Assembly: GCF_000196895.1 (NCBI RefSeq)
Contig: NC_014297.1
Span: forward strand, 868,001 to 932,000
Direction of reading: 5' to 3'
Length of the DNA: 64,000 nt
Source of the DNA: Halalkalicoccus jeotgali B3
Lineage (GTDB): Archaea > Halobacteriota > Halobacteria > Halobacteriales > Halalkalicoccaceae
This document shows positions 1 through 64,000 of the stretch, piece after piece. The position numbers and the translations under genes were made by a program. How positions within the stretch are numbered: the stretch's first letter is position 1; each line of letters starts with the position of its first letter. The notes under the pieces are model-generated. The model did no database searches. It was not told the DNA's origin and was given only the letters and a program-made list of their open reading frames with translations.

Positions 1-1
1 G

Positions 2-244
2 GCGTTCGACGGGCGACTCGCGGACCTCCCCGCGTTCTCCCGGGAGGTGATCGAGAACCGCCTCGCGGACCACAGGGCCTTCGTCGAGCGGGTGGGTGCG
101 GAGGAACTCGGCTACGACGCCGTCCACTACGAGTTCCCAGTCCGGACGAAACAGGAACGAACCCTCCGACTGTACGCCGTCGAGACGATCGAGGAAACCG
201 ACGCGGGCTACGAGATCACTCATCGACCCGCCGACGCCGAGTGA
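2..244 (+). CDS. Hypothetical protein, 3' part (cut by window edge)
   Basis: The reading frame is already open at the first base, so this is the last 80 residues of a longer protein; the internal GTG at 47 need not be the real start. The visible part is acidic and ends in a short beta-rich stretch (YDAVHYEFPV, RTLRLYAVETIEE) that looks like the edge of a small alpha/beta domain. No catalytic motif, zinc site or membrane segment is visible. I do not recognise the family. The gene precedes the TrkA-type gene by about 50 bases on the same strand. Confidence 0.55.
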   Translation, partial: AFDGRLADLPAFSREVIENRLADHRAFVERVGAEELGYDAVHYEFPVRTKQERTLRLYAVETIEETDAGYEITHRPADAE

Positions 245-295
245 GGGACGAAAACGGGGGCCAACGTTTTTCTAGCGGGTCGTCATAGAAGAGTC

Positions 296-970
296 ATGAA
301 GTTCGTTATCGTCGGCTACGGACGGGTCGGAATGCGGACGGCGCGAATCCTCGACGAAGAGGGTCACGAGGTCTTCATCGTCGACAACGACCACGACAAG
401 GTCGAGCGCGCCCGGAAGGCCGGATTCGACGTCGTCGAGGGCGACGGCAGCAACGAGACGATCCTCGAGGAGGTCGGTGTCGAGAGTGCGGACGCGCTGG
501 CGGGACTGACGGGCGACCTCAATACCAACTTCGCGGCCTGCATGGTCGGCAAGCACCACGACTGTCGGACGGTCATGCGGATCGACCACGACTACCGCGA
601 GGAGATCTACCAGAAGTACGCGGACGACGTCGACGAGATCGTCTACCCCGAGCGACTGGGCGCGGCGGGCGCGAAAACCGCGCTGCTCGGGGGCGATTTC
701 AACCTCGTGGCCGACCTGACCGAACGCCTCCAGCTTATCACCATCTCCGTGCCCGAGGAGTCGCCTGCGATCGGAAAACGCGTCAGCGAGATCGATCTCC
801 CGGACGGGGCGCGAATCTACGCACACGGAACGAACCATGGAGCGATGACGATCCCGCTGCCACGAACGTCGATCGATGAGGGCGATAGCGTCGCCGTCAT
901 CGTCGAGCAAGAGAGTGTGGAGGGTGTCAGGACGGCGCTCCTCGGAACCGAGGAGCCCGTGGGCGCGTGA
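296..970 (+). CDS. TrkA-type NAD-binding (RCK) protein
   Basis: Cytoplasmic ligand-binding regulator of the TrkA/KTN class, which gates potassium channels or transporters at the inner face of the membrane. The Rossmann signature GYGRVG lies at residues 7-12, the ribose-binding acid at D30 ends the second strand, and VEGDGSN (47-53) is typical of TrkA-N. Residues from about 140 onward (ITISVPEESPAIGK..) form a TrkA-C (RCK-C) domain that binds a second ligand. The length of 224 aa fits a one-unit TrkA. No membrane segments are present and no partner transporter is adjacent, so its target is not identified here. Confidence 0.9.
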   Translation: MKFVIVGYGRVGMRTARILDEEGHEVFIVDNDHDKVERARKAGFDVVEGDGSNETILEEVGVESADALAGLTGDLNTNFAACMVGKHHDCRTVMRIDHDYREEIYQKYADDVDEIVYPERLGAAGAKTALLGGDFNLVADLTERLQLITISVPEESPAIGKRVSEIDLPDGARIYAHGTNHGAMTIPLPRTSIDEGDSVAVIVEQESVEGVRTALLGTEEPVGA

Positions 971-1037
971 CGTGTGGGTGGGTGGGGGAGTGATCTCGCG
1001 CCCTATAGAGGCAATCGACCCGTTGAGACTTAAGGTT

Positions 1038-1157
1038 ATGTCAGACGATCGCACGACGCATATCAGCTGGTGGGAGTTGTTCGAGCGCGCCGACCCGACC
1101 GTCGAGCGCGAGACGATCCGGCGACGACTTGCCGACCTCCGCGATGAACGAGCCTGA
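1038..1157 (+). CDS. 39-aa ORF overlapping the PIN-domain gene
   Basis: A short ORF (starts MSDDRTTHISWWELFERAD, ends LADLRDERA) whose last 14 bases overlap the start of the PIN-domain gene, so the two are probably translationally coupled. The rest is a charged helix, as in small antitoxins or adaptors. Position and size recall VapB-type antitoxins ahead of VapC toxins, but 39 residues is too short for an obvious AbrB, RHH or Phd DNA-binding fold. The function is unknown; that it is a real gene is inferred from the overlap and its haloarchaeal-like composition. Confidence 0.55.
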   Translation: MSDDRTTHISWWELFERADPTVERETIRRRLADLRDERA

Positions 1158-1614
1158 TCTCACCCGCGTGGTCGTCGACGCCGACGTCCTCGTTGCCGAT
1201 CTCGCGGGCGACGGGGCCGCCCGCGAGGCGATGGACTGCATCAGGCGCCACTCGTGGCTCACGCTCGTCGTCACGGAGCGACTGCTCGAGGACGCCCAGA
1301 CGGTGATCCGCGACCTGTGGGACGCCGACCTCGCACTCGCGTGGCGCGACCGAATCGAGGACCTCGCACGGACCGTCGAGCAGCCCCCGGGCGACCACCC
1401 CGCACTCGCGGCGGCCTACCACGGCGACGCCGCCCAGATCCTCTCCTTCGACGAGGAACTCCGGAGCGTGCGGACGGGTGCTCGACTCAAGGCCCGCCTC
1501 TCGACGACCGTTCGCTCCCCCGATGCCTTTCTGACGGTCTTCGACCCCGAACGGCTCTATCCGGTGGTGGCGGACGAACCCTATCCAGGGCCCGATCTGG
1601 ACCCCCGAGACTAG
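1144..1614 (+). CDS. PIN-domain protein (VapC-like nuclease fold)
   Basis: 156 aa. The N-terminus has the PIN pattern strand-D-x-D (VVVDADVLVADLAG, D12 and D14), which in this fold begins the Mg2+ site of RNases. Later acids (E39-D43, D100-E102 region, including SFDEELRS) could complete the site. The chain is somewhat longer than a classical VapC (about 130 aa). The start at 1144 lies inside the preceding 39-aa ORF, which suggests coupling. The protein could be a toxin or a housekeeping PIN protein; the sequence alone does not decide. Confidence 0.75.
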   Translation: MNEPDLTRVVVDADVLVADLAGDGAAREAMDCIRRHSWLTLVVTERLLEDAQTVIRDLWDADLALAWRDRIEDLARTVEQPPGDHPALAAAYHGDAAQILSFDEELRSVRTGARLKARLSTTVRSPDAFLTVFDPERLYPVVADEPYPGPDLDPRD

Positions 1615-1621
1615 CCACAAC

Positions 1622-1631
1622 AAATATATAT
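1622..1631 (+). promoter_or_regulatory. TATA box of the 69-aa membrane protein gene
   Basis: A run of alternating A/T (AAATATATAT) centred about 27 bases before the ATG at 1654, in an otherwise GC-rich stretch. The spacing puts transcription start at the start codon, so a leaderless mRNA is expected. Confidence 0.6.
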
Positions 1632-1653
1632 TCTTATTTCTATATTCAATATT

Positions 1654-1863
1654 ATGTTAAGTGTGGTAGGTAAAGAACGAACCGGAGCAGCGATATTCGG
1701 CGGCGTGGCGATCAGCGGGCTGATGGTCGTCCTCGTCGCGGTCGGTCTGGCCGGGGTCGTCGGACCGGCACTCGGGACCGGAACGACGACCGCCGACGCC
1801 GGGCCGCCGATCGCCGCCGTCGGCGTCCTGCTCTCGACGGTCGCACTCGCTCGCTCGGGCTGA
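1654..1863 (+). CDS. Small membrane protein, two predicted TM helices
   Basis: 69 aa with two hydrophobic stretches (about residues 12-36 and 50-66) separated by a Gly/Thr-rich loop. A strong TATA box at the right distance upstream supports a real leaderless gene. It meets the HAM1 gene tail to tail with no gap. No family is recognised. Small two-helix proteins of this type are common in haloarchaea and mostly unstudied. Confidence 0.6.
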   Translation: MLSVVGKERTGAAIFGGVAISGLMVVLVAVGLAGVVGPALGTGTTTADAGPPIAAVGVLLSTVALARSG

Positions 1864-2394
1864 TCAGCGTTCGGCCAGCCAGTCGCCGAACGCCGCGAGC
1901 GCGCGCCCGCGGTGAGAAACGGCGTTTTTCTCCTCGGGGCTCATCTCGGCGAACGTCTGCCCGCGGTGTTCGAAAATCGGATCGTAGCCAAAGCCGCCCG
2001 ATCCCCGAGGCGCGACGATTCGGCCCCGCACTGTCCCCTCGAATGTCTCGACGCCGTCGTCGTCGGCGTACGCGACGACGGTCCGAAAGCGCGCCCGGTC
2101 GTTCTCCTCGCGGGCGGCCAGTGCCTGGACGCGCTCGATTCCGAGCTTCTCGTCGACGTACGAGGAGTACGGCCCCGGAAAGCCGCCGAGTGCGTCGATG
2201 AACAGCCCCGAATCGTCGACGAACACCGGCTCCCCGATCTCGCGGTAGGCGTCGCGCGCACCCGCGGTGGCGATCGCTTCCAAACTGTCCGATTGGATCT
2301 CGGGGTAGTCGTAGTCGACCCGTTCGACGGCCTCGGGGAGGTACTGGCTGGCTTCGCGGGCTTTGCCGGCGTTGCTCGTCACGAACCTGAGCAT
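1864..2394 (-). CDS. XTP/dITP diphosphatase (HAM1/RdgB family)
   Basis: House-cleaning enzyme that hydrolyses non-canonical purine triphosphates (dITP, XTP) to the monophosphate and pyrophosphate. The 176-aa protein starts with the family motif FVTSNAGKAREA (SNAGK at 6-10); VFVDDSGLFIDALGGFPGPYSS and SGGFGYDPIF follow, and EMSPEEKNAVSHRGRA near the end is diagnostic. I chose the ATG at 2394 because the family begins right at this strand; the longer frame adds 30 low-complexity residues. It is the last gene of the minus-strand run that begins with rps24e, an arrangement common in haloarchaea. Confidence 0.93.
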   Translation of the reverse strand: MLRFVTSNAGKAREASQYLPEAVERVDYDYPEIQSDSLEAIATAGARDAYREIGEPVFVDDSGLFIDALGGFPGPYSSYVDEKLGIERVQALAAREENDRARFRTVVAYADDDGVETFEGTVRGRIVAPRGSGGFGYDPIFEHRGQTFAEMSPEEKNAVSHRGRALAAFGDWLAER

Positions 2395-2431
2395 ACCGAA
2401 GGCGGGTAGCGAGAACTGAAAGCGGCGTCGA

Positions 2432-2710
2432 TCAGTCGTCGACGATGACTTCGACGGGTTCTTCGTCCTCGTCGGTCTCCTCACCCTCGGCGGTGCCGCT
2501 TCGCTCGTTGTAGAGCAGGCCCGCGGCGACGAGCAGCACGATCCACGACCGCCAGCTCGCGAGGTTCAGTGTATAGCCGACGCCGAAGGGCTTCTCGACG
2601 AGCATTCCCTTCCCCGGCTGCCAGTACGCCGACAGCAGGCGCCCGACGCTCGGTCGTTCGAAGTTATACGGCATACCGAACAGCGTTCCGGAGTCTGGTT
2701 TCTCTGCCAT
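2432..2710 (-). CDS. DUF5808-like small membrane-anchored protein
   Basis: 92 aa. Residues of the type VEKPFGVGYTLNLASWRSW match my recollection of the DUF5808 core, in which a basic/aromatic FGxGxTLNxA stretch leads into a helix. One TM helix follows (SWIVLLVAAGLLY), then a very acidic tail (EGEETDEDEEP). The ATG at 2710 follows a clear haloarchaeal upstream gap; an earlier GTG would add eight residues. It lies between kae1-bud32 and the HAM1 gene on the same strand, so it is probably co-transcribed. Its function is unknown. Confidence 0.7.
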   Translation of the reverse strand: MAEKPDSGTLFGMPYNFERPSVGRLLSAYWQPGKGMLVEKPFGVGYTLNLASWRSWIVLLVAAGLLYNERSGTAEGEETDEDEEPVEVIVDD

Positions 2711-2749
2711 ACCTCCACAGACGCTCGCCCGCATTATAAACCCTCAGGA

Positions 2750-4315
2750 CTACCGGTACCGGCCCCGCCCCTCGATCTCGCGGAGCTGGTCGAGAACCCC
2801 CGAATCGCCGGTCTCGCGGTAACCCGCCTCGAACGCCTCCCGGCAGGCCTCGAAATCGCCGGCCGTCCCCGCGAGCGAGCGCTCGAAGACGTGGAGGTCC
2901 ATCGCGTAATCCTCGATCTCGTCGGTGTGATAGCCCAGCCCGAAGTCGATACAGTAGAGGCGATCGCCCGAACGGCGGGCGTTGCGGGGCGTCGGATCGC
3001 CGTGAACGAGCCCCCGTTCGTGTAACGTCGCGAGGTGCGCGCCGAACTCCCGAACGCGCTCGGGGACGAGCTCGGCGCTCAGATCCGTCTCCCCGACGTG
3101 TTCGAGAACCAGCGTTCCCTCCCGAGGGTCGACGTCCCGAACGACGGGTGTCGGCACTCCCGCCCGCCGGGCGAGGCTCGTCAGGCGCGCCTCGCTTGCG
3201 GTGCGCTCGCGACGCAGGCGCCTGTCGAGTGTGGGGTGGCGATAGGCCTTCGCGAGCCGGCGTTTCTCGACCTGCGAGCCGAGCGCCACGGCGGCTTCGG
3301 CTCCGACTACCTCCGACTCGTCGCCCGTCGCCCGGGAGACGGATTCGGCCCCGCGCCAGGTGACGTCGACCTGATCGGGCCGGAAGTTCGAATCCACACG
3401 AGAGTCCTCGATCGCGAGGGTGTCACCCGCCGCGGCCATCGTCGCACCGAGGACGGCAATCATGCCCGCGTTATCCCGCAAGAAACGGGGCTCTGGTGCG
3501 TAAAACGACGCGCCGCGGGCCTCGCACATCGCTTCGAGCATCTCGCGCAGCCGGGCGTTCTGTCCGACCCCGCCCCCCAAAACGAGCTCGTCGCTACCAG
3601 TGAGTGAAAGGGCGCGCTCGCTCACCTCGGTGAGCATCGCGAAGACGTGCTCCTGTAAGGAGAAACAGACGTCCTCGATACGCTCGCCGGAAGCGACGGC
3701 GGCCTTCGCAGCGCTCATGATCCCCGAAAACGAGAAGTCCATCCCCTTGACGACGTACGGCAGGTCGACGTACTCGCCCTCGCGGGCCGCCGCCTCGATC
3801 TTCGGCCCGCCCGGATGGCCCCAGTCGAGGTGGCGTGCGAACTTATCGAGTGCGTTGCCCACGCCCGTATCCATCGTCTCGCCGAGCACCTGATACCGGT
3901 CGTTGTGATACCCCAGTACGTGGGCGTTCGCGCCGCTTGCGTTCAAACAGACGGGGTTCGCGAACCCCGAGCGGTGGCGCCCGATCTCGAGATGGGCGAC
4001 CATGTGATTGACCCCGACGAGGGGCACGTCGAGGCGCTGGGCGAGCGCGCGGGCGGCGCTGGCGACGATCCGCAAGCAGGGCCCGAGTCCGGGACCTTGC
4101 GAGAACGCGACCGCATCAACGCCGTCGGCCGCAGAAAGCGCCCGCTCGATCACCCGTGGGATCGCCTCGCTCATGTGTTCGGCCGCCTCGCGGGGATGAA
4201 TACCGCCGCTATCGGGTTGGTAGGGGTCCGATTCGATGAAAACGTCGTCGGTCTCGGAATCGAAGGACGCGGCGCTCGCGGCCCACGCGGTGCCTTCGAT
4301 CCCCAAAACGCGCAT
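2750..4315 (-). CDS. kae1: Kae1-Bud32 fusion: tRNA t6A transferase and kinase
   Basis: Core of the archaeal KEOPS complex. Kae1 transfers threonylcarbamoyl to A37 of ANN-decoding tRNAs; Bud32 is a small regulatory kinase/ATPase. Residues 1 to about 325 are Kae1, with the metal-binding HMVAH (H104, H108), FSQGPGLGPCLR, and the DNAGMIA stretch near the end. From about 350 the Bud32 domain follows, with invariant-lysine region EKRRLAKAYR, catalytic loop VHGDPTPRNARR and IDFGLGY in place of DFG. Such fusions are known in haloarchaea and some methanogens; 521 aa is the expected size. It sits 15 bases after rps27ae, the usual archaeal linkage with translation genes. Confidence 0.97.
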   Translation of the reverse strand: MRVLGIEGTAWAASAASFDSETDDVFIESDPYQPDSGGIHPREAAEHMSEAIPRVIERALSAADGVDAVAFSQGPGLGPCLRIVASAARALAQRLDVPLVGVNHMVAHLEIGRHRSGFANPVCLNASGANAHVLGYHNDRYQVLGETMDTGVGNALDKFARHLDWGHPGGPKIEAAAREGEYVDLPYVVKGMDFSFSGIMSAAKAAVASGERIEDVCFSLQEHVFAMLTEVSERALSLTGSDELVLGGGVGQNARLREMLEAMCEARGASFYAPEPRFLRDNAGMIAVLGATMAAAGDTLAIEDSRVDSNFRPDQVDVTWRGAESVSRATGDESEVVGAEAAVALGSQVEKRRLAKAYRHPTLDRRLRRERTASEARLTSLARRAGVPTPVVRDVDPREGTLVLEHVGETDLSAELVPERVREFGAHLATLHERGLVHGDPTPRNARRSGDRLYCIDFGLGYHTDEIEDYAMDLHVFERSLAGTAGDFEACREAFEAGYRETGDSGVLDQLREIEGRGRYR

Positions 4316-4330
4316 TTTCTCGTGGTAGTC

Positions 4331-4465
4331 CTACTGCCACTCGGTGTAGCTACAGCGCCCACAGTGCATGCGGTCGCCGTAGTCGCCGAGGTACGTATCG
4401 CCACAGCGGGGACACTGCTCGCGATCGGCCGACCCGTCCTCGCCGTAGATCTCGTGGCGGGCCAT
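4331..4465 (-). CDS. rps27ae: 30S ribosomal protein S27ae
   Basis: 44 aa, starting MARHEIYGEDGS. It has a four-cysteine zinc ribbon: CPRC then CGRC, 15 residues apart, as in S27ae/eS31. The ATG overlaps the stop of rps24e (TAATG), so translation is coupled. Gene order rps24e-rps27ae-kae1 is a conserved archaeal arrangement. Size and cysteine spacing match the family. Confidence 0.95.
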   Translation of the reverse strand: MARHEIYGEDGSADREQCPRCGDTYLGDYGDRMHCGRCSYTEWQ

Positions 4466-4782
4466 TATGCCTCCTCGCCCTCGTCTGCGCCCTCGCCCTC
4501 GCCGGCGCTGATCTTGTTGCGCTCAAGCATGTGGTCCTGCTCGACGTCGCGCGCGAAGTCGGGGCTCTCGTAGACCTTCGCGTAGCCGACGGTCGTTCGC
4601 ATCCCGAACTTCGTGTTCATCTCGCGGATGACGACCTCCTTTGCGTCCTTGTTGAGCTTCGCCGCAAGGCTGTCGCGCACGGAGAGGCGCTCGGGGGTCG
4701 CCTCCTCGTGGGTGATTTCGAAGGTGACGTCCGTTCGGTGCAACATCGGGTTTTCCTCCTCGGAAACGATCGAGATGTCCAT
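4465..4782 (-). CDS. rps24e: 30S ribosomal protein S24e
   Basis: 105 aa starting MDISIVSEEENPMLHRTDV, the normal N-terminus of S24e, with the family core (LAAKLNKDAKEVVIREM, GMRTTVGYAKVYES) and an acidic C-terminal tail. I rejected the longer frame upstream because it runs through the hairpin cluster. A TATA-like CCTTTTACG (minus strand, near 4818) gives a short leader. First gene of the minus-strand operon through rps27ae and kae1-bud32. Confidence 0.96.
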   Translation of the reverse strand: MDISIVSEEENPMLHRTDVTFEITHEEATPERLSVRDSLAAKLNKDAKEVVIREMNTKFGMRTTVGYAKVYESPDFARDVEQDHMLERNKISAGEGEGADEGEEA

Positions 4783-4835
4783 GGTACTCAGTTGCTCGTA
4801 TATCCCCTTGAGACGCGTAAAAGGATTTCGGGACG

Positions 4836-5103
4836 CAGCTTTTGCGCTGTCGTTCGAAAGATGCTCAGCATCTTTCGTGATGACGAGATGGCTTCGCCAT
4901 CTCGAACCACGTTCGCGGTCCGGAGGACCGCTCCTCGGCAAAAGCTGTCTTGCGGGAGCGAAGCTCCCGCGTGTGCCGCAGAACGCGAAGCGTCCTGCAA
5001 GCCACCAAAAGCGCGCATAGCTCCTTACAGTCGCTCTGTGCTACCGCTCGCAGCTTCGCTGCTCGCGGCCCGCAGCCGCCTACACTGACTCCGTAGCGCT
5101 ACG
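4836..5103. repeat. Cluster of short perfect hairpins, mostly tri-loops
   Basis: This 316-base gap between rps24e and radB holds no convincing gene. It contains perfect stems at 4855-4864/4868-4877 (10 bp, loop TCA), 4884-4892/4896-4904 (9 bp, TTC), 4915-4921/4925-4931 (7 bp, GGA), 4952-4959/4963-4970 (8 bp, GAA), 4978-4998 (9 bp with one A.C mismatch, GAA), 5050-5054/5058-5062 (5 bp, TTC, flanked by a further 4-bp stem), and the 12-base palindrome 5092-5103 that runs into the radB stop. A 10-bp inverted repeat (4836-4845/4938-4947) encloses the first three. Function unknown: RNA structure, protein-binding repeats or a decayed element are all possible. Confidence 0.85.
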
Positions 5104-5800
5104 CGCCAGCCAGTTCGTCGATACTCTCCAATCCCTCGTCGGTGATCCGAAACTGGACGCTCTCGCCGGCGGGTTTCGAGCGGTGTTTCTCGAGGGTCGC
5201 CCGGCGCTTACCCCCCCGAAACCGATCGATCCGCATCACCGTGCCGGTCCAGTGTTCGAGCGTGTTGCCCCCCAGGGCACGCACCGTCTCCGAGTCGGGA
5301 TCCGAGAAGACCTGGTTGGTGAGCAACACGGCGAGATCGTGCTTTCGCGCGAGCGCGAGCAGGTGGGTGACCTGTCGAGCGACCGAGCGAAGCGCATCGC
5401 CCTCGCGTTCGTCTTCGGTGCGTTGTAACCTGTAGAACCCCGTCGCGCTGTCCAGAACGATCAGGGAGACCTCCTCGGCGAGGTCCTCGGCGTCCCGCAC
5501 CGCTTGCTCCTGTTCCTCGAAGGTGTGGGCCTCGCTGACGACGATCCGCGAGGAGAGGGTCTCGACGTCTGCCTCGCCGTGGGCTCGGAGGAGTCGTTCG
5601 AACCGATCGGGCGAGAGCCCCTCGGTGTCGATGTAGGCGACGCGCTCGCCGGCCGCGGCGCACTCGACGGCCGCACACAACGCGACGTTCGTCTTGCCGG
5701 CGGCGGGCGGGCCGTAGACCTGTGTGACGGTCCCGCGCTCGACGCCGCCGCCCAGCAGGTCGTCGATCGGTGGGCAACCGACGGAAATGGCGTCGTTCAC
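5099..5800 (-). CDS. radB: DNA repair and recombination protein RadB
   Basis: RecA-fold paralogue of archaeal RadA that assists recombination and repair. The 233-aa chain is only the ATPase core, without the helix-hairpin-helix domain of RadA, as expected for RadB. Walker A is GPPAAGKT at 30-37 and the Walker B strand is LIVLDSATG. The C-terminus has TGTVMRIDRFRGGKRRATLEKHRS. I chose GTG at 5800 (MNDAISVGCPPIDDLLGGG), the usual RadB beginning; a GTG at 5842 would add 14 residues. Divergent from the RNase H-like gene. Confidence 0.92.
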   Translation of the reverse strand: MNDAISVGCPPIDDLLGGGVERGTVTQVYGPPAAGKTNVALCAAVECAAAGERVAYIDTEGLSPDRFERLLRAHGEADVETLSSRIVVSEAHTFEEQEQAVRDAEDLAEEVSLIVLDSATGFYRLQRTEDEREGDALRSVARQVTHLLALARKHDLAVLLTNQVFSDPDSETVRALGGNTLEHWTGTVMRIDRFRGGKRRATLEKHRSKPAGESVQFRITDEGLESIDELAGA

Positions 5801-5877
5801 ACCGGAAATCAGGTCGATGGGGGCAAAAACGCCCCGGTCCACGAAAGGGTTTACCCGCCGTGGATCGAACCTCGGGC

Positions 5878-6603
5878 GTGATCGTCGTCGCCACCGCGGA
5901 TTTCGAGGTCTATCACGGTGTCGTGGGCGAACTCCGCGAGCGCGGGGTCGAGTTCACCACGATCGAACCCGACCGGACACCCCCCGAGCGCACCCGGGTG
6001 CTCATCACTGGCCCCGACGACGCCCCGCCCGACGGCGTCGAGACGGTTCGCGCCGACCCGGACGATCCCCGAACAGCGGTCGAAACCGCACTCTCGGCGC
6101 TCAGAACGGGCGACGGACGGACGATAATCGGCGTCGACCCCGGCGACCGGCCGGGCGTCGCCGTCCTCTCGGGTGAGACGGTCGTCGCGGCGTTTCACGT
6201 CCCGCTCGCGGACGCTCCGCGGATCGTCAGCGACGAAGTCGAGGGAGCGGTCGATCCCCTCGTTCGTATCGGTGATGGGGCGCGCCTCCAGGGTGCGACG
6301 ATCGTCAACGCCCTCGACGGCGTTCGAGTGGAACTCGTCGACGAGACGGGGACGACCCCGTCGCTTGGCACTGGCGCCCGCGGCATGGGTGACGTGCTCG
6401 CGGCGGTCAATATCGCCCGTCTGGAGGGCGAACCGATCGAGAGCCGTGAGATCGAACCCACCGAGGGCGAACTCACGGCGATCAAACACCGCTCCCGGGA
6501 GCGCTCGCCGGAAAACAGGGCGATCGACGAGGCGCTGGCAAAGCGGGTCGCCCACGGCGAACTCTCCGTCGAAGAGGCCTTAGAGGAACACCGCGAGGGA
6601 TGA
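5878..6603 (+). CDS. Conserved protein with RuvC/RNase H-like signature
   Basis: 241 aa, divergently transcribed from radB. The N-terminal third is an alpha/beta segment (VVATADFEVYHGVVGEL). The middle carries TIIGVDPGDRPGVAVL, which resembles the first strand and DPG turn of RuvC/YqgF-type RNase H-fold proteins, with a second strand ETVVAAFHV. The C-terminus is a charged helical region. A role in nucleic-acid processing is inferred from that motif and from linkage with radB; it has not been shown. The start used is GTG 5878; GTG 5860 is also possible. Confidence 0.7.
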   Translation: MIVVATADFEVYHGVVGELRERGVEFTTIEPDRTPPERTRVLITGPDDAPPDGVETVRADPDDPRTAVETALSALRTGDGRTIIGVDPGDRPGVAVLSGETVVAAFHVPLADAPRIVSDEVEGAVDPLVRIGDGARLQGATIVNALDGVRVELVDETGTTPSLGTGARGMGDVLAAVNIARLEGEPIESREIEPTEGELTAIKHRSRERSPENRAIDEALAKRVAHGELSVEEALEEHREG

Positions 6604-6604
6604 T

Positions 6605-6751
6605 TCAGAACCCGCAGTTCGGACAGTCGAGCAGGCCCTGAACGTTGATCGCGCGCTTTCCACAGTCGGGGCAGGTCGCGCTCTCTGCACGGGTCGTGTC
6701 GGTCGGAGTCGGCTTCGATTCTGCTTTCGTGGCTGTGAGCGTCGGCGTCAT
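6605..6751 (-). CDS. Small CPxCG-type zinc-ribbon protein (48 aa)
   Basis: A 48-aa protein starting MTPTLTATKAESKP and ending in a compact zinc ribbon: CPDCGKRAINVQGLLDCPNCGF, that is CxxC-x12-CxxC. Haloarchaea have many such micro zinc-finger proteins, mostly of unknown role. An AT-rich stretch upstream (6775-6830) provides a promoter. Tail to tail with the RNase H-like gene (one base between) and downstream of larC on the same strand. Confidence 0.7.
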   Translation of the reverse strand: MTPTLTATKAESKPTPTDTTRAESATCPDCGKRAINVQGLLDCPNCGF

Positions 6752-6828
6752 TACTCGTCTCCAGTCGCGCATCCGATATAACCGTACCCCTGATACAGAT
6801 TTAAAAGTAATATGTGTATAATTCAGTA

Positions 6829-8094
6829 TTATTGCCTGTCTGCCCGCCACGCCGACTCCGCGCGGGCCATGACCTCCCGGATCGTCGCGCCGGTCTCGCG
6901 GGCGATCGCCGCGGCGTCGTCGTACTCCGGGCTGGCATCGTAGACCACCCCCGCGTCGTCGCTGGCGATTTTGACGTCGATCTCGTGTTCGTCGTCGTCG
7001 ATCGCGACGGTGACGGATTCGATCTCCCGCCGGGCGGTCCACCGGTGGGTCCCGGGGGTCGCGCGCACGCCGAGCGTTCCCGTCTCCTCTGCGAGCCGTC
7101 TGGCGACCTCTCGGGCGTTCTCGGGCCGGCAGATCACCTTCACGAGGTGACCGGGTCGGGACTTCTTCATCGTCGTCGGGAGGAGCGTAACGTCGCGCGC
7201 ACCCGCGTCTGTGAGCGTCTCCTGGAGCCCGCCGAGGATTTCGGGCGAGACGTCGTCGACGTTGGTCTCGAGAACCGTGATCCCCTCGTGGCCCGCGTGG
7301 TCCGCGTGGTCCGCACGCGACGTGCCGACGGTCGCACGCAGGACGTTCGGGTGCTCATCGAGGTCGGCGGTGCCCGCACCGTACCCGACATCTTCGACGT
7401 GGAGGTCGGGAACCGACCCGACGCCGTCGGCGACGACCGCGAGGATCGCCGCACCCGTCGGCGTCAGCAGTTCGCGCTCGACGGGACCGCCGCGCAGCGA
7501 CCAGTCGGCCGACCGGGCGATCTCGACGACCGCCGGCCCGGGGACGGGGTAGGTGCCGTGGCTCATCTCGACCGTGCCCCCGCCCGCCGACAGCGGCGTC
7601 GTCACCACCCGGTCGGGCCCGAGGTCCGAGAGCAGGAGGGTCGCGCCGACCACGTCCGCGATGGCGTCGTCCGCACCCACCTCGTGGAAGTGGATCGACT
7701 CCAGGTCCTCGCCGTGGACGCTGGCCTCGGCCTCCCCGAGGACCGCGAAGACCGCGAGCGCGCGCTCCTCGACGGCGGAATCGAGATCCATCGACTCGAC
7801 GAGCGCACACACCTCGCGGTACGAGCGGTGGGGACCGTGGCCCTCGACGTGATCGTGTGCGTGATCATCGCCGTCCTCGTGTCGGTGATCGTCCTCGGCG
7901 TGTCCGCGATCACGGCTCACGGTCACCCCGGTCGCACTGATGCCGTTTTTCATCACCCCGTCCACCTCGTAGCGCACGCCGAGGGCGGTCTCGACCGGAG
8001 CGAGGACGGCGGGGTCCGCCCCGGCCGCGAGAAGGGCCCCGAGGATCATATCGCCGCTCGCACCGGTCCGCCCGTCGAACGCAACCGTTCTCAT
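6829..8094 (-). CDS. larC: Nickel-pincer cofactor biosynthesis protein LarC
   Basis: LarC inserts nickel into pyridinium-3,5-bisthiocarboxylate mononucleotide, the cofactor of lactate racemase and related LarA enzymes, using CTP. The 421-aa protein begins with the family motif FDGRTGASGDMILGALL. It has the low-complexity His/Asp segment (about 62-90, likely nickel-binding), then SIHFHEVGADDAIADVVG, and near the C-terminus LETNVDDVSPEILGG and MKKSRPGHLVKVI. No larA, larB or larE lies in the window, so the client enzyme must be elsewhere. It is uninterrupted in one frame, unlike the frameshifted LarC of Lactobacillus. Confidence 0.93.
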   Translation of the reverse strand: MRTVAFDGRTGASGDMILGALLAAGADPAVLAPVETALGVRYEVDGVMKNGISATGVTVSRDRGHAEDDHRHEDGDDHAHDHVEGHGPHRSYREVCALVESMDLDSAVEERALAVFAVLGEAEASVHGEDLESIHFHEVGADDAIADVVGATLLLSDLGPDRVVTTPLSAGGGTVEMSHGTYPVPGPAVVEIARSADWSLRGGPVERELLTPTGAAILAVVADGVGSVPDLHVEDVGYGAGTADLDEHPNVLRATVGTSRADHADHAGHEGITVLETNVDDVSPEILGGLQETLTDAGARDVTLLPTTMKKSRPGHLVKVICRPENAREVARRLAEETGTLGVRATPGTHRWTARREIESVTVAIDDDEHEIDVKIASDDAGVVYDASPEYDDAAAIARETGATIREVMARAESAWRADRQ

Positions 8095-8292
8095 ACCGTA
8101 GTCCTCGCGCTCGCGGGCAAAGTATCACGTCATCCGGACCCGTCGAAACGTCCCTCCAAGCAGTAGGGTTTTGTACCCCCTCGTCCGTAGGGTATCGTGC
8201 GAAGGACTGACACGCGAGGCCGGTAGCGAGCGGCCGCAACACAAGACCTATCGGCGCCGCAACCAGACACCCACCATCCCCGCAGCCCCATC

Positions 8293-10518
8293 ATGAACGA
8301 AGTACAACTCGAGGTCGCGAAAGCCTACCCGAACGACTCGGGCAGGGGCATCGCCCGCCTCGATCCGGACACGTTGTTGCACCTGAAGCTGAGCCCCGGA
8401 GACATCATCGAGATCGAAGGCGGCGACACGACCGCCGCGAAGGTCTGGCGCGCCGATCGCCAGGACTGGAACACCGACACCGTCAGGATCGACGGGTTCA
8501 CCCGCCAGAACGCCGACGTCGGTATCGGCGAGCGCGTCACCATCCGCAAGGCCGACGCGACGAAGGCCGAGAAGCTGGTGTTGGCCCCGCCCGAGGAGGC
8601 GTCGGTCCAGTTCGGTTCGGACGCCGCCGGCATGGTCAAACGCCAGATCCTCAAGCGCCCGGTCGTCGAGCGCGACATCGTCCCCGTCATGTCCTCGACG
8701 AACCATCCCTTCATGCGCTCGCCCGGCCAGGCCATTCCGCTGATCGCCGTCGAGACCGAGCCCGAGGGCGTCTGTCTGATCACCGAGGACACGGACGTCG
8801 AACTGCGCGAAGAGCCCATTTCCGGCTTCGAGAAGGCTGGTTCAGGGATCACCTACGAGGACATCGGCGGCCTCCAAAACGAGATCCAGCGGGTGCGCGA
8901 GATGGTCGAGCTGCCGATGAAACACCCCCAGATCTTCAAGAAGCTGGGGATCGAGCCGCCCCAAGGCGTCCTGCTGCACGGTCCGCCCGGCACCGGCAAG
9001 ACCCTGCTCGCGAAGGCGGTCGCAAACGAGACGTCGGCGAGCTTCTTCTCGATCGCGGGTCCCGAAATCATCTCGAAGTACTACGGGGAGAGTGAACAGC
9101 AACTGAGAGAGATCTTCGAGGACGCAAGCGAGGAGTCCCCGGCGATCATCTTCATCGACGAGCTCGACTCGATCGCGCCCAAACGCGAGGACGTCACCGG
9201 CGAGGTCGAACGCCGCGTGGTCGCCCAGCTGCTGACGATGATGGACGGCCTCGAAAGTCGGGGGCAGGTCATTGTCATCGCCGCGACCAACCGCGTCGAT
9301 AGCGTCGACCCCGCGCTGCGTCGGCCGGGTCGGTTCGATCGGGAGATCTCGATCGACGTCCCCGACGAGGTCGGACGCGAGGAGATCCTCCAGATCCACA
9401 CTCGGGGAATGCCCCTTTCCGACGACGTGAGCCTCTCGGAGCTCGCCGACGACACCCACGGGTTCGTCGGGGCGGACATCGAGAGTCTGACGAAGGAGGC
9501 GGCGATGCGCGCGCTGCGTCGGTACCTCCCCGAGATCAACCTCGACGAGGAGGAGGTCCCCCCCGAACTGATCGACCGGATGATCGTCAAGCGCGGGGAC
9601 TTCCGGGGCGCGCTCGGCGAGGTCGAGCCAAGCGCCATGCGCGAGGTGCTCGTCGAGCTGCCGAAGATCTCCTGGAACGACGTCGGCGGGCTCGAAGACG
9701 CCATCGGCGACATCAAGGAGAGCGTCGAGTGGCCCCTGACCAACCCGGAGCGCTTCGACAGGCTGGGCATCGACCCGCCGGCGGGCGTTCTCCTCTACGG
9801 TCCGCCGGGCACCGGCAAGACGCTGATGGCGAAAGCCGTCGCCAACGAGACGAACGCGAACTTCATCTCGATCCGCGGGCCCCAACTACTCAGCAAGTGG
9901 GTCGGCGAGAGCGAGAAGGCGATCCGCCAGACCTTCCGCAAGGCACGGCAGGTCAGTCCCACAGTGATCTTCTTCGACGAACTCGACAGCCTCGCGCCCG
10001 CACGGGGCGGGGAAGTCGGCTCGAACGTCTCCGAACGCGTCGTCAACCAGCTCCTGACGGAGCTCGACGGGCTCGAGGAGATGGAGAACGTCATGGTGAT
10101 CGCCGCGACCAACCGCCCGGACATGATCGACCCGGCGCTCATCCGCTCGGGGCGGTTCGACCGACTCGTGATGGTCGGCCAGCCCGGCGAGGAAGGCCGC
10201 AAGGAGATCCTCGAGATCCACACCCAGGACATCCCGCTCGCAGCCGACGTCAGCCTCCGGGAGCTCGCGGAGATCACCGACGGGTTCGTCGGCAGCGATC
10301 TGGCGAGCATCGCCCGCGAGGCCGCGATGACCGCGCTGCGAGAGGACAGGGACGCCGACGTCGTCGAGATGCGCCACTTCCGGGGGGCGATGGAGTCGGT
10401 CCGGCCGACGATCACCGACGACATCCTCGGGTACTACGAGCAGATCAAAGACGAGTTCGCGGGCGGCACCGCAGAGCCCGGCCGGAACAGACAGGGCAGT
10501 CGGATCGGCTTCCAGTAG
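8293..10518 (+). CDS. cdc48: Cdc48/VCP-type AAA+ ATPase
   Basis: Hexameric double-ring unfoldase that feeds proteins to the proteasome or disassembles complexes. 741 aa: the Cdc48 N-domain (double-psi barrel plus four-stranded barrel, about 1-185) is followed by two AAA modules. Walker A GPPGTGKT occurs near 230 and again near 503; Walker B ([18 protein letters not shown]) and the RRPGRFDR and RSGRFDR arginine-finger motifs are intact in both. It has a longer N-domain and stronger similarity to VAT than the second copy at 61387. Convergent neighbours are absent and it appears monocistronic. Confidence 0.96.
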
Positions 10519-10571
10519 GCTCGCGAGCCGTCTCGATCGGAACCGGCCGTCCTCGAGTCCAACTTGTCGCC

Positions 10572-10607
10572 GGATATATTATTTCTACAAATAAGTAAAT
10601 TATATCC
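10572..10607 (+). promoter_or_regulatory. Promoter of the KaiC-like gene with nested inverted repeats
   Basis: An AT-rich island contains an outer 7-bp inverted repeat, GGATATA (10572-10578) and TATATCC (10601-10607), enclosing an inner one, TTATTT/AAATAA with a CTAC loop (10579-10594). The right half coincides with the likely TATA box, 27 bases before the ATG at 10630. A regulator bound here would block TBP, so this is a candidate operator; that is inference. Confidence 0.5.
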
Positions 10608-10629
10608 ACTTCAAGAGATTAAAAAACGT

Positions 10630-12129
10630 ATGCAGACCCAGGAGACGACCGGTGAGCGAGTGTCGACGGGTGTCGAGGGCGTTGATTCGATTCTCCACGG
10701 CGGATTCATTCCCGAGCGAACGTACATGGTCCGGGGCGATCCGGGAACCGGAAAGAGTCTGTTGGGACTTCACTTCCTCCTGAACGGCGCCGAGAACGGC
10801 GAGGAGGTCCTCTATATCAATCCGGAGGAATCGGCGGCGAACATCCGACAGAACGCTGCCTCCTTCGGGTTCGACGTCGAGGATCTCGAGTTCCTCGATC
10901 TGAGCCCGGACTCGGAGTTCTTCTCGAAGGACCTCTCCTATGACATCTTCAGCCCGGACGAGGTCGAACAGGAGTCGTTGACCGCCGAGATCGCAGACCG
11001 CGTCGAGACGCTGACGCCCGATCGGGTGTTCGTCGACCCGCTGACCCAGCTTCGCTACCTCGCGCCCGACGACTACCAGTTCCGCAAGCAGGTGCTCTCC
11101 TTTATGGATTTCCTCCACGGCGAGGGCGCGACGGTGCTGTTTACCTCCCAGGACACGACCCCCCAGCCCGACGACGACCTCCAGTTCATGAGCGATGGGA
11201 CGATCACGCTCACGCGTCACTTGCGCGAGCGCCTCCTCGAGGTGACCAAGTTTCGCGGCTCGAATTTCGAGGACGGGCGCCACTCCTTTCGGATCAGACA
11301 CGGCGGGCTGCACGTCTTTCCCGATCTCATCCCGCGCCAGCACGGTCGGGAGTTCGCCAACGAGACGATCCCGTCGGGGGTGCCCGAGCTCGATCAGTTG
11401 CTGTACGGCGGCCTCGAACGGGGGACCGCGACGATCATCACCGGGCCGACCGGGGTGGGAAAGACGACGACGGGAGTTCAGTTCATGAAGGAGGCCGCCG
11501 GACGGGGCGAGCGCTCGGTCGTCTATACGTTCGAGGAAGGGAGGGAAACGTTGATCCACCGGTGTGAGTCGATCAACATGCCGATACGGGAGATGCTTGA
11601 CCGGGGGACATTGCGGATCGAGGAGATCGAACCGCTCGAACTCTCGGCCGACGAGTTCGCCTACCGCGTGCGCCGAGAGATAGAGGACCACGACACCGAG
11701 ATCGTGATGCTCGATGGGATCGTCGGCTATCGCCTCTCGGTCCACGGGGATCGCGACGACCTGACGCGCGAGATCCACAAGCTCGGCAAGTACATGAAGA
11801 ACATGGGTGCAACGTTGTTGTTGATCAACGAGACCAACTCCATCGCGGCCGATTTCGAGGTGACCGACGACGGCGTGAGCTATCTGGCCGACAACATCCT
11901 CTTTTTGCGCCATCTGGAGATCGGCGGCGAGATGCGAAAGGCCATTGGCGTGCTGAAAAAGCGCACGAGCGACTTCGAGCGCTCGGTCCGGGAGTTCGAA
12001 CTCGACGAGTACGGCATCCGGATCGGCGAGCCGATGACGGATCTTCGGGGCATTCTGAACGGCACCCCCGAGTGGGTCGACGAACCGAACGAACTGCTAC
12101 GCGACGGCGGTTCGGAGTCCGAGTCATGA
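10630..12129 (+). CDS. KaiC-like two-domain RecA-superfamily ATPase
   Basis: 499 aa with two KaiC modules. Walker A GDPGTGKS at 36-43 is followed by the catalytic-type pair in YINPEES. The second Walker A, GPTGVGKT, is near 272, with YTFEEGRETL after it. Haloarchaeal KaiC homologues (the cir genes) respond to light/dark cycles in some species, without KaiA or KaiB. The start ATG at 10630 fits a TATA box 27 bases upstream. Sixty bases downstream, on the same strand, is a receiver-GAF-Bat-HTH regulator, so this ATPase probably belongs to a signal pathway. Whether it autophosphorylates cannot be read from the sequence. Confidence 0.9.
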   Translation: MQTQETTGERVSTGVEGVDSILHGGFIPERTYMVRGDPGTGKSLLGLHFLLNGAENGEEVLYINPEESAANIRQNAASFGFDVEDLEFLDLSPDSEFFSKDLSYDIFSPDEVEQESLTAEIADRVETLTPDRVFVDPLTQLRYLAPDDYQFRKQVLSFMDFLHGEGATVLFTSQDTTPQPDDDLQFMSDGTITLTRHLRERLLEVTKFRGSNFEDGRHSFRIRHGGLHVFPDLIPRQHGREFANETIPSGVPELDQLLYGGLERGTATIITGPTGVGKTTTGVQFMKEAAGRGERSVVYTFEEGRETLIHRCESINMPIREMLDRGTLRIEEIEPLELSADEFAYRVRREIEDHDTEIVMLDGIVGYRLSVHGDRDDLTREIHKLGKYMKNMGATLLLINETNSIAADFEVTDDGVSYLADNILFLRHLEIGGEMRKAIGVLKKRTSDFERSVREFELDEYGIRIGEPMTDLRGILNGTPEWVDEPNELLRDGGSESES

Positions 12130-12191
12130 GTCGCTATCGAACGCCCCGTCACCGGGAGCGCCGGACCGAGACGCTCACTGAGGCCGGTTGA

Positions 12192-13778
12192 ATGGCGGAG
12201 ATACTCCTCCTGATCGATCGCGACGAGAACCGCCGCCTGCTCGCCGAGTGGCTCTCGAACCGACACGAGGTCGTGGGGTCGCTCGACGAAGGTAATCCCA
12301 AGCGCTCGCCGGACCTCTGTATCCTGGATCGTGCATCACTCGAACGCCACGCGAGTCGGCTTGCGAAGCGAAAACGGGCCGCCGAGCCGGTGTTTCTCCC
12401 CTACCTGCTCGTCGTCTCCCAGCAACACCTCACGGAGATCAGCTCCGAGATCTGGTCGCAGATCGACGCCGTCGTCCAGGAGGGTGTCGACGAACTCATC
12501 ACCGCCCCGGTCAAGAAGACCGAACTCCACGGCCGGATCGAGAACTTGCTTCGGACCCGGGAGCTCTCGGTGGACCTGCGGGACCGAAACGACGAACTCC
12601 GGACGCTCAACCATATCAACGCGGTGATACGGACGGTAAACGGCGCGCTCGTGACCGCGGTTACCCGCGAGGAGATCGAACGCGAGGTCTGCGAGCAGCT
12701 CGCCGACGCCCCGCCGTATCGCTTCGCCTGGATCGGCGAGCCGGCGGTAACGGGACGGACCGTCGAGCCGCGGACGGCCGCCGGCGTCGAGGAGGGGTAC
12801 CTCGACGCGAAGATCCCCGTCGAGGCAAACGGCGAGCCGACCGGGGAAGCCCTCTCGATGGGCGAGGCGCGGTTCGTTCGGTCCGACGAGCACGACCGCG
12901 AGTGGACCAAGCGAGCCCTCGAAAGGGAGTACCCCTCGATAGCGGCCGTCCCACTTGTCTACGGCGAGACCGTCTACGGCGTTCTCGGGGTCTACTCCGA
13001 CCGGTCGGAGGCCTTCGGCGGGGACGAACGGGCAGTCCTCGAAGAGCTCGGCCGGACGATCGGGCACGCGATCAACGCCGCCGAGAGCAAGAAGGCCCTC
13101 TTTGCCGACACCGTCACCGAACTGCGCTTGATCTTCGAGGACACGCCGGCCCCGCTGGTCGCGCTCTCGCGCTCGGGTTACGAGGTTTCGCTCGAAGGAG
13201 CCGTATCGGACGACGATGGCAACCTCCTCGAATTCTACGCGATCGATGGCCCGTCACCGAGCGAGGCCCTCGAGGAACTCACGGAGTCCCCGGCGATCAC
13301 GAGCGCCCGCCTCATCACCGAGCACGACGGGGAGGCGCTGTTCGAACTCCGGTTCGGCGAGTCGCTGCTTGAAGCCTTCGCCGATCAGGGCGCGACCGTC
13401 GAGTCCCTCACCGGCGCCGACGGGCGCTGTTCGGTCGTGGCGACGCTCCCCCAGTCGGTCGCGGTCAAGGCGGTCGTCGAGGGGATCCTCTCGCGGTATC
13501 CCGACGGGGAGTTGCGCGCACAGCGCCAGACCGAACGCTCCACGACCGACCGTGGAGCCTTCCGGGCCGCCCTCGAAGCCGACCTCACCGAGCGCCAGCG
13601 TGAGGTGTTGCAGGCGGCGTACCTCTCGGGGTTCTTCGGCTGGCCCCGCGAGAGCACCGGCGAGGAGATCGCCCAGTCGCTCGGTATCACACCCTCGACG
13701 CTCCACCAGCACCTCCGGGTCGGGGAGCGTAAACTGCTCGATGCCTTCTTCGAGCGCGACGGCCGATCGGATACCTAA
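12192..13778 (+). CDS. Receiver-GAF-Bat-HTH_10 transcription regulator
   Basis: 528 aa. Residues 1 to about 125 look like a response-regulator receiver: early acids D9/D11, a phospho-acceptor-like D46 in LCILDRASL, and the lysine of APVKKTEL. A GAF-like sensor region follows (about 150-300), then a bacterio-opsin-activator (Bat) domain (LRLIFEDTPAPLVALSRSGY onward), and a C-terminal HTH_10 (LTERQREVLQAAYLSGFFGWPRES, EEIAQSLGITPSTLHQHLRVGERK). This is the architecture of haloarchaeal Bat-type regulators. It follows the KaiC-like gene, and I infer that the two act in one pathway. The target genes are not known. Confidence 0.9.
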   Translation: MAEILLLIDRDENRRLLAEWLSNRHEVVGSLDEGNPKRSPDLCILDRASLERHASRLAKRKRAAEPVFLPYLLVVSQQHLTEISSEIWSQIDAVVQEGVDELITAPVKKTELHGRIENLLRTRELSVDLRDRNDELRTLNHINAVIRTVNGALVTAVTREEIEREVCEQLADAPPYRFAWIGEPAVTGRTVEPRTAAGVEEGYLDAKIPVEANGEPTGEALSMGEARFVRSDEHDREWTKRALEREYPSIAAVPLVYGETVYGVLGVYSDRSEAFGGDERAVLEELGRTIGHAINAAESKKALFADTVTELRLIFEDTPAPLVALSRSGYEVSLEGAVSDDDGNLLEFYAIDGPSPSEALEELTESPAITSARLITEHDGEALFELRFGESLLEAFADQGATVESLTGADGRCSVVATLPQSVAVKAVVEGILSRYPDGELRAQRQTERSTTDRGAFRAALEADLTERQREVLQAAYLSGFFGWPRESTGEEIAQSLGITPSTLHQHLRVGERKLLDAFFERDGRSDT

Positions 13779-13796
13779 TTGATGGGGGCCTACTCT

Positions 13797-13807
13797 CTTT
13801 ATATACT
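13797..13807 (+). promoter_or_regulatory. TATA box of the DUF7344-type HTH gene
   Basis: CTTTATATACT centred about 27 bases upstream of the ATG at 13828, which points to a leaderless transcript independent of the Bat-type regulator gene before it. Confidence 0.6.
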
Positions 13808-13827
13808 ATGACAATAGTTGCGTATCA

Positions 13828-14175
13828 ATGGGCGCGAAGACAGGCAGTTCGACGACTGGATCGGATGAGGCGTTCGGCGACATGGACATCGCACTTCGGA
13901 CGCTCGCAAAACCCCAGCGACGGCTCGTTCTCGAACGGATGTGCGAGCACGGCGGTCCGATCACCGCGCCCGACCTCGCGGCAGCGATCGCACTCGAGTC
14001 CGCCGGACGGGCCAGCCCAGCGGACTCGACGGAGGCTCTCAGGACGCTCCGACACGTCCACCTCCCGAAGCTGACCGAGGCGGGGCTGATCGAGTACGAC
14101 CGGGCGAACGAGACCGCCACCGTGACCGAGGTGGGCAGTCGGGTGCTCGCCTCGCTTCCGAACTCCCTTCGATAG
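13828..14175 (+). CDS. Small haloarchaeal HTH protein (DUF7344-like)
   Basis: 115 aa with a winged-helix fold: ALRTLAKPQRRLVLERM, a helical bundle, then LRHVHLPKLTEAGLIEYDRANETATVTEVG. This is the pattern of the haloarchaeal family I know as DUF7344, whose members are often encoded beside Bat-type and receiver proteins. It is probably a DNA-binding transcription factor; the ligand and targets are unknown. It has its own TATA box and lies just downstream of the Bat-type regulator. Confidence 0.75.
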   Translation: MGAKTGSSTTGSDEAFGDMDIALRTLAKPQRRLVLERMCEHGGPITAPDLAAAIALESAGRASPADSTEALRTLRHVHLPKLTEAGLIEYDRANETATVTEVGSRVLASLPNSLR

Positions 14176-14215
14176 CACCGGTCGGCTTTAGGTGGGTGGA
14201 TCGCCATCCAGTCAT

Positions 14216-14524
14216 ATGACAGTCGTCGCGCTACTGAGCGTCGCGCCCGTTACCGAGGGGAGCATGGCCGGCGAAGTGGCAAAAGCCGTCGACGCCCTCG
14301 AGGAGTTCGACGTCAGCTACGAGACCAATCCGATGGGAACGGTCATCGAGGCCCGGAGCACGGAGGAACTGTTCGCCGCCGCGCGGGCCGCCCACGAGGC
14401 CGTCGACGGCGACCGGGTGAGCACGGTGTTGAAGATCGACGACAAACGCGCGAGCGACGAAGGCGCAGGCGAGAAGGTCACGGCCGTCGAGCGCGAACTC
14501 GGACGCGAGCCCCGGAGCGACTGA
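14216..14524 (+). CDS. MTH1187/YkoF-like thiamine-binding family protein
   Basis: 102 aa, ferredoxin-like fold. It has the family traits VVALLSVAPVTEGSMAGEVAKAV, then YETNPMGTVIEA and the C-terminal VSTVLKIDDKR. Members bind thiamine or related ligands and are commonly called thiamine-binding or MTH1187-family proteins. The ATG at 14216 begins at the first strand; the longer frame adds eight residues. It is upstream of mch, with 45 bases between. Confidence 0.85.
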   Translation: MTVVALLSVAPVTEGSMAGEVAKAVDALEEFDVSYETNPMGTVIEARSTEELFAAARAAHEAVDGDRVSTVLKIDDKRASDEGAGEKVTAVERELGREPRSD

Positions 14525-14569
14525 CCGCGCGACCGATATTTCCAAGACGGCCCATCTCTCAATCGGGGT

Positions 14570-15502
14570 ATGGATAGTCTCAATCGCATGGCGCTCGAAC
14601 TCGTCGACGAGGCGATCGACTTCGCCGACGAGCTCAACATCCGTGTCTCCGAACTCGACGGCGAAACGACGGTTCTTGACTTCGGTGTGGCGGCCGACGG
14701 CGGCCTCGAAGCCGGCCTGTTGCTCGTCGAGATCCAGACGGCGGGGCTGGCGACCGTCCAGACCCGCATGGACGCGGTCGCCGGCGTCCCCATGCCCTTC
14801 GTCGAGTTCTCGACCGACCAGCCCGCGCTGGCCGTACTCTGCTCACAGAAGGCCGGCTGGGAGCTCGCCGCCGAGGACTTCGAGGGGCTCGGATCGGGGC
14901 CGGCCCGCGCGCTGGTCGCCGAGGAGGAGGAGTACGCTCGCGTGGGCTACGAGGACGTCTTCGAGTTCGCGGTACTCGCCGTCGAGAGCGAGGGGCTACC
15001 TACTGAGGCGGCCGCACAGCAGGTCGCCGATCTGACCGATGTGGAGCCGAGTGCGGTCTTCCTCCCCGCGTTCTCGACGGCGAGTCTCGCCGGCAGCGTC
15101 AATATGGCCGCCCGCGCCGCCGAACTCGCGGTCTTTCGCCTTTCGGAACTCGGCTACGACCCGCTGGACATCGTCACCGCGAGTGCGAGCGCGCCCGTCG
15201 CGCCCGTCGCGGACAGCGAGGAGGCCGCCATCGGCCGGACCAACGATGCGCTGGCCTACGGCGGACGGGCCCACGTCGTCGTCCGCGAGGAGTTCGACCG
15301 GTTCGACGAGGTGGCCTCGACGGCAAGCGAGGAGTACGGCCGCCCGTTCGCCGAGATCTTCGAGGACGTCGACTGGGAACTGTACGACGTCCCCGAATCG
15401 ATCTTCGCGCCCGCGGAGGTGACTATCGACGTCCTCGGCGGAGAGACCTACCACTACGGACAGCGAAACGAGACGTTACTCGAATCCAGCTTCGGTCTAT
15501 GA
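14570..15502 (+). CDS. mch: Methenyltetrahydromethanopterin cyclohydrolase
   Basis: Interconverts methenyl- and formyl-tetrahydromethanopterin (tetrahydrofolate in haloarchaea, by inference). The 310-aa protein has the family features NRMALELVDEAIDF at the start, GGLEAGLLLVEIQTAGLATV, the conserved SQKAGW, SGPARALV, and the C-terminal SIFAPAEVTIDVLGGETYHYG. Haloarchaea lack methanogenesis but keep mch for one-carbon metabolism. The ATG of the next gene overlaps its stop (ATGA), so the two are coupled. Confidence 0.95.
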   Translation: MDSLNRMALELVDEAIDFADELNIRVSELDGETTVLDFGVAADGGLEAGLLLVEIQTAGLATVQTRMDAVAGVPMPFVEFSTDQPALAVLCSQKAGWELAAEDFEGLGSGPARALVAEEEEYARVGYEDVFEFAVLAVESEGLPTEAAAQQVADLTDVEPSAVFLPAFSTASLAGSVNMAARAAELAVFRLSELGYDPLDIVTASASAPVAPVADSEEAAIGRTNDALAYGGRAHVVVREEFDRFDEVASTASEEYGRPFAEIFEDVDWELYDVPESIFAPAEVTIDVLGGETYHYGQRNETLLESSFGL

Positions 15503-15984
15503 GGGTCAAGCCGGTCCCCGAAGCGCCCGACTCGGTCGAGGCGGTCGCGGCGATTCGGGCGGCGGTGCCACTGGTCCCCGAGCCCGAGGCGAGTTGCTGT
15601 GACCGGCTGGTTGCCCGGACCGACGTCGATCCCGATACGGCGAGCGACTGGCTGACGTTCCTCCGGGGGCTGGGGCTGGTCCGAGAAGGGTCCTCTGGCT
15701 TCCATCGCACGCGCGAGGAGCCCGAACTGGGCGAGGCGCTGCTCGCGGGCGTCTACGGCGCTCGCGAAGTCGAGGGGATCCTCTCGGAGCACCCGCGTAC
15801 CGCCGACGAGGTCTTCGAGCGCTTCGAGGCGGTGCCCCGGTGGGAGCGCCACCGCACCCCCGACTGGGAGACGCTCTGGAGCCAGCGCATCGGGCGCCTC
15901 CTGGAGTGGTTCGTCCTGTTGGGCCTCGCCGAACGCCGGACGGAGGGCTACGTCAGTCTCGATCGCTCGGGTTCACGTCCGTGA
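15499..15984 (+). CDS. Winged-helix-type conserved protein
   Basis: 161 aa, overlapping the mch stop by four bases. The chain reads as two helix-rich wHTH-like units: DRLVARTDVDPDTASDWLTFLRGLGLV and RIGRLLEWFVLLGLAERR, with short strands after each. The mch-wHTH pairing is common in haloarchaea, and a role in regulating or assisting mch is inferred from that alone. The last 32 bases overlap, tail to tail, the end of the GTPase gene on the other strand. No zinc or catalytic motif is visible. Confidence 0.7.
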   Translation: MRVKPVPEAPDSVEAVAAIRAAVPLVPEPEASCCDRLVARTDVDPDTASDWLTFLRGLGLVREGSSGFHRTREEPELGEALLAGVYGAREVEGILSEHPRTADEVFERFEAVPRWERHRTPDWETLWSQRIGRLLEWFVLLGLAERRTEGYVSLDRSGSRP

Positions 15985-17575
15985 CGGTGCCGACGCCCTT
16001 GCTCCGCCCCTCGCGAAAGACGAACCGTTGGCCCTCCTCGACGAGGTAGGGCCGGAACTTGAACCGAACGCGGGTCCGGCCCGTATCGCCCGGGAGGAGC
16101 CGTTCGTCCGTCGGTGTGAACACGCCCGCCTCGCTGATCGTCTCGAGGTGAACGACCGGTTCGTAGCCCGTGCCGATCCGCGTGGGGTGATTGAGCACCA
16201 TCACCTCGGCGTCGAACTCCCGGACGGGTTCGGGCTCGGCCTCGCGGGGAAGCAACACCATCCCGCGCTCGATATCGGCCTCCCGGACGCCCTTGAGCGC
16301 GATGCCGACGATTCGGCCCGCTTGGGCCGTATCCACCCGGTGATAGTGCATCTCGATCGAACGGACCTCGACCTCGGCGAAGGTGCCGTCCGCGAGCGGG
16401 CCCAACAGGAGTTCGTCGCCGGCCTCGACGACGCCCGATTTCACGGTGCCCGAGGCGACCGCCCCGACGCCGGTGATCGAGTAGGTGCGGTCGACGTACA
16501 TCCGGAACTCGCCCGCGTCGTTCGTGCGTTTGGGGAGGCCCTTGAACAGCGCGTCAAGCGTCTCCAGTCCCCGCCCGGTGACGGCACTCGTCCGCAGGAT
16601 CGGGACGACCGTCTCGTCGATCTCCTCGATCGCGGCGGCCACGCCGTGGCGCGCGACCGGAAGCGGCGTGCGCCCCACATCACGAAGGAGGCGCTCGACC
16701 TCGCGGGTGACCTCCCCGAGCCGTTCGTCGTCGACCAGATCGACCTTGGTGATCGCGACGACGGTAGGCAGGTCTGTCGCGAGCAACACCCCGAGGTGTT
16801 CGCGGGTCGTCTTGGTGGGGCCGTCGTCGGCGGCCACCGTCAACAGCCCGTAGTCGAGTTTCTGACCGACGAGCCCGCGGATCGTGGTCCGGAGCCACGG
16901 CTCGTGGCCGACGGTGTCGACGAACGAGACCAGCCGGTCTGCCTCCCGGACGACCCCCGCCCGGTCGTCCTTGCGGTGGGGGTTGTCCATGCGGACGGGC
17001 TCATCGTCACGAAAGCCATAAACCGCATACGAGAGGTCAGCCGAGAGGCCGCGTTCGACCTCGTGGGGCTGGACGTCGAGAAAGCCCCGCGTCCCGCCCT
17101 CGCCGTCGTCGCGCTGGCCGGTGACCAGCGAGCCTACGAGCGTGCTCTTGCCGTGGTCAACGTGACCCGCGGTGCCGATCACGACGTGTTCGTCGTCGGT
17201 TTCGAGCATCGCGCCGTTCCGGAGGGTGGCGACCCCCACGAGGCCGTCCCGACCATCGGGGCCGTCGGCGCTCCAGGTTTGGACGTTGTGGATGTGGGCA
17301 CTCGCTTCCTCGGCGAGCAAGGACAGAACGTCCATCGACTCGGAGAAGGCCTCGTGACTGATGCCGGCGATCCCGCCCGAATCGGTGACGCCGACGACGT
17401 AGGTCGCCTCGCCGTCGCCCGAGAGCACGCGGTGGCGCAACTGGGCGGCCAGACTCTCCATTCGCCCGCCCTCTAGGTGTTCCGTTCTGGTGAGCCGCTC
17501 CTTGAACTCGACACTGCCGCCCTCGTGCTCGCCGTGTTCGATCGCCTCGCGCAACACGGCCCGGTCGGCGCTCAT
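15953..17575 (-). CDS. GTPBP1/2-like translational GTPase
   Basis: 540 aa. An N-terminal domain (1 to about 130) precedes a GTP-binding domain with G1 GTAGHVDHGKST, G3-like FVDTVGHEPW, G4 ITKVDLV and a TSAVTGRG region. EF-Tu-type beta-barrel domains II and III follow, ending VGTVTDVNPSDRD. The layout matches GTPBP1-type elongation-factor relatives, implicated elsewhere in ribosome rescue and mRNA turnover. I chose ATG 17575 because the longer frame adds 17 residues of low-complexity leader. The C-terminus overlaps the mch-linked gene by 32 bases. Confidence 0.9.
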   Translation of the reverse strand: MSADRAVLREAIEHGEHEGGSVEFKERLTRTEHLEGGRMESLAAQLRHRVLSGDGEATYVVGVTDSGGIAGISHEAFSESMDVLSLLAEEASAHIHNVQTWSADGPDGRDGLVGVATLRNGAMLETDDEHVVIGTAGHVDHGKSTLVGSLVTGQRDDGEGGTRGFLDVQPHEVERGLSADLSYAVYGFRDDEPVRMDNPHRKDDRAGVVREADRLVSFVDTVGHEPWLRTTIRGLVGQKLDYGLLTVAADDGPTKTTREHLGVLLATDLPTVVAITKVDLVDDERLGEVTREVERLLRDVGRTPLPVARHGVAAAIEEIDETVVPILRTSAVTGRGLETLDALFKGLPKRTNDAGEFRMYVDRTYSITGVGAVASGTVKSGVVEAGDELLLGPLADGTFAEVEVRSIEMHYHRVDTAQAGRIVGIALKGVREADIERGMVLLPREAEPEPVREFDAEVMVLNHPTRIGTGYEPVVHLETISEAGVFTPTDERLLPGDTGRTRVRFKFRPYLVEEGQRFVFREGRSKGVGTVTDVNPSDRD

Positions 17576-17658
17576 ACCCGAGGAGTAGCGGGACGCGAAC
17601 AAAAACCACTCGTTTCGTGATACCATCTCTCACACTATCGCTCCACTGAGTACCGCAC

Positions 17659-18102
17659 TCATTCGGTCAGCCGGTCGTAGGCGGTCGTGACCTCCTTGAA
17701 GGCTTCCTCGTCGCCACCCCGGTCGGGATGGGTGGTTTTGACCTTCTCGCGGTAGGCTCGTTTGATCTCCCCGATACCGGCCCCGGGGTCGAGGCCGAGT
17801 GTCCGGTAGGCCTCTCGCTGGGTCGGTCCCGAGGCGGGCCGGCGCGGCGGGGGCGTGTGACTCCGCCGTCGGGATCGGGTACCCGGCCGCGATCGGGCAC
17901 GACCCGGTCGGCGGGCACGGTCCCGGATCCGGGTGGCGAGCCGGCCGGTCCCCTGATACCACAGCAGGTAGCCGGTGACGGCAAACGGGAGCGCGATCGC
18001 GAGGGGCACCGGGGTCCCGTAGACCGTCGCCGCCACGAGCATGGCGGCGCTGATCCCGGCGAACACCGACGCGAGCCCTATCAGCAGCCGAGATCCGGTC
18101 AC
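17659..18102 (-). CDS. Membrane-anchored J-domain protein
   Basis: 147 aa from GTG 18102. Two TM helices (about 5-27 and 33-50) are followed by a very basic linker and a C-terminal J-domain: YRTLGLDPGAGIGEIKRAYREK, the HPD triad in THPDRGGDEEAF, and the final helix. J-domains stimulate Hsp70 ATPase; the membrane anchor suggests a local co-chaperone. The frame can extend to ATG 18177, but that codon overlaps the ATG of the opposite-strand zinc-finger gene, so the shorter start seems more likely. Tail region is next to the GTPase gene. Confidence 0.85.
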   Translation of the reverse strand: MTGSRLLIGLASVFAGISAAMLVAATVYGTPVPLAIALPFAVTGYLLWYQGTGRLATRIRDRARRPGRARSRPGTRSRRRSHTPPPRRPASGPTQREAYRTLGLDPGAGIGEIKRAYREKVKTTHPDRGGDEEAFKEVTTAYDRLTE

Positions 18103-18175
18103 GGCCGCCCTAGGGAGTCGGAGACCGTAAACGTCCCGCCGGGAGAGTAAAGCGGATCGCGCGAGAACGACAGCC

Positions 18176-18316
18176 ATGAGCCGGTCCGGCCTCTGTCAGC
18201 ACTGCGAGAGCGCACCCGCGAACCACACCTGCCCGAACTGCGGGAGTCTGGTCTGTGAGCGACACTTCGACCGCCAGCGAGGGGAGTGTGCGAGTTGCTC
18301 GGTCGGGATGGGGTAG
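18176..18316 (+). CDS. 46-aa cysteine-rich zinc-finger protein
   Basis: Too short for many gene finders. The frame ATG 18176 to TAG 18316 encodes a chain with eight cysteines and three histidines, in the order CQHC, HTCPNC, CERHF, CASC, a pattern like HIT or B-box zinc fingers that bind two zinc ions. The metal-ligand spacing is too regular for chance. It is divergent from the J-domain gene (their ATGs share the palindrome CATG) and converges on the MFS gene. A protein-interaction role is inferred; the partner is unknown. Confidence 0.75.
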   Translation: MSRSGLCQHCESAPANHTCPNCGSLVCERHFDRQRGECASCSVGMG

Positions 18317-18333
18317 CCCCCGCGAGCGGCCGG

Positions 18334-19626
18334 TCAGCTCCGGGCGATGATCCCGCGGACGTCGTCGAGAAGGAAGGCCAGTCCACCGCCCTCGATGGTC
18401 TCGTGGACCTGCGTGTAGACGAGCACGACCCCGACACAGGCGAGGATGCCGCCGAAGGCGAAGGGAATCGGATAGCCGTAGCGGATCAGGAACCCGGAGG
18501 CCAGCGGGCCGATCGCGGTTCCGAGCCCGAAGGCCATCGTCAGCACCGACAGTTGGGTCCCCGAGGAGCCCTCGCTGGTCAGATCGCCCGCCAGCGCCAG
18601 CGCGGGCGCGAAGACCATCGCCGCCGCCAGCCCCTGGAGGGCCCGTGCGGCGATCATCTGCCAAGGTGCGACGACCAGCCCCTCCGCGACGGTGACCGGC
18701 GCGAGGATCACGAGGCCGGCGAGGATGAACGGTCGGCGGCCGTAGCGGTCGCTGGCCCGGCCGATGGGCGTCTGGACGAGCACTTGGACGAGGACGAAGG
18801 CGGCGAACTCGATGCCAAAGAGGGTCGCGCCCTGTTCGAGCCGGGCGTTGACGCTCGGCTCGATCGCCGAGAGCAGCGCGATCCCGATCGCCATAAAGAG
18901 CGAGGCGACCCCGAGGGTGAAAACGGGGTCGAGCAGCCCCTCGGCGTCGTGGTCCAGGATCGCGATCGAGGTCCCCTCGGGGTCGTGAGTCCGCTCGACG
19001 TCGGGGTCGCGGACCAGCACCGTCACGAGCAGGAAACTGATCGCCGCCGAAACCGCCGCGATGTAGAAGGCGGCCTCGAACCCGCTCATCTGCACACCGA
19101 GAACCGTGTAGGGGCCGCCGTTAACCACGGTCCCGGCAGCGATCGGGCCGATCCCGAACCCGAGCAGCCGGAAGGTGTTGTACGTCCCCATGCTTCCCCC
19201 GCGGGTCGTGTCGGTCGAGAGTTCGTTGACCAGCGCGATCGAGGCCGTGATCGTGAATGCGACCCCGATCCCCTGGGCCGCGCGGATCGCCAGCAGCGCC
19301 CAGTAACTCGATCCCAGCGAGTACGCGAAGTTCGCGAGCGTGAGCACTCCGAGACCGAGCAGGACGAACGGCTTGCGGCGACCGACCGTGTCCGTGATCC
19401 GGCCCGCAAACGGCTGGAGCGCGCTGTTGAACAGGCCGAACGCAGAGAGGATCACTCCAGTGAGAAGCGCCTCGCCTAGTCCGAATGTCGTCCCCGAGAC
19501 GACGCCGCTCGCGACGTACAGCGGCAGGACGACGATCAGAAACGAGTTGCCGACGGCGTCGGCCGCCCGCGCCATCGAGAGGGTCAACACCTGTCGATCG
19601 ACCCCGAACACCATCGCGTCGCTCAC
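18334..19626 (-). CDS. Major facilitator superfamily transporter
   Basis: 430 aa with about twelve hydrophobic helices. The loop 2-3 signature is DTVGRRKPFVLLG, and DRYGRRPFIL repeats it between helices 8 and 9, as in MFS drug or sugar efflux permeases. Substrate unknown; the drug:H+ antiporter branch is likely by general resemblance. I chose GTG 19626 (VSDAMVFGVDRQV); the longer frame adds 16 polar residues. Convergent with the small zinc-finger gene and divergent from truA. Confidence 0.88.
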   Translation of the reverse strand: MSDAMVFGVDRQVLTLSMARAADAVGNSFLIVVLPLYVASGVVSGTTFGLGEALLTGVILSAFGLFNSALQPFAGRITDTVGRRKPFVLLGLGVLTLANFAYSLGSSYWALLAIRAAQGIGVAFTITASIALVNELSTDTTRGGSMGTYNTFRLLGFGIGPIAAGTVVNGGPYTVLGVQMSGFEAAFYIAAVSAAISFLLVTVLVRDPDVERTHDPEGTSIAILDHDAEGLLDPVFTLGVASLFMAIGIALLSAIEPSVNARLEQGATLFGIEFAAFVLVQVLVQTPIGRASDRYGRRPFILAGLVILAPVTVAEGLVVAPWQMIAARALQGLAAAMVFAPALALAGDLTSEGSSGTQLSVLTMAFGLGTAIGPLASGFLIRYGYPIPFAFGGILACVGVVLVYTQVHETIEGGGLAFLLDDVRGIIARS

Positions 19627-19816
19627 GACGGTCTCGCCCTCCGACCTCGTCGGAACGTGGCCCGTCCGGCCCACGCCCGGTGCGTGCTTCGGGAAAACAT
19701 CAGTCCTCGATAACTCCGCCGCTGGGCGTGATCAACGCTTCGAAGGGAGTAATCGACGGGGGGAATCGGGCGGCGCGAGCCGAGGGGACTATCGGCACCG
19801 ACGCGTTGTCCCCCGT

Positions 19817-20617
19817 ATGCGCGCGTTTCGCATCGCCTACGACGGAGCCCCCTATTACGGCTTTCAGCGCCAGCCGGACGTCGAAACCGTCGAGGGCGTC
19901 CTGTTCGATGCGCTCGATCGGTTGGTGACGTTCGAGGGCGAGAAACCCGCCGGCTACGCCGCGGCCGGCCGAACCGACAGGGGCGTCTCGGCGCTCGCAC
20001 AGACTGTCGCTTTCGAGGCTCCCGAGTGGCTCACGCCCGCGGCGTTCAACAGCGAACTCCCCGGCACGGTTCGGGCGTGGGCGTCGGCGGACGCCCCCGA
20101 TGACTTCCACGCCCGATACGACGCCCGATCCCGAACCTACGCCTACTACCTCCACGCCCCCGGGGCCGACGTCGAGGCGATCCGGGGCGTTCTCTCCCGT
20201 CTCTCGGGGACTCACGATTTCCACAATCTCACGCCCGAGGACGGCCCGACGACGCGGACGATCACCCGGGCGCGTGCAAATCGAGAGGGGCCGTTCGTCG
20301 TCCTCACGCTCCGGGCCGACGGCTTCCTCAAGCGCCTCGTCAGGCGGGTCGTGACGCTGGTCGTCGACGTCCTCCGCAGCGAGCGCGACCCGACGTACGT
20401 CGAGCGGGTCCTCTCGAAGGAGCGTCTCTCGGGTCCGGAAGGGATCGCTTCGGCGCCGTCCGAACCGCTCGTCCTCGTTCACACGGCCTACGACCTCGAC
20501 TTCGAGATCGACGCCCGGGCCGCCGAAAGCGCCCGTGAGGTGTTCGAAGAAAAGCGCGTCGACCGCGAGACGGGCGCGCGGGTCGCCGGACGGATCGCGG
20601 GCGAGCTCGACGGGTAG
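19817..20617 (+). CDS. truA: tRNA pseudouridine(38-40) synthase TruA
   Basis: Makes pseudouridine at positions 38-40 of tRNA anticodon arms. The 266-aa chain starts MRAFRIAYDGAPYYGFQRQPD, the usual TruA opening, and has the catalytic motif AAGRTDRGVSALAQ with Asp54 as nucleophile. The SRTYAYYL and GTHDFHNL elements follow. ATG 19817 is chosen because the family starts there; the open frame upstream is antisense to the MFS gene. Monocistronic by spacing. Confidence 0.95.
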   Translation: MRAFRIAYDGAPYYGFQRQPDVETVEGVLFDALDRLVTFEGEKPAGYAAAGRTDRGVSALAQTVAFEAPEWLTPAAFNSELPGTVRAWASADAPDDFHARYDARSRTYAYYLHAPGADVEAIRGVLSRLSGTHDFHNLTPEDGPTTRTITRARANREGPFVVLTLRADGFLKRLVRRVVTLVVDVLRSERDPTYVERVLSKERLSGPEGIASAPSEPLVLVHTAYDLDFEIDARAAESAREVFEEKRVDRETGARVAGRIAGELDG

Positions 20618-20654
20618 CCACAAGGGCTATGCTGATTCTTCAGTAGCTTCGCAT

Positions 20655-20888
20655 ATGACTGACTCGAAAACAGACGCTGCCCTCTTACTGACGGTGGGGA
20701 CCGTCCTCGGAATATCTGCATTGGTCCTCCTACGATTCGGTTCTTACTCGGCCTCGATTAACGTTGCTGTGATCGTGCTTGTCTGGCTTCCATCCCTTCT
20801 GTTGATCTTCGCTTGCTGGTGGTTCACGATTCGTGGTCTCGTCTTAGCCGTGAGGGTCGCAATTCGAGAATCCGATTACTCCCAGTGA
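20655..20888 (+). CDS. Small membrane protein, two TM helices
   Basis: 77 aa from ATG 20655, preceded by an AT-rich stretch (TTCTTCAGTAGCTTCGCAT). Hydrophobic spans at about 8-30 and 35-60 are followed by a short charged end. Composition is visibly less GC-rich than its neighbours, so it may be a recent acquisition. Its stop overlaps the end of the M28 peptidase gene, tail to tail, by 13 bases. No family recognised. Confidence 0.6.
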   Translation: MTDSKTDAALLLTVGTVLGISALVLLRFGSYSASINVAVIVLVWLPSLLLIFACWWFTIRGLVLAVRVAIRESDYSQ

Positions 20889-22198
20889 TCTGGCCAGACC
20901 TCCGCAGCGCGCATCCCGATCTCGGCGTCGCTTTCTCGTAACTGCTCGCGGAGTTCGCTCTCGTCGATCCGCGGTATCTCGCTTCGGGTGAGCTCGCGGA
21001 CCAACAGCGCCGTGAGGATCGCGTGCTCGCGGAGATTGCGGGGATCGACCTTATCGCGGGTGTCGGCGTGGGTATGTCCCCAGCCCCGACCGCGCTCGGC
21101 CCCGCTCGGGGCCTGGCTGTGTAACTGAAGCGCCGGAACGCCCCGCTGGAGGAACGGCCAGTGGTCGCTGTAGGGGTGGGGATCGCGCGAGAACGAAACC
21201 GGCTGGCCCCATTCGCTGCAGGTCTCCCGAGTCAGCTCTTCGATTCGCTGCGAGCCGTGGGTGTACGCTTGCAGGTTTCGAAAGCGGCCCGCGCCGTCGA
21301 CGTTGACGACCGCCCGAACCGAGTCGGGATTCAGTGAGTCGGCAAGCGCCGCCGCACCGATCAGCCCGACTTCCTCACAGCCCACGCCCGCGACCCGGAC
21401 CCGACAGTCGAGCTCCATCTCCGAGAGGATTCGGGCCGCGCCCGCGACGACGGCGATCCCACAGCCGTTGTCGAGTGCGCCCTCCGCGATGTCGTGGGCG
21501 TCGTAGTGACCCAGCAGAACGATCTCCTCGCTCCCCTCGCCCAGCGTCCCGTGGACGTTCTGGCTCGTTCCTCGTTCGGTGCTCGCCTCGACCGAGAGCT
21601 TCGCCCGGGCGCCCTGGCTGGCGTAGTCGCTCAGCCATGCACCGGTCTCCTTCGAGACGCCGACACCGGGGGCAGCGGCCTCCGCGTCGAACCGGAGTGC
21701 CCCTGTGGGGGGAAGTTGACCGGGGACGTGGTTCGCGAAGACGAACGCCTCCGCGCCAGCGGCGATCGCGTGGCCGAACTTCTCCATCCGGTGGACGAAC
21801 CGACCCTTCTCGGGGGGCGTGGTCGTGCTCGCGACGGCGATCTTGCCCGCGACGTCGCGTTCCTCGATCTCCTCGGGCGTCCCGTAGCCGACGTCGACGA
21901 GCTCGCCCGCGACCTCGCCGGCCGCGGAGTACGGCAGCGCGAGCGTCCCGAAGGAGCGCTCGACGGGGTCAGTGATCGCGAACTCCGCCCGGCCACGGTC
22001 CCAGCGGTTCATCTCGAACTCCTCGACCTCGATTCCCGAAACGCCCCCGTCCTCGAAGCTCTCCGCGACGAACCTGGCGGCGCGGCGCTCGCCGGGATGG
22101 CCGCCCATGCGCTCGTCGAGTTCGGTCAGGCGGGTCAGCAGTTCCCAGGCGTCGTCGTCGTGCCACGCGGACCCCACTACGGTGTCGATTTCAGTCAT
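20876..22198 (-). CDS. M28-family zinc aminopeptidase with PA-like insert
   Basis: 440 aa; di-zinc exopeptidase. Metal ligands fall in the M28 order: LGHYDAHD (H/D), GALDNGCG (D), CEEVGLIG (catalytic Glu then Glu ligand), NVDGAG (D), and HSQ/DHWPFLQ with a further His near GHTHADT. The N-terminal half holds a PA-like segment (GYGTPEEIEERDVAGKIAVA). No signal peptide is seen, so it appears cytoplasmic. ATG 22198 begins MTEIDTVVGSAW; the longer frame adds 14 residues. Divergent from pepF. Confidence 0.9.
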   Translation of the reverse strand: MTEIDTVVGSAWHDDDAWELLTRLTELDERMGGHPGERRAARFVAESFEDGGVSGIEVEEFEMNRWDRGRAEFAITDPVERSFGTLALPYSAAGEVAGELVDVGYGTPEEIEERDVAGKIAVASTTTPPEKGRFVHRMEKFGHAIAAGAEAFVFANHVPGQLPPTGALRFDAEAAAPGVGVSKETGAWLSDYASQGARAKLSVEASTERGTSQNVHGTLGEGSEEIVLLGHYDAHDIAEGALDNGCGIAVVAGAARILSEMELDCRVRVAGVGCEEVGLIGAAALADSLNPDSVRAVVNVDGAGRFRNLQAYTHGSQRIEELTRETCSEWGQPVSFSRDPHPYSDHWPFLQRGVPALQLHSQAPSGAERGRGWGHTHADTRDKVDPRNLREHAILTALLVRELTRSEIPRIDESELREQLRESDAEIGMRAAEVWPDHWE

Positions 22199-22290
22199 AT
22201 CGGGGGCTCGCACGCCCGCTACATGGTCGTTGTGTTGCACCCGTTGGTGAACCGCTACTGTTTAGTCCGTACTGACACGTACCGTGTGTA

Positions 22291-24081
22291 ATGAGTTCGA
22301 TCCCCGAACGCGAGGAGATCGCCACGGAGTACACCTGGGACCTCGAGAGCATCTACGCGAGCGACGACGACTGGGAGGCCGCCTACGAGTCGCTCTCCGA
22401 GCGGATCCCGGAGCTCGAAGCCTACGAGGGACACACGACCGAGGGCGGCGAGACGCTGTACGAACTGCTCTCGCTCCGCGAAGACGTCATGCGCGACCTC
22501 TCGCAGGTCGCCGCTTACGCCCGGATGCGTCGCGACGAGGACACCCGCGATCAGGAGTACCAGGCGCTGACCGCCCGCGCCCAGTCGCTGGCCTCCGAAG
22601 CGTCGAGCGCGGTGAGCTTTCTGGAGCCCGAACTCCAGGACCTCTCGGAGGACGAGCTCGACGAGCTGATTGACGAGGAACCCGCACTCGCGGAGTACGA
22701 CCACTACTTCGACGACGTGCTGCGGATGAAACCCCACACCCGCTCAGCGGAAGTCGAGGCGCTGCTCGCGGAACTGGGCGAGATCACCGGCGCCTCGGGC
22801 GAGATCTACACCATGCTCTCGAACGCGGACATGGAGTTTCCCACGGTCGAGGACCCGGACGGCGAGGCAGTCGAGATCACGCAGGCGAACTTCACGAAAC
22901 TGCAGAAGAACCCGAACAGGACGTTCCGCCGCGAGGTCTACGAGGCGTTCTACGACACGTGGGAGGAGGTACGAAACGCAGTCGGAACCTCGTATAAGAA
23001 CAGCGTCAAAGCGGACGTCAAACTCGCGCGGGCACGAAACTACGACACCGCCCGCGAGGCGGCACTGGACGGGCCGAACATCCCCGTCGAGGTTTACGAC
23101 AACCTCGTCGACACGGTGCGGGAGAACCTCGACGCGCTCCATCGCCACAGCGACCTCAAACGGAAGGCGCTCGACGTCGACGAGCTGCGGATGTGGGACC
23201 TCTACATGCCGGTCGCCCAAAGCGAGAGCCCCGACATCGGGTACGACGAGGCCGCAGAACACGTCGTCGAGGCGGTCGCACCGCTCGGCGAGGACTACCA
23301 GTCCCGCGTCGCGGAGGGGCTCGACTCGCGGTGGGTCGACGTCTACGAGAACGCCGGCAAACAGGCGGGTGCGTACTCCGGGGGAACGTACGACACTCAG
23401 CCCTTTATCCTGATGAACTACCAGGACGACATCCCCTCGATGTACACGCTGGCCCACGAGTTCGGCCACTCCCTCCATTCACAGCTCACCAGCGAGCACC
23501 AGCCCTACACCTATTCGGGCTACGAGATCTTCGTCGCCGAGGTCGCCTCCACGGTCAACGAGGCGTTGCTGACCCATCACCTGCTCGAAACCGTCGAGGA
23601 CGAACGGTTCCGCCTGCACGTACTCAACGAGTATCTCGAACGCTTTCGCTCGACGCTGTATCGCCAGACGATGTTCGCCGAGTTCGAACACCGCGCCCAC
23701 GAGATCGACGAGGAGGGCGGCGCGCTCACGCCCGACGCGCTCGACGAACTCTACGGCGAGCTCAAAGCCGACTTCTACGACCCCGCGGTCGTCGACGACC
23801 GGATCGCCCGCGAGTGGATGCGCATCCCGCATTTCTACCGGGCGTACTACGTCTATCAGTACTCGACGGGAATCAGCGCGGCCGTCTCGCTCTCGAAGCG
23901 GATCCTCGAGGAGGGCGAGTCCGCCGCCGCGGACTACCGCGAGTTCCTCCGGTCGGGCTCGACGGAGTACCCACTCGAACTCCTCGATATCGCGGGCGTC
24001 GACATGCGTTCGCCCGAGCCCATCGAGGACGCGCTTGCCGTCTACGACGAGTACCTCGGGGAGATGGAATCGCTGTTGTAG
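22291..24081 (+). CDS. pepF: Oligoendopeptidase F (M3B)
   Basis: Cytoplasmic zinc metallopeptidase that cleaves short peptides. 596 aa: a long N-terminal helical part (PepF N-domain) precedes the M3 catalytic core with the HEFGH zinc motif at 389-393 (H389, E390, H393) and the downstream third-ligand Glu in the EIFVAEVASTVNEAL stretch. Size and motif match PepF. It heads the run to pan, both in protein turnover. Confidence 0.94.
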   Translation: MSSIPEREEIATEYTWDLESIYASDDDWEAAYESLSERIPELEAYEGHTTEGGETLYELLSLREDVMRDLSQVAAYARMRRDEDTRDQEYQALTARAQSLASEASSAVSFLEPELQDLSEDELDELIDEEPALAEYDHYFDDVLRMKPHTRSAEVEALLAELGEITGASGEIYTMLSNADMEFPTVEDPDGEAVEITQANFTKLQKNPNRTFRREVYEAFYDTWEEVRNAVGTSYKNSVKADVKLARARNYDTAREAALDGPNIPVEVYDNLVDTVRENLDALHRHSDLKRKALDVDELRMWDLYMPVAQSESPDIGYDEAAEHVVEAVAPLGEDYQSRVAEGLDSRWVDVYENAGKQAGAYSGGTYDTQPFILMNYQDDIPSMYTLAHEFGHSLHSQLTSEHQPYTYSGYEIFVAEVASTVNEALLTHHLLETVEDERFRLHVLNEYLERFRSTLYRQTMFAEFEHRAHEIDEEGGALTPDALDELYGELKADFYDPAVVDDRIAREWMRIPHFYRAYYVYQYSTGISAAVSLSKRILEEGESAAADYREFLRSGSTEYPLELLDIAGVDMRSPEPIEDALAVYDEYLGEMESLL

Positions 24082-24134
24082 GATCGGCCGCCACCCAAAG
24101 GCACTTTTGACGCGCTTTCCTAGGAGGAACATCA

Positions 24135-25352
24135 ATGGCCCATAGCCCCTCTGTTCCCGACCGCCCGGATCTGGATCTCGACCCCGAGATGCCCGAAGGC
24201 GAGCAGCTCGACGCGCTTCGCGATCACTACGTCGATCTGGTCCGCATCAACGACCAGCTCGAAGCGCGCATCGACGAAGCACACGACCGTCGAGAGACGC
24301 TTCACGAGCGCGTCGATTCCCTCGAACGCGAAAACAGCGCGCTCAAGACCGCTTCGCTGTACGTCGCGACCGTCGAGGAGTTCACCGAGGACGGCGCGGT
24401 CGTCAAACAACACGGCACGAACCAGGAGGTCCTGACCGAGATCGAGCCCTCCCTCGCCGAGGACCTCGCCGCGGGCGACCGGGTCGCGGTCAACGACTCC
24501 TTTGGCGTCGAGACCGCCCTCGACGTCGAGACCGACGCGCGTGCCCAGGCCATGGCCGTCGAGGCGAGCCCCGACGTCTCCTATGCCGACATCGGCGGGA
24601 TCGACGACCAGATCCGCGAGGTCCGCGAGGCCGTCGAGGACCCGCTGACGAACCCCGAGCAGTTCGAGAAGGTCGGTATCGAGCCGCCGGGCGGCGTATT
24701 GCTGCACGGGCCACCAGGGACGGGCAAGACGATGCTGGCGAAGGCGGTCGCGAACGAGACCGACGCCACGTTCATCAAGATGGCCGGTTCGGAGTTGGTC
24801 CAGAAGTTCATCGGCGAGGGCTCGCGGCTGGTTCGGGACCTCTTCGAACTCGCGCGGGAACACGAGCCGGCGATCGTCTTCATCGACGAGATCGACGCCA
24901 TCGCGGCCACCCGCACCGAGTCCAAAACCTCGGGCGACGCGGAGGTCCAGCGTACGATGATGCAACTCCTCTCGGAGATGGACGGCTTCGACGAGCGCGG
25001 CGAGATCCGCATCATCGCTGCGACGAACCGCTTCGACATGCTCGATCGCGCCATCCTCCGGCCCGGCCGGTTCGACCGCCTCATCGAGGTGCCCGAGCCC
25101 GACATCGAGGGCAGAACGCGGATCCTCGAGATCCACACCGAGGAGATGAACGTCGCCGAGGACGTCGCCTTCGAGCAACTGGCCGAGGACACAGAAGGGT
25201 TCAGCGGTGCGGAACTCGCGAGCCTCTGTACGGAGGCGGGGATGTTCGCGGTCCGAGACGACCGTACCGAGGTCCGCACCGAGGACTTCAAGGAGGCCCT
25301 CGAAAAGGTCGCTACCGACGCCGAGAACGACACCCGCTACTACGTCTACTAG
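24135..25352 (+). CDS. pan: Proteasome-activating nucleotidase
   Basis: Hexameric AAA ATPase cap that unfolds substrates for the 20S proteasome. 405 aa: N-terminal coiled coil (about 25-65, DQLEARIDEAHDRRETLHER), OB domain, then the AAA module with Walker A GPPGTGKT near 192, Walker B IVFIDEIDAIA and the RPGRFDR arginine finger. The C-terminus is RYYVY; the usual HbYX gate-opening motif would have Tyr second from the end, and here that place is Val, with Tyr at third from the end. Whether this terminus opens the proteasome is therefore uncertain. It follows pepF by about 50 bases. Confidence 0.95.
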   Translation: MAHSPSVPDRPDLDLDPEMPEGEQLDALRDHYVDLVRINDQLEARIDEAHDRRETLHERVDSLERENSALKTASLYVATVEEFTEDGAVVKQHGTNQEVLTEIEPSLAEDLAAGDRVAVNDSFGVETALDVETDARAQAMAVEASPDVSYADIGGIDDQIREVREAVEDPLTNPEQFEKVGIEPPGGVLLHGPPGTGKTMLAKAVANETDATFIKMAGSELVQKFIGEGSRLVRDLFELAREHEPAIVFIDEIDAIAATRTESKTSGDAEVQRTMMQLLSEMDGFDERGEIRIIAATNRFDMLDRAILRPGRFDRLIEVPEPDIEGRTRILEIHTEEMNVAEDVAFEQLAEDTEGFSGAELASLCTEAGMFAVRDDRTEVRTEDFKEALEKVATDAENDTRYYVY

Positions 25353-25391
25353 GATCGAACCCCCTTTGTCCGCGCCCGGTCGAGATCGGAT

Positions 25392-25859
25392 ATGGAGATC
25401 CGTATCGTTCGTGGAAGCGCGATCGCTCCCACGGAGATGGCCTCGTACGACGCCGCCCTCGCCGAGGCGAACGTTCACAACTACAACCTCACGCACGTCT
25501 CCTCGGTCATCCCCGCCGACGCCAGCGTCGAGTTCGTCGGGCGCGCACCCGATCTGGGCCCCGTCGGAGACGAACTGACGGTCGTCGAGGCCCGCGCGAC
25601 GAGCGCCACCCGGCCGGTCAGCGCCGCCCTCGCGTGGACGAGAAGCGACGGGGGACCCGGTCTCTTTTATGAGGCCGCCGGCGAGGAGACCCCCGAGCGG
25701 GTACGCTCCCGGGTCAAGCGTGGCATCGCCGCGGGAATGGACCTCCGGGAGTGGTCCTTCGGCGACGTCGAGACCGCCGTTTCCTGTGCCGACCCCGACG
25801 ACGGGTTCGCGACTGCGGTCGTCCTTGCGGTTTACGGGTCCGGACGGGCAATCAGATAG
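25392..25859 (+). CDS. pdaD: Pyruvoyl-dependent arginine decarboxylase
   Basis: Decarboxylates arginine to agmatine, the first step to polyamines and agmatidine. 155 aa, made as a proenzyme: self-cleavage at Ser-Ser in NLTHVSSVIP (S37-S38) gives the beta chain and an alpha chain with N-terminal pyruvoyl. Other family marks are EIRIVRGSAIAP at the start and the C-terminal FATAVVLAVYGSG. Size matches archaeal PvlArgDC. It is 40 bases downstream of pan. Confidence 0.93.
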   Translation: MEIRIVRGSAIAPTEMASYDAALAEANVHNYNLTHVSSVIPADASVEFVGRAPDLGPVGDELTVVEARATSATRPVSAALAWTRSDGGPGLFYEAAGEETPERVRSRVKRGIAAGMDLREWSFGDVETAVSCADPDDGFATAVVLAVYGSGRAIR

Positions 25860-25899
25860 GTGCCGCATAACTATCAGTTGTATTTCCATTTGTACTGGT

Positions 25900-26649
25900 G
25901 TGAAACGCAGACAGGTCCTCGCAAGCGCGGCAGCCGCGGGTGCGCTGGCCGGCAGCGGATGTCTCGGGAGCGCACGCGAGGAGTACCCGTGGCCCGTCGT
26001 CGACGAGGAGGCCCTCTCGGGGTGGGAGCGATTGGACGAACTGACCGACGAGTACGCCGTCACCTACTGGGGAATCGAGGCACTCACGGTCCACGAGCGG
26101 ACATACACCTACGACCACTCCGCGTTCCGTGACTCGCTTCGGAACCTCTCGGGGGACGAGGTCGACCGCAGCCTCGCGCGTTTCGTCGCTTCGCGGATGA
26201 CCCTCGAAGGAATCGGTCGTCCCTTCGCCACACCCGAGCGACTGGTCGACGACGCCATGCGCGGAATCGAGGCGGGGTTCCGTGAAAGGGGGATGGAGGC
26301 CATCGAGCGCGTCGAGCCGAGCGCACCCCTTCCCGAGACAGACGGCGAACTCGTCGAGTACCGCGGGGCGATGCCCATTCCAGCGTTCACCCGGGAGGTC
26401 GAGGCTTACGGCGTGTCCACGACGGTCGAGTTCGAGGGCGACGACCTCGATATGGAGGGCGTGTTCGCGGTCTGGAAACCCGAGTCCGATACCACCTACG
26501 TCGCCGGCGGGGCGTTTCCCGCCGCGGACGCCCTCGGGACGCTCGTTCCCGAGGCCAGCGGGCTCGACGTTGCGACCCTCCTCGATCTGGAGTTCGACCC
26601 CGCACGGTTCCGCGAAACGATCGTCGCGCTGGTCGAGGCGACCGGATGA
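25900..26649 (+). CDS. Tat-type lipoprotein of unknown function
   Basis: 249 aa from GTG 25900. The N-terminus MKRRQVLASAAAAGALAGSGC has a twin-arginine pair at 3-4 and a lipobox ending at C21, so it is exported folded and lipid-anchored outside the membrane, the common haloarchaeal route. The mature part is soluble and acidic, ending with strands such as DTTYVAGGAFPAADAL. No catalytic motif is visible. An AT-rich stretch (TTGTATTTCC) lies upstream. The long frame extending to 25669 is rejected because it is out of phase with the pdaD gene. Confidence 0.8.
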   Translation: MKRRQVLASAAAAGALAGSGCLGSAREEYPWPVVDEEALSGWERLDELTDEYAVTYWGIEALTVHERTYTYDHSAFRDSLRNLSGDEVDRSLARFVASRMTLEGIGRPFATPERLVDDAMRGIEAGFRERGMEAIERVEPSAPLPETDGELVEYRGAMPIPAFTREVEAYGVSTTVEFEGDDLDMEGVFAVWKPESDTTYVAGGAFPAADALGTLVPEASGLDVATLLDLEFDPARFRETIVALVEATG

Positions 26650-26701
26650 GGGGCCGACGGACTTTTGAGGGGGGGACTCTTATCGGGGGTCGTTCTTTCC
26701 T

Positions 26702-27088
26702 ATGAACGGAAACACGCCGTACGCCGGGCTGCCGGGGACGACGAACGCCGGTCAGCGAATGCCCGATGAGATGCCCGAACTCACGGCGGATCAGCGCCGG
26801 ACGCTCCGCGCCGATCTCTCGGCGATCACCCGCCGCGTCCGGGAGTACCTGCCCGACGAGTACGTCGTCGGCGCCGAGGTCAGTCAGGGCCAGAGCGGCC
26901 CCGAGGCGATGGTCGCCGTCCAGCCGCCCATCGGCCACCCGATCAGCGCCGGCTTCCAGCCCGACCTCGACAGCGAGGAGTACATCACCGAGGACGACCG
27001 CGAGGAAGTCGCCCGCGGACTGGCCGCAAGCGCCGCCCTCCAGGTCAAACACGCGATCAACGACGACGTCTCCCCGACCGCGCGCTAG
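26702..27088 (+). CDS. DUF5811-like conserved haloarchaeal protein
   Basis: 128 aa starting MNGNTPYAGLPG, which matches my recollection of the haloarchaeal DUF5811 family. The rest is acidic and soluble, with a helix-rich start (LRADLSAITRRVREYLPDEY) and a mixed end. No motif shows its function. Convergent with infB. Confidence 0.7.
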   Translation: MNGNTPYAGLPGTTNAGQRMPDEMPELTADQRRTLRADLSAITRRVREYLPDEYVVGAEVSQGQSGPEAMVAVQPPIGHPISAGFQPDLDSEEYITEDDREEVARGLAASAALQVKHAINDDVSPTAR

Positions 27089-27170
27089 ACTCCGTTCGGT
27101 ATCCAAGTCGGTGATCGGATCTTCTCGCCCATCGTACGGAACGTGGTCGCGGTCCGGTTCGAGCGACGGT

Positions 27171-28976
27171 TTACTTGCCCCAGAAGGGGTCCCGACGGCG
27201 CTGTTTGTCGAGATACATCTGGAGAACCTCGCGTTCGTCCGCGGGGATGTCCTCGGTGAGTTCCTGTTCGAGGATCTTCGCGTGTTTCTCGGGGATCTCG
27301 ATCCAGAGTTCGTCACCCTCCTCGATCTGTCGGCCCACGGTGGGGCCGTCGATGGCGACGCTGACGCGCTTGCCGCGTCGGGCCTCCTCTACGTCCTCGC
27401 CCTGTTCTTGGATCCCCTTGACTCGGCCGACGCGTTTGGGTTCGTTACCCTCGAATTTCGCGACCTGGGCGTTGTTTCGTACGGTTCCCCCGAGCACCTC
27501 GACGCCGACGACGGCGGGGTCGTTCTGGCGGAACGTGTGGTCCATCAACAACTGGAACCGGCCCGGTCGGGTGATGTTCTCGAGGATGGTCTCCTGTTGG
27601 GCTTTGCGGGAATCCTCGACGAACTCGTCGTAACCCTCGACGAGTTGATAGATAACCTCGTTCCGGAAGATCCGCACCTCGTTCTCGTCGGCGTGGCGTT
27701 TCGCGTCGCCAAGTACCTCGACGTTGAACCCCAGAATGGTCCGGTGGATCGGGTCGTCGGCGGTGCTCGCGATCGAGACGTCCCGCGGGGCGATGTCGCC
27801 GACCTCCGCGCGCATGACCGGGATCTCGGCTTCGGCCAGTGCGTTGGCCATCGCCTCCAAGCTCCCGAGGGTGTCGGCCTTGACGACGACGCCCTCCTCT
27901 TCGGTGCTCACTTCGACCTCCGCGAGTTCGGCTTCGACCTCGCGGATCACGTCGTCGATCTCGCGGTCCCGAACCACGCGAACGGGCGCGCCGGCCATCG
28001 CCGCCTCGAGGTCGGGCGCGGCGATCTTCAGTCCCGCCGCCGCGCTCACCTCCTCGACCCGATCGAACCGGCTCTCGGCTCGGATCTCCGCGAGCGGGCG
28101 GGGCTGAAGGAGCGCGCGGACGTCAGTGACGATCGGCTCGTTGGTCCCGCCGACGACGATCGTCTCGTCCTCCCGGATGGTGCCGTCATACAACACCACG
28201 TCCACGGTCGCGCCAAAGCCCTTCTCGTCTTTGACCTCCAGGACCGTGCCCGCGCCCGGTCCCTCGACGTCAATAGCCATCGCCTCCTTCATGTAGCGCT
28301 GTGAGAGGCCCATGAGAACGGTCAGGAGGTCGGGGATTCCCTCGCCGGTCATCGCGCTGACGGGGACGACCCCGACGTTCTTCTGGAAGTCCTGAACCCG
28401 CCAGTAGAGATCGGCCGAGAAGCCGTGATCCGAGAGCTCGCCGATGAGCTCGTAGAGCCGTTCGTCGAGTCGCGAGCGCGCCCGATCGCTCTGGGCGTCG
28501 TAGGTCCCCTGAACGGGGCTGTCCTCGCGGGGGTTCCAGCCGGGAACGGTGTCGATCTTGTTCGCGGCGACGACAAAGGGCGTCGAGGAGTCCTGCAGGA
28601 TCTTGATCGCTTCGATCGTCTGGGGCTGGAAGCCGTCGGTGACGTCGATGACGAGGACCGCGATGTCCGCGAGTGCGCCTCCCCGGGAGCGAAGCGTGGT
28701 AAAGGAGTGGTGGCCCGGCGTGTCGATGAACAGCAGGCCCGGCAGGTCGAAGTCGGTCGGATCGACGAGGCTGCCCGCCACCCGCGAGACGGTATCGAGG
28801 GGCACGGCCGTCGCCCCGATGTGTTGGGTGATCGCGCCGGCCTCGCCCTCGATCACCGCCGAGCCGCGGATCTTATCGAGCAAACTAGTCTTTCCGTGAT
28901 CGACGTGTCCGAGAACGGCGACGATCGGCGTCCTGAGCCCCGATGAAGAGGCCTGTGTTGTATCTGTGTCCGACAT
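27171..28976 (-). CDS. infB: Translation initiation factor aIF5B (IF-2 homologue)
   Basis: Ribosome-dependent GTPase that promotes subunit joining and initiator tRNA placement. 601 aa without inteins. G1 is GHVDHGKTS (near residue 20), G3 IDTPGHHSF, G4 ANKIDTV, then barrel domains II and IV and the EEGDELWIEIPEKH end typical of aIF5B. Start ATG 28976 is preceded by TATA-like sequence on the minus strand. Divergent from the PRC-barrel/nob1 pair. Confidence 0.96.
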   Translation of the reverse strand: MSDTDTTQASSSGLRTPIVAVLGHVDHGKTSLLDKIRGSAVIEGEAGAITQHIGATAVPLDTVSRVAGSLVDPTDFDLPGLLFIDTPGHHSFTTLRSRGGALADIAVLVIDVTDGFQPQTIEAIKILQDSSTPFVVAANKIDTVPGWNPREDSPVQGTYDAQSDRARSRLDERLYELIGELSDHGFSADLYWRVQDFQKNVGVVPVSAMTGEGIPDLLTVLMGLSQRYMKEAMAIDVEGPGAGTVLEVKDEKGFGATVDVVLYDGTIREDETIVVGGTNEPIVTDVRALLQPRPLAEIRAESRFDRVEEVSAAAGLKIAAPDLEAAMAGAPVRVVRDREIDDVIREVEAELAEVEVSTEEEGVVVKADTLGSLEAMANALAEAEIPVMRAEVGDIAPRDVSIASTADDPIHRTILGFNVEVLGDAKRHADENEVRIFRNEVIYQLVEGYDEFVEDSRKAQQETILENITRPGRFQLLMDHTFRQNDPAVVGVEVLGGTVRNNAQVAKFEGNEPKRVGRVKGIQEQGEDVEEARRGKRVSVAIDGPTVGRQIEEGDELWIEIPEKHAKILEQELTEDIPADEREVLQMYLDKQRRRDPFWGK

Positions 28977-29066
28977 CCTACCACCCGAGAAACTCTATCC
29001 TAGCCGAACGGGGCGCGGTAGTTAAGTCCATCGTAGCGCGCAAACCGGTGAAATCGGCCCCGTGGC

Positions 29067-29075
29067 GTTTATTAG
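29067..29075 (+). promoter_or_regulatory. TATA box of the PRC-barrel/nob1 pair
   Basis: GTTTATTAG centred about 27 bases before ATG 29098; leaderless start expected. Confidence 0.55.
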
Positions 29076-29097
29076 CGTCCGCTCTCTTCTGTGGGGT

Positions 29098-29343
29098 ATG
29101 TCGGAGATACTGGCGGAGAACCTCTCGGGGAAGGCGGTTATGGGCGCCGACGGCGCCGAACTCGGGATGCTGTACAACATCACGATGGACATCAAAACCG
29201 GCGAACTCCACGATCTGGTCGTCACGCCGAACGACGATATCACCGCGGCCGATTTCGGTCTCGAACTCGACGACGAGAACCGACTCCGGATGCCCGTCTC
29301 CCGGGTGCAGGCGGTCAAAGACTACATCGTCGTCCAGCGTTAA
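29098..29343 (+). CDS. PRC-barrel domain protein
   Basis: 81 aa: a single PRC-barrel, with ENLSGKAVMGADGAELGML and NDDITAADFGLELDDENRLRM. In archaea such small barrels are linked to RNA metabolism by homology with RimM; here the gene abuts nob1 (stop TAA directly followed by its ATG), which suggests a role in rRNA maturation. ATG 29098 fits the TATA box; the longer frame adds twelve residues. Confidence 0.85.
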   Translation: MSEILAENLSGKAVMGADGAELGMLYNITMDIKTGELHDLVVTPNDDITAADFGLELDDENRLRMPVSRVQAVKDYIVVQR

Positions 29344-29802
29344 ATGTACGTCCTCGACTCTTCTGCGTTCATCCACGAGTACCACACCACCGAACAGACC
29401 GCGAGCATCCCGCTCGTGCGCGAGGAACTCGAAGACGAGAGCGCCTACAGATACGACGCGATGGAGGGCTCGGGGATGCACATCCACATCCCCACTGACG
29501 AAACCATCGACACTGTCCGCCGGGCGGCCGCCGAACTCGGCGATCTGGAGGAACTCTCGGATACCGACATCCGGCTGGTCGCGACGACGTTCGAACTCGA
29601 CGGCACCCTCGTGACCGACGACTACGCCATGCAGAACGTCGCCGAAAAGCTCAACGTCACCGTCGAGGTGATCGCTCGCGAGGGGATCACAGAACAGCGT
29701 CAGTGGTCGTTCCAGTGCCAGGGCTGTGGCCGGGAGTTCGACCGACAGCTCGATCGGTGTGAGGTCTGTGGGAGCCCGCTCGCGCGCAAGAACCCGACCT
29801 AG
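29344..29802 (+). CDS. nob1: rRNA maturation endonuclease Nob1
   Basis: Cleaves the 3' end of pre-16S rRNA. 152 aa: PIN domain starting MYVLDSSAFIHEY (D5 metal ligand), acids in DTDIRLVATTFEL and VTDDYAMQNVA, followed by a zinc ribbon, CQGC-x11-CEVC, near the C-terminus. Both parts are diagnostic. Coupled to the upstream PRC-barrel gene. Its stop codon overlaps the stop of a small gene on the other strand. Confidence 0.93.
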   Translation: MYVLDSSAFIHEYHTTEQTASIPLVREELEDESAYRYDAMEGSGMHIHIPTDETIDTVRRAAAELGDLEELSDTDIRLVATTFELDGTLVTDDYAMQNVAEKLNVTVEVIAREGITEQRQWSFQCQGCGREFDRQLDRCEVCGSPLARKNPT

Positions 29803-29945
29803 CGCGCAGCCGTCTCGCGACGTTCGAGCCCGAGCGCGACGAGTTGGTGGAGGACTTCCGTCTCCGTGAGACCGTACTCCGTGGCGATGGCGTCGACTTT
29901 TGCCGCGAGTTGGTCGTCACAGACGAGGCTGTACCGCTGAGTCAT
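29799..29945 (-). CDS. 48-aa ribbon-helix-helix-like regulator
   Basis: The frame ATG 29945 to TAG 29799 encodes a chain starting MTQRYSLVCDDQLAAKV, with a predicted strand (RYSLV) and two helices (DDQLAAKVDAIATEYGL and TETEVLHQLVALGLERRE). That is the shape of CopG/Arc-type dimeric DNA-binding proteins. A clear TATA box lies 29 bases upstream. Convergent with nob1, overlapping by four bases. Target unknown. Confidence 0.7.
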   Translation of the reverse strand: MTQRYSLVCDDQLAAKVDAIATEYGLTETEVLHQLVALGLERRETAAR

Positions 29946-29968
29946 ACTCCCTTTTACGATGTCGACCG

Positions 29969-29977
29969 ATATAAAAC
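29969..29977 (-). promoter_or_regulatory. TATA box of the 48-aa RHH-like gene
   Basis: Minus-strand GTTTTATAT centred about 28 bases before the start codon at 29945, giving a leaderless mRNA. Confidence 0.6.
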
Positions 29978-30032
29978 TATGTCAGACTTCTATAATTTAT
30001 CTGCGCGGATTACATATCGCCGTTCCGACCCG

Positions 30033-31322
30033 TCAGTCGATCAGCAGACGGGTCTTCTCCTCGACGGCGCGGGCCTCCTCGAACTCCCCGCCACCGAGCA
30101 GTCCGCGTGCGGCCCGCTTGCCCCACTCGACGGCCGGCTGTTCGAACGTGGGAATCGAGAACAGCTCGCCGGCGAGGATGCAGGCCGCCTCCATCCCGTA
30201 GAGCAGTTCCCCGAGTCCGTGGGCGTCGACGCGCTCCAGTTCGACCCGGATCGAAGGCCGACCCGCCGCGGCCAGACTCGCCTCCGTGGCCTCGAACTCC
30301 GCGTCCAGCAGCCCGCCGAGCGAGGCGCCCCCGAGATACGAGAGGCCCTCGAGGTCCGTCTCGGGGATCGGCAGATCCGGACGGTCCCGAGGTCGGACGA
30401 GCGTCACCATCGCGTTTCGCGGGCCGGCCCGGTAGAGCTGGAGCTGGGAGTGCTGGTCGGTCGCGCCGAGCGCGCGTGCCGGGAGCTGACCGACCCCCTC
30501 CTTGCCGAGGCTCTCGGCCCACAGCTGGGCGAACCACTCCGCGAAGGTCTCGAGCGATTCGGCGTAGGGCATCATCGCGTTGACCCGCCAGCCCCGCTGT
30601 GCGAGCGCGTAGCTCGTCGCCCCGTAGGCGTAGGCCGGAGTCTCGAAGAGCGAGCCCGAAAGCGATTCGGCCTCCGAGCGCGCGCCCGCGAGCAGCGCTT
30701 CCACGTCGCCCCCGCCAAGCGCCGCGGCCGGCAGCGCGACCGTCGAGAGCGCCGAGAACCGGCCCGGAACACCCGTCGGCACGTCGAGGGCGGGCAGGTC
30801 GTGGCGCTCGGCGAGGTTCCTGAGGTTGCCCGCCTGACCCGTCGTGACGAGGGTGCGCTCGGTCCAGTCGACTCCGGCAGCATCCATCGCCTCGCGGGCG
30901 ACGAGGAAGTTCGCAAGTGTCTCGGCGGTCGTACCCGACCGCGAGACGACGTGTATCGCCGTCCGCGAGAGATCGAGCGAGTCGAGCAGTTCGCGGGTGT
31001 GAGCGGGGTCGACGTTGTCGAGGGTGTGGACCTCGATGTCCAGGTCGAGGGTATCGGCGACCGTCGCCGCGCCGAGTGCGCTGCCGCCGATCCCGACGAC
31101 CAACAGGGTCTCACAGTCGATCGGATCGACCGCCGCCTGGATCGCGTCGGGGTCGGCGGTTTCAGGGAGCGCGAGCGCCGCGTAGCCGTGATCGCGTCCA
31201 TCGAGTCCCGCCTCGATGCGCGCGTGGGCGTCGGCGACCCGCCCATCGAGTCGTTCCAGCGTCGCGCGCGAGACGCCGGGCGTGGCGACCGAGTCGAGCG
31301 CGTTGCCGATGTCGATTTCCAT
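30033..31322 (-). CDS. pgi: Glucose-6-phosphate isomerase
   Basis: Interconverts glucose- and fructose-6-phosphate. 429 aa, of the PGI/SIS fold: LLVVGIGGSALGAATVAD (phosphate loop) and the SRSGTTAET motif are clear, and the GATDQHSQLQLYRAGP segment carries the active-site QHS. ATG 31322 (MEIDIGNALDSVATPG) is chosen because the frame upstream is antisense to other genes. Minus strand, divergent from a membrane-protein gene. Confidence 0.94.
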   Translation of the reverse strand: MEIDIGNALDSVATPGVSRATLERLDGRVADAHARIEAGLDGRDHGYAALALPETADPDAIQAAVDPIDCETLLVVGIGGSALGAATVADTLDLDIEVHTLDNVDPAHTRELLDSLDLSRTAIHVVSRSGTTAETLANFLVAREAMDAAGVDWTERTLVTTGQAGNLRNLAERHDLPALDVPTGVPGRFSALSTVALPAAALGGGDVEALLAGARSEAESLSGSLFETPAYAYGATSYALAQRGWRVNAMMPYAESLETFAEWFAQLWAESLGKEGVGQLPARALGATDQHSQLQLYRAGPRNAMVTLVRPRDRPDLPIPETDLEGLSYLGGASLGGLLDAEFEATEASLAAAGRPSIRVELERVDAHGLGELLYGMEAACILAGELFSIPTFEQPAVEWGKRAARGLLGGGEFEEARAVEEKTRLLID

Positions 31323-31412
31323 ATCGGGTGCGCGCGGGCCCAGCGCAAAAGGGTTGTGACCGTTCCACGGTCGACCGGGGTGTTTATTCGATTCGCCTTC
31401 CAACCTCGGACG

Positions 31413-31922
31413 ATGGGAGACGACCGGACGTACAAGGGCCTGCTCGGGAGCTTTCGGTACTCCTACGGCCAGAGCGACTCCCCGGTGTATCGGGGCTACG
31501 TCGCCCTCGCCGCCGTGCTCTCGGGGCTGGTCGCGTTGCTGTTCGCGCTCGCGCTGATCGTCGTCATCGCCACCACCCTTGGGGCCACCGAGTCGATCAC
31601 GCTCGTACGCTCGTTTTTCGTCCTCGTGGCCCTGCTCGTGGTCGCGCCGATCCTCGCGCCGGTCCTGCTGGTCGCCCGACGCCACCGAAAGCGCCTCGGG
31701 TCGGGGAGCGCCTACGACACTGCCCTCGCGCTCGGGGGGTTCCTCTTCGTGGGCGCGCTCTATCTCGGGCTCGTGATCTCGGTTCCCCCGGGCCTCCAAG
31801 AATCGACGGGGAGTTTCGGAATCGTGATCGACCCGCTGTACGCGCTTCCCTCGCCGCTTGGGATCGTCCCGCCGCTTCTGGCGGCCGCCCTCATTGCCGC
31901 CCTCCACCGACGGCTCCGGTAG
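31413..31922 (+). CDS. Four-helix conserved membrane protein
   Basis: 169 aa with about four TM helices (near 28-55, 62-85, 103-125, 148-165) and a soluble start MGDDRTYKGLLGSFRYSYG. Upstream TGTTTATTCG acts as TATA. No transport or enzyme motif recognised. Same direction as the DUF5812-like gene; function unknown. Confidence 0.75.
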   Translation: MGDDRTYKGLLGSFRYSYGQSDSPVYRGYVALAAVLSGLVALLFALALIVVIATTLGATESITLVRSFFVLVALLVVAPILAPVLLVARRHRKRLGSGSAYDTALALGGFLFVGALYLGLVISVPPGLQESTGSFGIVIDPLYALPSPLGIVPPLLAAALIAALHRRLR

Positions 31923-31959
31923 GCGAAATCGACAAAGGGATCGGTAGCCTCCCTCCGGT

Positions 31960-32424
31960 ATGGACGAGACACACGGGACGTTCCTCGTGACCCACGCCGA
32001 CGCCGACTCCGCGGTGTTGCGCGACGTCGAGACCGGACAGGTCCACACTCTCTCGGGGAACCCCGACCTCGCGGAGGGCGAAGCCATCGCGGGCGAGCTC
32101 GCGCCCGAACCCCCCGTCGAGGCGACGTGGGAACTCCGGGAAATCGACGAGCGCCGGTCGCTGTCGGTCGAGGAGAGCGAAGAGCCACCTACGAGCCAGG
32201 AACGGGAGATCGCCGCCGGACAGGGCGTCGGAGAGGTCACCCGGACCGAGCGGGCGGGGATCGGCGAGATTCACGTCCTGACGGTACCCCCCGAGCGGAC
32301 CGAGGAGGCCGTCGCCGAGATCCGCGCCGACGAGGAAACGCTCGCACGAGCGGCGCGCTACGGGGTCGAGCGCGTGGAGATCCGCGCCGAGGCGGGGATC
32401 GTCAGCGTCCGGTATCTGCCGTAG
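31960..32424 (+). CDS. DUF5812-like conserved protein
   Basis: 154 aa, starting MDETHGTFLVTHADADSAVLRD. Two beta-rich parts are joined by a charged linker (VEESEEPPTSQEREIAAG); the second part has IGEIHVLTVPPERTEEAVAEI. It matches my recollection of a haloarchaeal DUF5812 family. No catalytic residues are evident. The last 23 bases overlap the next, opposite-strand gene. Confidence 0.7.
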   Translation: MDETHGTFLVTHADADSAVLRDVETGQVHTLSGNPDLAEGEAIAGELAPEPPVEATWELREIDERRSLSVEESEEPPTSQEREIAAGQGVGEVTRTERAGIGEIHVLTVPPERTEEAVAEIRADEETLARAARYGVERVEIRAEAGIVSVRYLP

Positions 32425-32731
32425 GTCCGCCCGCGCTCTGGACCAGCCAGCCCCCCTCGATTTCGCAGGCCTCCCTGACCGTATACTCGATGTCGGTCTC
32501 GCGGGTGACTTCAGTGCCCCCCTCGACTGCTTCGATCCGCAGGGGGACGTCGAGCGAGTCCCCACAACAGCCCACGCCCACGAACTCCTCGCGGACCTCC
32601 CCCTCGCGGACCTGGCCGAGGGTCTTTCGCAGATACGCCCGGAAGGCGGGCTTTTCGACCTGAAAGCGCCCCCAGTCGCTCAGGTCTGCCGGATACGAGA
32701 CGACGACCCGGGCCGCGTCGTTCGGTGCCAT
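32402..32731 (-). CDS. Conserved hypothetical protein with CCGD motif
   Basis: 109 aa starting MAPNDAARVVVSYPADLSDW. Three cysteines (GVGCCGDSLDV, REACEIEGG) could bind a metal. The helix EKPAFRAYLRKTLG is amphipathic. Family not recognised. Convergent overlap with the DUF5812-like gene and divergent from secF. Short length and gene-like composition support a real gene. Confidence 0.65.
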   Translation of the reverse strand: MAPNDAARVVVSYPADLSDWGRFQVEKPAFRAYLRKTLGQVREGEVREEFVGVGCCGDSLDVPLRIEAVEGGTEVTRETDIEYTVREACEIEGGWLVQSAGGPTADTGR

Positions 32732-32785
32732 GAACGGGATAGATGCTCCGCGGACAAAAACGCCCCACCTGATCGGATAAGAAAG

Positions 32786-32794
32786 CTTATTTTT
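32786..32794 (+). promoter_or_regulatory. TATA box of the secFD operon
   Basis: CTTATTTTT centred about 27 bases before ATG 32816, in an otherwise GC-rich gap; leaderless transcript expected. Confidence 0.6.
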
Positions 32795-32815
32795 GGCCGT
32801 ATCACATCGAAACTC

Positions 32816-33676
32816 ATGCTCGATTCGACGGTACCGGTGATCGACTACACCCGGTACTCGAACCGCCAGCTGGCGGCGGCCCCTCTCGCTCTTCTCGTCC
32901 TCTCGCTGCTGATCATCGTGGGGATGTGGGCAGTCACCGGTACCCCGGTCGATCCCGGGATCGACTTCACCGGCGGGACCGAAGTCCAGCTCCAGACGGA
33001 CGCCTCCCAGACGGAGATCGCGGCCGCCTTCGAGAGCGAACCCGCGTCGATCCAGTCGATCGCGACAGGCCAGGGCGAGTACATCGTCACCCTCCAGTCG
33101 ACCGATACCGCCGCCATCGAACAGCAGGCCACCGACGCCGGCTTTACGGTCACCTCCATCTCCAGTACCTCGGCGGCCTTCGGTTCGGAAACCCAGACCC
33201 AGGCGCTCGTCGGCGTCGCGATCGCCTTCGTCGGGATGAGTGTGCTCGTCGCGTTGATGTTCCGGACGTTCGTCCCCTCGATTGCGGTCGTCCTCTCGGC
33301 CTTCTCGGACATCGCCATCCCGGTGGCGCTGATGAACCTCTTTGGCATCCAGCTCTCGCTGGGGACGGTCGCCGCGCTGTTGATGCTGATCGGCTACAGC
33401 GTCGATTCGGACCTGCTGTTGAACAACCACGTCCTCCGTCGGCGCGGGGACTTCTATCAAAGCACCCACCGGGCGATGCGGACCGGCGTGACGATGACGG
33501 TTACGTCGCTGGTCGCCATGGTCGTCATGACGACCGTCGCGACGCTGTTTGCGATCCCGCTGCTCCCGGAGATCGGTCTCGTTCTCGTCTTCGGACTGCT
33601 GGCCGATCTGATGAACACCTACCTGCTCAACGTGAGTCTGCTTCGCTGGTACAAGTACGAGGGGATCGCCCGATGA
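32816..33676 (+). CDS. secF: Protein-export membrane protein SecF
   Basis: Works with SecD to drive protein translocation through SecYE, probably using ion gradients. 286 aa with six TM helices: one N-terminal (about 24-42), an extracellular domain beginning GTPVDPGIDFTGGTEVQLQTD, and a five-helix bundle (VGVAIAFVGMSVLVALMF onward) with the GYSVDSDLLLNNHVLRRR loop. Archaeal order is secF before secD; here ATGA overlap couples them. Confidence 0.95.
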   Translation: MLDSTVPVIDYTRYSNRQLAAAPLALLVLSLLIIVGMWAVTGTPVDPGIDFTGGTEVQLQTDASQTEIAAAFESEPASIQSIATGQGEYIVTLQSTDTAAIEQQATDAGFTVTSISSTSAAFGSETQTQALVGVAIAFVGMSVLVALMFRTFVPSIAVVLSAFSDIAIPVALMNLFGIQLSLGTVAALLMLIGYSVDSDLLLNNHVLRRRGDFYQSTHRAMRTGVTMTVTSLVAMVVMTTVATLFAIPLLPEIGLVLVFGLLADLMNTYLLNVSLLRWYKYEGIAR

Positions 33677-35235
33677 GCGGCCTTTCGACGCTCCGAAAAC
33701 ACTGGCGGATCGCCCTCCTGATCGTGCTCGTTGCGGTCAGCGCGGCGGTGCTGTTCGCCCCGCAGTTCGGGCCCGACGACGGCGGCGGACCGGTCGCGGA
33801 CACCGGTCCGACGAACCTCCAGTTCGGCCTCGAACTCTCGGGTGGGACGCGGGTGCGCGCGCCGCTTGCGGGACTCACCGCCGAGGGCGTCGATGTCGAT
33901 GCCGGCCAGGAAGCCCAAATCGAGTCCGAGGTCGCGACGGAACTGGGGATCAGCGGGCGAAACGTCAACGCCTACCCCGGCGAAACCGCCGAGGACGGCA
34001 CCGTCGAGATCACCACCGACGCCGTAAGCGAGGAGGACTTCCTCGCGGCGCTTCGCGTGGTCGAGGTGAGCGGCGAGGACACGGAGATCCGGCAGGGCGT
34101 GACCGAGCGAACGGTCAACGAGGCCGTCGAGGTCCTCGACGAGAAGATCCGCGAGTCGCCGTTCGCGACGGGCGACGCGCGGAAATCGACCTCCTCGACC
34201 GGCGAGCAGTTCGTGGTGGTCGAGGTGCCCGGCGAGGACCGCGGGACGGTGATCGACCTGATCGAGGACCGCGGGTTCGTCGAAGTCTACGCCCACCACC
34301 CGACTGAGGAGGGCTACACTAACACTACCGCGATCCAGCCCGACGACATCAACTCGATCGGCTCGCCACAAGACGAGCCGCCCTACGGGCCCCACATCGG
34401 GATCACACTGACCGAGGAGGGCGCCGAAGACTTCTCAGGCGTGATGCAGGAGACCGGCTTCACCCAGGAGGGCGTCGAGGCCTGCCGGTGGGACCAGAAC
34501 CGTGACGATCCGGGGTACTGTCTGCTGACGGTCGTCGATGGCGAGGTGGTCTACTCGGCAAGCCTCGGCGAGAGTCTCGCGGCGAGCATGGAATCGGGGA
34601 CGTACGCCAACGACCCGAGTTTCGTCATGAGCGGCCGGTCGATCGAGGACGTCCGCGAACTCCGGGTCAACCTGCTTGCGGGCGCGACGCCGGCACCGCT
34701 CGACATCGAGTCTGGCACCCAGTACTACCTCGAACCCAGCCTCGCCGACGACTTCAAGCTCTACTCGCTGGTAACGGGACTGATCTCGGTCGTGGCGGTC
34801 TCGGGCGTGGTCGCGGCCCGCTACGGCCGTCCCCGGATCGCCGGGCCGATGATCCTGACCGCGGCCGCCGAGGTCTTCCTCCTGCTCGGCTTTGCCGCCG
34901 CCGTCGGCTACCCGCTGGATCTGGCGGCGATCGCGGGCTTCATCGCCGTCGTCGGCACCGGCGTCGACGACCTGATCATCATTGCCGATGAGATCCTTCA
35001 GGAAGGGGACGTCTCGACGAGCCGGGTCTTCGAGAGCCGCTTCCGGAAGGCCTTCTGGGTGATCGGGGCGGCGGCCGCGACCACCATCGTCGCCATGTCA
35101 CCGCTCGCCTTCCTGAGCCTCGGCGATCTGACCGGGTTCGCGCTGTTTACCATCGTCGGCGTCCTGATCGGCGTCCTGGTGACGCGACCGGCCTACGGCG
35201 ACGTCCTGCGGGTCCTGTTGCGCCTCGACCGCTGA
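33673..35235 (+). CDS. secD: Protein-export membrane protein SecD
   Basis: Partner of SecF. 520 aa: one TM near the N-terminus (RIALLIVLVAVSAAVLF), then a large external domain opening with QFGLELSGGTRVR, and five C-terminal helices (LYSLVTGLISVVAVSGVVAA to LFTIVGVLIGVLV). The TGVDDLIIIADEI loop is the family's GTGVD-type motif. The stop at 35235 lies within a membrane-protein gene on the other strand (138-base overlap). Confidence 0.95.
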   Translation: MSGLSTLRKHWRIALLIVLVAVSAAVLFAPQFGPDDGGGPVADTGPTNLQFGLELSGGTRVRAPLAGLTAEGVDVDAGQEAQIESEVATELGISGRNVNAYPGETAEDGTVEITTDAVSEEDFLAALRVVEVSGEDTEIRQGVTERTVNEAVEVLDEKIRESPFATGDARKSTSSTGEQFVVVEVPGEDRGTVIDLIEDRGFVEVYAHHPTEEGYTNTTAIQPDDINSIGSPQDEPPYGPHIGITLTEEGAEDFSGVMQETGFTQEGVEACRWDQNRDDPGYCLLTVVDGEVVYSASLGESLAASMESGTYANDPSFVMSGRSIEDVRELRVNLLAGATPAPLDIESGTQYYLEPSLADDFKLYSLVTGLISVVAVSGVVAARYGRPRIAGPMILTAAAEVFLLLGFAAAVGYPLDLAAIAGFIAVVGTGVDDLIIIADEILQEGDVSTSRVFESRFRKAFWVIGAAAATTIVAMSPLAFLSLGDLTGFALFTIVGVLIGVLVTRPAYGDVLRVLLRLDR

Positions 35236-35904
35236 GCCCGCGGGCGTCGCTCGCCACGCCCGGATCGCCTCGACCGGTCGCGTATCCGCCGTCGCGAGCG
35301 CGAGAATCACACCGAGGGACACCACCCCGCTCGGATCGAGGCCCGCGCCCGCCCGAACGGGGATGGCCACCGCGAGCACGGACCCCAGTAGGCAGTACCC
35401 GAACCGCCCGGCGCGCGCCCGCGGCGTGGCCGCAGAGAGGACCGGCAACGCGACGAGCGCCACGACGGTTCCGGCCCCCGCGACGAGGACGTTCGCGAGG
35501 GGGCTCCCACCGGCGGCCTGTGCTAGCACGCCACCGTACGTGACCGCGAGAAGCGTCGAGGAGAGGTACACAGAGCGGGTGAGAAACGCCCGCCAGCCGG
35601 TGGTTCCAAGGCGCCTGTTCGTGAGCACCGGCCACGGCCGGGCCGTCGGGAGGTGCCCGCCGCGAAACGCCGTGAGAAGCACCGACGTGACCAGCAGGGC
35701 ACTCATCGCCGCCGTCGCGATCTCGACGGTAGAGGCGGGCGTCACGGCGCCGACCCACAACGCCGGCGCGGCGAGGAACGCGACCTGTGCGAGCCCGCCC
35801 TGAATGTAGTCCACGAGGACGTCGTAGGCCGACTCGTGGTCGGCCAGCGTCTCGCCGGTTCGCCGGTCGTCGCCCAGGTAGATCGGCTTTCGATCGTCGG
35901 TCAT
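35098..35904 (-). CDS. Membrane protein with C-terminus antisense to secD
   Basis: 268 aa with about six TM helices from residue 35 to 215 (QVAFLAAPALWVGAV, ALLVTSVLLTAF, LSSTLLAVTYGGVLAQ, VVALVALPVLSA, LLGSVLAVAIPV, VVSLGVILALATA). The last 45 residues, after AWRATPAGSA, are charged and low-complexity (QDADQDADDGKQ) and run antisense through the 3' end of secD. The native stop was probably lost, or the true end lies near 35236. Family unknown. Whether the extension is made is uncertain. Confidence 0.65.
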   Translation of the reverse strand: MTDDRKPIYLGDDRRTGETLADHESAYDVLVDYIQGGLAQVAFLAAPALWVGAVTPASTVEIATAAMSALLVTSVLLTAFRGGHLPTARPWPVLTNRRLGTTGWRAFLTRSVYLSSTLLAVTYGGVLAQAAGGSPLANVLVAGAGTVVALVALPVLSAATPRARAGRFGYCLLGSVLAVAIPVRAGAGLDPSGVVSLGVILALATADTRPVEAIRAWRATPAGSAVEAQQDPQDVAVGRSRHQDADQDADDGKQREPGQIAEAQEGER

Positions 35905-35943
35905 CGCTTTCCCGTAGCCGACCGTGTGTACGGTATCACGGAC

Positions 35944-36588
35944 TCAGAACTCCGCGAGCGTTCCCTGCTCGACGGCCGCGAGCGCGTCAGCGCTCGTCTT
36001 CCACGACGCGCGCGCACACTCGGGAAGCTCGCCGTTCTCGGCGACGTACTCGGCGAGGAACTCCCGCGTGGTCGGATCGCTCGGGTAGCCGCTTCCCACC
36101 TCGCCGTACGCCGCCTCTAGGGCCGCGACCCGCCGGTCGCGCTCGACCTTCGCGACGACGCTTGCCGCGCCGACGATCGCGTGGTGTTCGTCGGCGCCGT
36201 GCTCGCCCGAAAGCGAGACGCCCTCTGGAAGGCGTTGACCCACCCGATGGACGAACCGTCCGGCGTCGACGTCGCCTGCATCGCAGATCCCCGTCATCCC
36301 GGGTTCAACGACCTCGCTTGCGGCCTCGGCGTGGGCTGCTACCGTGAGGGAGTTCATGTCCGTCTCCGGTGTGTCGATCCGGTCCGGAGAAACGGCGGCG
36401 ATCCCGATCCCGATCGCCTCGTCTCCCAATAGCGCCTCCGAGAGGCGTCCGCGTTTCGCCGGCGTGAGGCGTTTCGAGTCGTCGATCCCCTCGGGGAGAA
36501 CCGACTCGTCGGGGACGCACACGCAGGCGGCGATCATCGGGCCCAGTACGGGCCCCTTGCCGGCCTCGTCGATCCCGAAGCGACACAT
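35944..36588 (-). CDS. rnhB: Ribonuclease HII
   Basis: Removes ribonucleotides from DNA and RNA primers. 214 aa: begins MCRFGIDEAGKGPVLGPM, with the DEAGK motif (D7, E8) at the active site, the DSKRLTPAKR helix, ICDAGDVDAGRF and DEHHAIVGAASVVAKVERD which supplies the other acids. ATG 36588 is chosen by the family start. Upstream on the same strand is pus10. Confidence 0.95.
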   Translation of the reverse strand: MCRFGIDEAGKGPVLGPMIAACVCVPDESVLPEGIDDSKRLTPAKRGRLSEALLGDEAIGIGIAAVSPDRIDTPETDMNSLTVAAHAEAASEVVEPGMTGICDAGDVDAGRFVHRVGQRLPEGVSLSGEHGADEHHAIVGAASVVAKVERDRRVAALEAAYGEVGSGYPSDPTTREFLAEYVAENGELPECARASWKTSADALAAVEQGTLAEF

Positions 36589-36640
36589 ACCCGCCGCTCG
36601 CGCGCGCCGATCAAGTACCTGGCGGGTCCCAGTCGGGCGG

Positions 36641-37969
36641 TCAGTTCGTGTCTCTGAGGTACTCGGGGTCGTCGAACGCCCCGCTCTCGCCACGGACGTC
36701 GATCACGTCGAGCGCCGTCACGACGCCCTCAACACCGACCAGCCCCGCGAAACTCGGCTCCGTCCGGCCCTCGTCACCGCTGACGAGTTCCTTGACGTAG
36801 AGCCCGCCCGCACCGTGGACCGTCAGTTCGGCGTGTTCCGGATCGAGCAGTTCGCCCGAGATCTCGTAGACCTCCCGCACGCGCGTGAGATCCGCCCGGC
36901 GGTGCGCAACGCGCTGTGGGGTGTCCTGTTCGATGGTCGCGCCGTCGAGCGCGTCGAGCGCCCCCTCGAAGGCCTCGGGGTCGACCGGTCCGGCGAACTC
37001 GACGTCCATTCGATACGTTTTGCTCGCCTCCAAGCCCTTGACCCGCTCGACCATCTCGTGGGTCGCGAGGTCGAGTCCCTCGACCTCGACTGCCCCTTCG
37101 GCCGCCTCGTTGATCTCGCGTTCGAGGCTCGGGAGGTCCGGGGTTCGCTCTCGCGGGTGTTTGACCTCCAGGACGAACGGCCGGCCCGATTCGAGCATGC
37201 GCGCGTCGACGTCCTCACGACCCGCGCCGTGGAAAACGCCCTCCTCGCCGTCCATCGCCGCGACGACGGCCGGAGCGGTAAAGCCCTCGACGCTGTCGTC
37301 GTACAGGTAGCCCGACCCCCCGCAGTACTCACAGGGCTCTTCCCCACCATCGGGAGCCAGCTGTTTTCCCGACCCGCCACACTCCCGGCAGGGCCACTCG
37401 GTCTGAGGGATGTCGCGTTCGAGCTTCCGGTAGCGGCCGTAGACGAACGCGGGGTTGATCTGGAGGTCCACGGCGTGATCCGAGATCGAGTCGGGGTCCT
37501 CGCCCTCGACGGTACACAGCGCGAGTACGTCCGGGCGCTCGAAGTCGACCTCTGTGTCCGTCTCGCGGCCGACGCGCTTTCCGACCTCGCGATTGCACTC
37601 GGATCTGAACGTCTCGCCGGCGTCTTCGGGGAGTCCGGCGCTCTCCCTGAGGAGTCGTTCGTTCTCCTCGATCAGCGGCGCGACTCGGGTGCCGACCTGA
37701 TAGGTCGAAAAGCCGACGCCGTCGAGTTTCTCGACGACGCGTTCGGCCAGCGCGTCGAACGCGCCGCTGTACCCCTCACAGACCCAACAGTCCGTGATCT
37801 CGGGTGCCTCGTAGGGCTCGTCGTCCGCCAGCGCGAGCGCCGTGCGCAACGCGGTGCCGCGCTCGTCGTTCGTCAGCCCGAAACTCCGGTCGGCGAACAC
37901 CCGACCCACGCAAACGTTACAGACCGGGTCCTGTGCGATGACCTCCCTCGCGCGTTCGAGAGCGTTCAT
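36641..37969 (-). CDS. pus10: tRNA pseudouridine(54/55) synthase Pus10
   Basis: Makes pseudouridine at tRNA positions 54 and 55 in archaea. 442 aa: an N-terminal zinc domain (CNVCVGR, CWVCEGY), a THUMP-like part, then the catalytic core with the [16 protein letters not shown] stretch and the nucleophilic Asp region [12 protein letters not shown] second cysteine cluster ([20 protein letters not shown]) resembles a DnaJ-type zinc finger inserted in the core. Divergent from trmY, which methylates the same position. Confidence 0.93.
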
Positions 37970-38130
37970 TCCGCGTCCCCCGCGACCGCCCGTTTCGCGA
38001 CGCCGTTCGGGTGGAGGCGTCGCCGTCTCTCAACCGTGCACATACCGGATTTTCGAGGGGAGCGGCTAAGGGCTTGGCGTTTCCATCCGCGGATCCGGGA
38101 GTATATCCCCACCGGGCGGCGAGAGCGGGT

Positions 38131-38727
38131 ATGCGTCAGTTCATCGTCTCGGGTCACGAGGTTCCGACCACTCCCGATTTCTCGCTTTCCGATCTCGCGG
38201 GCGGCGCGGGCCGGCTGGACGTGCTCTGTCGGTGCGTCTCCGCCGCCTTCTTCCTCTCGCACGCCATCCGCGAGGACGTTCGGACCTCTCTGGTGCTCGC
38301 CGACGAGTTCACGGTCCGGTTCGAGGGCAGCGAGCTCCGGCGGCTGAACCCCGACGAGCGCTCGACGGCGGCGTTGATCAGAAAGGCCCTCGACGAACGC
38401 GAGGAGGCTATCGGGCACATGGAAGTCGAGACCTCCCCCGGGGTGTATCTCTCCCGACGGGGGTTCGAGCCCGTACTGGCGGCCGCCGCCGAGGAGGGAT
38501 CGGTGGTGCAACTGCACGAGGACGGCGACCCCGCCGTGGCGATCGAGCCGCCGGACGATCCGGTGTTCGTCCTCTCGGATCACCGGGATTTCGCCGCGCG
38601 TGAAGTCGATCTGCTCGACGAACGGGCCGCCGCTCGGGTGCGACTCGGCCCCGAGGCCATTCACGCGAACCACGCGATCACGGTGGCGCACAACTGGCTC
38701 GATACCGAGGGGTACACGGGGTACTGA
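38131..38727 (+). CDS. trmY: tRNA (pseudouridine54-N1)-methyltransferase TrmY
   Basis: Methylates N1 of pseudouridine 54 to m1-psi, using S-adenosylmethionine, with a SPOUT fold. 198 aa starting [21 protein letters not shown], the family start; later FVLSDHRDF and the C-terminal knot region ([23 protein letters not shown]). ATG 38131 is preferred over the longer frame. Divergent from pus10, whose product makes the substrate. Confidence 0.94.
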
Positions 38728-38776
38728 GGAGCCGTTCCGGAACGCTTAACAACGCAACCGGCTTTTCTCGGAGTGC

Positions 38777-38849
38777 GGGCCGGTGGGGTAGCTTGGTATC
38801 CTTCGGCCTTCGGGTGGCCGTAACCTCAGTTCGAATCTGAGCCGGCCCA
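38777..38849 (+). tRNA. tRNA-Pro (anticodon CGG)
   Basis: 73 bases, no intron, no encoded CCA. The acceptor stem GGGCCGG pairs with CCGGCCC and the discriminator is A38849. The anticodon arm is CGGCC-TTCGGGT-GGCCG, so the loop reads TT-CGG-GT and the anticodon is CGG, reading CCG. The T arm is CTCAG-TTCGAAT-CTGAG, ideal. It is just downstream of trmY. A near copy of the 3' end lies 150 bases downstream. Confidence 0.95.
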
Positions 38850-38857
38850 CTATTCGT

Positions 38858-38905
38858 CCCGCATTCAACCGACGAGGAGCGCCAGCGACGAGTCGCGAAT
38901 GCGGG
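38858..38905. repeat. Inverted repeat after tRNA-Pro
   Basis: CCCGCATTC (38858-38866) and GAATGCGGG (38897-38905) form a 9-bp stem just after the tRNA, enclosing about 30 bases with the repeated word CGACGAG. It may act as a tRNA terminator/processing hairpin or be part of a relic element. The 231-base gap to the next gene holds this, a 14-base palindrome (38960-38973, GAGACGATCGTCTC) and the tRNA fragment; no gene is seen. Confidence 0.6.
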
Positions 38906-38977
38906 CGAACCGTTACGTCGCGAAGATGCAAGCAGACGAGACGCAGCGCCGAACGGAGTGAGACGATCGTCTCGGCG

Positions 38978-38997
38978 AGTTCGAGTCTGCGCCGGCC
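38978..38997 (+). repeat. Degenerate partial copy of the tRNA-Pro 3' end
   Basis: These 20 bases match 38828-38847 (the T-loop and 3' acceptor part of tRNA-Pro) at 18 positions, and the bases after both copies also resemble each other (ending in CCCGC). Such copies are left when an integrase inserts an element into a tRNA gene. No integrase is nearby, so this would be a relic; chance or duplication is also possible. Confidence 0.55.
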
Positions 38998-39080
38998 TAT
39001 TTCTGCCCGCGCGCACTTCGCGAACGAAGCGACGGCCGTCTTCGGGAGCTTTACAACCACCGCCCGTCTCGACCACACCG

Positions 39081-39248
39081 ATGGCAGGACTCATCCAGCG
39101 CACGGCCGAGTCGATCGACGAGATGTCCCGATCAATCTGGGACGACTCTAGCCAGATCGAGAAGGCGGTGATCGTCGTGTTCCTTCTCGTGACCGGCTTG
39201 GCGATCCCCGTGGTCCCGATCGTCCTCCTGGCGCGGATCATCGCTTGA
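39081..39248 (+). CDS. 55-aa single-helix membrane protein
   Basis: MAGLIQRTAESIDEMSRSIW begins an amphipathic soluble part; a hydrophobic helix (KAVIVVFLLVTGLAIPVVPIV) and short tail LLARIIA follow. Size and shape match a small haloarchaeal family with one TM helix. Function unknown. ATG 39081 is the first in the frame after the tRNA fragment region. Confidence 0.65.
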   Translation: MAGLIQRTAESIDEMSRSIWDDSSQIEKAVIVVFLLVTGLAIPVVPIVLLARIIA

Positions 39249-39337
39249 ACGCGCTCGGAACGACGATATCGGACGATCGCGACTGAGAGCCGTCACGACG
39301 CCGACGGATTGATACGATCGCGCTCCGACGCCGAAAC

Positions 39338-39694
39338 ATGGTCAGTCGCGAGCGCGTGCGGGGTGTCGGGCTCGACGACGAGACGCGTTGTGCGCACTAC
39401 GGCTCGTCGCGGGACGTAATCGCGATCCGGTTTCCCTGCTGTGGCGACTATTTCGCCTGCTACGAGTGTCACGCCGCCCGCACGAACCATGACGCCGAGC
39501 GCTGGTCCGAGGACGCCCGTGGGGAACGCGCGGTGTTGTGTGGACGCTGTGATACGGAACTCACGATCACCGAGTACCTCGCCTGTGAGGACGCCTGCCC
39601 TGACTGCGGGGCGACGTTCAACCCCGGCTGTGCGAATCACTATCACCTGTATTTCGCCGGCGTGTCGGAAGCTTCTGGAGCCGACCCGCCGTAG
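39338..39694 (+). CDS. CHY-type zinc-finger protein
   Basis: 118 aa, with the CHY-finger order of metal ligands: CAHYGSSRDVIAIRFPCCGDYFACYECH, then CGRCDTELT, CEDACPDCGATFNPGCANHYHLYF. Such proteins bind two to three zinc ions; in eukaryotes they occur in RCHY1-type ligases, while the archaeal versions are stand-alone and unstudied. Separated by nine bases from the NUDIX gene downstream, so probably in one transcript. Confidence 0.85.
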   Translation: MVSRERVRGVGLDDETRCAHYGSSRDVIAIRFPCCGDYFACYECHAARTNHDAERWSEDARGERAVLCGRCDTELTITEYLACEDACPDCGATFNPGCANHYHLYFAGVSEASGADPP

Positions 39695-39702
39695 GCCCGC
39701 AC

Positions 39703-40242
39703 ATGACCGACCCGCTCGAATGGGAGACCATGGAAGAAGAAGTCGCCTACAGCTGTCCCGGTTTCGACGTGATCCACGAGGACGTTCGGCTGCCCGACGG
39801 CACCGAGACCGATTTCGACTACGCCAGTGAGCCGCCCGCGGCGGTGATCCTCCCGTTCACTTCCGAGGGCGAGGTCGTACTCATCGAGGAGTGGCGCCAG
39901 GCAGTAAAGCGGGTCAACCGCGGGCTTCCGGCGGGGAGCATGGAGTCCGGCGAGGACCGCGAGGCCGCGGCCCGGCGCGAACTCACGGAGGAAACGGGCT
40001 ACGAGGCCGGCGAGATCGAGTTCCTCACTACCGTTGAGCCCGCAAACGGGCTGCTCGATGCGGTTCATCACTACTTCGTCGCCCACGATTGTGAGCCGAC
40101 CGGCGAGCAGGAACTCGACTTCAACGAGTCCATCCGGGTGGAGACGACCGACTGGGAGGGGCTCAAGCGCGACGCCGAGAACGGCGAGATCAGCGACGGT
40201 CGGACCCTCACGGGCGTCCTCCGGTACGCGCTCACGCGATGA
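39703..40242 (+). CDS. NUDIX hydrolase (ADP-ribose pyrophosphatase-like)
   Basis: 179 aa. The NUDIX box is GSMESGEDREAAARRELTEETGY, matching GX5EX7REUXEEXGU. Flanking elements (VVLIEEWRQAVKRVNRGLPAG before, TTVEPANGLLDAVHHYFVA after) resemble ADP-ribose pyrophosphatases. Likely substrate ADP-ribose or a related nucleoside diphosphate sugar; not proven. The methyltransferase gene overlaps its stop by four bases. Confidence 0.88.
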   Translation: MTDPLEWETMEEEVAYSCPGFDVIHEDVRLPDGTETDFDYASEPPAAVILPFTSEGEVVLIEEWRQAVKRVNRGLPAGSMESGEDREAAARRELTEETGYEAGEIEFLTTVEPANGLLDAVHHYFVAHDCEPTGEQELDFNESIRVETTDWEGLKRDAENGEISDGRTLTGVLRYALTR

Positions 40243-40790
40243 CCGACGAGCGCACCCGCTGGAACGAGCGCTATCGCGAGCGCGACCCGCCCGATGACCC
40301 CTCCGACCTCCTCCGGGAGTGGGTCGACGACCTCCCAGAGGGCCGAGCGCTCGACGTCGCGACCGGCGGGGGGCGCAACGCGATCTGTCTGGCCGAGCAC
40401 GGCTACGCGGTCGACGCGATCGACTGCTCCGAGGAGGGACTGGAGATCGCCCGCGATCGCGCGAGTGACCGCGGCGTTTCCGAGCGCATCGGGTTCGTTC
40501 GGGACGACGTCGAAACCTACGACTTCCCCGCCGGAACCTACGACGTGATCGTGGTGAGTCGCTACTACAGCCTGAACGTCCTGCCCGCCCTCAAAGAGGC
40601 GCTCGCGCCCGGGGGCGTCCTGCTGTACACCCATCGTCTCCACCCGCCCGGCGACCGTTCGAGCCGATTTCGCTTCCGGACGAACGAGCTCCTCAGGGCT
40701 TGTCTCGACCTGCGGATCGTCCGCTACGAGGAACCGACGGAGATCACCGACGAGCAGACGGATGTGCGCCTGATCGCCCGAAAGGAGTGA
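40239..40790 (+). CDS. TehB-like class I SAM methyltransferase
   Basis: 183 aa Rossmann-like methyltransferase: motif I ALDVATGGGRNAICLAEHGY, acid loop DAIDCSEEGLEIA, motif near DVIVVSRYYSLNVLPAL and post-IV LAPGGVLLYTHRL. Resembles TehB/thiopurine methyltransferase types. Substrate unknown. Coupled to the NUDIX gene by an ATGA overlap. Confidence 0.85.
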   Translation: MTDERTRWNERYRERDPPDDPSDLLREWVDDLPEGRALDVATGGGRNAICLAEHGYAVDAIDCSEEGLEIARDRASDRGVSERIGFVRDDVETYDFPAGTYDVIVVSRYYSLNVLPALKEALAPGGVLLYTHRLHPPGDRSSRFRFRTNELLRACLDLRIVRYEEPTEITDEQTDVRLIARKE

Positions 40791-40829
40791 CTCGCAACCC
40801 TTACCGCGCGCTCGCCCGAACCCCGACCA

Positions 40830-42287
40830 ATGAGCGAGATCTTCGAGGCCCGCGACTGGGACGCCGCCGGGCGGATCGGCCGGCTCTCGGTCCCGCGTTC
40901 GGGCATCACCGTCGAGACGCCCACCATCATGCCCGTCGTCAACCCCCACATCCAGACGATCCCCCCACGGGAACTCGCCGAGCGCTTCGGCGCACAGATC
41001 CTCATCACGAATTCGTACATCCTTCACGGCAGCGACGACCTGCGCGAGGCGGCCCTCTCGCGGGGGCTCCACGACCTGCTCGATTTCCCCGGCGCGGTTA
41101 TGACCGATTCGGGCTCCTTCCAACTCGCCGAATACGGCGAGATCGACGTTACGAGCGAGGAAATTCTCGCATTCCAACGGGAGATCGGCTCGGACATCGC
41201 GACCCCGGTCGACATCCCGACGGCACCCGATACCGAGCGCGAGGCCGCCGAGATCGAGCTCGGAACCACCCAAGAGCGCCTCGATGCGGCCGCCGAGTTC
41301 GATGCGGGGGAAATGCTCGTTTCGGCGCCTGTCCAGGGCTCGACCTACCCTGACCTCCGGGAGGCGGCGGGCGACCACGCCGCGGGGACGGGACTCGACG
41401 TCTTTCCGGTGGGGGCGGTCGTCCCGTTGATGAACGACTACCGGTACGGCGAGATGATCGACGCCGTCGTGGCCGCCAAACGCGGGCTGGGGCCGGCCGC
41501 CCCGGTCCACCTCTTCGGCGCGGGCCACCCCATGATGTTCGCGCTGGCGGTCGCGGCGGGCTGTGACCTGTTCGATTCGGCGGCCTACGCGATATACGCG
41601 CGCGACGGACGATACCTCACGGCTCGGGGAACGGAGCATCTGGAGGAGCTCGAGTACTTCCCGTGTTCGTGTCCCGTCTGCGCCGAGTACACCCCCGCGG
41701 AGGTCAGGGACGGGGACACTGAGCGCCTGCTTTCGGAGCACAACCTCCACGTCACCTTCGCGGAGATACGGCGGATCAAGCACGCGATCCGCGAGGGGAG
41801 TTTGCTCGAACTCGTCGAGACCCGCGCCCGCGGGCATCCGGCGATGCTCGACGGCTACCGGGCCCTGCTCGCCCATTCCGAACAGCTCGAACGCACCGAC
41901 CCCGCCTCGAAGTCGACGTTCTTCTACCTCTCGGGCGAGAGCGCCTCCCGGCCCGAGGTACTGCGCCACCACCGCCGACTCGAACGACTCTCGGTTCCTG
42001 ACTCGCTGTTGCTCGCCGACGGCTCCGTCGACGGGATCGAGGCCGATGAGGTCTGGGACGTTCGCCCACCCTTCGGTCCCGTCCCGCCGGAACTCTCGGA
42101 GACTTACCCCGTGAACGCCGAACTCCCCGACCGACTCGACGAGGAGGCCTACGCAGCGGCCGCACGGGGGATCGAGCGGCTGGCCGAGGCGAACCCCGAC
42201 TGCGAGATCGCGCTGGCGACTGCGGGCTGGCCCGACGCAGCGCTCGCGGCCCTGCCCAAACATACCAAGTGCATATTAATCTCCTAG
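40830..42287 (+). CDS. tgtA: Archaeal tRNA-guanine transglycosylase (position 15)
   Basis: Exchanges G15 of tRNA for preQ0, the first step to archaeosine. 485 aa: TGT core with [20 protein letters not shown], the substrate-binding [13 protein letters not shown], a preQ0-pocket [13 protein letters not shown], and zinc ligands CSCPVC about residue 280. C-terminal part has the extra archaeal domains. The last residues [12 protein letters not shown] coincide with a drop in GC content, so the native end may have been replaced by the AT-rich insertion that follows. Confidence 0.95.
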
Positions 42288-42378
42288 CAAGTTCACGACA
42301 TGTAGGTCCCTGTTGGAGGGCTGTTTTAGAAACCATACAGATACGATTATTCCATTTCTACCAATGATGCCCACAAGA

Positions 42379-42391
42379 TACATATATAAAT
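42379..42391 (+). promoter_or_regulatory. TATA box of the halocin-like gene
   Basis: TACATATATAAAT lies about 24-27 bases before GTG 42408, so the transcript would start close to this codon. The word GGGAG just before the GTG could serve as a ribosome site if the transcript starts earlier. The 120-base gap from 42288 to here is AT-rich and holds no gene; TGTAGGTCCCTGTTGGAGGG near 42301 resembles no feature I can name. Confidence 0.6.
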
Positions 42392-42407
42392 CAAGGGAGT
42401 GTATGTT

Positions 42408-43103
42408 GTGAATGAAAAACAACAAAATCGGCGATCTGTATTAAAATCAGCTGCGATAGGAATTAGTGCTGCAGGAAGCCTCCCTATACTGGGCGTACAG
42501 AAAGGCAAAGCCTCTCCTCAAACAGACTCCGAACGATCGGGCAATGACTCAGAGATGAGTCACGAGGTCGTTGACGAAGGCGATGAGTACCACATCGTTG
42601 CGGTTACGAAAGACGACGAAACAGAATATTATCGAGTAGACAAAAACACGGGTGCTGTCAGAGCCGTCTCAAGTGGTGGCATAAGCACGATGGGACACAA
42701 TGAGCTTATTTCCCGCTCCGATGTGCAGGTGAGACAATTTGGTTCCTGTGGCGGACACCTCTATCGAAATCACTACTACGTAGCTCTCTCGATCGAACTC
42801 GGCGAAACGTGGGACAGCATCACGGGAGGATCACTTGAGGCAGGAATTTGTGCGGTTCTTGGTGCCAAAGGCGGCATGGCTAGTGCTGCAGCTGGTGGCA
42901 TCGGGTGCTTCGTAATCGGCCGCCTCTTTCTTGACCACATTAATCCGTCCGGTAGTACCGGAACATGGGGAGCGTGGGACTGTCACCGTGGCTATTTAAA
43001 TTACGAAAACATCTGCCACGGAGTGACTAGCCAATACAGCGCAGGGCGATCGCAAGTCCCTTCATTGAAACTTGTTCCCGGCGTGCACTTCGAAGCGTTA
43101 TAA
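42408..43103 (+). CDS. Tat-exported Gly/Cys-rich protein (halocin-like candidate)
   Basis: 231 aa from GTG 42408 (GTG 42399 adds three residues). A Tat signal is clear: R8-R9-S-V-L-K followed by AAIGISAAGSLPILG, with a likely cut near A35. A charged pro-like region (about 36-110) precedes a C-terminal region with five cysteines (C114, C148, C167, C192, C203) and a Gly/Ala-rich hydrophobic stretch (about 142-173). This shape resembles halocin C8 precursors and hydrophobic bacteriocins, but no close match is recalled. The next gene, a membrane protein three bases away, would be the immunity partner. AT-rich codon use unlike its neighbours suggests transfer. Confidence 0.65.
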   Translation: MNEKQQNRRSVLKSAAIGISAAGSLPILGVQKGKASPQTDSERSGNDSEMSHEVVDEGDEYHIVAVTKDDETEYYRVDKNTGAVRAVSSGGISTMGHNELISRSDVQVRQFGSCGGHLYRNHYYVALSIELGETWDSITGGSLEAGICAVLGAKGGMASAAAGGIGCFVIGRLFLDHINPSGSTGTWGAWDCHRGYLNYENICHGVTSQYSAGRSQVPSLKLVPGVHFEAL

Positions 43104-43106
43104 CCA

Positions 43107-43409
43107 ATGAAACGGAGCGTAATCTTTCTCTGTACTATCGTTACCGTTTTGGCGGCCTACGGATGGCTTTCGACCGGGGCCAGCGTTCATGTCTTTCCGG
43201 CGATAGCCGGTATCGCTATGGCTCTCTCTGTCGCAGGTGTCGAATACACCTACCGGGGGATGCTTTCACAGAAGCTCACGGGAGCCGGGATCATCGTACT
43301 AATGCTGGTGCTTTTCACCGTATTCGATAACGGCGACAGTATCTTCTTCGCATTCGTCACCGCAGCAGTACTGTCGGTTTCTGTCTGCGTGCTATATCTT
43401 CTCGATTGA
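43107..43409 (+). CDS. Small four-helix membrane protein (immunity candidate)
   Basis: 100 aa, mostly hydrophobic: helices near 4-20, 26-44, 56-73 and 76-98. It starts three bases after the stop of the exported protein, so it is co-transcribed. Small polytopic proteins of this size protect producers of membrane-active peptides in many bacteriocin systems; that role is inferred here from context only. Other options are a processing or export helper. Lower GC than its flanks. Confidence 0.6.
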   Translation: MKRSVIFLCTIVTVLAAYGWLSTGASVHVFPAIAGIAMALSVAGVEYTYRGMLSQKLTGAGIIVLMLVLFTVFDNGDSIFFAFVTAAVLSVSVCVLYLLD

Positions 43410-43469
43410 CTCGGTTCGCTTGACTGGGGCCAAACTCCCTATCGATACTCTCTTTCGCGACACTCTCCG

Positions 43470-45227
43470 ATGACCCGTATGACCGAATACTTCGAAGTTC
43501 ACGGGCGCGACGGGGCCGCCCGGATCGGCGAACTACGCCTCGCCGACCCCCTCACGACGCCGGCGCTCGCGGACGATCACGTCGAGGACGCCGGGAGCCT
43601 CTGGGCCGCCGAGCGCGACCTGCCCGAGGGCCGCGACGACCGTGTGACGATCCTCCCCCATCGGGCGTTCCCGAGCGGCACCGCAGAAGAGGTCGAGGAC
43701 GCCTTCACCGTCGAGCATCCCGACGTCGAGTACCCGAGCGGGGCGGTCGTCTCGCCCGACACCGCCGGCGATTTCGGCGCGGACGCCTACGTCCTCTCGA
43801 CCGCACAGGGGAGCGTCGGCCACGCCAGCGCGCTCCGGGACGAGATCATCGAAACCAGACGGGCGATCCCCGCCGACACCGCACTCTATCTCTCCGGCGT
43901 CGCGACACCCCGAAACGCCGCGCTGCTGGCCTATCTCGGCATCGACCTCCTCGATTCGCACAAGGCGGTCGTGAAAGGCACGCAAGGGAAGTACCTCACG
44001 AGCGACGGCGAGCGGTTCCTCGAGGACCTCGAGGAGCTGCCGTGTGCCTGCTCGGCCTGTCAGCGCCCGATAGAGGCGTTCACCCGCGAGGACTGTGCCG
44101 AACACAACGAGAACGCCCTCCGTGCTGAGCTCGCGACCGTGCGCGAGCGGATCCGCGCGGGCCGGCTGCGCGATTACGTCGAGGGCCAGGCCCGCCACGC
44201 ACCGTGGCTGACCTCCCTCTTTCGGGAATTCGACGACGAGTGGGGATATCTGGAGGAACGGACCCCGATCTACCGGACCAGCGAGATCAGCGCGACGACC
44301 GACGACACCCTCCGGCGGGTCGAGATCCAGCGCTTTGCCGACCGGGTCACATCGAGCTATCGGAACCGGTTTGACAACCCGCTCGTCCTCGTGCCCTGCT
44401 CGGCCACGAAACCCTACAGCGAGTCCCAGAGCCACGGCCAGTTCCACGACGCGATCCAGTATCGCGCCCATCTGGTCTCGATGACCTCGCCCATCGGGGT
44501 CGTCCCTCAGGAGCTCGAAACCACCTACCCGGCCCAGCACTACGACACCGCCGTCACCGGGCGCTGGACCGAAACCGAGATCGCCTTCGTCGCCCGGGTG
44601 CTCCGCCGGTATCTCGAACGCAACGAGTACCCGAGAGTCATCGCCCACCTTCCCGAGGACTACCGCGAGATCATCGAGCGCGTCGAGCCCCACATCGACG
44701 CTGAGATCGAGTACACCGTCGAGGATCACCCCACCACGACGGACTCGATCGCGAACCTCATGCGGACGCTCGACGGCGAGCTCAAGTACGGCAAGCGCGA
44801 GCGCCAGCATAACACCGTAAAGGCCATCGCGGACTACCAGTTCGGCGAGGGCGCGGGCGAGGAACTCTTCCCCGATCTCTCTATTCAGAGCCGGTACCCG
44901 AAGTTCCGCGCGCATACGAGCGACGGCGAGCAACTCGCGGCGATGGTCCCCCAGTACGGAACCCTCGCGCTGACGCTTGCGGGGGCGCGGCGGTGGCTCG
45001 ACAGCGACGCCTCCACCAAACGCGTCGCAATCGACGGGTTCGTTCCCCACGGGAACGTCCTCGCGCCGGGCGTGCTGAACGCCGACCCGGAGATCCGGAC
45101 CGGCGACGAGGTCGTCGTCGAGGGCCCGAAGGCGTTCGCCGTCGGACGCGCGGAGATGTTCGGCCGCGAGATGGCCGAAAGCACCCGCGGGGTTGCGGTC
45201 GACGTCCGCCACGTCGAGGAGCGGTAG
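43470..45227 (+). CDS. arcS: Archaeosine synthase ArcS
   Basis: Acts after TgtA to convert preQ0-15 in tRNA to archaeosine; in the lysine-transfer model it attaches lysine to preQ0. 585 aa: TGT-like N-part that lacks the full active site, a CACSACQRPIEAF zinc motif, then the core motif VPCSATKPYSESQSH (C310, K314) and a C-terminal PUA domain (VAIDGFVPHGNVLAPGVLNAD). The neighbour tgtA makes the substrate; the AT-rich cassette between them is an insertion. Confidence 0.94.
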   Translation: MTRMTEYFEVHGRDGAARIGELRLADPLTTPALADDHVEDAGSLWAAERDLPEGRDDRVTILPHRAFPSGTAEEVEDAFTVEHPDVEYPSGAVVSPDTAGDFGADAYVLSTAQGSVGHASALRDEIIETRRAIPADTALYLSGVATPRNAALLAYLGIDLLDSHKAVVKGTQGKYLTSDGERFLEDLEELPCACSACQRPIEAFTREDCAEHNENALRAELATVRERIRAGRLRDYVEGQARHAPWLTSLFREFDDEWGYLEERTPIYRTSEISATTDDTLRRVEIQRFADRVTSSYRNRFDNPLVLVPCSATKPYSESQSHGQFHDAIQYRAHLVSMTSPIGVVPQELETTYPAQHYDTAVTGRWTETEIAFVARVLRRYLERNEYPRVIAHLPEDYREIIERVEPHIDAEIEYTVEDHPTTTDSIANLMRTLDGELKYGKRERQHNTVKAIADYQFGEGAGEELFPDLSIQSRYPKFRAHTSDGEQLAAMVPQYGTLALTLAGARRWLDSDASTKRVAIDGFVPHGNVLAPGVLNADPEIRTGDEVVVEGPKAFAVGRAEMFGREMAESTRGVAVDVRHVEER

Positions 45228-45261
45228 CGGGCTTTTTATCGGCGGCGTCCCATGCGCTCCC

Positions 45262-45645
45262 ATGGACGAGATCACGCTGGCGGTACCCCGCGAGCTCGGC
45301 GAGAGCCTGCCCGAGGACAGCGACGAGACGCTCGTAGCGATGCAACGCGAGATCGACCAGTACGAGGGCTACATCAACGGCGCGATCGGCGAGGGGGAAA
45401 GCGAGGCCGCGAGCGCCGCCGCGGACGTCATCGACCGCGTGGTCGAGCGCTGGGAGCAGTACGACGAGTACATCGTCGAGCTACGGGCATGGGGCCAGTC
45501 CTCGATCTACGCGGAGGTGTGGTGTGACTTCCAGTACGCGCTGATCCAGCAGCTCTACGACCACGAGGAACTGGCCGAGGCGCTCGATCAGGAGCGCCAC
45601 GCCCGTCTCGTGGACGACGGGATCCGGTTGAGCGACGCGGTATGA
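45262..45645 (+). CDS. Conserved helical protein, unknown function
   Basis: 127 aa, from ATG 45262 (MDEITLAVPRELGES). Almost all helical and acidic, with WEQYDEYIVELRAWGQSS and SIYAEVWCDFQYALIQQLYD. Not recognised. Coupled by ATGA overlap to a membrane protein gene, so the two may work together. Upstream frame extension rejected as antisense/low-complexity. Confidence 0.65.
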   Translation: MDEITLAVPRELGESLPEDSDETLVAMQREIDQYEGYINGAIGEGESEAASAAADVIDRVVERWEQYDEYIVELRAWGQSSIYAEVWCDFQYALIQQLYDHEELAEALDQERHARLVDDGIRLSDAV

Positions 45646-46079
45646 GCGACGAGGACCCGGCGTACGCTCGAAAGCCCCGTTCGCGGAGCGGGGCCGATCG
45701 GGCGATAGACGGCGGGGCGGTCGCCGCGGGCCTCTGTTTCGGCGTGTTCGCCACCTTCGTCTCGATCGTCGGGCCCCTCTCAGGGGCGGCCCGCCTCTCG
45801 GTCACCGCGCTCTGTCTGGTCTGTGGCGGGCTCGCGGCGGGCTATCTGACCCGACCGACCGCAAGCGGCGCGCTTCAGGGGGCGCTAGTAGTGTGTTCGA
45901 CCGCAGGGCTGATGGCCGCCGTTTCGATGTCGATGACCTACGGGCTCGGCTCGCCGCGACGGGTCCCGCTCGTTCTGGCCTACGAGACGCTCGCGCCACC
46001 GGCGTTCGCCGCGCTCGGCACGCTCGCGGTGTGTCTCGGGGCGCTCAGCGGCACACTCGGGGTCGGACTGCGGGGTTGA
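45642..46079 (+). CDS. Small polytopic membrane protein
   Basis: 145 aa with four TM helices (about 25-47, 52-70, 78-98, 115-140); soluble start MSDEDPAYARKPRSRSG. Family resembles haloarchaeal DUF5518-type four-helix proteins but is not clearly assigned. Its start overlaps the stop of the preceding gene by four bases. Confidence 0.7.
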   Translation: MSDEDPAYARKPRSRSGADRAIDGGAVAAGLCFGVFATFVSIVGPLSGAARLSVTALCLVCGGLAAGYLTRPTASGALQGALVVCSTAGLMAAVSMSMTYGLGSPRRVPLVLAYETLAPPAFAALGTLAVCLGALSGTLGVGLRG

Positions 46080-46141
46080 CGTTCGATACGGCCCGCCGGG
46101 CGACTGTCAGTATTTATACCGCGTGCGTCCGTTCCACCGGT

Positions 46142-46429
46142 ATGAACCTCGAGCTGCGCTCGTTTGCCACCTTCCGGGAGGCGATCGGTCAGAAGACGAT
46201 CGAACGCGATTACGAGGAGGGCGCCACCGTGGGGGCGGTCCTCGCGGATCTCGAATCGGAGTTCGACGGGCTGGAGGGACGACTGCTCGACGAGGACGGG
46301 GCGATCCAGCCCCAGCTCTCGATCCTGAAGAACGGTCGGGACGTGACCCACGCACAGGGTCCCGAGACGCCGCTCGAAGCGGGCGATACGCTGAGTCTGT
46401 TCCCGCCGGTCGCCGGGGGGTCGGCGTGA
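46142..46429 (+). CDS. SAMP3/MoaD-like ubiquitin-fold protein with GGSA end
   Basis: 95 aa beta-grasp protein of the MoaD/ThiS/SAMP class, with MNLELRSFATFREAIGQK and the C-terminal LSLFPPVAGG. These are activated at a C-terminal diglycine and serve as sulfur carriers (molybdopterin, thiolated tRNA) or protein modifiers. Here Ser-Ala follow the GG, so a protease would have to trim them first. The stop overlaps the GTG start of the next gene. Similarity is strongest, from memory, to SAMP3. Confidence 0.88.
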   Translation: MNLELRSFATFREAIGQKTIERDYEEGATVGAVLADLESEFDGLEGRLLDEDGAIQPQLSILKNGRDVTHAQGPETPLEAGDTLSLFPPVAGGSA

Positions 46430-46680
46430 GGACGGAACGCTCCTTTCGGGGGATCAGCCAGCGACTCGCCCGTCACTACCTCTCGAACCTCGGCGGGACA
46501 GTCGAGAGCGACGACCGGGTCGTCGGCGAGAGCTGGGAGGCGAGTCTCTCCTCGCAGAAGGTCTCGATCGGTCCGAGCCTCTCGCTGACGGAGGTGACGA
46601 TCGTCTTCGAGGGCGAGGAAGAGACCCTCGAACCGCTGATCGAGGACTTCGCCCAGAAGGCGATGCGCGCGGGGGGATGA
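46426..46680 (+). CDS. MoaD-related C-terminal-domain protein
   Basis: 84 aa from GTG 46426 (MRTERSFRGISQRLARHYLSNLGG). Beta-rich, with TVESDDRVVGESWEASLSSQ and SLTEVTIVFEGEEETLEPLIEDF. In other genomes this type is the extra C-terminal domain of MoaD-related proteins (DUF1952-like), here a separate gene. It overlaps the upstream SAMP/MoaD-like gene and the next gene at both ends, so all three are coupled. A role as a partner of the modifier is inferred. Confidence 0.7.
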   Translation: MRTERSFRGISQRLARHYLSNLGGTVESDDRVVGESWEASLSSQKVSIGPSLSLTEVTIVFEGEEETLEPLIEDFAQKAMRAGG

Positions 46681-47036
46681 GCCACCCGATCGACGGACAA
46701 GTGGTGTTGCTCGCCGCCGCGAAAGCCAGCGTCGCCGGGAACCGCCTCCCGGGGCTCCTCGAGCGGGCGCAGTCGAAACTGGAGCCCGACCTCGGGACCT
46801 ACCGGCGGCGCTACGAACTCGCCGTCGAGACCGACGACGCCTGCTGTTTTTTCGTCCCCGCCGATCACTGGGAGACGGTCGGGGCCGACCTCGGGCTGGA
46901 ACGACGCGAGTACCGGGCGATCCAGCGGACCCACGAGGAACAACTGCTTCGCCTCGGCAAGCGCGAGGACCGCCGCGCGGAGTTCGAGACCGCCCTCGAG
47001 GTTCGCTCGGCCGCCGTGGTCGGGACGCGAAAGTGA
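46677..47036 (+). CDS. Conserved hypothetical protein before xpb
   Basis: 119 aa, starting MSHPIDGQVVLLAAAKASVAGN. Mixed alpha/beta; the second half is a charged helix (EEQLLRLGKREDRRAEFETAL). Not recognised. Translationally coupled to the MoaD-related gene by ATGA overlap and 35 bases before xpb. Context suggests a link either to the SAMP system or to the repair helicase; neither is shown. Confidence 0.65.
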   Translation: MSHPIDGQVVLLAAAKASVAGNRLPGLLERAQSKLEPDLGTYRRRYELAVETDDACCFFVPADHWETVGADLGLERREYRAIQRTHEEQLLRLGKREDRRAEFETALEVRSAAVVGTRK

Positions 47037-47071
47037 AAGCCGTTTAGCTTCCGCTCTCCTACTGGCGGCCA

Positions 47072-48871
47072 GTGACCGACGACACGCTCGAGGACTTTTA
47101 CGACGCGATCCAGGACCTGGGTCATCCGGTTCTCACCGCCGAGGAACTCGCCCGCGCCCTCGACTGTTCCCAGGAGGAGGCCGACCGTCGCCTCTCCGAG
47201 CTCGCGGGGGTCGGACTGGTGGGTCGGCGGGACGTCGAGCGCGATCCCGTCGTCTGGTACCCCAAAGAGTGGGACCAACAGGCGAGACGCGAGCGGGTCG
47301 TCACCTTCCCGAACCGTCGCGAGTTCGTCGTCTCGCATCCCGAGCAGTTCACCCGCGCCCGGCTCTCGACGTTCGCCCATCTGATCGACACGAACGGGTC
47401 GGGTGACGCGCTGTATCGGATCCGCGAGGAGGACGTCTGGGGGGCGCCCTACGACGATCTGGCCGACCTGCTTCTTGCGCTGCGGCGGGTGACGGGCGAG
47501 CGCCACGAGAGCCTCGAGGAGTGGATCACCCGCCAGTGGAAGCGCGCACGGCAGTTCGTCCTCAGAACTCACGAGGACGGATACACCGTCCTCGAGGCCG
47601 ACAGCGAGAGCCTGATGGGCAACGTCGCCCGGCAGGTGCTCGGCGAGGACCAGCTCCACGCGCCGATTTCCGACACCGAAAGCTGGGTGCGCGAGGGGAG
47701 CGAGGGCGAGATCAAGCGCCTGCTGTACGACGAGGGCTACCCCGTCCGGGACGCCCGCGATCTGGACACGGGCGATCCCCTCGAAATCGAGCTTTCGCTC
47801 GAGCTACGTGAGTACCAACGGGAGTGGGTGGAGCGGTTCACAAAGCAAAAGGCCGGCGTGCTGGTCGGCCCGCCGGGAAGCGGCAAGACGGTCGCGGGGA
47901 TGGGTGCGATGGCCGCGGTCGGCGGCGAGACCCTCGTTCTTGTTCCCTCCCGGGAACTCGCGGCCCAGTGGCGCGAGTCGCTGCTCGAATCGACATCCCT
48001 CTCGGCCGCGGAGATCGGCGAGTATCACGGCGGGAAAAAGGAGATCCGCCCGGTGACCATCGCGACCTACCAGACGGCGGGGATGGAACGGCACCGCCGG
48101 CTGTTCGACGAACGGCGGTGGGGGTTGATCATCTACGACGAGGCCCACCACATCCCCAGCCCCGTGTTCCGTCGGAGTGCGGACCTCCAGTCGAAACACC
48201 GACTGGGGCTGTCTGCGACCCCGGTCAGGGAGAGCGACGACGAGGTTGAGATCTTCACGCTGATCGGTCCGCCCATCGGCACTGACTGGTCGGCGCTGTT
48301 CGAGGCGGGCTACGTGATGGAGCCCGACGTCGAGATCCGCTACGTCCCCTGGAGAAACGAGGCCGCCGAATCCGAGTACGCGAGCGCCGTCGGCCACGAG
48401 CGCCGCCAGGTCGCCGCCTCGAACCCCGCGAAGCTCGACGAGATCCGTCGCTTGCTCGAGGCCCACGCCGGTGAGAAGACGCTGATCTTCGTCGATTGGA
48501 TCGATCAGGGCGAGGCCTACGCCGAGGACCTCGAAATCCCGTTCTTGAGCGGACAGACCCGGTACGCGAAACGCGAACGCCTGCTCTCCGAATTTCGTCA
48601 CGGCACCCGGGAGGTCCTGTTGGTCTCGCGGGTCGGCGACGAGGGGATCGACCTGCCGGCGGCGACCGTCGCCATCGTCGCCTCCGGGTTGGGCGGCTCC
48701 CGGCGCCAGGGCTCCCAGCGTGCGGGTCGGACGATGCGTCCCGTCGGTGGCGCGCAGGTCTACATGCTCGCGACCCGTGGCACCGAGGAGGAGGAGTTCG
48801 TCCGCGACCAGTTGCGCCACCTCCAACGTAAGGGCGTAAACGTCATCGAGGCGGACGCCGAGACCGCCTGA
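47072..48871 (+). CDS. XPB/Rad25 DNA repair helicase
   Basis: Superfamily 2 helicase of nucleotide-excision repair/TFIIH type. 599 aa from GTG 47072: an N-terminal damage-recognition region, then Walker A GPPGSGKTVAGMG, motif II DEAHH, motif III-like GLSATPVR, a RED-like position, and motif VI region GSQRAGRTMRP. This archaeal type differs from the bacterial one. Haloarchaeal xpb is constitutive as far as known. Follows the MoaD-type operon. Confidence 0.92.
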   Translation: MTDDTLEDFYDAIQDLGHPVLTAEELARALDCSQEEADRRLSELAGVGLVGRRDVERDPVVWYPKEWDQQARRERVVTFPNRREFVVSHPEQFTRARLSTFAHLIDTNGSGDALYRIREEDVWGAPYDDLADLLLALRRVTGERHESLEEWITRQWKRARQFVLRTHEDGYTVLEADSESLMGNVARQVLGEDQLHAPISDTESWVREGSEGEIKRLLYDEGYPVRDARDLDTGDPLEIELSLELREYQREWVERFTKQKAGVLVGPPGSGKTVAGMGAMAAVGGETLVLVPSRELAAQWRESLLESTSLSAAEIGEYHGGKKEIRPVTIATYQTAGMERHRRLFDERRWGLIIYDEAHHIPSPVFRRSADLQSKHRLGLSATPVRESDDEVEIFTLIGPPIGTDWSALFEAGYVMEPDVEIRYVPWRNEAAESEYASAVGHERRQVAASNPAKLDEIRRLLEAHAGEKTLIFVDWIDQGEAYAEDLEIPFLSGQTRYAKRERLLSEFRHGTREVLLVSRVGDEGIDLPAATVAIVASGLGGSRRQGSQRAGRTMRPVGGAQVYMLATRGTEEEEFVRDQLRHLQRKGVNVIEADAETA

Positions 48872-48916
48872 GGTGGATCACGAAGGTTTTACTCGCGTAC
48901 CCAGTAGTTCCGGGCG

Positions 48917-51028
48917 ATGTTCGAGAACGCGGCGGGCGTCGGACTCCTCCACGTCGGCGAACGCTCCCCCGAGCAGCGGGCGGCCCACGAGTGGTGTCGA
49001 GCCGCCGCGACGGCCGCCGATCCCGTCGACCCCACCGCCGAGTCGCTCGACCCGGCCCGCCACGACGTCCTGTGGTGGCACCGGTCCGAGCCGGTCGAGG
49101 CGCTCTCCGCGAACGCCCGCGAGTCGATCCGCTCGTACCTCAGCGACGGGGGCGGCCTGTTTTTGAGCCTGCAGGCCCTGACGGCCGTGCCCGCGCTCGG
49201 AATCGACCCCGTCGGTCCGGACGCAGTCGGGATCGAGGACCCCGACGAGCCGATCGGGTATCTCGCAAAGCGCCTTCACCGGGAGCACCCGATCTTCGAG
49301 GGCTTCGACGACCTCCGGATCCACACCGCCGCCCCCGGCGAACAGCCCTTCGCGCGCTACGTCGAGGTCCTCCCCGAGCGCGGCGAGGTGCTCTCGGCGC
49401 TGGTCCACGGGGCCGACGACGCCGTCCGCGACCTGCCGCTCGTCTCTTGGCGCGTGGGTGAGGGACGGGTGATCGGCGCCGGCAGCGCGCTTCGTTTCGG
49501 CGGTCACGCCGAGGGCGCCACGGCGACCGCCAGCTCGCGGCTGGTCGGCAACGTCCTCGGGACGCTCGCCGAGGGCGACGTGCCGGGGCGCCCTCACGAT
49601 AGCGCCGCCCTCGCTCGGTTTCGCGAGGAGCTCTCCGAGGATCCAAACCGACCGCGTTATCACCTCACGCCGCCCGCGAACTGGCTCAACGATCCCAACG
49701 GGCTGATCCGGTGGAACGGCCGGTATCACGTCTTCTACCAGTACAACCCCGCCGGTCCCATGCACGGGACGATCCACTGGGGCCACGCCACGAGCGAGGA
49801 TCTGGTCCGCTGGGAAGACGAGCCGGTCGCCTTATCACCCTCGCCCGAGGGCCCCGATCGGGACGGCTGCTGGTCGGGCTGTGCGGTCGACGACGACGGG
49901 ACCGCGACGCTGTTTTACACCGGCGGCAGGGGAGCGATCCAGCTTCCCTGCCGGGCGAGTGCGACCGACCCCGATCTCAGGACGTGGGCGAAAGACCCCG
50001 ACAACCCCGTGATCGAGCAGGTCCCCGAGAACGTCGTCGGCTCCGAACACTGGGAGGCGGAGTTTCGCGATCACTGCATCTGGTTCGAGGACGGGCTGTG
50101 GCACCACCTGATCGGCTCCGGGCTCGCGGACGCCGGCGGGGCGGTCTTTCGGTACACCTCGCCGGACCTGCGCGAGTGGGAGTACGCCGGCCCGATCCTG
50201 GTCGGTACCGGCGAGACCGGCGGGATGTGGGAGTGTCCAGAACTGTTGGATCTGGGCGAGCGCCGCCTGCTTCACGTCTCGAACTACGAGGAGGTTATCT
50301 CGTTTCTCGGTCAGTTCGAGGACGGCCAGTTCCACGTCGAGAGCGAGGAGCGTCTCGACCACGGCGACTTCTACGCCCCCCAGTCGCTCGTCGACGACGG
50401 GCGGGCGCTCACGTGGGGTTGGCTCCCCGAGGCGCGCGACGAGCGCGCCCAGTGGGACGCCGGCTGGTCCGGTGTGCTCTCGTTGCCCCGCGAACTCGCC
50501 TTCGAGGAGGGCCACCTGCGCCAGCGCCCGGCCCCCGAACTCGAAGCGCTCCGGACGACCCACACCTGCCGCGGGATCCACGTTTCCGATGGCGAGCGCT
50601 CGCTCGAACTCTCGGGACGCCATCTCGAACTCGACGCGACGATCCACGCCGAGGACGCGGACGAGGTCGAACTCGCGGTCCTTGAATCACCCGACGGCGT
50701 CGAGCGCACGCCGATCCGTCTGACCGACGAGGAGCTACGCCTCGAGCGCGCCCCATCGAGTCTCGACGACCGGGTGACGACGGAGGCCCAGCACATGCCG
50801 GTCGGGGATCTAGAGCGTCCGCTCTCGGTTCGCGCGTTCGTCGACGGCTCGGTCGTCGAACTGTTCGTCAACGAGCGCCGATGTCTGACGAGTCGTGTGT
50901 ATCCGACCCGCGAGGACAGCGTCGGCGTCTCGCTGGCCGCTCACGGTGGCTCCGCGCGGGTCGAACTCGATGCCTGGACGCTCGGATCGGCGTGGAACGC
51001 GAACCGAGCGCGCTCGCCGACCCGGTAG
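48917..51028 (+). CDS. GH32 fructan/sucrose hydrolase with N-terminal extra domain
   Basis: Hydrolyses beta-fructosides (sucrose, levan, inulin). 703 aa. Residues 1 to about 215 are an alpha/beta domain like the ThuA/GATase or DUF4960 domains that precede some GH32 enzymes. GH32 core: nucleophile D259 in WLNDPNG, transition-state Asp D385 in FRDH (usually RDP), acid/base E439 in WECPE. A beta-sandwich ends the protein (about 570-690). No signal peptide, so it appears intracellular. Convergent with the GH68 gene (one base apart). Confidence 0.92.
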   Translation: MFENAAGVGLLHVGERSPEQRAAHEWCRAAATAADPVDPTAESLDPARHDVLWWHRSEPVEALSANARESIRSYLSDGGGLFLSLQALTAVPALGIDPVGPDAVGIEDPDEPIGYLAKRLHREHPIFEGFDDLRIHTAAPGEQPFARYVEVLPERGEVLSALVHGADDAVRDLPLVSWRVGEGRVIGAGSALRFGGHAEGATATASSRLVGNVLGTLAEGDVPGRPHDSAALARFREELSEDPNRPRYHLTPPANWLNDPNGLIRWNGRYHVFYQYNPAGPMHGTIHWGHATSEDLVRWEDEPVALSPSPEGPDRDGCWSGCAVDDDGTATLFYTGGRGAIQLPCRASATDPDLRTWAKDPDNPVIEQVPENVVGSEHWEAEFRDHCIWFEDGLWHHLIGSGLADAGGAVFRYTSPDLREWEYAGPILVGTGETGGMWECPELLDLGERRLLHVSNYEEVISFLGQFEDGQFHVESEERLDHGDFYAPQSLVDDGRALTWGWLPEARDERAQWDAGWSGVLSLPRELAFEEGHLRQRPAPELEALRTTHTCRGIHVSDGERSLELSGRHLELDATIHAEDADEVELAVLESPDGVERTPIRLTDEELRLERAPSSLDDRVTTEAQHMPVGDLERPLSVRAFVDGSVVELFVNERRCLTSRVYPTREDSVGVSLAAHGGSARVELDAWTLGSAWNANRARSPTR

Positions 51029-51029
51029 A

Positions 51030-52316
51030 TCAGTACCCCCGGCGAGTTTCCTCGCGGTGTGCCAGTCGCTCTTCGGGGAGGTCGGGCAGCTCCTCCGATT
51101 CGAGCGGGATCCGTCCGTGCGACAGCGTGCCCGTGATCCGGGTCCGATCGCCCGAAAGCGCGACTCGGACTGTCGGCGCGAGCGTCCCGCCGAACTTCGC
51201 GCGCTGCTCATCGGGCGAGAGGGTCGCCACGTCGTCGAGCGTGAGCCCGCCCAGATCGTAGTAGTTGAAAAAGCCGCTGACCAGCAGTTCCTCACGGTGT
51301 GAGAACGCGACCCACGAGTAGGCCTGATAGGGCGCGTTCGCGGGGTTCGTCAGTACCAGCCCCGAGCCGTTGAGCGGGCGATACTCTCCCCGTAGCGAGT
51401 CCGCGACGAACCCATAGAGACCGTCGGGCCCCTCCAGCCCGGGCGCGAAGGTGTGGTCGTGACTGGAGACGAAGAGGTAGTAGAAGCCGTTTCGCACCAC
51501 GACGTGCGGCCGTTCGAGTTCCTGGTTCACACAGATACCTTCGAGAAGCGGGTCACAGAGCTCCCAGTCCGTCGGATCGCCCGTCGGCGAGTGTGCGATC
51601 CCGACGCTGCCGTTGAACTCCTCCCAGACGGGGTCCCCACAGGCGCCCGCGCCCTCCGGGATCGGCGTGTTGGCCTCGAACAGCAGGTAGGTTTTACCAC
51701 TCCTTGGATCCTCGAAGAACCACGGGTCCCGAAAGGTGTAGATCATCCCCCTCGATTGTTCCTCTCGCTCGTAGCGCTCGCCGTCCGGTTCGAGCAGGAC
51801 CCCGTGTGCGAAGGGGCCCTCGATACGAACCCCGTCGTCGTCGGCTACGACCGACCCCCCGGACCCGACCGCGAGGCGCTGCTCATAGGTGATCTCGGCC
51901 TCGCCGGCGCGACCGGAGGCGGTGTAGAAGACGTAGAGTCGCCCGTCGTCATCGAGCAGCGCCGAGCCGGCCCACTGCCGTGAGCCGCGAGTCCCGCCCT
52001 CGAAGACGGGTCCGCCGTCGAACCACGTCTCGCCGTCCCGCGAGTAGAAATAGCGGATCTCGGCGACGTCGTGGCGCTTTCCGGGCAGGAGGTCCGCGGG
52101 TGCGGTCAACGAGAAGATCACGCGCCAGCCCCCGACAGTGGCGATCGAACCGTCGCGCTCCCGCAGGAACCAGGTATCCCAGCCGTTGATCTCAGGGGCG
52201 GCGTCTTCGCGGGGCGGGTAGATGATCGGCACGACCGTCTCGTCGGTGCGCTCGATCTTCGAGGCGTGTTCGCGCGTCCAGCGTGGCGTTGCCCGCCCGC
52301 TGTGCTCGGGAGTCAT
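51030..52316 (-). CDS. GH68 fructosyltransferase (levansucrase/inulosucrase)
   Basis: Transfers fructose from sucrose to a growing fructan. 428 aa with the three GH68 catalytic acids: nucleophile D47 (GWDTW), stabiliser D197 (FRDPWF) and acid/base E268 (ELERPH); the QWAGSA element is also present. No Sec or Tat signal is visible, although most GH68 enzymes are secreted. ATG 52316 chosen; GTG 52322 adds two residues. Whether levan or inulin is made cannot be read; I recall an inulosucrase of this type from Halalkalicoccus. Confidence 0.92.
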   Translation of the reverse strand: MTPEHSGRATPRWTREHASKIERTDETVVPIIYPPREDAAPEINGWDTWFLRERDGSIATVGGWRVIFSLTAPADLLPGKRHDVAEIRYFYSRDGETWFDGGPVFEGGTRGSRQWAGSALLDDDGRLYVFYTASGRAGEAEITYEQRLAVGSGGSVVADDDGVRIEGPFAHGVLLEPDGERYEREEQSRGMIYTFRDPWFFEDPRSGKTYLLFEANTPIPEGAGACGDPVWEEFNGSVGIAHSPTGDPTDWELCDPLLEGICVNQELERPHVVVRNGFYYLFVSSHDHTFAPGLEGPDGLYGFVADSLRGEYRPLNGSGLVLTNPANAPYQAYSWVAFSHREELLVSGFFNYYDLGGLTLDDVATLSPDEQRAKFGGTLAPTVRVALSGDRTRITGTLSHGRIPLESEELPDLPEERLAHREETRRGY

Positions 52317-52390
52317 ACTCACAGTCGGCCTATCTCGGAAAAAACGGTTGTGTTATCCGTCGAGCGGGCTGCGAACCGCCTCCATGGGGG

Positions 52391-52624
52391 ATGGGGCTCG
52401 CCGAACTCTGGAACGTGCTTGTGGTGGGTCTCGCGGTCGGCGTCGGCATCGTGCCGGTCGAGACGAACCTCGTCGCCACGATCTGTCTCCTCGTGTACGA
52501 CTCGCTCGTCGCGCTGACGTCCGTTACGAACCGGTAGGAGGATCGCATCGAGGAGTACGCCGGCGCGCTCGTGGCAGTTCGGATCCTCCTACTGGCGATC
52601 GCGCTGGTCAGTCTCTCCGTCTGA
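52391..52624 (+). pseudogene. Small membrane protein gene with in-frame amber stop
   Basis: ATG 52391 opens a hydrophobic protein (MGLAELWNVLVVGLAVGVG) that stops at TAG 52535-52537, but the same frame then continues for 28 codons (EDRIEEYAGALVAVRILLLAIALVSLSV) to TGA 52624. Together they would form a 77-residue, three-helix protein. The second part has gene-like composition and a TM helix, so a nonsense change in an intact gene is the simplest reading. A functional 48-aa truncation or readthrough cannot be excluded. Confidence 0.6.
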
Positions 52625-52651
52625 TCGGTCGAAAAAGTGGGGTCGAACCGC

Positions 52652-54589
52652 TCAGTCGTCGGCAGGTGCCGGCGAGTCGCCGGTCGAGACGCCCGTTCCG
52701 GGGCCCACGTCGATCCCCAGATCGTCGAGCTTCTCGTCAGGGACGATGCCGTCGACCCAGCCACGGTGCTCGTAGTACTCGGCTTTCATCTCCTCGAGCT
52801 CACAGTACTCGCCCTCGCTCGCGCCCTGTCCGGGGTTTCCGCCCTCCTCGAGGAACCGCTCCGGAAGGGAGTCGTCCGCGCCGTCGAACCCACAGAGGTT
52901 GTTGTAGTAGCGTTCGAGGTTGTAGACGCGCTCGCCGGCCTCCATGAGTTCGTCCTCGCTGACGTCGAGGCCGGTCATGCCGTTGTACTGGAGGACGTAC
53001 TCCTCGATCCCTTCGGCGAAGGCGTTGAACTTGCAGATGTCGAAGCTGTCCGAGATGGCGTGGAGGTCCTGGAAGGTCGCGGTCAGCTCGCCCTTGCCCT
53101 CGTACTCGTAGGGGTCGACCTTCTCGGGAATCCCCAGGATTTCGGCCGCGGGGGTGTACCCACGCAGGTGACACGCGCCACGGTTCGAGGTGGCGTACCC
53201 GATGCCCATGCCCTTCATGCAGCGCGGGTCGTAGGCCGCGATCGACTGGTTCTTCACCGAGAGCTTGCTGTCGTGGCCGTCGGCCGCTTCTGCGAGGCCG
53301 TGCTGGCCTTCCGCGAGCAGGTCCGCGAGGTCGTCCTCGCGGTTGGCGATCCGGGTGATCATGTCGATCATCGTCTCGGAGTCGCCCCAGTCGATGCCGT
53401 CCTCGAGGTCGTCGAGCTTGCCTTGCTCGGTCAGCTCCATCGCCATCGCCATGATGTTGCCGACCTCGATGGTGTCGACGCCGACGTCGTTACACCGGTC
53501 GATCATCACGGCGATCTTATCGCGGTCGTCGTTCGCGGAGTTAGTACCCAAGGCCCACGCTGACTCGTACTCGAAGGACTCCATGCGAACGTTCATCTCC
53601 TCGCCCTTGTGCATCGTCTGGACCTCGACTTCCTTCTTACAGGCGACCGGACAGGAGTGACAGGTCGGTTCGTCGACGAGGATGTTCTCGCGGACGTTCT
53701 CGCCGCTGATCCGCTCGGCGTCGAGATCGTGCGGGCGGTTTTCCTCGTGTTCGTTGTACGAGACGCCCGAGGTGTACTTGCCGTTCTTCGTCGGGTGGCC
53801 GTCCATCTCCTCGGTGATGTTCATCAGGACGTTCGTCCCGTACATCGACAGGCCGCCCTCGTTGGGCGCGGTGACGTCGGACTCCTGGATGAGCTGCATC
53901 GCCTGCTGGTGGCCCTCCATGAACGTCTCCTGGTCGGCCGGCTTGGGCATTTTCGTCCCCGATTTGATGACGATCGCTTTCAGGTTCTTCGAGCCCATCA
54001 CGCAGCCGGTGCCACCCCGGCCCGAGGCGCGGTCGTCCTCGTTCATGATGCAGGCGTACTTCACGCCGTTCTCCCCGCCCTGTCCGATGCCCATGAAGGA
54101 CATGTTCTTCCCGTAGGCGCCCTCGTGGCGCTCCTCTAAGGTGTCGCGGGTCTCGTGGACGCCCTTGCCCCAGAGATCCGAGGCGTCGTGAAGTTCGATT
54201 TCGCCGTCCTCGACGACGGCGTATACGGGTTCGTCCGAGCTCCCCTCGAACACCAGTCCGTCGAAGCCCGACCACTTGAGGCGTGCACCCGACCAGCCGC
54301 CGTGGTGGCTGTCGGTAACGGTACCCGTCAGCGGGGATTTCGTACAGACGGCGATCCGACCGCTCATCACCGTTTGGGTGCCCGTCAGCGGACCGTTCAT
54401 GAACGCGATGAGGTTCTCGTCGCTCATGGGGTCGACGTCGGGGCCGTTGTCGAAGACGTACTTGACGCCGAGCCCGCGCGCGCCGATGTACTTCTCCGCG
54501 TCCTCGTCGTCGATACTCTCGTAGTTCACGTCGCCCGAGCTGAGGTCGACCCGTGCCACGTGGTCTTGGAATCCGCCTAAATCTGTCAT
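52652..54589 (-). CDS. aor: Aldehyde:ferredoxin oxidoreductase (tungsten family)
   Basis: Oxidises aldehydes to acids, passing electrons to ferredoxin; binds a tungsto-bispterin and one [4Fe-4S]. 645 aa: three cluster cysteines C310, C313, C317 in CHSCPVAC, a fourth near residue 535 (SFDICKF), and pterin-binding RGGTGCVMGSKNLKA (191-205). The YEYEGKGELTATFQD and MTGLDVSEDELMEAGERVYNLER stretches fit the AOR family. The substrate type (AOR, FOR, GOR, WOR) is not decided by the sequence. A ferredoxin is 1.1 kb away. Confidence 0.94.
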   Translation of the reverse strand: MTDLGGFQDHVARVDLSSGDVNYESIDDEDAEKYIGARGLGVKYVFDNGPDVDPMSDENLIAFMNGPLTGTQTVMSGRIAVCTKSPLTGTVTDSHHGGWSGARLKWSGFDGLVFEGSSDEPVYAVVEDGEIELHDASDLWGKGVHETRDTLEERHEGAYGKNMSFMGIGQGGENGVKYACIMNEDDRASGRGGTGCVMGSKNLKAIVIKSGTKMPKPADQETFMEGHQQAMQLIQESDVTAPNEGGLSMYGTNVLMNITEEMDGHPTKNGKYTSGVSYNEHEENRPHDLDAERISGENVRENILVDEPTCHSCPVACKKEVEVQTMHKGEEMNVRMESFEYESAWALGTNSANDDRDKIAVMIDRCNDVGVDTIEVGNIMAMAMELTEQGKLDDLEDGIDWGDSETMIDMITRIANREDDLADLLAEGQHGLAEAADGHDSKLSVKNQSIAAYDPRCMKGMGIGYATSNRGACHLRGYTPAAEILGIPEKVDPYEYEGKGELTATFQDLHAISDSFDICKFNAFAEGIEEYVLQYNGMTGLDVSEDELMEAGERVYNLERYYNNLCGFDGADDSLPERFLEEGGNPGQGASEGEYCELEEMKAEYYEHRGWVDGIVPDEKLDDLGIDVGPGTGVSTGDSPAPADD

Positions 54590-54819
54590 GGTAATCTACG
54601 AGTGTTACGTTGGGTCCGTATCGTGTTAGACTTTCCCACCAGAGAGTAATTGATATCGGTTACATCACCGATAACGGCGTCTTTCAGGCTCCTACGCCGC
54701 TATTTCTGCCGTCCTGATCCGGCTGAGCGGCAGATTTACCACGTGCGGATCCGTGGCCCATGATATATGTGGTGGCGTACCAAGCGGTGCCGGTCGGGCG
54801 AGGAGGTGGTGAGGGGACG

Positions 54820-55650
54820 ATGGGTGTAACCGAAATCACTGCCGCCATCAGACGGCCGGAGTACACGGGTGAGAACCGCTGTCTCCCCTGTACCGCACTC
54901 AACGTCCTGCTGGCCGTAGCGGTGACGATCACCGTCGCGGTCGTCTCGCTTCCGGCGGGCGGTGTCGTCCTCCTCGGCGGTCTCCTCGCCATCTACTTCC
55001 GGGGGTATCTCGTCCCCGGCACGCCCGAACTCACGAAGCGGTACCTCCCGCCCGCGGTTCTCGGGCTGTTCGGCAAGGAACCGGCTCCGAGGACGCTCGG
55101 TACCTTCGAAGACGGTGAGTTGTGGGCGACCCTCGAACGTGCGGATATCCTCGTGGGCGAGGACGACCCGACGCTGGCGGAGGGCTTTCGCTCGCGCTGG
55201 CTCGCGGCGATCGACGAGACACGCGCCGACGAGCCCGGCGAACGGGCAGTCGAGCGAACTCTCGGCGTCGAAACGGCCGACAAACGGGGCGAGCGAGCCT
55301 TCTCGATCGGGGGGAACCGGCTCGTTCGCTGGGACTCCCGGGCCGCGCTTCTGGCGGACGTCGCCGCCGCGGCCGTCTTTCGGGACCGGTATGCCGACTG
55401 GTCGGCCCTCGATCCGGACGCGCGCCGTGACCTCCTCGACCGACTGCGACTCCTACTCGGGTCGTGTCCGGCGTGTGGCGGTGGCGTCGAGCGCGGCGTC
55501 GACCGCGTCGACCCGTGTTGCCAGCGGGCCCACACCGTCGTCTGGGCCGACTGCGTCGAGTGCGGGGCGCTTCTGGCCGAAATCGCCGTTCCCACGGCCG
55601 ACGAGGCGGAAATCGCCCCTCTCCTCGACTCGGACGACGGGTCGGAGTAA
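54820..55650 (+). CDS. Membrane protein with C-terminal zinc-finger region
   Basis: 276 aa from ATG 54820, which has AGGAGGTG 13 bases upstream; an ATG at 54760 adds 20 residues. N-terminal MGVTEITAAIRRPEYTGENRC leads to two TM helices (about 26-62), then a soluble acidic domain. The end has paired cysteines CPAC, CC, C and CVEC that could bind two zinc ions. It matches a conserved haloarchaeal family without known function. Divergent from the AOR gene, so it may be co-regulated with it. Confidence 0.7.
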   Translation: MGVTEITAAIRRPEYTGENRCLPCTALNVLLAVAVTITVAVVSLPAGGVVLLGGLLAIYFRGYLVPGTPELTKRYLPPAVLGLFGKEPAPRTLGTFEDGELWATLERADILVGEDDPTLAEGFRSRWLAAIDETRADEPGERAVERTLGVETADKRGERAFSIGGNRLVRWDSRAALLADVAAAAVFRDRYADWSALDPDARRDLLDRLRLLLGSCPACGGGVERGVDRVDPCCQRAHTVVWADCVECGALLAEIAVPTADEAEIAPLLDSDDGSE

Positions 55651-55734
55651 CCACGTACAGTGGTATCGTCCGACGGTCGTCTCTTGGTAGCTGCTGGCAC
55701 TCCAATTAAGTAGGTGTATCACTATCGTCCGTGT

Positions 55735-56211
55735 ATGTCAAGCAGCCTTCCGAACATCAAGGTCGGTCGCGACGCCGAAGCTGACATGGATCCCGAGGAA
55801 CTCCCCGTCCACGAGATCGAGTACCTGAACTACGAGGCGATTCCCGAACACGGCTGGGACCTCGACGACGACGACCTCTTCGAGAAGGCGGCGGCGGCCG
55901 ATCTGACCGAGAAGGACCACGGGACCTTCGAGATCCGTGGAACGCGGTACATCCTCGACGGTGCGGAAGACGAGGGGCAGAAGTGGCCCTTCGAGTGTCG
56001 GGCAGCCTCGTGTGCGTACTGTACGATGTTCCTCTACGAGGGGGACGTGAAGATGGATATGGACCTGATCCTGACCGACGAGGAGGTCGAGGAGCGAAAC
56101 ATCTACCTGAGCTGTCAGTCGATCCCGAAAAGCGAGGAGGTCAAAGTCGTCTACAACGCCATGCTGGCGGACTACCTTCAGGAAAACATCGTCGGCGTCC
56201 GCGAGGTCTGA
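55735..56211 (+). CDS. Halophilic [2Fe-2S] ferredoxin
   Basis: 158 aa plant-type ferredoxin: C88, C93, C96 (CRAASCAYC) and C127 bind the cluster, and the core is like that of haloarchaeal ferredoxins (VKMDMDLILTDEEVEERNIYLSC, EEVKVVYNAMLADYLQ). It is longer than the usual 128-129 aa because of an acidic N-terminal extension. It is the likely acceptor of electrons from the nearby AOR, by analogy. ATG 55735 is chosen; it is followed closely by a convergent gene. Confidence 0.92.
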   Translation: MSSSLPNIKVGRDAEADMDPEELPVHEIEYLNYEAIPEHGWDLDDDDLFEKAAAADLTEKDHGTFEIRGTRYILDGAEDEGQKWPFECRAASCAYCTMFLYEGDVKMDMDLILTDEEVEERNIYLSCQSIPKSEEVKVVYNAMLADYLQENIVGVREV

Positions 56212-56213
56212 AA

Positions 56214-56666
56214 TCAGTCCGTCGAGTGTTTCTCCATGGCCTCGTGGAGGCGTTCCTCCGGGGAGGCGCTCATCACCAACTGTCCCTCCTGATGTTGTTC
56301 GACGTCCGAAACGTCGACCTCGATGTCCGCCGCCGCGAGCGCCTCCAGCATCTCCGCCAGGAGGAGGCGCTGGATCTCCAGTTGACTCTCGAGGGCGTTC
56401 GTCTTCGTGAACGTCCGGTCGGCGAAGTCCGTCAGCGACTCGGAGAACTCCGCGAGGTTGGCCTCCGTACCCTTGACCCGTCGTTCGCCGAGGCTGATTC
56501 GGGCGTAGTTGTCTACCTCCTCGAGGTCCGCTTGGAGGTCGTCGATCCGCTCTTCGATCTCCTCGGTTCGCCGGTCGATCAGTTCCTCGATCTGATAATC
56601 GACGGTCGATTCGACGCCCTCGGCGTCCTCGTCCGTCTCCATTGTCGCCCCGTCACTGGAAGCCAT
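56214..56666 (-). CDS. Coiled-coil conserved haloarchaeal protein
   Basis: 150 aa from ATG 56666 (MASSDGATMETDEDAEG); ATG 56693 adds nine residues. Mostly helical with a heptad-like region (YQIEELIDRRTEEIEERIDDLQADLEEV) and a second helical segment (LESQLEIQRLLLAEMLEALAA). No motif indicates its function. It converges on the ferredoxin gene (two bases apart) and is downstream of the HTH regulator on the same strand. Confidence 0.65.
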   Translation of the reverse strand: MASSDGATMETDEDAEGVESTVDYQIEELIDRRTEEIEERIDDLQADLEEVDNYARISLGERRVKGTEANLAEFSESLTDFADRTFTKTNALESQLEIQRLLLAEMLEALAAADIEVDVSDVEQHQEGQLVMSASPEERLHEAMEKHSTD

Positions 56667-56719
56667 GTGTGCACAATCATCACGATTTACCATATAGCTT
56701 TGGCCCGACACTCCAAGGG

Positions 56720-57046
56720 TCAATCGTCGCCCGACGCGGCGTCCGGACGCTCGGTCGCTTGCAGGATGAACGTCCGCTCGGGCGGGGGCGCGATCTCGAG
56801 TTCGACCCGCCGGACGAGTCGGTAGTACTTGCGATTTCCGCGTCGGTAGTACTCGACGATTCCGCTGTCCTCGAGCGTCGAGAGGTGGTGGGCCGCCGTC
56901 TTCCCGTCCATCCCGACTGCCTCGGTGAGTTCGGAGACGTATCGCGGTCCGTGGGAGAGTTCGCGGATGATCTTCAGTCGCGGCGTACTCCCCAATACGT
57001 CGATGAGTGACACGGGCTGTCGTTTGTAACTCTCCACCATAGTCAT
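56720..57046 (-). CDS. ArsR-type winged-helix transcription regulator
   Basis: 108 aa starting MTMVESYKRQPVSLIDVLG. The wHTH reads LGSTPRLKIIRELSHGPRYVSELTEAVGMDGKTAAHHLSTLEDSGIVEYYRRGNRKYYRL, with the recognition helix in KTAAHHLSTLEDSG and the wing in YRRGNRKYY. No metal-binding cysteines, so the signal is not a thiol-bound metal. Divergent from the amphi-Trp gene, which it may control; inference only. Confidence 0.85.
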   Translation of the reverse strand: MTMVESYKRQPVSLIDVLGSTPRLKIIRELSHGPRYVSELTEAVGMDGKTAAHHLSTLEDSGIVEYYRRGNRKYYRLVRRVELEIAPPPERTFILQATERPDAASGDD

Positions 57047-57113
57047 TGCTACTCGGTTGACACGCCCACCCCGAGCGCCCGGAGTTAAGGGGGACCGCGT
57101 GATACAGATACCC

Positions 57114-57422
57114 ATGGGACACGACGTCGAGTTTCCGGATCGAAGCGAGCACGGACGAAAGACGATCACCAGCGGCTTTTTCGAGCGCGAGATCCGTCTC
57201 TCGGGCGACGAGACCGCGACGTTCCTCCGAAACCTCGCCGACGCCGTCGAGAGCGGGACCTCGATTACGGTCTCGGGCAGCGACTGGGAGATCCCCTTCG
57301 AGTACCGCGAACCCATCGAAGTCGAGGTCGAGTTCTCGAAGAAACGCGAGGGCGAACTCGAAATCGAAGTGGAGTTCGCCGAAGCCCACGACACCGAGGG
57401 AAGCGGTCTCAGCGTCGAGTAG
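57114..57422 (+). CDS. Amphi-Trp domain protein
   Basis: 102 aa: MGHDVEFPDRSEHGRKTITSG, ERVIRLSG-like strand, then TVSGSDWEIPFEYREPIEVEVEFS, the amphipathic Trp-containing strand of the amphi-Trp family, and a beta-rich acidic end. Function unknown. Its stop overlaps the GTG of the next gene by one base. Confidence 0.82.
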   Translation: MGHDVEFPDRSEHGRKTITSGFFEREIRLSGDETATFLRNLADAVESGTSITVSGSDWEIPFEYREPIEVEVEFSKKREGELEIEVEFAEAHDTEGSGLSVE

Positions 57423-58171
57423 TGTACTACTTCGGGCTGTATCACTGGCGAAGCCGGCTCCGGAAGATCGCCCTCGGGTTCGTCGCGTTCCTCGGAGTCG
57501 GCGTGGTCCGGTGGAAAACGTCCTCGCGCTGGGTTCGCGCGCTCGCCGTCGCGTTGGCGTTGCCGGCGCTCATCAGCTCGGGTCGTGCGGGAACGAAGCT
57601 GCTGCGTCCGCCGCCGTGGGCGCTCGAACGCTACAAGTACGACGCGTTGGCGTCCGAACTCCCCCTTGGAGGGGCCAGCGCCGTCCTCGACGTCGGCTGT
57701 GGTACTGGCCGGTCGCTCGTCGGGCTCGCACCCTCCCTCTCGGAGGAGGCGTCGGTACTCGGCCTCGACGTCTTCGATAGTCGGGTGATCCTCGGCAACG
57801 CTCCCCTGCTGGCGCGGCGAAACGCCAGTGAGGCGGGGATCGACGTTACTCCCCTCAGGGGCGACGCCGCACGCCTGCCGCTGGCGACCGGCTCGCAGGA
57901 CGTCGTCACCGCCTGCCGGGTGCTGCACGACCTGCCTGCCGAGGACCACGGGCGCGCGCTGCGGGAGTTCCGGCGGGTCTGTGCGCCCGACGGCACCTTA
58001 GGAGTCCTCGAACTGCCGATCACACCCGACGGGGTCGAGGACGACCCCGAAACGTACTGGCGCGATCAGGTCACGGAGGCGGGCTTTTCGGTGGAGACGG
58101 TGAAACGGGTCGAGCGAAAGCGTGGCGGCGAGCCGTACATCGTACTCGTCGTGACGCCGTCGGCGAGGTAG
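57422..58171 (+). CDS. Membrane-anchored SAM methyltransferase
   Basis: 249 aa from GTG 57422. Two hydrophobic stretches (about 14-30 and 40-52) anchor the N-terminus; the rest is a class I methyltransferase with motif I VLDVGCGTGRSLVGLAP, the acid of GLDVFDS, PLRGDAARLPLATGS and DVVTACRVLHDLP. UbiE/COQ5-like by pattern; likely a lipid or quinone substrate given the anchor, which is inference. Coupled to the amphi-Trp gene. Confidence 0.82.
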   Translation: MYYFGLYHWRSRLRKIALGFVAFLGVGVVRWKTSSRWVRALAVALALPALISSGRAGTKLLRPPPWALERYKYDALASELPLGGASAVLDVGCGTGRSLVGLAPSLSEEASVLGLDVFDSRVILGNAPLLARRNASEAGIDVTPLRGDAARLPLATGSQDVVTACRVLHDLPAEDHGRALREFRRVCAPDGTLGVLELPITPDGVEDDPETYWRDQVTEAGFSVETVKRVERKRGGEPYIVLVVTPSAR

Positions 58172-58210
58172 CGTCGCGTCCCGTTCAGCGATCCCCCCGC
58201 CCGCAGGATA

Positions 58211-58390
58211 TCACTCCTCGTCGCCCACGGAGACGACCTCCGGCGCCCCGCACTCCGGACAGCGGCCGTCGTGGACGTCGAACCGCGCGTCACACTCCCG
58301 ACATCGGTAGTCCGCGTTCTCCTTCGCCGTCTCCGTCGCGGTCCGTTTGAACTGTTCGACCTGGCGCCCGACCTTCCGAAATATCCCCAT
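58211..58390 (-). CDS. Zinc-ribbon protein (59 aa)
   Basis: From ATG 58390: MGIFRKVGRQVEQFKRTATETA leads to a zinc ribbon, CRECDARFDVHDGRCPEC (CxxC-x11-CxxC), and an acidic end. A GTG at 58399 would add three residues. The basic helix at the start could contact nucleic acid or membrane. Convergent with the methyltransferase. Many haloarchaeal homologues of this type have no known function. Confidence 0.78.
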   Translation of the reverse strand: MGIFRKVGRQVEQFKRTATETAKENADYRCRECDARFDVHDGRCPECGAPEVVSVGDEE

Positions 58391-58513
58391 CCTCAGCACG
58401 AGGGAGCCGAGACCGATAAGCGTTCGCGGGACCCGGGCGCGATCGGGCGCCGAGATGCCGCCCGGCGCTGGTCCGTTCGCTGCTGGACGAAGACCCGTAC
58501 TGCTGGACCAGCC

Positions 58514-58523
58514 GCAAAAAACC
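58514..58523 (-). terminator. T-run after the PQQ dehydrogenase gene
   Basis: On the minus strand GGGTTTTTTG begins about 18 bases after the stop of the PQQ dehydrogenase gene. Oligo-T runs are the usual archaeal termination signal. The 150-base gap down to 58391 has no gene. Confidence 0.4.
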
Positions 58524-58540
58524 CGTTTCGTGAATCGCGC

Positions 58541-60247
58541 CTACTCCTCCATCGAGAAGACGAGCAGCCGGTCGTCGCGCTTGCCCCGTCGGAGCCAGCC
58601 GCTGCCGCCGACCTGGATCGCGAGGTACTGCTTTTCGGTGCCGGGGTCGTACCAGCTGATCGGGTCGCCCGAGATCGGCGCCTCGCCGGCGTCGTACTCC
58701 CAGAGGCGATCGCCGGTCTCGCCGTCGTAGCCGACCAGTTCGCCGTTCTGATTGCCCGCAAAGGCCAGTCCCGTCGCGGTCGACATCGAGCCACCCCAGA
58801 GGTAGACGTCGCTGTCGATCCAGTCCTGCCAGACGACCTCGCCGGTCAGGGGCTTGAACGCCGTGATCACGCCGATGTGGTCGTTGTAGCCCTCGGGGTG
58901 GGACTCGATCTCGTCCTCGAGGATGCCGCCCCAGTACTTCTTGCCGGCCTCGAACTCCTCAAAGCGCCACCACGCCTCCTGTGGCGAGTTGTGGAGCTTG
59001 TGATAGGAAATGCCCAGATCCGGGTTGTACGCGCCGGGCTGCCAGTCGTTGCCGCCCATGCCGCCGGGCATGAAGGGCATCCGGCGGCCCTCGTCGATGT
59101 GGGGGATCATCCGGAACATGTTGAGCTGCTGGCAGCCGGGCTCGCTGCGGACTAGCAGTTCACCGGTTTCGGCGTCCGTCGTATAGAGCCAGCCGGTCTT
59201 GCCCACCGAGACGGTGACGTCGCGTTCCTTCCCGCGGATCTCGACGTCGCGGATGAGGATGCGGGGCATCGCCGAGTCGTAGTCCCAGACGTCGTGGGCC
59301 GACTCCTGGTGGAACCACTCGTGTTCGCCCGTCTCCATGTCCAGACAGAGCGTCCCGATGCTGTTGCGGTTCGGCCCCGGTCGGACCGACCCGTCGAAGT
59401 CCGGCCCGGGGTTGCCCATCGGCAGGTAGAGTTTCCCGCGCTGTTCGTCGACGGTGGCGCCCATCCAGTTGGTCGTCCCCGACTGGTTGATGCTGTCGCC
59501 GACCCACTCGGTTTCCGGCGAGAGCAGCGTGCTCCAAGCCTCGTCGCCGCTCTCGACGTCGATGGCGGTGTGGAAGCCACGTACCCCGTACTCGCCGCCG
59601 GCGCTTCCCGTAAAGAGGGTGCCCTCGTAGACCTGCGGGGCCCACGTCGCGGAGTACCCGCGCTCGTGGTCGGCGGTGCTGTGATACCACTGCTCCTCGC
59701 CGGAGTAGCGATCCAGCGCGACGACGCCCGAGTCGAGGGTGGTCATGAAGACCTGGTCCTCGTAGACGGCCGGTCCGCGGTTGTTGTCGTCACAACACAG
59801 TACCACGTCGTTCGGCACCGCGTAGGTGTAACTCCAGAGGACCTCGCCCTCGCGTGGGTCGATGGCCTTGATGTGGTTCGGCCCGTTCGACTGGTACATG
59901 ATCGGCGGGTCGCCCGGCACGATCAGGGGTGTCCCCTCCATGCTCGAACCCGACCCGACCGACATCTCGTATTCGAGTTCGAGTTCGCCGACGTTCTCGG
60001 GGGTGATGATCTCGCAGGTCGTGTGGCGGTGCTGTTCGTAGTTGCCGCCGTAGACCAACCACGCTTCGGGGTTGTCCCCGCTCCCGCTGAGCATCTCCTG
60101 CGTGACGTCCTTTTCGGGAATCCGATCGATGTCGTGTTGGTGTGTGACCGACTGCTCCGGTGCGCCGAGCACCCGATAGCCGTTGTCTGTCTCCCGTACA
60201 ACCGTGTCTTGTGCGGCCTTGACGGCCCTGTCTCCTTCTATTGACAT
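58541..60247 (-). CDS. PQQ-dependent dehydrogenase, lanthanide-type signature, no signal peptide
   Basis: 568 aa quinoprotein with the eight-bladed propeller repeats. Cofactor and metal residues are in family order: vicinal cysteines C151-C152 (LCCDD), Glu E219 (GGEYGVRG), Asn N279 (GNPGPD), catalytic Asp D322 and a second Asp D324 in WDYDS. In bacterial enzymes the second Asp marks lanthanide-dependent types (XoxF, PedH); calcium types have Ala or Ser there. No heme motif. No Sec, Tat or lipobox signal is seen, although this family normally works outside the membrane. Co-operonic with an unknown gene 12 bases upstream. Substrate unknown; alcohols are likely. Confidence 0.9.
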   Translation of the reverse strand: MSIEGDRAVKAAQDTVVRETDNGYRVLGAPEQSVTHQHDIDRIPEKDVTQEMLSGSGDNPEAWLVYGGNYEQHRHTTCEIITPENVGELELEYEMSVGSGSSMEGTPLIVPGDPPIMYQSNGPNHIKAIDPREGEVLWSYTYAVPNDVVLCCDDNNRGPAVYEDQVFMTTLDSGVVALDRYSGEEQWYHSTADHERGYSATWAPQVYEGTLFTGSAGGEYGVRGFHTAIDVESGDEAWSTLLSPETEWVGDSINQSGTTNWMGATVDEQRGKLYLPMGNPGPDFDGSVRPGPNRNSIGTLCLDMETGEHEWFHQESAHDVWDYDSAMPRILIRDVEIRGKERDVTVSVGKTGWLYTTDAETGELLVRSEPGCQQLNMFRMIPHIDEGRRMPFMPGGMGGNDWQPGAYNPDLGISYHKLHNSPQEAWWRFEEFEAGKKYWGGILEDEIESHPEGYNDHIGVITAFKPLTGEVVWQDWIDSDVYLWGGSMSTATGLAFAGNQNGELVGYDGETGDRLWEYDAGEAPISGDPISWYDPGTEKQYLAIQVGGSGWLRRGKRDDRLLVFSMEE

Positions 60248-60259
60248 TGTTATCTCGTG

Positions 60260-61168
60260 TTATCGCAGCGTGCTTGGTTTCCGCATCTCCTCGGTGATCC
60301 AGAACATGTCCTTGACGATCTCCTCCTGGTTGGTGATCATGATCGCGGTGCTCGCCGAAAGCGCCGCGGCCAACTGCTCGTCGCTCAACGACCCGCCCTC
60401 GGCGATCTCGTGGGCGGCCGTCGCCATGACGTACAACCCACCGAGCATCGCCTTGACGTCCCAGTAGCCGTCGTCGAGGATCTCGTCGGTGATGAGGATC
60501 TTCTTCTGCCAGAGGTGGATATCGAGGTTCTTGACCCACAGCAACGATCCGCCCATGGCACGTTGCTGGAGCGGCGGAACGTCCTCGACGTTGAACTCCA
60601 CCTCCTCGGGGATATCCTTCGTGGGCGTCCACCGCGCGAGGCGGTTGTTGTTGTTGACCACGTTCATCACCAGGACCGTCTGTTCGCGCTCGTCGAACCC
60701 ACACTCCTCGAGAGCGGCCGAGAGGGGTTCGGCGCGGATCAACCCATTGGCGGTCCCTTCGATGTGCTCCGGCGTGAACCGCGGGAGGTGTGCCTCGACG
60801 CTGTCGAAGAAGCCGACGTCGACGAGGTGGTCGTAGATGCGCCACCCCGGTTCGACGAGTTCCCTGTACAGCACCTCCGGTTCGGAGTCGCCGCCGGGAA
60901 TTCCCTCCTCGCGAACCGCCGGAAGTCGCCGGATCTGTGCGGCCAGCTCCGACAGCTCCCGTTCGAGGAGTTCCCCGTCGAGTTCGTCGGCGAGGTCGTC
61001 CCGGACGGCTTCGCCCATGGAGGCGAACTCCGGATCGGCACGCGCATCGATCGCCCCACGTAACTCCTCTATCGTCCACTCATCGCCCGTCGATCGCCCG
61101 AGACCGAGGTTTTCCGTCAGTCGAGCGTGCTCTTCAACCGATACTTGCGGCCTGTTTGCGTCTGCCAT
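60260..61168 (-). CDS. Unknown protein, operon partner of the PQQ dehydrogenase
   Basis: 302 aa from ATG 61168 (MADANRPQVSVEEHARL), preceded by GGGTGATT as a plausible ribosome site; a TTG at 61174 adds two residues. The protein is soluble and helix-rich, with VMNVVNNNNRLARWTPTKDIPEE and NLDIHLWQKKILITDEILDDGYW as distinctive stretches. No known cofactor or export motif. It ends 12 bases before the PQQ dehydrogenase, so both share a promoter. It may help cofactor delivery, export or electron transfer; none of these is shown. Confidence 0.75.
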   Translation of the reverse strand: MADANRPQVSVEEHARLTENLGLGRSTGDEWTIEELRGAIDARADPEFASMGEAVRDDLADELDGELLERELSELAAQIRRLPAVREEGIPGGDSEPEVLYRELVEPGWRIYDHLVDVGFFDSVEAHLPRFTPEHIEGTANGLIRAEPLSAALEECGFDEREQTVLVMNVVNNNNRLARWTPTKDIPEEVEFNVEDVPPLQQRAMGGSLLWVKNLDIHLWQKKILITDEILDDGYWDVKAMLGGLYVMATAAHEIAEGGSLSDEQLAAALSASTAIMITNQEEIVKDMFWITEEMRKPSTLR

Positions 61169-61212
61169 GGACAATCACCCAATTAGGAGGGGTCTGTCAT
61201 AGTTCTTGGTGT

Positions 61213-61236
61213 ACATTATCTATAGGAATAATTATT
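61213..61236 (-). promoter_or_regulatory. Promoter region of the PQQ-dehydrogenase operon
   Basis: An AT-rich block on the minus strand includes ATTCCTATAGATAAT and the palindrome AATAATTATT (61227-61236). The distance to ATG 61168 gives a short leader that contains GGGTGATT. The rest of the gap to the Cdc48-like gene (to 61386) has no gene. Confidence 0.5.
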
Positions 61237-61386
61237 AAATGATTAGTATTTTCAGTTGTATCAAACACAAGGGTAGGGGAGAACGGTTACGTCTCGGGAT
61301 CGGTTTCATCGACGGTGGGTCGCTTCGAAACCCGTGAGTTCATATGCATAACGGCAGTATCGTGGTGTGGACTCACATAACAACTC

Positions 61387-63558
61387 ATGGACGAAACGAC
61401 GCTGGTCGTCGGCCCGATGGAGAAGCGTGCGGTCGGCGAGCGTCTCGCGATGGCACACGACGAGACGATGGACCGGCTGGGACTCGAGCGGGGCGATTAC
61501 GTCACCCTCGAGGGCGAGGCGGGGGCGAGCGTCGTCGTGAAGGTTCGGCCCAGCTTCAACGACACCCCCGAGGGGATGATCCGCCTCGACGAGGGGCTGC
61601 GACGGGCGGCAGAAGTCGCGGTCGACGACCGGATCGCCGTCGAGAAGGCGACGGTCCGGCCGGCCGACCGGGTGACCGTCGCGCTGCCCGAGGACCTCCC
61701 GCTCGAAGAACACCCGAACGTCAGGACCCGGCCGGCGCTCGTCGACCGCGTGCTCACGAGCGGACAGACCGTCGTCGCCGAACTCGCGGAGTCCTCGACG
61801 AGCGCGGACGAGGTGCCGGTGCGGGTCGTCTCGACCGACCCCGCGGGATCGGTCCTCGTCGAGGACTGGACACGGATCACAATCTCGGATACGCCGGCGA
61901 GCGACCTCTCGATGACCGGCGGGCGCGACCCGGACGCGATCGGCTACGACGACGTGGGCGGACTCGACAGTGAGGTGACCCAGATCCGCGAGATGACCGA
62001 ACTCCCGCTCGAACACCCCGACCTGTTCGACGTCCTCGGGATCGACCCGCCCCGTGGCGTGTTGCTCTACGGTCCCTCGGGGACGGGAAAGACCCTGTTG
62101 GGTCGGGCGATCGCGGCCGAGACCGACGGCTACGTCCGAACGCTCTCGGCCTCGGAACTGCTCGCGAGCCCCGCGGGCGAGACAGAGGACCGCCTCCGGG
62201 AGGTCTTCGAGGAGGCCGCCGAGAACGCCCCCGCGATCGTCTTCATCGACGAACTCGACGCGATCGCCCCGAACCGCGAGCGCGCCGAGCCCGACCGCCG
62301 CGGGGCCACCCGACTGGTGTCGCTGCTCGACGGGCTGGCCGACGGCGAGCGCGTCGTCGTGATCGGGACCACGAATCGCCTCGCGGACGTCGACCCCGCC
62401 CTGCGGCGGCCGGGTCGGTTCGACCGCGAGATCGAGATCGGCGTCCCCGACCGGGCGGGCCGCGAGGAGGTCTTCGAGATCCATACGCGGGGCGTGGCGC
62501 TGGCCGAGGACGTCGACCTCGGGGCCTACGCCGAGAGCACCCACGGCTTCGTCGGCGGGGACATCGAAAACCTGATCCGCGAGAGTGCGATGGCCGCGTT
62601 ACGGCGGCTCCGTCCCGATATCGACCTCGACTCGTCGGCGCTCGACCCCGCCGTGTTCGACTCGCTACGGATCACGGACGCCGACGTCCGGAGCGCGCTG
62701 CGCTCGGTCGAACCCTCGGCGCTGCGGGAGGTGTTCGTCGAACTGCCCGACGTGAGCTGGGACGACGTCGGCGGGCTCGAGGCGACGAAGGCCCGGCTGC
62801 GCGAGACCGTCCAGTGGCCGCTTGCCTACCCCGAGGCCTTCGAGCGCGTCCGGCTCTCGCCAGCGACGGGCGTCCTGCTCTACGGCCCGCCCGGAACGGG
62901 AAAGACCCTGCTCGCGAAAGCCGTCGCAAACGAGGCCGACTCGAACTTCATCTCGATCAAGGGTCCCGAACTGCTGGACAAGTACGTCGGCGAGAGCGAG
63001 CGCGGAGTCCGGGAGATCTTCGCGAAAGCACGGGAGAACGCCCCGACGGTGGTGTTTTTCGACGAGCTCGACGCGCTGGCCGCCGAGCGCGGCGACGGAA
63101 CGGGCGGATCGAAGGCCGGCGAACGGGTAGTCTCCCAGCTGCTGACCGAACTCGACGGGCTCGAGGAACTGGAGGACGTCGTCGTGATCGCGACCACGAA
63201 CCGCCCGGATCTGATCGACGATGCCCTGCTCCGGTCGGGCCGGCTCGACCGACACGTCCACGTCGACGCGCCAGACGAGCCCGCCCGCCGGGAGATCTTC
63301 GCGGTCCACACGCGCGGCAAGCCGCTCGCCGAGGACGTCGACCTCGACGAACTCGCCGCCCGGACCGAGGGCTACGTCGGCGCCGATATCGAGGCGGTCT
63401 GCCGGGAGGCCGCGACCGCCGCCGTCCGGGGGTACGTCACCGGGGGAGGCCCCGTCGAGGAAATCGTCCTGACCCGCGAGGACTTCGAGGACGCCCGCTC
63501 CGCGGTCGACCCGAGCGCACACGACGGTCCCGGCCGCTTCGGAGAGTACCTCGAGTGA
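61387..63558 (+). CDS. Second Cdc48-type double AAA ATPase
   Basis: 723 aa; N-domain of Cdc48 type (about 1-180) then two AAA modules. Walker A is GPSGTGKT near 229 and GPPGTGKT near 500; Walker B IVFIDELDA and VVFFDELDA; arginine fingers RRPGRFDR and RSGRLDR. It differs clearly from the copy at 8293 and ends EYLE without the long tail of the first. Several paralogues are common in haloarchaea. No specific partner is adjacent: on the plus strand a MoaD-like gene follows, 33 bases on. Both may be used in modifier-linked turnover; inference. Confidence 0.93.
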   Translation: MDETTLVVGPMEKRAVGERLAMAHDETMDRLGLERGDYVTLEGEAGASVVVKVRPSFNDTPEGMIRLDEGLRRAAEVAVDDRIAVEKATVRPADRVTVALPEDLPLEEHPNVRTRPALVDRVLTSGQTVVAELAESSTSADEVPVRVVSTDPAGSVLVEDWTRITISDTPASDLSMTGGRDPDAIGYDDVGGLDSEVTQIREMTELPLEHPDLFDVLGIDPPRGVLLYGPSGTGKTLLGRAIAAETDGYVRTLSASELLASPAGETEDRLREVFEEAAENAPAIVFIDELDAIAPNRERAEPDRRGATRLVSLLDGLADGERVVVIGTTNRLADVDPALRRPGRFDREIEIGVPDRAGREEVFEIHTRGVALAEDVDLGAYAESTHGFVGGDIENLIRESAMAALRRLRPDIDLDSSALDPAVFDSLRITDADVRSALRSVEPSALREVFVELPDVSWDDVGGLEATKARLRETVQWPLAYPEAFERVRLSPATGVLLYGPPGTGKTLLAKAVANEADSNFISIKGPELLDKYVGESERGVREIFAKARENAPTVVFFDELDALAAERGDGTGGSKAGERVVSQLLTELDGLEELEDVVVIATTNRPDLIDDALLRSGRLDRHVHVDAPDEPARREIFAVHTRGKPLAEDVDLDELAARTEGYVGADIEAVCREAATAAVRGYVTGGGPVEEIVLTREDFEDARSAVDPSAHDGPGRFGEYLE

Positions 63559-63591
63559 GGACTATAACCCGATCCGCCGTGTAGACGAACC

Positions 63592-63864
63592 ATGCAGATC
63601 GAGTGTCGGTTCTACGGTCCCTTCCGCGAGGCCGTCGGCGAGAAGCGGGTGGTCCACGAGACCGCCGCCCGAACCGTCGGGGAACTGCTTGAGGAGCTTT
63701 CGCGTGCGTACCCCGCGCTCGATGGGCGGCTCGTAGCGGACGGGATCGCCGGTTCGACGGTCGTTACGAAGGGGAACCGCGACGTCAGACACCTCGAAGG
63801 TACCGGGACCGAACTGGAGGGAGGCGACGTGATCCGGCTCACGCCGTCGGTCTACGGGGGGTAA
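63592..63864 (+). CDS. MoaD/ThiS-family sulfur carrier (SAMP-like)
   Basis: 90 aa beta-grasp protein: MQIECRFYGPFREAVGEKRVV, VGELLEELSRAYPALDGRL and the C-terminal VIRLTPSVYGG, ending in exposed GG as needed for adenylation and thiocarboxylate formation. Likely provides sulfur for the pterin dithiolene (tungsto- or molybdopterin) or acts as a modifier. It is adjacent to the end of a second AOR gene, whose cofactor needs such sulfur. Downstream gene is convergent. Confidence 0.88.
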   Translation: MQIECRFYGPFREAVGEKRVVHETAARTVGELLEELSRAYPALDGRLVADGIAGSTVVTKGNRDVRHLEGTGTELEGGDVIRLTPSVYGG

Positions 63865-63868
63865 AGAA

Positions 63869-64000
63869 TCAGTCGCCGGCGACCCCCGCGCCGACCGCGC
63901 TCTCGGGGATCGAATCGAGCGCGCCGGAGGGCACCGTACCATCCGAATTCCAGCCGCGCGCGGCGTAGTATTCCTCGATAGCCGCCGCCAGATCGGGTAC
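63869..64000 (-). CDS. C-terminus of a second aldehyde:ferredoxin oxidoreductase
   Basis: The frame runs off the window. The visible 43 residues, VPDLAAAIEEYYAARGWNSD then GTVPSGALDSIPESAV.. to the TGA at 63869, match the end of AOR enzymes (EYYxxRGWxxxGxPxxxxLxxL). The last few residues are Gly/Ala-rich. This would be a paralogue of the AOR at 52652. Convergent with the MoaD-like gene, five bases apart. Confidence 0.75.
   Translation of the reverse strand, partial: VPDLAAAIEEYYAARGWNSDGTVPSGALDSIPESAVGAGVAGD

Follow-up and report, generated by a model that had tools for sequence, protein, structure and literature searches.

The stretch of DNA analysed here, which we will call the window, comprises 64,000 nucleotides of the Halalkalicoccus jeotgali B3 genome. 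The region of interest is the gap between two genes on the reverse strand: radB (5099..5842; NCBIfam NF006861, 425.5 bits) and rps24e, the gene for ribosomal protein S24e (4465..4782), which has no NCBIfam match and was identified through Pfam (PF01282, E 1e-29). Downstream of rps24e, at 2750-4315, lies a gene for a fused Kae1-Bud32.

The gap contains six perfect hairpins with a stem of at least 5 bp and a three-base loop (4855-4877, 4884-4904, 4903-4915, 4915-4931, 4952-4970, and 5050-5062), the third of which overlaps its neighbour. It had been proposed that this row of tri-loop hairpins exceeds chance, and it does: when the gap was Markov-shuffled 1000 times, six such hairpins were reached once, and its counts at stems of at least 6, 7, or 8 bp were never reached. 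The whole window, on the other hand, has no marked excess (10 seen and 10.7 expected at stems of at least 7 bp; 5 seen and 3.1 expected at stems of at least 8 bp, with three of these five located in the gap), and the enrichment is, therefore, local. Folding of the whole gap gives z values of -4.48 as DNA and -4.59 as RNA. The other features of the original prediction are also present, namely a 10-bp inverted repeat enclosing the first hairpins (CAGCTTTTGC at 4836..4845 pairing with GCAAAAGCTG at 4938..4947, forward strand), a 12-base palindrome covering the radB stop (CGTAGCGCTACG, 5092..5103), a hairpin with a single mismatch, and four loops that read GAA or TTC, a number that holds when the mismatched hairpin is counted.

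Rather than forming one array, the row consists mainly of two separate insertions, elements A and B, within an older hairpin-rich gap. Element A (4850..4909, forward strand, 60 bp; covariance model match of 72.2 bits) lies between a G at 4849 and a C at 4910 and can be sub-divided into TCGTT, a first hairpin (P2, 4855..4877, with a 10-bp stem and the three-base loop TCA), the linker TGATGA (4878..4883), a second hairpin (P3, 4884..4904, with a 9-bp stem and the loop TTC), and AACCA. Its ends are inverted (TCGTTCGA and TCGAACCA), being complementary at 7 of 8 positions. The linker is invariant in 41 equal-length copies, all found by a pattern or a model that favours it. Element B (4948..5002, forward strand, 55 bp), between a G at 4947 and a C at 5003, has twin tri-loop hairpins like A and different ends (TCTT, hairpin, GTGTGCC, hairpin, AAGC); its second hairpin is the one with the mismatch. 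Two hairpins fall outside both elements: GCGGTCC-GGA-GGACCGC (4915..4931, forward strand), which belongs to the host sequence, and a 5-bp hairpin closer to radB (5050..5062, forward strand).

The same gap in congeners is informative. When the 60 bases of A and the 55 bases of B are removed, the window gap aligns with that of congener G002 without a gap across either junction, the junctions in gene orientation reading TTTTGGTG|CAGCTTTTGCC for B and ACG|CAGCGCAAAAG for A. The older enclosing repeat is mostly retained in G002 without element A, and a hairpin of different sequence occupies the place of the host hairpin. Read by eye, the gap in congener G003 has neither A nor B, its B junction being uninterrupted, whereas G006 has a B-like insert with other stems at the B junction and lacks A. 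Both elements are present in congener G001, where P2 of A differs by one compensated pair (A-T to G-C) and B by one swapped pair. This is the kind of compensatory change that a comparison of relatives had been proposed to look for.

A terminator for radB or a leader for rps24e, two of the roles first suggested, would place stable hairpins just where these lie, between the two genes. The same gap, however, does without both elements in G002 and G003 and without A in G006 (the latter two by eye), and a block before rps24e, CGAAATCCTTTTAC, is kept in all five gaps with A and B both upstream of it. We consider such a function extremely improbable, and in the window A does not evidently serve either gene. 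Among the roles proposed at the outset, a recombination relic comes closest, since A and B appear to be insertions.

When the locus was compared with plasmids using blastn, a piece of 44-65 bases (window 4839-4913) was found on seven haloarchaeal records with other neighbours, in addition to one radB match. Placed side by side, these matches mostly keep TCGTT, TGATGA, and AACCA, and both stems differ yet remain paired; in L034 and L035 the second hairpin is degraded. A pattern built on the fixed bases of A matched at least 118 stretches of genome contigs. A two-hairpin parse of all the loci collected yielded 81 copies at first, and later analyses used 107 regex-parsed copies with lengths of 54-66 bp. 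Within L041-L120 the parsed copies all come from records named as haloarchaeal except L114, whose record reads only uncultured archaeon A07HR60, and none of the bacterial pattern matches there parsed as a two-hairpin A. On viral contigs, 30 stretches matched the pattern and none passed the parse. It should be kept in mind that copies located by pattern or model favour conserved ends.

A covariance model (CM R1) built from 17 gap-free copies, with at most 28 candidates scored per genome, has matches in 174 of the 195 genomes of the order that were searched, and in 150 of the 157 of good quality. Since the motif is nearly symmetric, a copy tends to score on both strands, which roughly doubles the count of matches for each genome. 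In the genome of the window itself, one copy is strong, another place scores 43.5 bits, and a third, weak one scores 23.1 bits. The row of hairpins is meaningful rather than a product of chance. The recommended search for a shared hairpin pattern has a positive outcome, the same motif with different stems being present across the order, and so does the comparison of relatives, through the compensated change in G001.

The base before A is G in 103 of 107 copies and the base after it is C in 99 of 107. Since the element starts with T and ends with A, and the flanks are G and C, its ends are unambiguous in nearly all copies. No target duplication is seen at A sites, and the uninterrupted sites, including the gap of G002, show none. 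One way of assessing whether a site exists without the element is to join its flanks, and this was done with 40 + 40 bases for 30 of the 107 parsed copies against 293 genomes. Among the matches listed, at least 19 of the 30 joined flanks have an A-free match that extends 30 bases or more to each side, at 85-100% identity; the best match covers 80 of 80 bases, and several reach 98-100% over 78-80 bases. Two of these 19 cases come from L191, where the flank contains part of an adjoining A copy, and the other 11 joined flanks had no such match among those listed. Within the loci already collected, 29 of 107 copies have a homologue that spans the junction and is ungapped around it, though a few, which are distant or lie in coding sequence, are weaker proof.

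Some hosts are themselves repeated, and some of the empty matches are consequently paralogous host copies rather than orthologous sites. Among the group f5/g6 genomes, every sampled copy of A sits in one repeated host sequence, and part of the spread of A may, therefore, be that of its host. G050, G109, and G119 have identical A cores in distinct copies of the host. In these three genomes, a repeated host (CCAAAGCCCCAG...CGCTCGCTG; L273-L292) carries A in all 20 of the stretches that were fetched for A, and near-identical joined flanks of this host without A are present in related genomes. At a given site, precise loss of A instead of gain may also account for the difference. Taken together, these comparisons support an A that is mobile and has been dispersed to unrelated sites, with exact ends (TCGTT and AACCA) and insertion between G and C that neither duplicates nor removes target bases.

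The host sites are often palindromic. Exact enclosing inverted repeats of at least 10 bp, searched within 60 bases upstream and 120 downstream, surround 21% of 72 copies as opposed to 2% of cross-pairings, which indicates that A often lies within host palindromes. An earlier test of an outer helix by duplex energy was weak (-16.7 for real flanks and -14.5 for crossed ones at 25 bases) and was replaced by the exact repeats. Insertion into an unpaired loop was also considered and rejected: a first control pointed in the opposite direction (0.25 unpaired versus 0.43), and against matched GC steps in the predicted fold the insertion point showed no difference (0.25 versus 0.25). It is slightly more enclosed in that fold, with 14.5 pairs as opposed to 12.3 expected (p 0.003).

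Three copies lie inside protein genes whose frames stay open (L157:491-1729, reverse strand; L046:3653-6637, forward; and L060:624-5303, forward). These encode two histidine kinases and one glutamate synthase, as supported by Pfam; the inserts are the only 66-base copies among the 107, and a common P2 hairpin encodes RSRDGDAVSRDDE. Because their lengths are multiples of three and the frames are open, these three copies fit translation better than splicing, though 37.5% of the 88 copies tested have lengths divisible by three anyway. A tRNA-type bulge-helix-bulge intron was rejected as well, the ends not forming that motif when judged by eye.

Pairing in the stems is nearly complete and the sequences that pair are varied. 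In the set of 41 equal-length copies (35 distinct), 99.7% of cells are paired, the covariation score is 0.468 (0.170 when shuffled and at most 0.117 when slid), and 106 cells have double changes compared with 38.5 in shuffles. This set leans toward the model since it was picked as the equal-length, best-scoring matches, and two of five covariation measures do not stand out from shuffles: both-side changes, C-G/G-C swaps included, are found in 9 of 17 pairs (7.8 when shuffled, with 39 of 500 shuffles reaching 9), and further pair types number 16 (15.5 when shuffled, with 243 of 500 reaching 16). There are 62 distinct P2 hairpins, 69 distinct P3 hairpins, and 50 distinct 5' arms. The 5' arms of P2 and P3 are identical in none of 97 copies, although 8.06 would be expected, and none of 10000 shuffles was so low, a result that fits either a need for two separate hairpins or the loss of copies with direct repeats. 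The alignments thus support two independent hairpins with three-base loops whose stems change together around fixed ends and a fixed linker.

Whether the fold is selected as DNA or RNA is less easily read from the pairs. In 218 hairpins of 114 copies there are 1532 Watson-Crick pairs, 13 G-T, 7 A-C, and 13 other mismatches (10 hairpins skipped, a pairing cut of 70%, and the first two, fixed pairs left out), and the 13 G-T and 7 A-C pairs are too few to decide the matter. Mini-hairpins of the d(GCGNAGC) type are stable. In A, the loops are GNA in 73 hairpins and TNC in 68, that is, 141 of 194, and the 5' closing base is C in 187 of 194, a combination that we take to be the signature of very stable DNA mini-hairpins. 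Like the scarcity of wobble pairs and the never-identical 5' arms, this leans toward DNA.

It is conceivable that A is a structured RNA, either a small RNA or a cis element, with its hairpins selected on the transcript and its copies spread by duplication. The strong covariation, the mutually distinct stems, the fixed single-stranded linkers, and the good folding of the gap as RNA would all agree with this, and PATEs can be transcribed: PMC10544981 reports strong transcription of a PATE from Halorubrum lacusprofundi and its virus and describes one Halobacterium PATE as an active ncRNA. Yet a wobble excess is not clear, the nearly symmetric motif scores on both strands, and copies sit in intergenic, TnpB-adjacent, and protein-coding places alike. 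At the gathering score, Rfam has no match in the 64-kb window, and near A there are solely matches with E>1. We judge a structured RNA unlikely.

Near-perfect palindromes with tiny loops and few wobble pairs might also form at the site itself during replication, through template switching or hairpin-primed copying, with nothing moving at all, and the congeners that have different-sequence hairpins at one place could be taken in the same way. Such a process would not, however, give 174 of 195 genomes the same 16 fixed bases (TCGTT, TGATGA, and AACCA) round a pair of hairpins at unrelated sites, nor would it yield clean G|C junctions, and as the origin of A it is very improbable. It may nevertheless renew the stems once A is present.

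A closer relation to IS200/IS605 elements has to be weighed, in which case A would belong to the right end or the guide RNA of an IS200/IS605-TnpB unit and the solo copies would be remnants. The copies of L062, L076, L101, and L145 follow closely after a TnpB signature and precede an end resembling ...GGGTAGTTTAC, and a variant with the linker TGATCA is found just behind a TnpB hit in G003 and also in repeated hosts of G064. Against this, a TnpB signature is located within 2.5 kb of 7 of 80 copies (fewer than the true number, given that the signature is narrow and many of the loci are truncated), and uninterrupted host sites exist. Moreover, G034 and G136, each 99% complete, have matches to A and no hit to the Y1 transposase (PF01797) or to TnpB (PF07282). 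This account is, in our estimation, rather improbable.

Y1 TnpA or TnpB as the mover was likewise rejected, co-occurrence across the 195 genomes giving no support: PF01797 is found in 115 of them and PF07282 in 183, and A is present with no Y1 hit in G013, G014, G034, G040, G050 (which is rich in copies), and G136. The IS200/IS605 proteins now present do not explain A, given G034 and G136 without either and G050 without Y1. Neither protein seems to be needed for A, though the copies may be old, and such proteins may have moved A in the past.

In G064 itself (L261-L271), the variant GTCGTTCGA..TCGTGATCACGA..TCGGACGAC, with ends that are nearly or fully complementary, occupies 11 places whose flanks are much alike. 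Its linker is mostly the palindromic TGATCA, and one of the places, L264, looks by eye like the 3' part of a TnpB gene.

The interpretation that we favour, judging from the sequence comparisons above, is that A and B are probably small non-autonomous mobile DNA elements inserted side by side in an older palindrome-rich gap. A would be kept folded as DNA, and its moving form would be a single DNA strand folded into both hairpins, a route suggested by the folding, loops, and pair statistics of A and by the absence of duplicated target bases. An enzyme would read the fixed bases TCGTT, TGATGA, and AACCA as the hairpins hold them in place, and the same enzyme would join A at G|C steps in strands that can often form hairpins themselves. 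The stem sequences would then matter solely as stable, mutually distinct clamps.

Several known systems resemble A in part. Bacterial REPINs (REP-RAYT) have two hairpins per unit and are non-autonomous and dispersed, all of which is true of A; unlike REP/RAYT, A is present in genomes with no Y1 hit (174 of 195 genomes for A and 115 of 195 for PF01797). MITEs are similarly short and gene-free with inverted ends, but target duplication, which is frequent in MITEs though not universal, is absent from A. The TGATGA between two hairpins recalls the hammerhead ribozyme, whose core consists of CUGAUGA plus a GAAA part. That reading was rejected because the core C is G in A and the GAAA part is AACCA, and there is no Rfam match; a C/D-box reading of TGATGA was discarded on its core bases and the same lack of a match.

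One of the best comparisons is with SMR-A of Haloquadratum walsbyi (HqIRS42, HqIRS43, and HqIRS55). In the sections of PMC3119063 covered here, these are tiny, gene-free, multicopy elements of about 110 bp with inverted terminal repeats, which make up three families, unrelated in sequence, of a single species; they cause no target duplication, are found in palindromes of other mobile elements with a strong preference for those of IS605-type elements and PATEs, and their mobilisation is unknown. Inverted terminal repeats and the absence of target duplication are both seen in A, which differs in being 54-66 bp long and order-wide. Those sections of PMC3119063 mention neither paired tri-loop hairpins with a fixed linker nor stems that covary. 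With respect to the palindrome preference, TnpB signatures lie near the 7 of 80 copies mentioned above, an undercount, and enclosing inverted repeats are enriched. The best account, which compares A with SMR-A by description only, is that A would be akin to it in habit while being shorter, order-wide, and built on a defined twin-hairpin plan.

PATEs and IS605-type ends, according to the same sections of PMC3119063, have subterminal palindromes and no target duplication. Some copies of A lie inside apparent ends of this type, but A has its own ends and also occurs in genomes without a Y1 or TnpB hit. A literature text search for TCGTGATGACGA returned one unrelated paper only, and no account of A was found in the portions covered of PMC3119063, PMC12306157, PMC12558985, and PMC10544981.

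Element A may not stand alone. In 1.28 Mb of loci there are 173 twin tri-loop hairpins with stems of at least 7 bp, compared with none in one Markov shuffle; as the loci were chosen for A or joined flanks, this is not a genome-average density. The A linker accounts for 73 of the 173, and TGCCA for 9, TGCAA for 6, and TGACA for 5 (each including the complement). We offer, as a tentative proposal with somewhat less than an even chance of being right, that haloarchaea harbour a large class of twin tri-loop elements, of which A is the best marked and to which B and elements with linkers such as TGCCA, TGCAA, and TGACA also belong. Its members would move by an undescribed route, independent of IS200/IS605, in the form of folded single strands of DNA. 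They would insert at G|C in other hairpins, nest within one another, and settle in frame in protein genes, and their stems would be restored to perfect DNA palindromes instead of undergoing step-wise compensation of the RNA type.

One class of haloarchaeal intergenic hairpins now has precisely defined ends, a fold, and a rule for its targets, and is seen to be spread across the order. How small mobile repeats move, a question left open by the 2011 Haloquadratum paper (PMC3119063), becomes directly testable, and the varied stems of A form a natural set with which to ask how palindromes remain perfect.

Other recurring twin tri-loop families with linkers of 4-5 bases (TGGCA/TGCCA, TTGCA/TGCAA, TGACA, and TGGC) can be seen at L054:675-760, L138:3831-4040, L145:1200-1265, and L151:6268-6520. 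At L203:1216-1290, an apparent A with a TCATCA linker is, by eye, split by another twin tri-loop element, an instance of nesting.

Follow-up and report, generated by a model that had tools for sequence, protein, structure and literature searches.

Closest described systems

Haloarchaea widely kill one another, yet to our knowledge the halocin genes identified to date are few, and immunity has rarely been traced to a gene of its own. The plan of the SdpC/SdpI system is that of an exported protein with an internal hydrophobic segment accompanied by a membrane partner. Among the haloarchaeal antimicrobials themselves, the precursors of halocin C8 are proteins of ~270-310 aa with a Tat signal and a hydrophobic, glycine-rich region near the C-terminus, and halocin H4 (halH4, HFX_5264) is secreted and tied to cell-surface pinholes. 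Immunity to halocin C8 is reported as a single-gene property (Sun et al. 2005, cited in PMC12893001). In Haloferax mediterranei, HmHapP (HFX_0892) is a secreted precursor with a two-helix segment which kills other haloarchaea, the active part being the N-terminal 45 aa as released by halolysin (PMC12893001). Finally, in the Cdz system of Caulobacter, glycine-zipper proteins, which are thought to permeabilise the membrane, do the killing, and protection comes from a small membrane protein (PMC5380434).

The locus described here, from Halalkalicoccus jeotgali B3, consists of two genes, A and B, of which A encodes a Tat-exported protein and B a small membrane protein. It resembles the halocin C8 precursors in its haloarchaeal origin, its Tat signal and its hydrophobic glycine-rich region, and several divergent halocin C8 members likewise have a small membrane ORF close behind the precursor; A is, however, accompanied by a dedicated gene, in contrast to the reported single-gene immunity of halocin C8. 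HmHapP shows that a helical segment can act as an effector, as is proposed for A, and halocin H4 is likewise a secreted product, both likenesses being by description. With Cdz the locus shares the plan of an exported toxin and a small membrane immunity protein (in the case of A and B, candidates for these roles), but no test indicated relatedness: CdzC/D are proteins of 84-86 aa which leave by type I secretion, whereas A is a Tat substrate of ~231 aa with a beta domain, and no type I secretion genes lie beside A, where the neighbours are tgtA and arcS. The reading favoured here, to which we attach a probability of roughly 0.6, is that A and B are a halocin-like membrane-targeting toxin and its immunity protein, carried on a small mobile cassette. 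It is preferred because of the pairing of the two genes, the changes of partner, the broken A genes with intact partners, the mobility of the cassette and the predicted fold of A.

Location and composition of the cassette

The cassette fills the gap from 42288 to 43469 that separates tgtA and arcS in the window, by which is meant the whole 64-kb stretch of DNA that was analysed. The features of the region are as follows.

40830–42287, + strand: tgtA, archaeosine tRNA-guanine transglycosylase (TIGR00432, 1.3e-183)
42384–42394, + strand: TATA-box-like CATATATAAAT, directly 5' of A (read in the sequence)
42408–43103, + strand: gene A, Tat-exported 231-aa protein, candidate membrane-targeting toxin (relatives, predicted fold)
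42426–42515, + strand: twin-arginine signal region of A, RRSVLK... to about GKASPQ (sequence pattern, family conservation)
42822–42938, + strand: predicted glycine-rich hydrophobic helical hairpin of A, residues ~142-180, with C151 and C170 (AlphaFold, hydropathy, cysteine co-occurrence)
43107–43409, + strand: gene B, membrane protein of 100 aa with four helices, candidate for immunity (hydropathy, conserved position)
43470–45227, + strand: arcS, archaeosine synthase alpha subunit, right flank (NF040592, 2.3e-250)

The identities of the two flanking genes rest on NCBIfam equivalog models. An AT-rich cassette between GC-rich neighbours was what the preliminary description of this DNA had reported, and the composition bears this out, since GC is 0.51-0.52 in A and B against 0.68 in tgtA and arcS, and third-position GC is 0.48-0.60 against 0.86-0.88. 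The 1-kb block of lowest GC in the window is 42001-43000 and there is no second dip to such low values elsewhere in the 64 kb, such that the cassette is the sole strongly AT-rich island. The TATA-like element ahead of A suggests that the cassette may carry its own promoter. Two further observations concern the surroundings. A near-perfect 14-nt inverted repeat links the end of A (43082-43095) with the start of arcS (43490-43503), near the 3' junction of the insert, and is probably due to chance; and at 38777-38850 a tRNA-Pro (cgg) is called by ARAGORN, although no Rfam tRNA match attains the gathering score there.

The exported protein, its family and its predicted fold

The reading frame of A ends at 43103 and could begin as early as a GTG at 42399, giving 234 aa, or at a second GTG at 42408, giving 231 aa. 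The start was set at 42408 because Halalkalicoccus paucihalophilus, the nearest named relative, carries ATG at the same place; residue numbers nevertheless follow the 234-aa reading. By eye, the N-terminus, RRSVLKSAAIGISAAGSL...GKASPQ, has the twin-arginine pattern, a generic Tat model scores the window copy weakly (E 0.99), and the two arginines with the following leucine (RR-x-x-L) are kept across the family. There are five cysteines, at 117, 151, 170, 195 and 206, all in the C-terminal half. In these respects, and in the glycine/alanine-rich stretch, hydropathy and alignment show the earlier account of A to have been correct.

Relatives of A are spread across the Halobacteriales, and a profile built from ten of them extends the set. 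When the profile included the Tat signal it drew in many unrelated Tat proteins, a fault that was cured by restricting the profile to the C-terminal domain; matches to this version come from 34 of 342 genomes, spread over 17 of 81 genera. An alignment of 25 members was compared with Pfam, NCBIfam, PADLOC, PHROGs and PDB sequences without a convincing match, just Tat models and weak glycine-zipper models appearing, and neither A nor B matches a characterised toxin or immunity family. The close match to an unrelated enzyme or surface protein that would have told against the preliminary description did not appear, and membership of A in a known enzyme or surface family was rejected, there being no match in Pfam, NCBIfam or PDB sequences or by Foldseek. 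No publication on the family was found in the open-access literature. From these searches, A is a member of an undescribed haloarchaeal protein family. A distant branch of it (L138, L140, L142) comprises proteins of ~330 aa with long GxxxG-rich hairpins and partners of 74-92 aa, and the A genes of this branch have weak matches to E492-microcin and glycine-zipper models.

The AlphaFold2 model of A, computed from the 25-row alignment, has strands at 53-90 and 104-134, helices at 143-157 and 160-180, and strands again at 187-227, with pLDDT mostly between 75 and 91 in 10-residue blocks from residue 51 and dips to 55-60 near 91-100 and 161-170. The model of L050, a distant relative at about 20-25% identity, has the same order of elements, namely beta-beta-[helical hairpin]-beta-beta with the strands enclosing the hairpin, although the model was obtained from a re-ordered alignment sharing many rows with that of the window protein and is, to that extent, not fully independent. 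The hairpin is also the most hydrophobic part of mature A. A toxin-like structure had been anticipated for the C-terminal region, and a toxin-like hydrophobic hairpin is indeed predicted in these two members. The more specific proposal of a small cysteine-rich toxin peptide lying behind an immunity domain does not hold, as the hairpin is embedded in a predicted beta domain, and among the relatives there are several with one cysteine only. Foldseek against the PDB gave nothing below E = 0.28 for either model, and a structure search of a viral library gave nothing significant.

The pattern of cysteines bears on how the hairpin may be stabilised. C151 and C170, one in each helix, occur together in nine rows of the 25-row alignment, C170 being found without C151 solely in L048 and L049, where a cysteine lies three residues earlier; C195 and C206 occur together in five rows and are jointly absent from the other 20. 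Each pair is gained or lost as a unit (p about 2e-5 each, uncorrected for relatedness). This paired loss and gain suggests a C151-C170 disulfide inside the hairpin, and it is likely, on the same alignment, that A contains two disulfides of which one is inside the hairpin. Cys117, which had been considered as part of a Cys-His-Asp catalytic triad, is missing from L011, L012 and L013, and that idea was dropped. Glycine-zipper models (PF13441, PF05433, PF13488) give weak matches to some relatives, the best at 3.6e-5, and none to the window copy; the likeness is that of a hydrophobic GxxxG-rich hairpin, and the match is driven by composition, partial, and confined to the hairpin as opposed to the whole protein. 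The preliminary description had also pointed to circular bacteriocins, but no circular-bacteriocin model matched A, and this candidate was rejected: such peptides are of about 60-70 aa and are cyclised head to tail, whereas mature A is of ~195 aa with a predicted beta-rich fold and internal hairpin, and the cassette contains no maturation genes.

The membrane partner

B begins three bases past the stop codon of A and has four hydrophobic segments, as had been described. A and B are both real genes, judging from the homologues of A across the Halobacteriales and from dN/dS values well below 1 in both. In pairs of relatives these values are 0.14-0.32 for A and 0.36-0.49 for B, B diverging the faster in every pair compared, which indicates that both are maintained proteins with B changing faster; the ranges come from pairs other than that of the window and H. 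paucihalophilus, where the changes are too few to be informative.

That the second gene should recur beside the first in other haloarchaea was the central expectation of the preliminary description, and a partner that never co-occurred would have spoken against it. The latter outcome was not observed. In 24 of the 27 family loci the gene adjoining A encodes a small membrane protein, and the two-gene unit recurs across haloarchaea. Under a stricter rule, by which the partner is an ORF of 50-150 aa with >=2 hydrophobic segments that starts <=150 bases downstream on the same strand, it is found at 21 of 27 A loci against 4 of 32 Tat-exported controls (p = 7e-7), a value that is indicative only, as are the other p-values, since the A-family loci are phylogenetically non-independent and the control set (n = 32, after removal of two loci belonging to the A family) is modest. 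At three loci (L005, L007, L010) the small membrane ORF adjoins A on the opposite strand. Distant members found later have a partner in five of eight cases, one of the partner-positive genes being that of L016 and the partnerless L141 being the gene of L061. No recognisable B stands beside A at L053, L054, L061, L137 or L139.

One of the four partner-positive controls, L016, was later recognised as an A-family member. The other three, L075 (1501-2301), L086 and L091 (in the latter two the main ORF, - strand), are unrelated proteins that carry cysteines and are exported by Tat, each followed directly by a gene for a small membrane protein; in NCBIfam they have just weak Tat-related matches. They look like further halocin candidates with the same layout.

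The partners themselves are hardly alignable across the A-family loci. Among 293 genomes, the window B is found only in the two that carry A, and the four-helix B is common to the window and L004. Window A and the A of L005 are related at 2.7e-42, whereas between their B proteins no similarity can be detected, and the orientation differs. An adjacent, dedicated partner gene is present, as in bacteriocin/immunity cassettes, and makes B a candidate for an immunity role.

Transfer of the cassette and broken copies of A

The cassette occurs in two of the ten genomes of its taxonomic family, those of H. jeotgali B3 and H. paucihalophilus. Between them, A and B are 98% identical in DNA and the short intergenic stretches 95.5-100%, whereas tgtA and arcS are about 87% identical. 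Five other genomes of the family (G194, G133, G256, G406, G407) have tgtA directly beside arcS with no cassette, in the comparison of tgtA-arcS spacing that the preliminary description had called for; in G225, G405 and G200 arcS is not immediately after tgtA. The greater identity of the cassette over its flanks, together with the empty sites, supports the horizontal acquisition that had been proposed. The 5' junction lies at ~42260, inside the last codons of tgtA, with the GC drop at 42270; the last ~8 codons differ from those of the relatives, which read LPGSIELV or LSERIELV there, and from this comparison they are derived from the insert side of the junction. No flanking direct repeats were found around the cassette, and transposition was set aside on this ground; recent exchange of the cassette by recombination is the simplest reading of these alignments.

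In three genomes A is broken beside an intact partner. In H. paucihalophilus a one-base deletion throws A out of frame near residue 92 while B is intact, and in L044 there is a premature TAG with the membrane partner intact, both of which could be draft-assembly errors; what remains of A in L010 is a C-terminal stretch, next to an intact partner. On the face of these sequences, the pattern looks like the loss of a costly toxin with retention of immunity. The cassette is polymorphic and mobile and its putative effector is sometimes lost while the partner is kept, as in bacteriocin/immunity cassettes.

These observations bear on a different account of the pair, in which A is a non-toxic surface or secreted protein and B serves to anchor it in the membrane, helps its export or takes part in its processing. 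The strict neighbourhood of the two genes is what any obligate complex of two proteins would show, A is a folded Tat substrate, and five members lack an adjacent B, so that B may be dispensable. An anchor or helper should co-evolve with A, yet B is replaced by an unrelated or oppositely oriented gene while A remains recognisable; patchiness across genomes, recent transfer and broken A with intact B suit conflict genes better. A non-toxic complex is, on balance, an unlikely explanation.

Improbable, too, is a surface defence or superinfection exclusion system, in which a surface-located A and a membrane-borne B would block virus adsorption or DNA entry. It would suit a cassette that is small, AT-rich, mobile and patchy with a polymorphic membrane protein, but PADLOC gave no match above noise, no defence genes neighbour the tgtA-arcS site, and searches of viral contigs and phage records gave no close copy, nor was there a convincing PHROG. 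These last results were also the reason for setting aside a viral origin of the cassette. Plasmid copies were likewise absent from the collection searched, which itself seems to be without haloarchaeal plasmids.

Proposed mode of action

On the toxin and immunity reading, A would fold in the cytoplasm before its export through the Tat pathway. Once mature (~195 aa), it would consist of a beta region at the N-terminus and, at the C-terminus, a beta domain presenting the glycine-rich hydrophobic hairpin, the latter probably braced by the C151-C170 disulfide. The hairpin would insert in the membrane of a sensitive haloarchaeon and cause leakage, and B, in the membrane of the producer, would block its action.

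The same anatomy, an exported protein with an internal hydrophobic segment and a membrane partner, would serve a cannibalism or self-limiting signal of the SdpC/SdpI type, with A acting mainly on sister cells at entry into stationary phase and B acting both as immunity protein and as sensor; the cassette, however, is without a regulator gene and the likeness is by anatomy alone, making this a rather remote prospect.

If A is instead a toxin that acts on other haloarchaea, it adds a toxin fold. We put at about even the chance that A is one member of a large and so far undescribed superfamily of Tat-exported toxins in haloarchaea. Their fold, a beta domain around a hydrophobic helical hairpin, would be absent from solved structures, and they would occur in about 10% of haloarchaeal genomes, each with its own fast-changing, at times swapped, membrane immunity protein. 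With a defined partner and a presence in about one in ten haloarchaeal genomes, the family makes halocin genes, and the survival of their producers, directly testable. It would also provide a mining rule, namely a Tat-exported protein with an internal hydrophobic hairpin and an adjacent small membrane protein.

Relation to halocin C8

A relation of A to halocin C8, as put forward in the preliminary description, is not borne out. That A is a divergent halocin C8 member, with toxin and immunity both derived from a single precursor, is scarcely credible, for while A has the same type of signal, a similar precursor size and a hydrophobic glycine-rich C-terminal half, none of the 25 aligned members of its family matches TIGR04449 (the C-terminal halocin C8 domain, with ten conserved cysteines) or PF22862 (the N-terminal halocin 8-like domain), the ten-cysteine pattern is absent, and profile-profile comparison of the two families with hhalign aligns only the Tat signal, with a C-domain probability of 11%. 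Homology was ruled out by these two domain models and the profile-profile comparison, A having no sequence relation to halocin C8 outside the signal. The halocin C8 homologues taken as controls do match TIGR04449, up to 7.7e-16, and mostly PF22862 too. They were obtained with what we take to be the mature halocin C8 sequence, which matches one genome ORF (L094, genome G004) at 100% and 17 further halocin C8-like ORFs at lower identity.

Membrane ORFs stand behind these precursors as well. At 8 of the 18 halocin C8-like loci (L100, L104, L105, L106, L107, L108, L109, L111) a membrane protein of 58-125 aa is encoded <=100 bases downstream of the precursor, a feature that might be taken to favour kinship with A; it means that the layout is common to the halocin C8-like and A families, and that the mining rule catches halocin C8-like loci too. 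These ORFs could be unrecognised immunity genes. Genome G004, which holds the halocin C8 gene of L094, also holds the truncated A copy of L010 with its intact partner.
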